Source of the DNA: a bacterium
GTDB taxonomy: Bacteria > UBP15 > UBA6099 > DSWB01
Direction: 5' to 3'
Length of the DNA stretch: 8,246 nucleotides
NCBI GenBank assembly: GCA_020061125.1
Contig: JAGUYV010000358.1
Coordinates: 1 to 8,246 of the forward strand
The notes below the pieces were generated by a model. That model did not search any database and had not been told where the DNA came from. It was given only the letters and a program-made list of their open reading frames with translations. The position numbers and the translations under genes were made by a program. Each line of letters begins with the position of its first letter. Positions within the stretch are counted from its first letter, which is position 1. Below, one piece after another: positions 1 to 8,246 of this stretch.

Positions 1-266
1 GCGGCCAGAACCAGGCCCATGACATTCAGCCCGAACGCCGGGGACCCGGGCAGCCAGGTGAACGGCCGCATGAGCACGGAAAACAGCGGGTAGCCCGGCG
101 AGTGCGGCACGCCCAGCGAGCACGCCACCGACGCCATCTCCGCGCTGTCCCCCCAGTACAGCGAAGGCGCGGCGCATACAAGAAACCACCCCGCCACGCA
201 CAGGTACACAAGCGCGGCCAGGGCATACGGTCTGCGGCCTCGAGGCAAAATTCCGGAAAGGGACAT
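1..266 (-). CDS. DUF2723-type multi-pass membrane protein, N-terminal part (cut by window edge)
   Basis: Only the first 88 codons are inside the window; the gene runs off the left edge. The translation starts MSLSGILPRGRRPYALAAL, has a first membrane segment at about residues 13-34, then YWGDSAEM (residues 37-44, acidic D40 and E43), then PHSPGYPL (54-61) and a second hydrophobic stretch. The pattern of a first helix, an acidic D-S-x-E motif and a P-H-x-P-G-Y-P loop is typical of the DUF2723 family. These are integral membrane proteins related to GT-C glycosyltransferases, often annotated as putative O-mannosyltransferase-like. The ATG at 266-264 was chosen because it starts just before the first helix. 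A GAGGA sequence lies about 15 nt upstream, farther than usual, so the start is not certain. Family assignment rests on motif recognition over a short fragment; substrate and acceptor are unknown. Confidence 0.72.
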   Translation of the reverse strand, partial: MSLSGILPRGRRPYALAALVYLCVAGWFLVCAAPSLYWGDSAEMASVACSLGVPHSPGYPLFSVLMRPFTWLPGSPAFGLNVMGLVLA

Positions 267-297
267 GAGCCGGCAGGGCAATCCTCGCAAGGGAATG

Positions 298-317
298 GCG
301 CGCGGCCCGGCGCGCGC
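298..317 (-). other. GC hairpin in the DUF2723 leader
   Basis: A perfect 7-bp inverted repeat (298-304 pairing with 311-317, alternating G and C) encloses a 6-nt loop. On the minus strand it would form about 32 nt upstream of the DUF2723 start. No T run follows, so it is not a canonical terminator. It may only reflect the GC-rich composition. Confidence 0.3.
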
Positions 318-333
318 GGGTCTCTCTTCAGAC

Positions 334-363
334 AATGTACCACTGATCCATGGCATCCGTCCA
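334..363 (-). promoter_or_regulatory. Weak candidate promoter for the DUF2723 gene
   Basis: On the minus strand a -35-like TGGACG (363-358) is followed after 18 bp by a -10-like TACATT (339-334), each matching the sigma70 consensus at four of six positions. A start near 327 would give a leader of about 60 nt. It lies between the pilC terminator and the DUF2723 start, where a promoter is expected, but the match is weak enough to be chance. Confidence 0.25.
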
Positions 364-412
364 CAGCCCGGCGGCGAAACGCAACAGGATCCCCTCCCCA
401 TTCGCACTCATG

Positions 413-443
413 AAAAAAACCCCGGACCCAGCGGCCCGGGGTT
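413..443 (-). terminator. Rho-independent terminator downstream of pilC
   Basis: A perfect 8-bp inverted repeat (aaccccgg at 418-425, ccggggtt at 436-443) encloses a 10-nt loop. Read on the minus strand it is followed by a run of T (complement of the A run at 413-419). It sits about 30 nt past the pilC stop codon and before the DUF2723 gene, so it should end pilT/pilC transcription and insulate the next minus-strand gene. Confidence 0.9.
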
Positions 444-472
444 CTGGAGTTTGCGTTACGCCTTTTGCAGCG

Positions 473-1681
473 TCACAGTTCGTTGATGATGGTGAACAAC
501 GGCAGGTACATGGCGATGACGATAAAGCCGACCATGATGCCCATGAACGCCATGAGCAGAGGCTCGATGAGCGAAGTGAGCGAATCCAGCGTGGCCTCGA
601 CTTCCATGTCGTAGAAGTCCGATATTTTCTTGAGCATGGCGTCCAGGGAGCCGGTTTCCTCGCCCACGGCGATCATCTGCGTGACCATGGGCGGGAAAAT
701 GCCCGAGGCCTCCATGGGCACGGAGATGCTCTCGCCCTCGCGGATGCTGACGCGCACGCTGTCCACGGCTTTTTCCACCACGCTGTTGCCCGAGGCCTTG
801 CCCGTGACCTCCAGAGCCTGCATCACGGGCACGCCGCTGCTCAACAGCGTGCCCAGGGTGCGCGAGAACCGCGACACCGTGACTTTGCGGTTGAGCATTC
901 CGAACACAGGCAAAGACAGCATCAGCTTGTGCCAGTTGTACAGCCCTTTAGGCGTTTTGGTGTATTGCTTGAACGCGACAATAAGCACCACGATAACCAC
1001 GATCCAGATGAGCCAGTAGTTGCGCAGGGTGTCGCTGATCATGATCACAACTTTTGTCATGAGAGGCAGATCCGAACCGACGCTCTCGAACATGGACGCG
1101 AACGACGGCAGAGCGAACACGAGCAGGAATACAACGATGGCGATGGCGAAGAAAAAGATGACCGTGGGATAGGTCATGGCGGACTTGACCTTGGCGCGCA
1201 GGGTCTGGTCTTTTTCCATGAACTCGGCCACGCGGTGCATGGTTTCGTCGAGCACGCCGCCGACCTCGCCCGCGCGGGTGAGGTTGATGTACAGCGACGA
1301 AAACACCGTGGGGTGCGCCTCGAACGCGTCGGCCAGGGCCGAGCCTTCCTCCACGCGCCGCCTCACATCCCCCACCACTTCCTTGAGCTTCTTGTCGTCG
1401 CTCTGCCGCTCCAGGATGTCCAGCGCGCGCACCAGGGACAGGCCCGCGCTGATCATGGTCGCGAACTGGCGGCTGAACACGGTCAGGCTCTTGGGCTTCA
1501 CCTTCTGGAACGAAGCCATCATGTCGCCCGCGTTCAGGGATTTGCCCTTGACCCCGACCTGGGTGACGATGTAGTTCTTCTCGCGCAGGCGGTTACGCAC
1601 CGCCTGCTCGCTGTCCGCCTCCATGGTGGCCGTGACGATCTGGCCCTTGGGGTCGCGCGCTTTGTACTGGTATAGGGGCAT
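473..1681 (-). CDS. pilC: Type IV pilus inner-membrane platform protein PilC (GspF family)
   Basis: This 402-residue protein matches the usual length and layout of PilC, the inner-membrane platform on which the pilus assembly and retraction ATPases act. A short N-terminal cytoplasmic region (MPLYQYKARDPKG) leads into two T2SSF/GspF repeats at about residues 68-191 and 270-393. Each carries the family's Gly-Glu signature: AGEVGG at 137-142 and GEETG at 340-344. Membrane segments are visible at about 172-193, 222-237 and 371-394, and the C-terminus LFTIINEL is typical of PilC. The ATG at 1681 gives the standard N-terminus; the ribosome binding site is weak (AGAGCAG about 6 nt upstream). The gene lies directly downstream of pilT, has its own candidate promoter, and ends at a strong terminator. 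The alternative name GspF is less likely given the pilT neighbour. Confidence 0.96.
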   Translation of the reverse strand: MPLYQYKARDPKGQIVTATMEADSEQAVRNRLREKNYIVTQVGVKGKSLNAGDMMASFQKVKPKSLTVFSRQFATMISAGLSLVRALDILERQSDDKKLKEVVGDVRRRVEEGSALADAFEAHPTVFSSLYINLTRAGEVGGVLDETMHRVAEFMEKDQTLRAKVKSAMTYPTVIFFFAIAIVVFLLVFALPSFASMFESVGSDLPLMTKVVIMISDTLRNYWLIWIVVIVVLIVAFKQYTKTPKGLYNWHKLMLSLPVFGMLNRKVTVSRFSRTLGTLLSSGVPVMQALEVTGKASGNSVVEKAVDSVRVSIREGESISVPMEASGIFPPMVTQMIAVGEETGSLDAMLKKISDFYDMEVEATLDSLTSLIEPLLMAFMGIMVGFIVIAMYLPLFTIINEL

Positions 1682-1755
1682 AGTGTCTGCTCTGGCTAAG
1701 TTTTCGGAGTGCGCGCGCCGCGGTTGCTTAACGGGCGCACGGTCCGTTCCGCTTT

Positions 1756-1784
1756 ATTGTACCGCGCCGCGCGGTTTCGATCAA
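1756..1784 (-). promoter_or_regulatory. Candidate sigma70-type promoter of pilC
   Basis: On the minus strand TTGATC (1784-1779; four of six to TTGACA) and TACAAT (1761-1756; five of six to TATAAT) are separated by the optimal 17 bp. Transcription would start near 1749, giving a leader of about 68 nt before the pilC ATG. This suggests pilC can be transcribed independently of pilT. Confidence 0.6.
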
Positions 1785-1804
1785 ACGCGGCCCCGCGCCG
1801 CGCG
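1762..1804. repeat. Two-copy 12-bp GC direct repeat in the pilT-pilC gap
   Basis: The sequence CCGCGCCGCGCG occurs at 1762-1773 and again at 1793-1804, a period of 31 bp. The first copy fills most of the spacer of the candidate pilC promoter; the second lies just upstream of its -35. Between them is a small imperfect inverted repeat (gttt at 1774-1777, aaac at 1783-1786). It could be a pair of regulator sites or a composition effect. Confidence 0.55.
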
Positions 1805-1814
1805 AACCGGCCCC

Positions 1815-2873
1815 TTATCCCTGAATAAGTTTCTTTAAATCTTCGGGGTTGAAGGAACGGTTGATGGCGTCCTGGTAAGTGATCAGCCCTGACGAGTACA
1901 GTTCCTTGAGAGCCTGGTCCATGGTCTGCATGCCTTCCTTGTTGCCGGTCTGGATGGCGGCGGGGATCTGGTGCGCCTTGTTCTCGCGGATAAGGTTGCG
2001 CACGGCCGGGGTGGCCACGAGGATCTCGACCGCGGGCACGCGGCCCACGCCGCCGGTGCGCGGCATCAGTTGCTGCGACAGCACCGCCTCCAGGTTCATG
2101 GACAACTGCGTGCGGATCTGCGTCTGCTGGTGCGGCGGGAACACATCCACGATGCGGTCAATGGACCCCGCGGCCGTGTTCGTGTGCAGGGTGGCGAACA
2201 CCAGGTGGCCGGTTTCCGCGATGGTGATGGCCGCCTCCATGGTCTCGAGGTCGCGCATTTCGCCGATCAGGATGACATCCGGGTCCTCGCGCAGGGCCGA
2301 GCGCAGCGCGCGGGTGAAGCTCTTGGTGTCCAGCTCCAGCTCGCGCTGGTTGATGATGCAGTTCTTGTGCCGGTGCAGATACTCGATGGGGTCCTCGATG
2401 GTGATGATGTGCGCGTCGCGGGTGCTGTTGATGAGGTCAATGCACGCGGCCAGGGTGGTGGACTTGCCGCTGCCCGTGGGACCAGTCACCAGAATCAGCC
2501 CGCGCGGGCGCTGGGTCAGCTTCTTGATCACCTGGGGCATGCGCAAATCGTCCAGGGTGGGGATCTTCGAGGGAATGGACCGCATGACCGCGCTGATGGA
2601 CCCGCGCTGAAGGAAGATGTTGACCCGGAAACGGCCAAGCCCGGCCACGCCGTAGGAAAAGTCCAGCTCGAAGTTGTTCTCAAACGCCTGCTTCTGCTGG
2701 TCCGTAAGCATGCTGTAAATGATCTTCTGCGCCAGGGACGGGGTGATGCGCTCCTCGTCCGATTTCACGATGCGCCCGTCCACGCGGAACATGGGCGGCA
2801 GCCCCGCCGTGATGTGCAAGTCCGACGCCTTGCGCGTCACCGCTTTGTGCAACAGTTCATCAATGTCTATCAT
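1815..2873 (-). CDS. pilT: Type IV pilus retraction ATPase PilT
   Basis: This 352-residue protein has the length and all the motifs of PilT, the hexameric cytoplasmic ATPase that depolymerises pili for twitching motility and DNA uptake. An N-terminal PAS-like domain (SDLHITAGLPPMFRVDG, residues 17-33) precedes the RecA-like core. The core shows Walker A GPTGSGKS (131-138), Asp box TIEDPIEY (158-165), Walker B with VILIGEMRD (200-208) and His box HLVFATLHTNTA (223-234). The C-terminal AVRNLIRE (290-297) matches the AIRNLIRE motif specific to retraction ATPases, which argues against PilB. The ATG at 2873 gives the usual MIDIDELL start, with AAGGA about 11 nt upstream. pilC follows after 133 bp; pilB and pilins are not in the window. 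A paralogue such as PilU is possible but less likely given GEMRD and the pilC neighbour. Confidence 0.97.
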   Translation of the reverse strand: MIDIDELLHKAVTRKASDLHITAGLPPMFRVDGRIVKSDEERITPSLAQKIIYSMLTDQQKQAFENNFELDFSYGVAGLGRFRVNIFLQRGSISAVMRSIPSKIPTLDDLRMPQVIKKLTQRPRGLILVTGPTGSGKSTTLAACIDLINSTRDAHIITIEDPIEYLHRHKNCIINQRELELDTKSFTRALRSALREDPDVILIGEMRDLETMEAAITIAETGHLVFATLHTNTAAGSIDRIVDVFPPHQQTQIRTQLSMNLEAVLSQQLMPRTGGVGRVPAVEILVATPAVRNLIRENKAHQIPAAIQTGNKEGMQTMDQALKELYSSGLITYQDAINRSFNPEDLKKLIQG

Positions 2874-2954
2874 TGCCGGTCCGATCCTTTTGCCTTGTCG
2901 TTATGATTGCCGCGGCGCGGCGCAAGCGGTTCCGGGTGAGAAACGCTGATCTGA

Positions 2955-2983
2955 AATATACCAAATTCGCGCCCGGACAACAA
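2955..2983 (-). promoter_or_regulatory. Candidate promoter of pilT
   Basis: On the minus strand TTGTTG (2983-2978) is followed after 17 bp by TATATT (2960-2955; five of six to TATAAT). Transcription would begin near 2948, giving a leader of about 75 nt. The -35 matches consensus only in its TTG half. Confidence 0.5.
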
Positions 2984-3003
2984 CTGCGGCAGCCGCCGCT
3001 ATC

Positions 3004-3031
3004 TTTACTCCGGGCGCGCGGAAACTATAAT
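3004..3031 (+). promoter_or_regulatory. Promoter of the glycyl radical enzyme gene
   Basis: TTTACT (3004-3009; four of six to TTGACA) and a perfect TATAAT (3026-3031) are separated by 16 bp. The start would fall near 3038, giving a leader of about 30 nt with a GGGGGA ribosome binding site ending 6 nt before the ATG at 3068. This promoter lies inside the longer upstream reading frame and supports 3068 as the true start. Confidence 0.7.
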
Positions 3032-3040
3032 CTGATCAGA
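3031..3040. promoter_or_regulatory. Palindromic operator-like site at the glycyl radical enzyme start
   Basis: TCTGATCAGA is a perfect 10-bp palindrome that overlaps the last base of the -10 box and the predicted transcription start. This is a classic position for a repressor site. A related sequence (8 of 10 bases, TCAGATCAGC on the minus strand) lies at 2954-2945, at the predicted start of the divergent pilT transcript. No regulator gene is nearby. Confidence 0.35.
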
Positions 3041-3067
3041 CAGGTCTTACGAACCGGGGGAACCCGC

Positions 3068-5467
3068 ATGGCGTCGTTTTCCAGCATTTTGAAACACGAA
3101 CGGCTCGGCAGATATATTGAACAGATCATGGAGCAGAACGCACGCACGACGCGCCTCGACGGCTGGTTTATTGCGCGCGAAATCATGATGGAGCGGTTGC
3201 GTGAGTTGCCCGCGGACCTGCACCCGGCCGCGCGCCAGGCCGAACTGCTCGCCGCTGTGTGCGCGCGCCTCCCCATCCGCATCCGCCACGGTGAAATTTT
3301 CGCGGGCGCCGAATCCGACGCGTTCGCGCGCTCATACGCACTCATCAATCCCGGATTCAAAATCGAATCCTTCGAGGGCTACTGCGACGAGGATGCGGTG
3401 TACAACGACATCGAGCCGGACGCAGTGTTCACAAAGGAACGCATCGGGATCGTGCGCAAGTTCTGGGCCGCGCAACCGTTCGCCAGGGCCGTGTCCGAAG
3501 TGTATGAAAAAACCGGCGCGGAAACCCGCGAAGTGGTGTACTTTGTGGAGCGCGTGACCGGGCACACGATCCCGGATTTCTCGGACGCGCTGCAATGCGG
3601 TATAGACGAACTGTTGGTGAGGCTTGACGAGAAACGGCGGCGCGAGCCGGAGCGCGCGGATTATTTCGCGGCCATGCACACGGCTCTGGAGGCGGCGGTC
3701 ACGCTGGCCGAACGCTATGCGCTCCTGGCGCAGGACATGGCCGCCGCCGAATCCGATCCCGGGCGCCGCGCCGAACTCGAACTCATGGCCGCAACCCTGC
3801 TCCGCGTGCCCCGCCACGGCGCGCGCAATCTGTTCGAGGCCATCCAGTCCTTCATCATCCTGTGGCAGGCCTTGAACCTCGAGCAGGCGCCCAATCCGTT
3901 CGCGTTTTCCATCGGCAACCTGGACCGCATTCTGCAGCCGTATTTCGACATGCAGCCCGTGGACATGGATCTGGCCGTGCAGCTCGTGCGCCACCTCCTG
4001 GCGTTCTTCTGCGTGGGGGACCGGAACTGGGCCATTTCGCAGAACATCATGGCGGGCGGCATGGACGAACGGGGCAACGACCTCACCTGCGGCATGACCC
4101 ACGCCGTGATCCGCGCCTTCGAGGAATCCAACTACGCGCAGCCCAACCTGTCCGTGAAACTGCACCCAGGAACGCCCGAGGGTGTTTACATGGGGCTTGC
4201 ACGGTTCATGTTCGAGTTCGGGCACAGCACGCCGTCGTTCTTCAACGACCCGGTGATGTTCCGCGCCATCGGAAACAAAGGGGTGCGGGATGAAGACAAG
4301 CCCCTGTACGCCGCGGCCGGGTGCCAGGAGCCGCTGGTCATGGGCCGCGAGTCCGCCAACACCACCAACTCGTGGCTCAACCTGGCCAAGGTCCTGGAAC
4401 TGGCCGTGACCGGCGGCACATCCGCCATTACCGGCGAACGCGTGGGTCCGGCATGGGATGAGCTGGGACTCGGGGACAAGCCCCCGCACAGCGCGGAATC
4501 CGTGGAAAAAGCGTTTTTTGCGTACCTGGATTATTTTCTGCCGCGCATGGCCGAAGCTGCCAACGCCTGCACCCGCGCCCTGGCCCTGCTGCCCGTGCCG
4601 TTCCACTCCGCGTTCATGGGCGCCCGGGACACGGGCATTGACATGCGCGACTGCACGGAGCAGGGCGTGGCCTACAACGGCTCCGGGTGCCTGATTCACG
4701 GCATGGCCAATGTCGCGGATTCGTTTTCCGCGCTGCATTATCTGCAAGAGCATGCCCAAGAAGCGGGCTTCACCGTCGGCGATGCGCTTCAAGCGGCGGT
4801 CTCGAATTTCGAGGGCCGCGAGGAGCTGCGCGATCTGCTGCTCACGAGGCCGCCCAAATTCGGGAACAACGATCCGGCTGCGGACGCGCGCGCGCAGGAG
4901 CTGGTCGGGGCCGTGAACCGCCGCGTGCTGGGGCTGAAAAATCCGCTCGGCAACCCGTTCTCGCCGGACTGGAGCACGCCGAGCACGAATCTGCTGTACG
5001 GCTACTGGACAGGGGCCACGCCCGACGGCCGCGCCGCACGCGCGCCCCTGGCGTACGGACTGGATCCGGCCGTATCCGCCGCGCGCAGGGGCCTGCTCGC
5101 GCGCGTGAACTCGCAGGCCGGCCTGGAATACGATCTCATGACGGGCGGCAGCGCCTCGGGCATGAGCATCAACCCCGACGCCCACAACGGCAAATCCGTG
5201 GAAGACCGCGCGCGGTATCTGCGGGAAGTCATGAGCTTCGTGTTCGACTACAACCACGGCCGCAACGGACAGCTTGGCCTGCAATATGTGTATTTCAATG
5301 TGTTCTCACAGGACCGGCTGCGCCATGTCATGGAGCATCCCGAGGAATACCCCAACCCCGTGCTGGTGCGCATCCACGGCCAGTACGGCGACGCGCGCCA
5401 CCTGTCACCGGACATACTCGGCGGCGACATCATCCCGCGCCTGGACCCGCTGTCCACGGCGTTTTGA
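3068..5467 (+). CDS. Glycyl radical enzyme of the pyruvate formate-lyase-like superfamily, substrate unknown
   Basis: This 799-residue cytoplasmic protein has the full fold of the PFL-like superfamily. The PFL-like barrel spans about residues 10-655, with VTGHTIPDF (163-171), DRNWAISQNIMAGGMDERG (318-336) and QPNLSVKLHPGTPEG. The thiyl-radical loop is AGCQEP, with catalytic Cys419 and Glu421, followed by CTEQGVAYNGSGC (529-541) and GMANVADS. The C-terminal glycyl radical domain ends in VRIHGQYGDARHLSP. Gly771, 28 residues from the end, is the expected radical site. The single Cys followed two residues later by Glu is the signature of eliminase members (diol/glycerol dehydratase, choline lyase), not of pyruvate formate-lyase, which has two adjacent Cys. 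The aromatic residue normally after the radical Gly is replaced by Gln. Start 3068 is favoured over 2873 by the promoter, ribosome binding site and N-terminus. No activating enzyme is adjacent, so it must be encoded elsewhere. The reaction cannot be named. Confidence 0.9.
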   Translation: MASFSSILKHERLGRYIEQIMEQNARTTRLDGWFIAREIMMERLRELPADLHPAARQAELLAAVCARLPIRIRHGEIFAGAESDAFARSYALINPGFKIESFEGYCDEDAVYNDIEPDAVFTKERIGIVRKFWAAQPFARAVSEVYEKTGAETREVVYFVERVTGHTIPDFSDALQCGIDELLVRLDEKRRREPERADYFAAMHTALEAAVTLAERYALLAQDMAAAESDPGRRAELELMAATLLRVPRHGARNLFEAIQSFIILWQALNLEQAPNPFAFSIGNLDRILQPYFDMQPVDMDLAVQLVRHLLAFFCVGDRNWAISQNIMAGGMDERGNDLTCGMTHAVIRAFEESNYAQPNLSVKLHPGTPEGVYMGLARFMFEFGHSTPSFFNDPVMFRAIGNKGVRDEDKPLYAAAGCQEPLVMGRESANTTNSWLNLAKVLELAVTGGTSAITGERVGPAWDELGLGDKPPHSAESVEKAFFAYLDYFLPRMAEAANACTRALALLPVPFHSAFMGARDTGIDMRDCTEQGVAYNGSGCLIHGMANVADSFSALHYLQEHAQEAGFTVGDALQAAVSNFEGREELRDLLLTRPPKFGNNDPAADARAQELVGAVNRRVLGLKNPLGNPFSPDWSTPSTNLLYGYWTGATPDGRAARAPLAYGLDPAVSAARRGLLARVNSQAGLEYDLMTGGSASGMSINPDAHNGKSVEDRARYLREVMSFVFDYNHGRNGQLGLQYVYFNVFSQDRLRHVMEHPEEYPNPVLVRIHGQYGDARHLSPDILGGDIIPRLDPLSTAF

Positions 5468-5472
5468 TGGTT

Positions 5473-6936
5473 TTATTTGAGGAGCCTCACGCGCAGCGCT
5501 GTGCGCGCATCGCGCCCGGCCTTGAACCGGTCGTCAATCCTTTTCCCGATGATCCAGATGATCTGCCCGCCGCACACCAACAGCGGCGCGTTCCGCCTCT
5601 GCGCGCGCGGCGTTTTCTCGTCCACAAAGAAATCCTGCAGCTTCTTGTCGGAAGCCATGCCCAGGGGGCGGAACCTGTCCCCCGCCACCGGTGTGCGGAC
5701 TGACAGCGGCTCCTTTACGCTATGCGCGTCGAAGTAAGCGGTGTCCGGATCGGGATTCCCGAATATTGCGGCGCGGTCCGCGGACACAATCGAAAATTCC
5801 AGGGTCACGCCGAGCGGCGCGCAATGCTGCACGACCGGATCCGCTCCTTCCCCGTTAAGCAACTCCGCGAGCCGCGCCTGATCCAGAGCGCATTCGAGGT
5901 CCAGGCTCCCGGTTTCGAGGGTGTCCCGGCTTGAGGCAAACACGATTTGCTCATAACCGCGCACGGCGGTCACGCCGCCGGGCAGTTCCACGGTGTGGCC
6001 GGTTCCGCCGTGTTTCACGGCATGCGCCAGGTCCATCACATGCTGTTGCCGCAGGCCTGGCGCAGGGCTGGCCGCGGCGGTTTCATAATACGCCAGAACG
6101 AGCGCGCGCCGCAGCAGCGCATCGGGCAGTGCGGCCAGTTTCGAGAGATGAAGATGCATTTCTCCCGGCGCTCGCGAAGCTGCAGCCTCGCCCAGAGCGC
6201 GCGCCGCCTCCTGTTCGAGATAATCGCTGTCTGCGCGCAGAAGTTGCGAAAGGGCGAACAGGCTGTGCCCGGCGCGCGGATTGAATTCCTTTTCGAGCAG
6301 GGGCATGAGTGTGTGGCGCACGCGGTTGCGGTCGTGCCGCTCGTCCGCGTTGGTTGCGTCCTCGCGGAACTCCAGACCGTTTGCGCTCATGTACTCGCGC
6401 ACGAGCGTGCGCGGCGCGGCCAGCAGGGGCCGGACGATGTTCCCCGAACGAAAAGCCATGGCGGCCAGCCCGCGCAGGGACGCGCCGCGCAACAGGCGCA
6501 GCAGCATGGTCTCGGCCTGGTCGGACAGAGTGTGAGCCGTGGCGATTCTCTGCGCGCCCAGGGCTTCAAGCGCACGATCGTAAAACGCCATGCGCTGCTC
6601 CCGGCACGCCTGTTCGAGCGACGGCCCGCCAGGTGCGAGCATGCTCGGGACATCTACGGTTTCGGTGAAAAATTCCAGTCCGTTCGCCGCGGCCAGCCCG
6701 CGCACGAACTCCTGATCCGCGTCCGCATCAGCCCCGCGCACGCCGTGGTTCAGATGCGCCACGCACAGGCACACGCCGAATTCCCCCCCCAGCCGTGTCA
6801 TGGCGTGCAGCAGGCACACGGAATCCGCGCCCCCGGACACGGCCAGGGCCACCCGTGAAACCCCGGGCGCAAACAGCGCGTGCTCCGAGGCCGCGCGCCG
6901 GATGATGTCGAGAATGTCCTGCCCGCTCTGCGTCAT
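5473..6936 (-). CDS. tilS: tRNA(Ile)-lysidine synthase TilS
   Basis: TilS uses ATP and lysine to convert C34 of the CAU-anticodon tRNA(Ile) to lysidine, so that it reads AUA and no longer AUG; it is normally essential. The 487-residue protein shows the N-type PP-loop SGGADS (34-39), HLNHGVRG (61-68), TAHTLSDQAETMLLRLLRG (133-151) and EDATNADERHDRNRVRHTLMP (192-212; the DxSN..RNRVR region). A TilS C-terminal tRNA-binding domain runs from about 400 to 487, with DRFRPLGMASDKKLQDFF (420-437) and WIIGKRIDDRFK (461-472). Length is within the family's upper range. The ATG at 6936 is the first in-frame start after the preceding gene; no ribosome binding site precedes it, and an extended -10 box lies only 7 nt upstream. 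It converges on the glycyl radical enzyme with a 5-bp gap. Confidence 0.96.
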   Translation of the reverse strand: MTQSGQDILDIIRRAASEHALFAPGVSRVALAVSGGADSVCLLHAMTRLGGEFGVCLCVAHLNHGVRGADADADQEFVRGLAAANGLEFFTETVDVPSMLAPGGPSLEQACREQRMAFYDRALEALGAQRIATAHTLSDQAETMLLRLLRGASLRGLAAMAFRSGNIVRPLLAAPRTLVREYMSANGLEFREDATNADERHDRNRVRHTLMPLLEKEFNPRAGHSLFALSQLLRADSDYLEQEAARALGEAAASRAPGEMHLHLSKLAALPDALLRRALVLAYYETAAASPAPGLRQQHVMDLAHAVKHGGTGHTVELPGGVTAVRGYEQIVFASSRDTLETGSLDLECALDQARLAELLNGEGADPVVQHCAPLGVTLEFSIVSADRAAIFGNPDPDTAYFDAHSVKEPLSVRTPVAGDRFRPLGMASDKKLQDFFVDEKTPRAQRRNAPLLVCGGQIIWIIGKRIDDRFKAGRDARTALRVRLLK

Positions 6937-6943
6937 TGCGTGA

Positions 6944-6952
6944 ATTATAGCA
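6944..6952 (-). promoter_or_regulatory. Extended -10 promoter immediately upstream of tilS
   Basis: On the minus strand the sequence TGCTATAAT is a perfect extended -10 element (TGnTATAAT); no good -35 is seen, as is common for extended -10 promoters. It ends 7 nt before the tilS ATG, so transcription would start at or next to the A of ATG. With no Shine-Dalgarno sequence present, this points to a leaderless tilS mRNA. Confidence 0.55.
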
Positions 6953-6979
6953 GCAAACGGGACCGGCTCGTGGCGGCGC

Positions 6980-7729
6980 TTATTCGGGAATTGCGCTTGC
7001 GGACGCGAACCGCGGCTCGTGCAGGGGCAGCAGGATGTCCGCGGCTTCCTTGACCTTGAGCATGATGTCGTAGGCCTGCGCGGGATTCACACTCGTGCCG
7101 GGGGGAATGACTTCCATGTCCAGGGCCAGAATCTGCCGGGGCGGGAAAAAATTCTCTGTGATCACGCAGAACCCGGTGATCACGGCCAGCCCGCCCGCGG
7201 TGTCCACGAACACGCTCATGCCGCCTTCTGTGTGCGCCGGTGTGTGCACCATGCGCACGCCGGGCGCGATGTCCGTGTCCTTTTCCACGAGCTTGAACTG
7301 GCCGCGCGATTCCGGCTCCAGAATGTAGTCTTCCATGTAGCGGAAATCCAGGGGGTGCGGGTCGTGCGCGTGTTCGAGTTCCGCGGGATGCGCGTATATG
7401 GTTGCGTTAACGCATTTTTCGTCGTTTTCGCAGTGGTCGTTGTGCAGGTGGGTGTGAATCACGATGTCTATGTCCGCCGGGGCCAGGCCGTGGCGCGCCA
7501 GGCCTTCCTCGAAGGTGAAAATCTTCCCGCCGATGTTCTTCTCCCGGTCCGGGGATTGTATGGGCATCATCTCGCCTGTGTCCACGAGGATTCTCGGCCC
7601 CGCGCCCTCGATGTACCATGCATAAATGGGAATGGTGTACGGGGTTCCGTAATCGTGCTGGTAGGTCATCATGCCCTTGTCGAAAACCTTGGTTCCCATG
7701 ACGATGGGGCGGATTGTGCACAGAGCCAT
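6980..7729 (-). CDS. Metallo-beta-lactamase-fold hydrolase, AHL-lactonase-like
   Basis: This 249-residue protein has the MBL fold. Metal-binding motifs are HLHNDH (94-99, the HxHxDH signature), TPAHTEGG (H166) and LPLHEP (H237). The beginning (CTIRPIVMGTKVFDKG, then IPIYAWYIEGAGPRILVDTG) resembles proteins annotated as N-acyl homoserine lactonase family, which are soluble, monomer-sized hydrolases. The position where the fold usually has the metal-bridging Asp (a Gly-Asp pair) reads TGFC (185-188), so Asp is replaced by Phe with Cys next to it. This makes true lactonase activity uncertain. The ATG at 7729 is well supported by GGGAGGA with an 8-nt spacer. It lies between radC and tilS on the same strand, 43 bp before tilS; nothing in the context shows its substrate. 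Only a weak TTGCAG-17-TAAGTT promoter is visible upstream. Confidence 0.85.
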   Translation of the reverse strand: MALCTIRPIVMGTKVFDKGMMTYQHDYGTPYTIPIYAWYIEGAGPRILVDTGEMMPIQSPDREKNIGGKIFTFEEGLARHGLAPADIDIVIHTHLHNDHCENDEKCVNATIYAHPAELEHAHDPHPLDFRYMEDYILEPESRGQFKLVEKDTDIAPGVRMVHTPAHTEGGMSVFVDTAGGLAVITGFCVITENFFPPRQILALDMEVIPPGTSVNPAQAYDIMLKVKEAADILLPLHEPRFASASAIPE

Positions 7730-7843
7730 GAGGCGAGTCCTCCCGTTCTGAACGCGGCTGCGGCCGGATATGCGTTCCTGAAGATTAACTTAATGCGCGG
7801 GGCCGTGATCTGCAAACCGGTTACAGCGGTTGAAGGGAAGGCG

Positions 7844-8246
7844 TCAATCGAAAACGCCGCGTTCGCGCATGCTGGCGAAGCGGCCGTTGCCTCCAATGAC
7901 GATGTGATCGAGCACCTCGATTCCGAGCATGGCGCCGGCTTTGCGGAACTCGCGGGTCACGGCGATGTCGTCCGCGCTCGGCTCGGGGTCGCCGCTGGGG
8001 TGGTTGTGGGCCAGAACCACGGCGGCCGCGGCCTCGCGCACGGCCTCGCGGAAGGTTTCGCGCGGATGCAAAACGGTGCTGTTCAGAGACCCCTCGGAGA
8101 TCTGCATGACCTTGACCACTTCGTTCCTGGAGTTGAGCAGCAGGATTTTCATGACTTCCTTTTTGAGGTGCTGCATTTCCGCGCGGAGCAGGCTTGCGGC
8201 GTCCTCGGGGCAGGTGATGCAGGGGCGCGCGCCGTCGCGCCACGAC
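7844..8246 (-). CDS. radC: RadC family JAB/MPN-domain protein, C-terminal part (cut by window edge)
   Basis: The frame stays open to the right edge of the window, so the N-terminal part (normally a helix-hairpin-helix region) is missing. The visible 133 residues are the JAB/MPN domain of RadC. They run from ITCPEDAASLLRAEMQHLKKE through GSLNSTVLHPRETFREAVR and VVLAHNHPSGDPEPSADD to VLDHIVIGG and the C-terminal RERGVFD. The zinc motif is complete: the Glu of KKEVMK, His-x-His, seven residues, then Ser-x-x-Asp. Despite its name, RadC has no confirmed DNA-repair role; the family resembles JAMM metalloproteases and is often near mobile or competence genes. An internal ATG at 8176 exists, but the family homology upstream of it shows that it is not the start. 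Confidence 0.93.
   Translation of the reverse strand, partial: SWRDGARPCITCPEDAASLLRAEMQHLKKEVMKILLLNSRNEVVKVMQISEGSLNSTVLHPRETFREAVREAAAAVVLAHNHPSGDPEPSADDIAVTREFRKAGAMLGIEVLDHIVIGGNGRFASMRERGVFD

Follow-up and report, generated by a model that had tools for sequence, protein, structure and literature searches.

A predicted glycyl radical enzyme of a small, previously unnamed branch, with its radical glycine kept in a rebuilt loop

The gene and its surroundings

The window, by which we mean the whole stretch of 8246 nucleotides analysed here, is contig C248 of a draft genome (G000; 4.1 Mb in 513 contigs, 79% complete). Its main feature is an open reading frame (3068–5467, plus strand; MASFSS...LDPLSTAF) for a putative glycyl radical enzyme (GRE) of 799 residues. 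The frame opens with an ATG at 3068, with GGGGGAA before it. The protein combines a PFL-like domain (PF02901, 350 bits for a cut-off of 24.3) with a Gly_radical domain whose score is just over the threshold (PF01228, 28.5 bits for 22.2). The gene stands alone between two unrelated neighbours, a divergent upstream gene for a PilT-like ATPase (1815–2873, minus strand; PF00437) and the convergent downstream gene tilS (5473–6936, minus strand; TIGR02432 over cut-off), and the window holds no activase gene.

Further downstream, a gene for a protein of the metallo-beta-lactamase fold (6980–7729, minus strand) lies between tilS and a radC-like gene. It resembles lactonases acting on AHL or pyridoxolactone, with scores of at most 77 bits against cut-offs of 325–375. 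Located beyond tilS and on the other strand, it was set aside as a pathway partner of the GRE; among the related GRE loci inspected, we noticed none with a lactonase. The RadC-like frame (7844–8176, minus strand; 110 residues), whose start is truncated or cut by the contig end, matches positions 105–211 of the 212 in the NCBIfam RadC model, hence its C-terminal half alone. As for GREs at large, the genome comprises six genes that retain their C-terminus and one cut by a contig end, against four to six per genome in its sisters of the order. The other GREs of the window genome with a C-terminus present (at least five) all display GY[SN]A-type loops.

The radical loop and the clade that carries it

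The published fingerprint of GREs, RVXG[FWY] (PMC11528403), is regarded as nearly universal and serves to detect members of the superfamily. The window GRE departs from it: its radical loop reads VRIHGQYGDARHLSPDIL, with RIHGQ at the place of the motif, and three relatives that we name the sister trio have RIHGT. Yet the fingerprint is an aid to identification rather than the chemistry itself, and its failure marks the protein as a variant. Because the domain, the glycine, the cysteine and an activase are present, the protein is filed in the superfamily as a GRE.

The first-pass annotation had pointed to this loop, and VRIHGQYGDARHLSPDILGGDIIPR is indeed found where it had been located, residues V767–P781 (counted from the ATG at 3068) corresponding to 5366–5410. 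The loop in its wider extent, LVRIHGQYGDARHLSPDIL (residues 766–784; 5363–5419, plus strand), belongs to the longest invariant run of the alignment with the two closest relatives, which differ from it by synonymous codon changes. The predicted radical residue, Gly771 (5378–5380, plus strand), aligns with the catalytic glycine of the other GREs examined; it is kept, as had been noted, 28 residues from the C-terminus, and it is invariant in the clade described below. That a glutamine occupies the aromatic position was right for +1, but this is partly a shift: the aromatic residue is found at +2, with Gln772-Tyr773 (5381–5386, plus strand) in the window and Thr-Phe in the sister trio. The longer stretch before the DIIPR motif was also correctly seen, this motif starting at +16 from the radical glycine versus +15 in PflD or YbiW. 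The extra residue maps to a region around G785/G786 (5420–5440, plus strand), before and into DIIPR, and it is absent from the RIHGTFVN loops of the sister trio as well as from other GREs. The suggestion of a differently shaped loop is supported, at the level of sequence, by these alignments. As for the second glycine, Gly774, it is present in the loop, and one might imagine that the radical has moved to an alternative residue such as this one. We think this very improbable: Gly771 is invariant and, because three sister members have a valine in place of Gly774, the latter is not a general radical site, nor a candidate across the clade.

Close homologues with an ordinary motif, which would betray a sequencing error, had been another matter of concern in that annotation. 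What was found instead is that G001 and G005, which represent two further genera of the window's order (public contigs JAJRTR010000108 and JAKLIR010000164), encode the identical loop in orthologues that are 60–62% identical overall. In the alignment of the three proteins the longest invariant run spans 21 residues, PVLVRIHGQYGDARHLSPDIL, while no more than 52% of the residues of the window protein are shared by all three. At the level of the genes, any two of the three show synonymous differences at 11–14 of the 20 loop codons. An identical loop written with that many silent differences implies strong purifying selection on the loop itself. That the loop would be a normal one spoiled by sequencing, assembly or a frameshift is an idea that a single contig from a draft in 513 pieces might invite, but it is already refuted by these relatives, since two other genera encode the same loop with different codons; moreover, the other two reading frames over the region give no GRE loop. 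We grant it practically no credence.

The search for relatives covered a survey of 386 genomes and the phylum of one match. It yielded three further members from other lineages, the sister trio: G307 (54% identical), G061 (52%, truncated at the edge of its contig) and G386 (49%). Their loops, RIHGTFVN[FL]LDL, are of normal length with phenylalanine at +2. A maximum-likelihood tree separates the six GREs, as one clade (support 100/100; stem length 1.91 changes per site), from 33 others. The latter comprise PflB, PflD and YbiW of Escherichia coli, HypD, GrpM and paralogues from the order, and in all of them the +1 residue is tyrosine except for one phenylalanine and one cysteine. Because the branches are long, the placement of the clade next to any neighbour in the tree is unsafe. 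No member was found in 195 genomes of one phylum and three of another; scans of viral contigs returned one partial ordinary GRE but no clade member, and a scan of genome contigs gave no relative beyond the contigs of G001 and G005. These surveys are a sample of genomes, and the clade may be larger. In the literature searched, whose coverage excludes most subscription journals, we found no description of a RIHG[QT][YF] clade. As judged from sequence comparison, the window GRE is a member of a small branch of the GREs, without a name so far, in which the radical glycine is kept while the surrounding loop has been rebuilt.

A matching activase and the genes nearby

A gene for a radical-SAM activase adjoins the GRE gene in four of the six loci: L013 (G005), where the two genes are convergent, L071 (G307), L044 (G061) and L074 (G386). 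In the window genome (G000:C345:8835-9872) and in G001 (contig C64) the orthologue stands on another contig, so that each of the six genomes has one. The six activases form one clade (support 100/98), and those scanned (from L071, L044 and G001) are all over the cut-off of TIGR02494. All six keep CX3CX2C, and their motif reads GCNFxCxWC versus mostly GCPLxCxWC in the ordinary activases of the set. Across the 386 genomes, strong matches to this activase (E of 1e-76 or better) are confined to the five carriers of the GRE, the next match being at 3.6e-53; G386, which was found apart from that survey, also has the pair. Conversely, the four genomes of the order that lack the GRE contain only activase paralogues, at 38% identity or less. 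The possibility that this is a distinct clade with an activase of its own, raised in the first-pass annotation, is thus borne out.

The same annotation had considered a member that no longer carries a radical. Such a protein would retain the GRE fold, having lost radical chemistry for some other role, and several features might be read in this way. The fingerprint is broken at +1, the window is without an activase gene, and, in the strand that precedes the Gly loop (QxN or QxT), the usual glutamine is replaced by Tyr742 (5291–5293, plus strand). This tyrosine is present in all six members, at a position where the comparison GREs have glutamine, with the exceptions of methionine in one PFL-like protein and asparagine in PflB. 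Against this stand the invariance across the clade of Gly771, Cys419 and Glu421, and a loop that is the most constrained stretch of the protein. Above all, a matching activase is retained in every carrier and, among the 386 genomes, occurs only with the GRE, which argues strongly against loss of the radical; this co-occurrence is our chief ground for thinking that activation of the GRE takes place in the cell. We therefore see a protein without a radical as quite unlikely. For an enzyme that is activated, the reshaped loop (RIHG-[QT]-[YF], with a one-residue insertion in the order of the window) is probably adapted both to the matching activase and to a changed interface between the glycine and the cysteine.

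A hint about the substrate comes from other neighbours. An FGGY sugar kinase gene lies directly upstream of the GRE gene in L013, where 17 bases separate the two, and in L071. Within the order, the three genomes with the GRE all contain an orthologue of the L013 kinase (100, 56 and 49% identity), while in the four that lack the GRE the matches do not exceed 29%. With only about 30% identity between the L013 and L071 kinases, the link may correspond to two separate associations. In the window genome neither the activase nor the kinase is linked to the GRE. Given the two loci where an FGGY kinase gene is next to that of the GRE, and the parallel occurrence of kinase and GRE among genomes of the order, a carbohydrate would be our best guess for the substrate.

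Locus L071 continues with a gene for a GH38-domain protein and, past a gene for a GntR-type regulator, a gene for a protein with an L-fucose isomerase C-terminal domain (L071:8852-10291, plus strand), the match of which to sulfoquinovose isomerase is weak (42 of 700 bits). Its position near the kinase–GRE–activase operon makes it a clue to what the GRE acts on. The idea that the GH38-like genes near L071 and L070 represent one and the same partner was rejected: they are too dissimilar, with about 21% identity over part of their length. In G001, the kinase orthologue is immediately followed by a gene of the PRA-isomerase fold (L109:10284-10967, plus strand), a member of the TrpF family; no other trp gene was noticed in that stretch.

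Active site, proposed reaction and known systems

The Cys loop of the window GRE contains the expected catalytic cysteine. Cys419 (codon 4322–4324) opens the Cys419-Gln420-Glu421 motif (4322–4330, plus strand), a Cys-x-Glu pairing the cysteine of the thiyl radical with an acid/base glutamate, which is invariant in the clade and aligns with the dehydratase-type GREs. His166 (3563–3565, plus strand) aligns with the active-site histidine of glycerol dehydratase (1r8w), and is shared by most other GREs and by the clade members of full length, five in number. An AlphaFold2 model of the protein, built on an alignment of its own sequence with two relatives, has a mean pLDDT of 46.9, too low for the model to be of use.

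We infer from this arrangement a course of events of the usual kind. Gly771 would lose a hydrogen to the dedicated activase (encoded at G000:C345:8835-9872). The resulting glycyl radical would oxidize Cys419 to a thiyl radical, and the latter would then take a hydrogen from the substrate. Glu421, possibly together with His166, would assist the loss of a leaving group, as in dehydratase- or lyase-type GREs. The most credible reading, which we hold with high but not full confidence, is that of an active GRE from an uncharacterized clade, equipped with a dedicated activase, using Gly771/Cys419 radical chemistry and probably working with the FGGY kinase on a sugar, a polyol or a sugar phosphate. 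In short, the protein is probably not dead but functional, catalysing a reaction that would be new and may have a sugar as its substrate. The chances seem even to us for a bolder proposal, namely a GRE subfamily where a reorganized loop, the change from glutamine to tyrosine in the preceding strand and a co-evolved activase go with an undescribed reaction, probably on a carbohydrate, and which screens based on the fingerprint miss.

A clade with its glycine, its cysteine and its dedicated activase, yet with a broken fingerprint, would show which part of the loop is needed for radical storage. Such a clade also offers a natural test of how the +1 aromatic residue contributes to activation, and suggests that uncultured bacteria have a reaction still to be described.

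Among known systems, the best match of the clade profile to a solved structure is the PFL2 or B12-independent glycerol dehydratase type (1r8w, E of 1.9e-100), which has the same PFL-like domain, Cys-x-Glu, place of the radical glycine and counterpart of His166, although it is distant and simply ranks first among many remote matches. An ordinary dehydratase of one of the known types, acting on glycerol, propanediol, hydroxyproline or sulfopropanediol with a harmlessly drifting loop, might be suggested by this kinship, as the best solved relatives are 1r8w and other dehydratases, and by the retention of Cys-x-Glu and His166. But the loop is conserved rather than drifting, and the RIHG[QT][YF] of the clade contrasts with the RV-x-G-[FWY] of that type. 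Furthermore, the scores of the window protein lie far below the cut-offs of the NCBIfam equivalogs (HypD, CutC, HpsG/HpfG, IAD, HPAD, PFL1 and PflD), none of which is reached, with a best value of 202 of 1000 bits, while TIGR01774, for the PFL2/glycerol dehydratase subfamily, gives 264 bits when 678 are required. Finally, the active-site ligands Asp447, His281 and Ser282 of 1r8w, the first of which binds the substrate, align with Thr433, Phe278 and Ala279. With these ligand positions changed, the substrate should differ and, with Asp447 replaced by threonine, the diol-type binding site is not conserved. An ordinary dehydratase is therefore unlikely.

YbiW and PflD, which open the ring of sugar phosphates in carbohydrate catabolism (PMC12441222), are possibly analogous as to the type of substrate, but they differ from the clade in their normal GYSA loops, in being fed by a PTS rather than associated with an FGGY kinase, and in sequence (about 26–27% identity). 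Another departure from the fingerprint is seen in a GRE-like protein encoded by plasmid Mpl of the alphaproteobacterium Novosphingobium sp. PP1Y (L081:289-2781, plus strand): its loop has Gly-Cys (VRIGGCSAYF) and, in the alignment used, a glycine replaces the glutamate of Cys-x-Glu. A broken fingerprint combined with a cognate activase is also found in the aminoacyl radical enzymes (AAREs), GRE homologues known largely from MAGs, each of which has its own activase (PMC11528403). The window GRE is not an AARE because Gly771 is kept: AAREs put alanine, serine or threonine in place of the glycine, whereas the clade keeps the glycine and alters what surrounds it.
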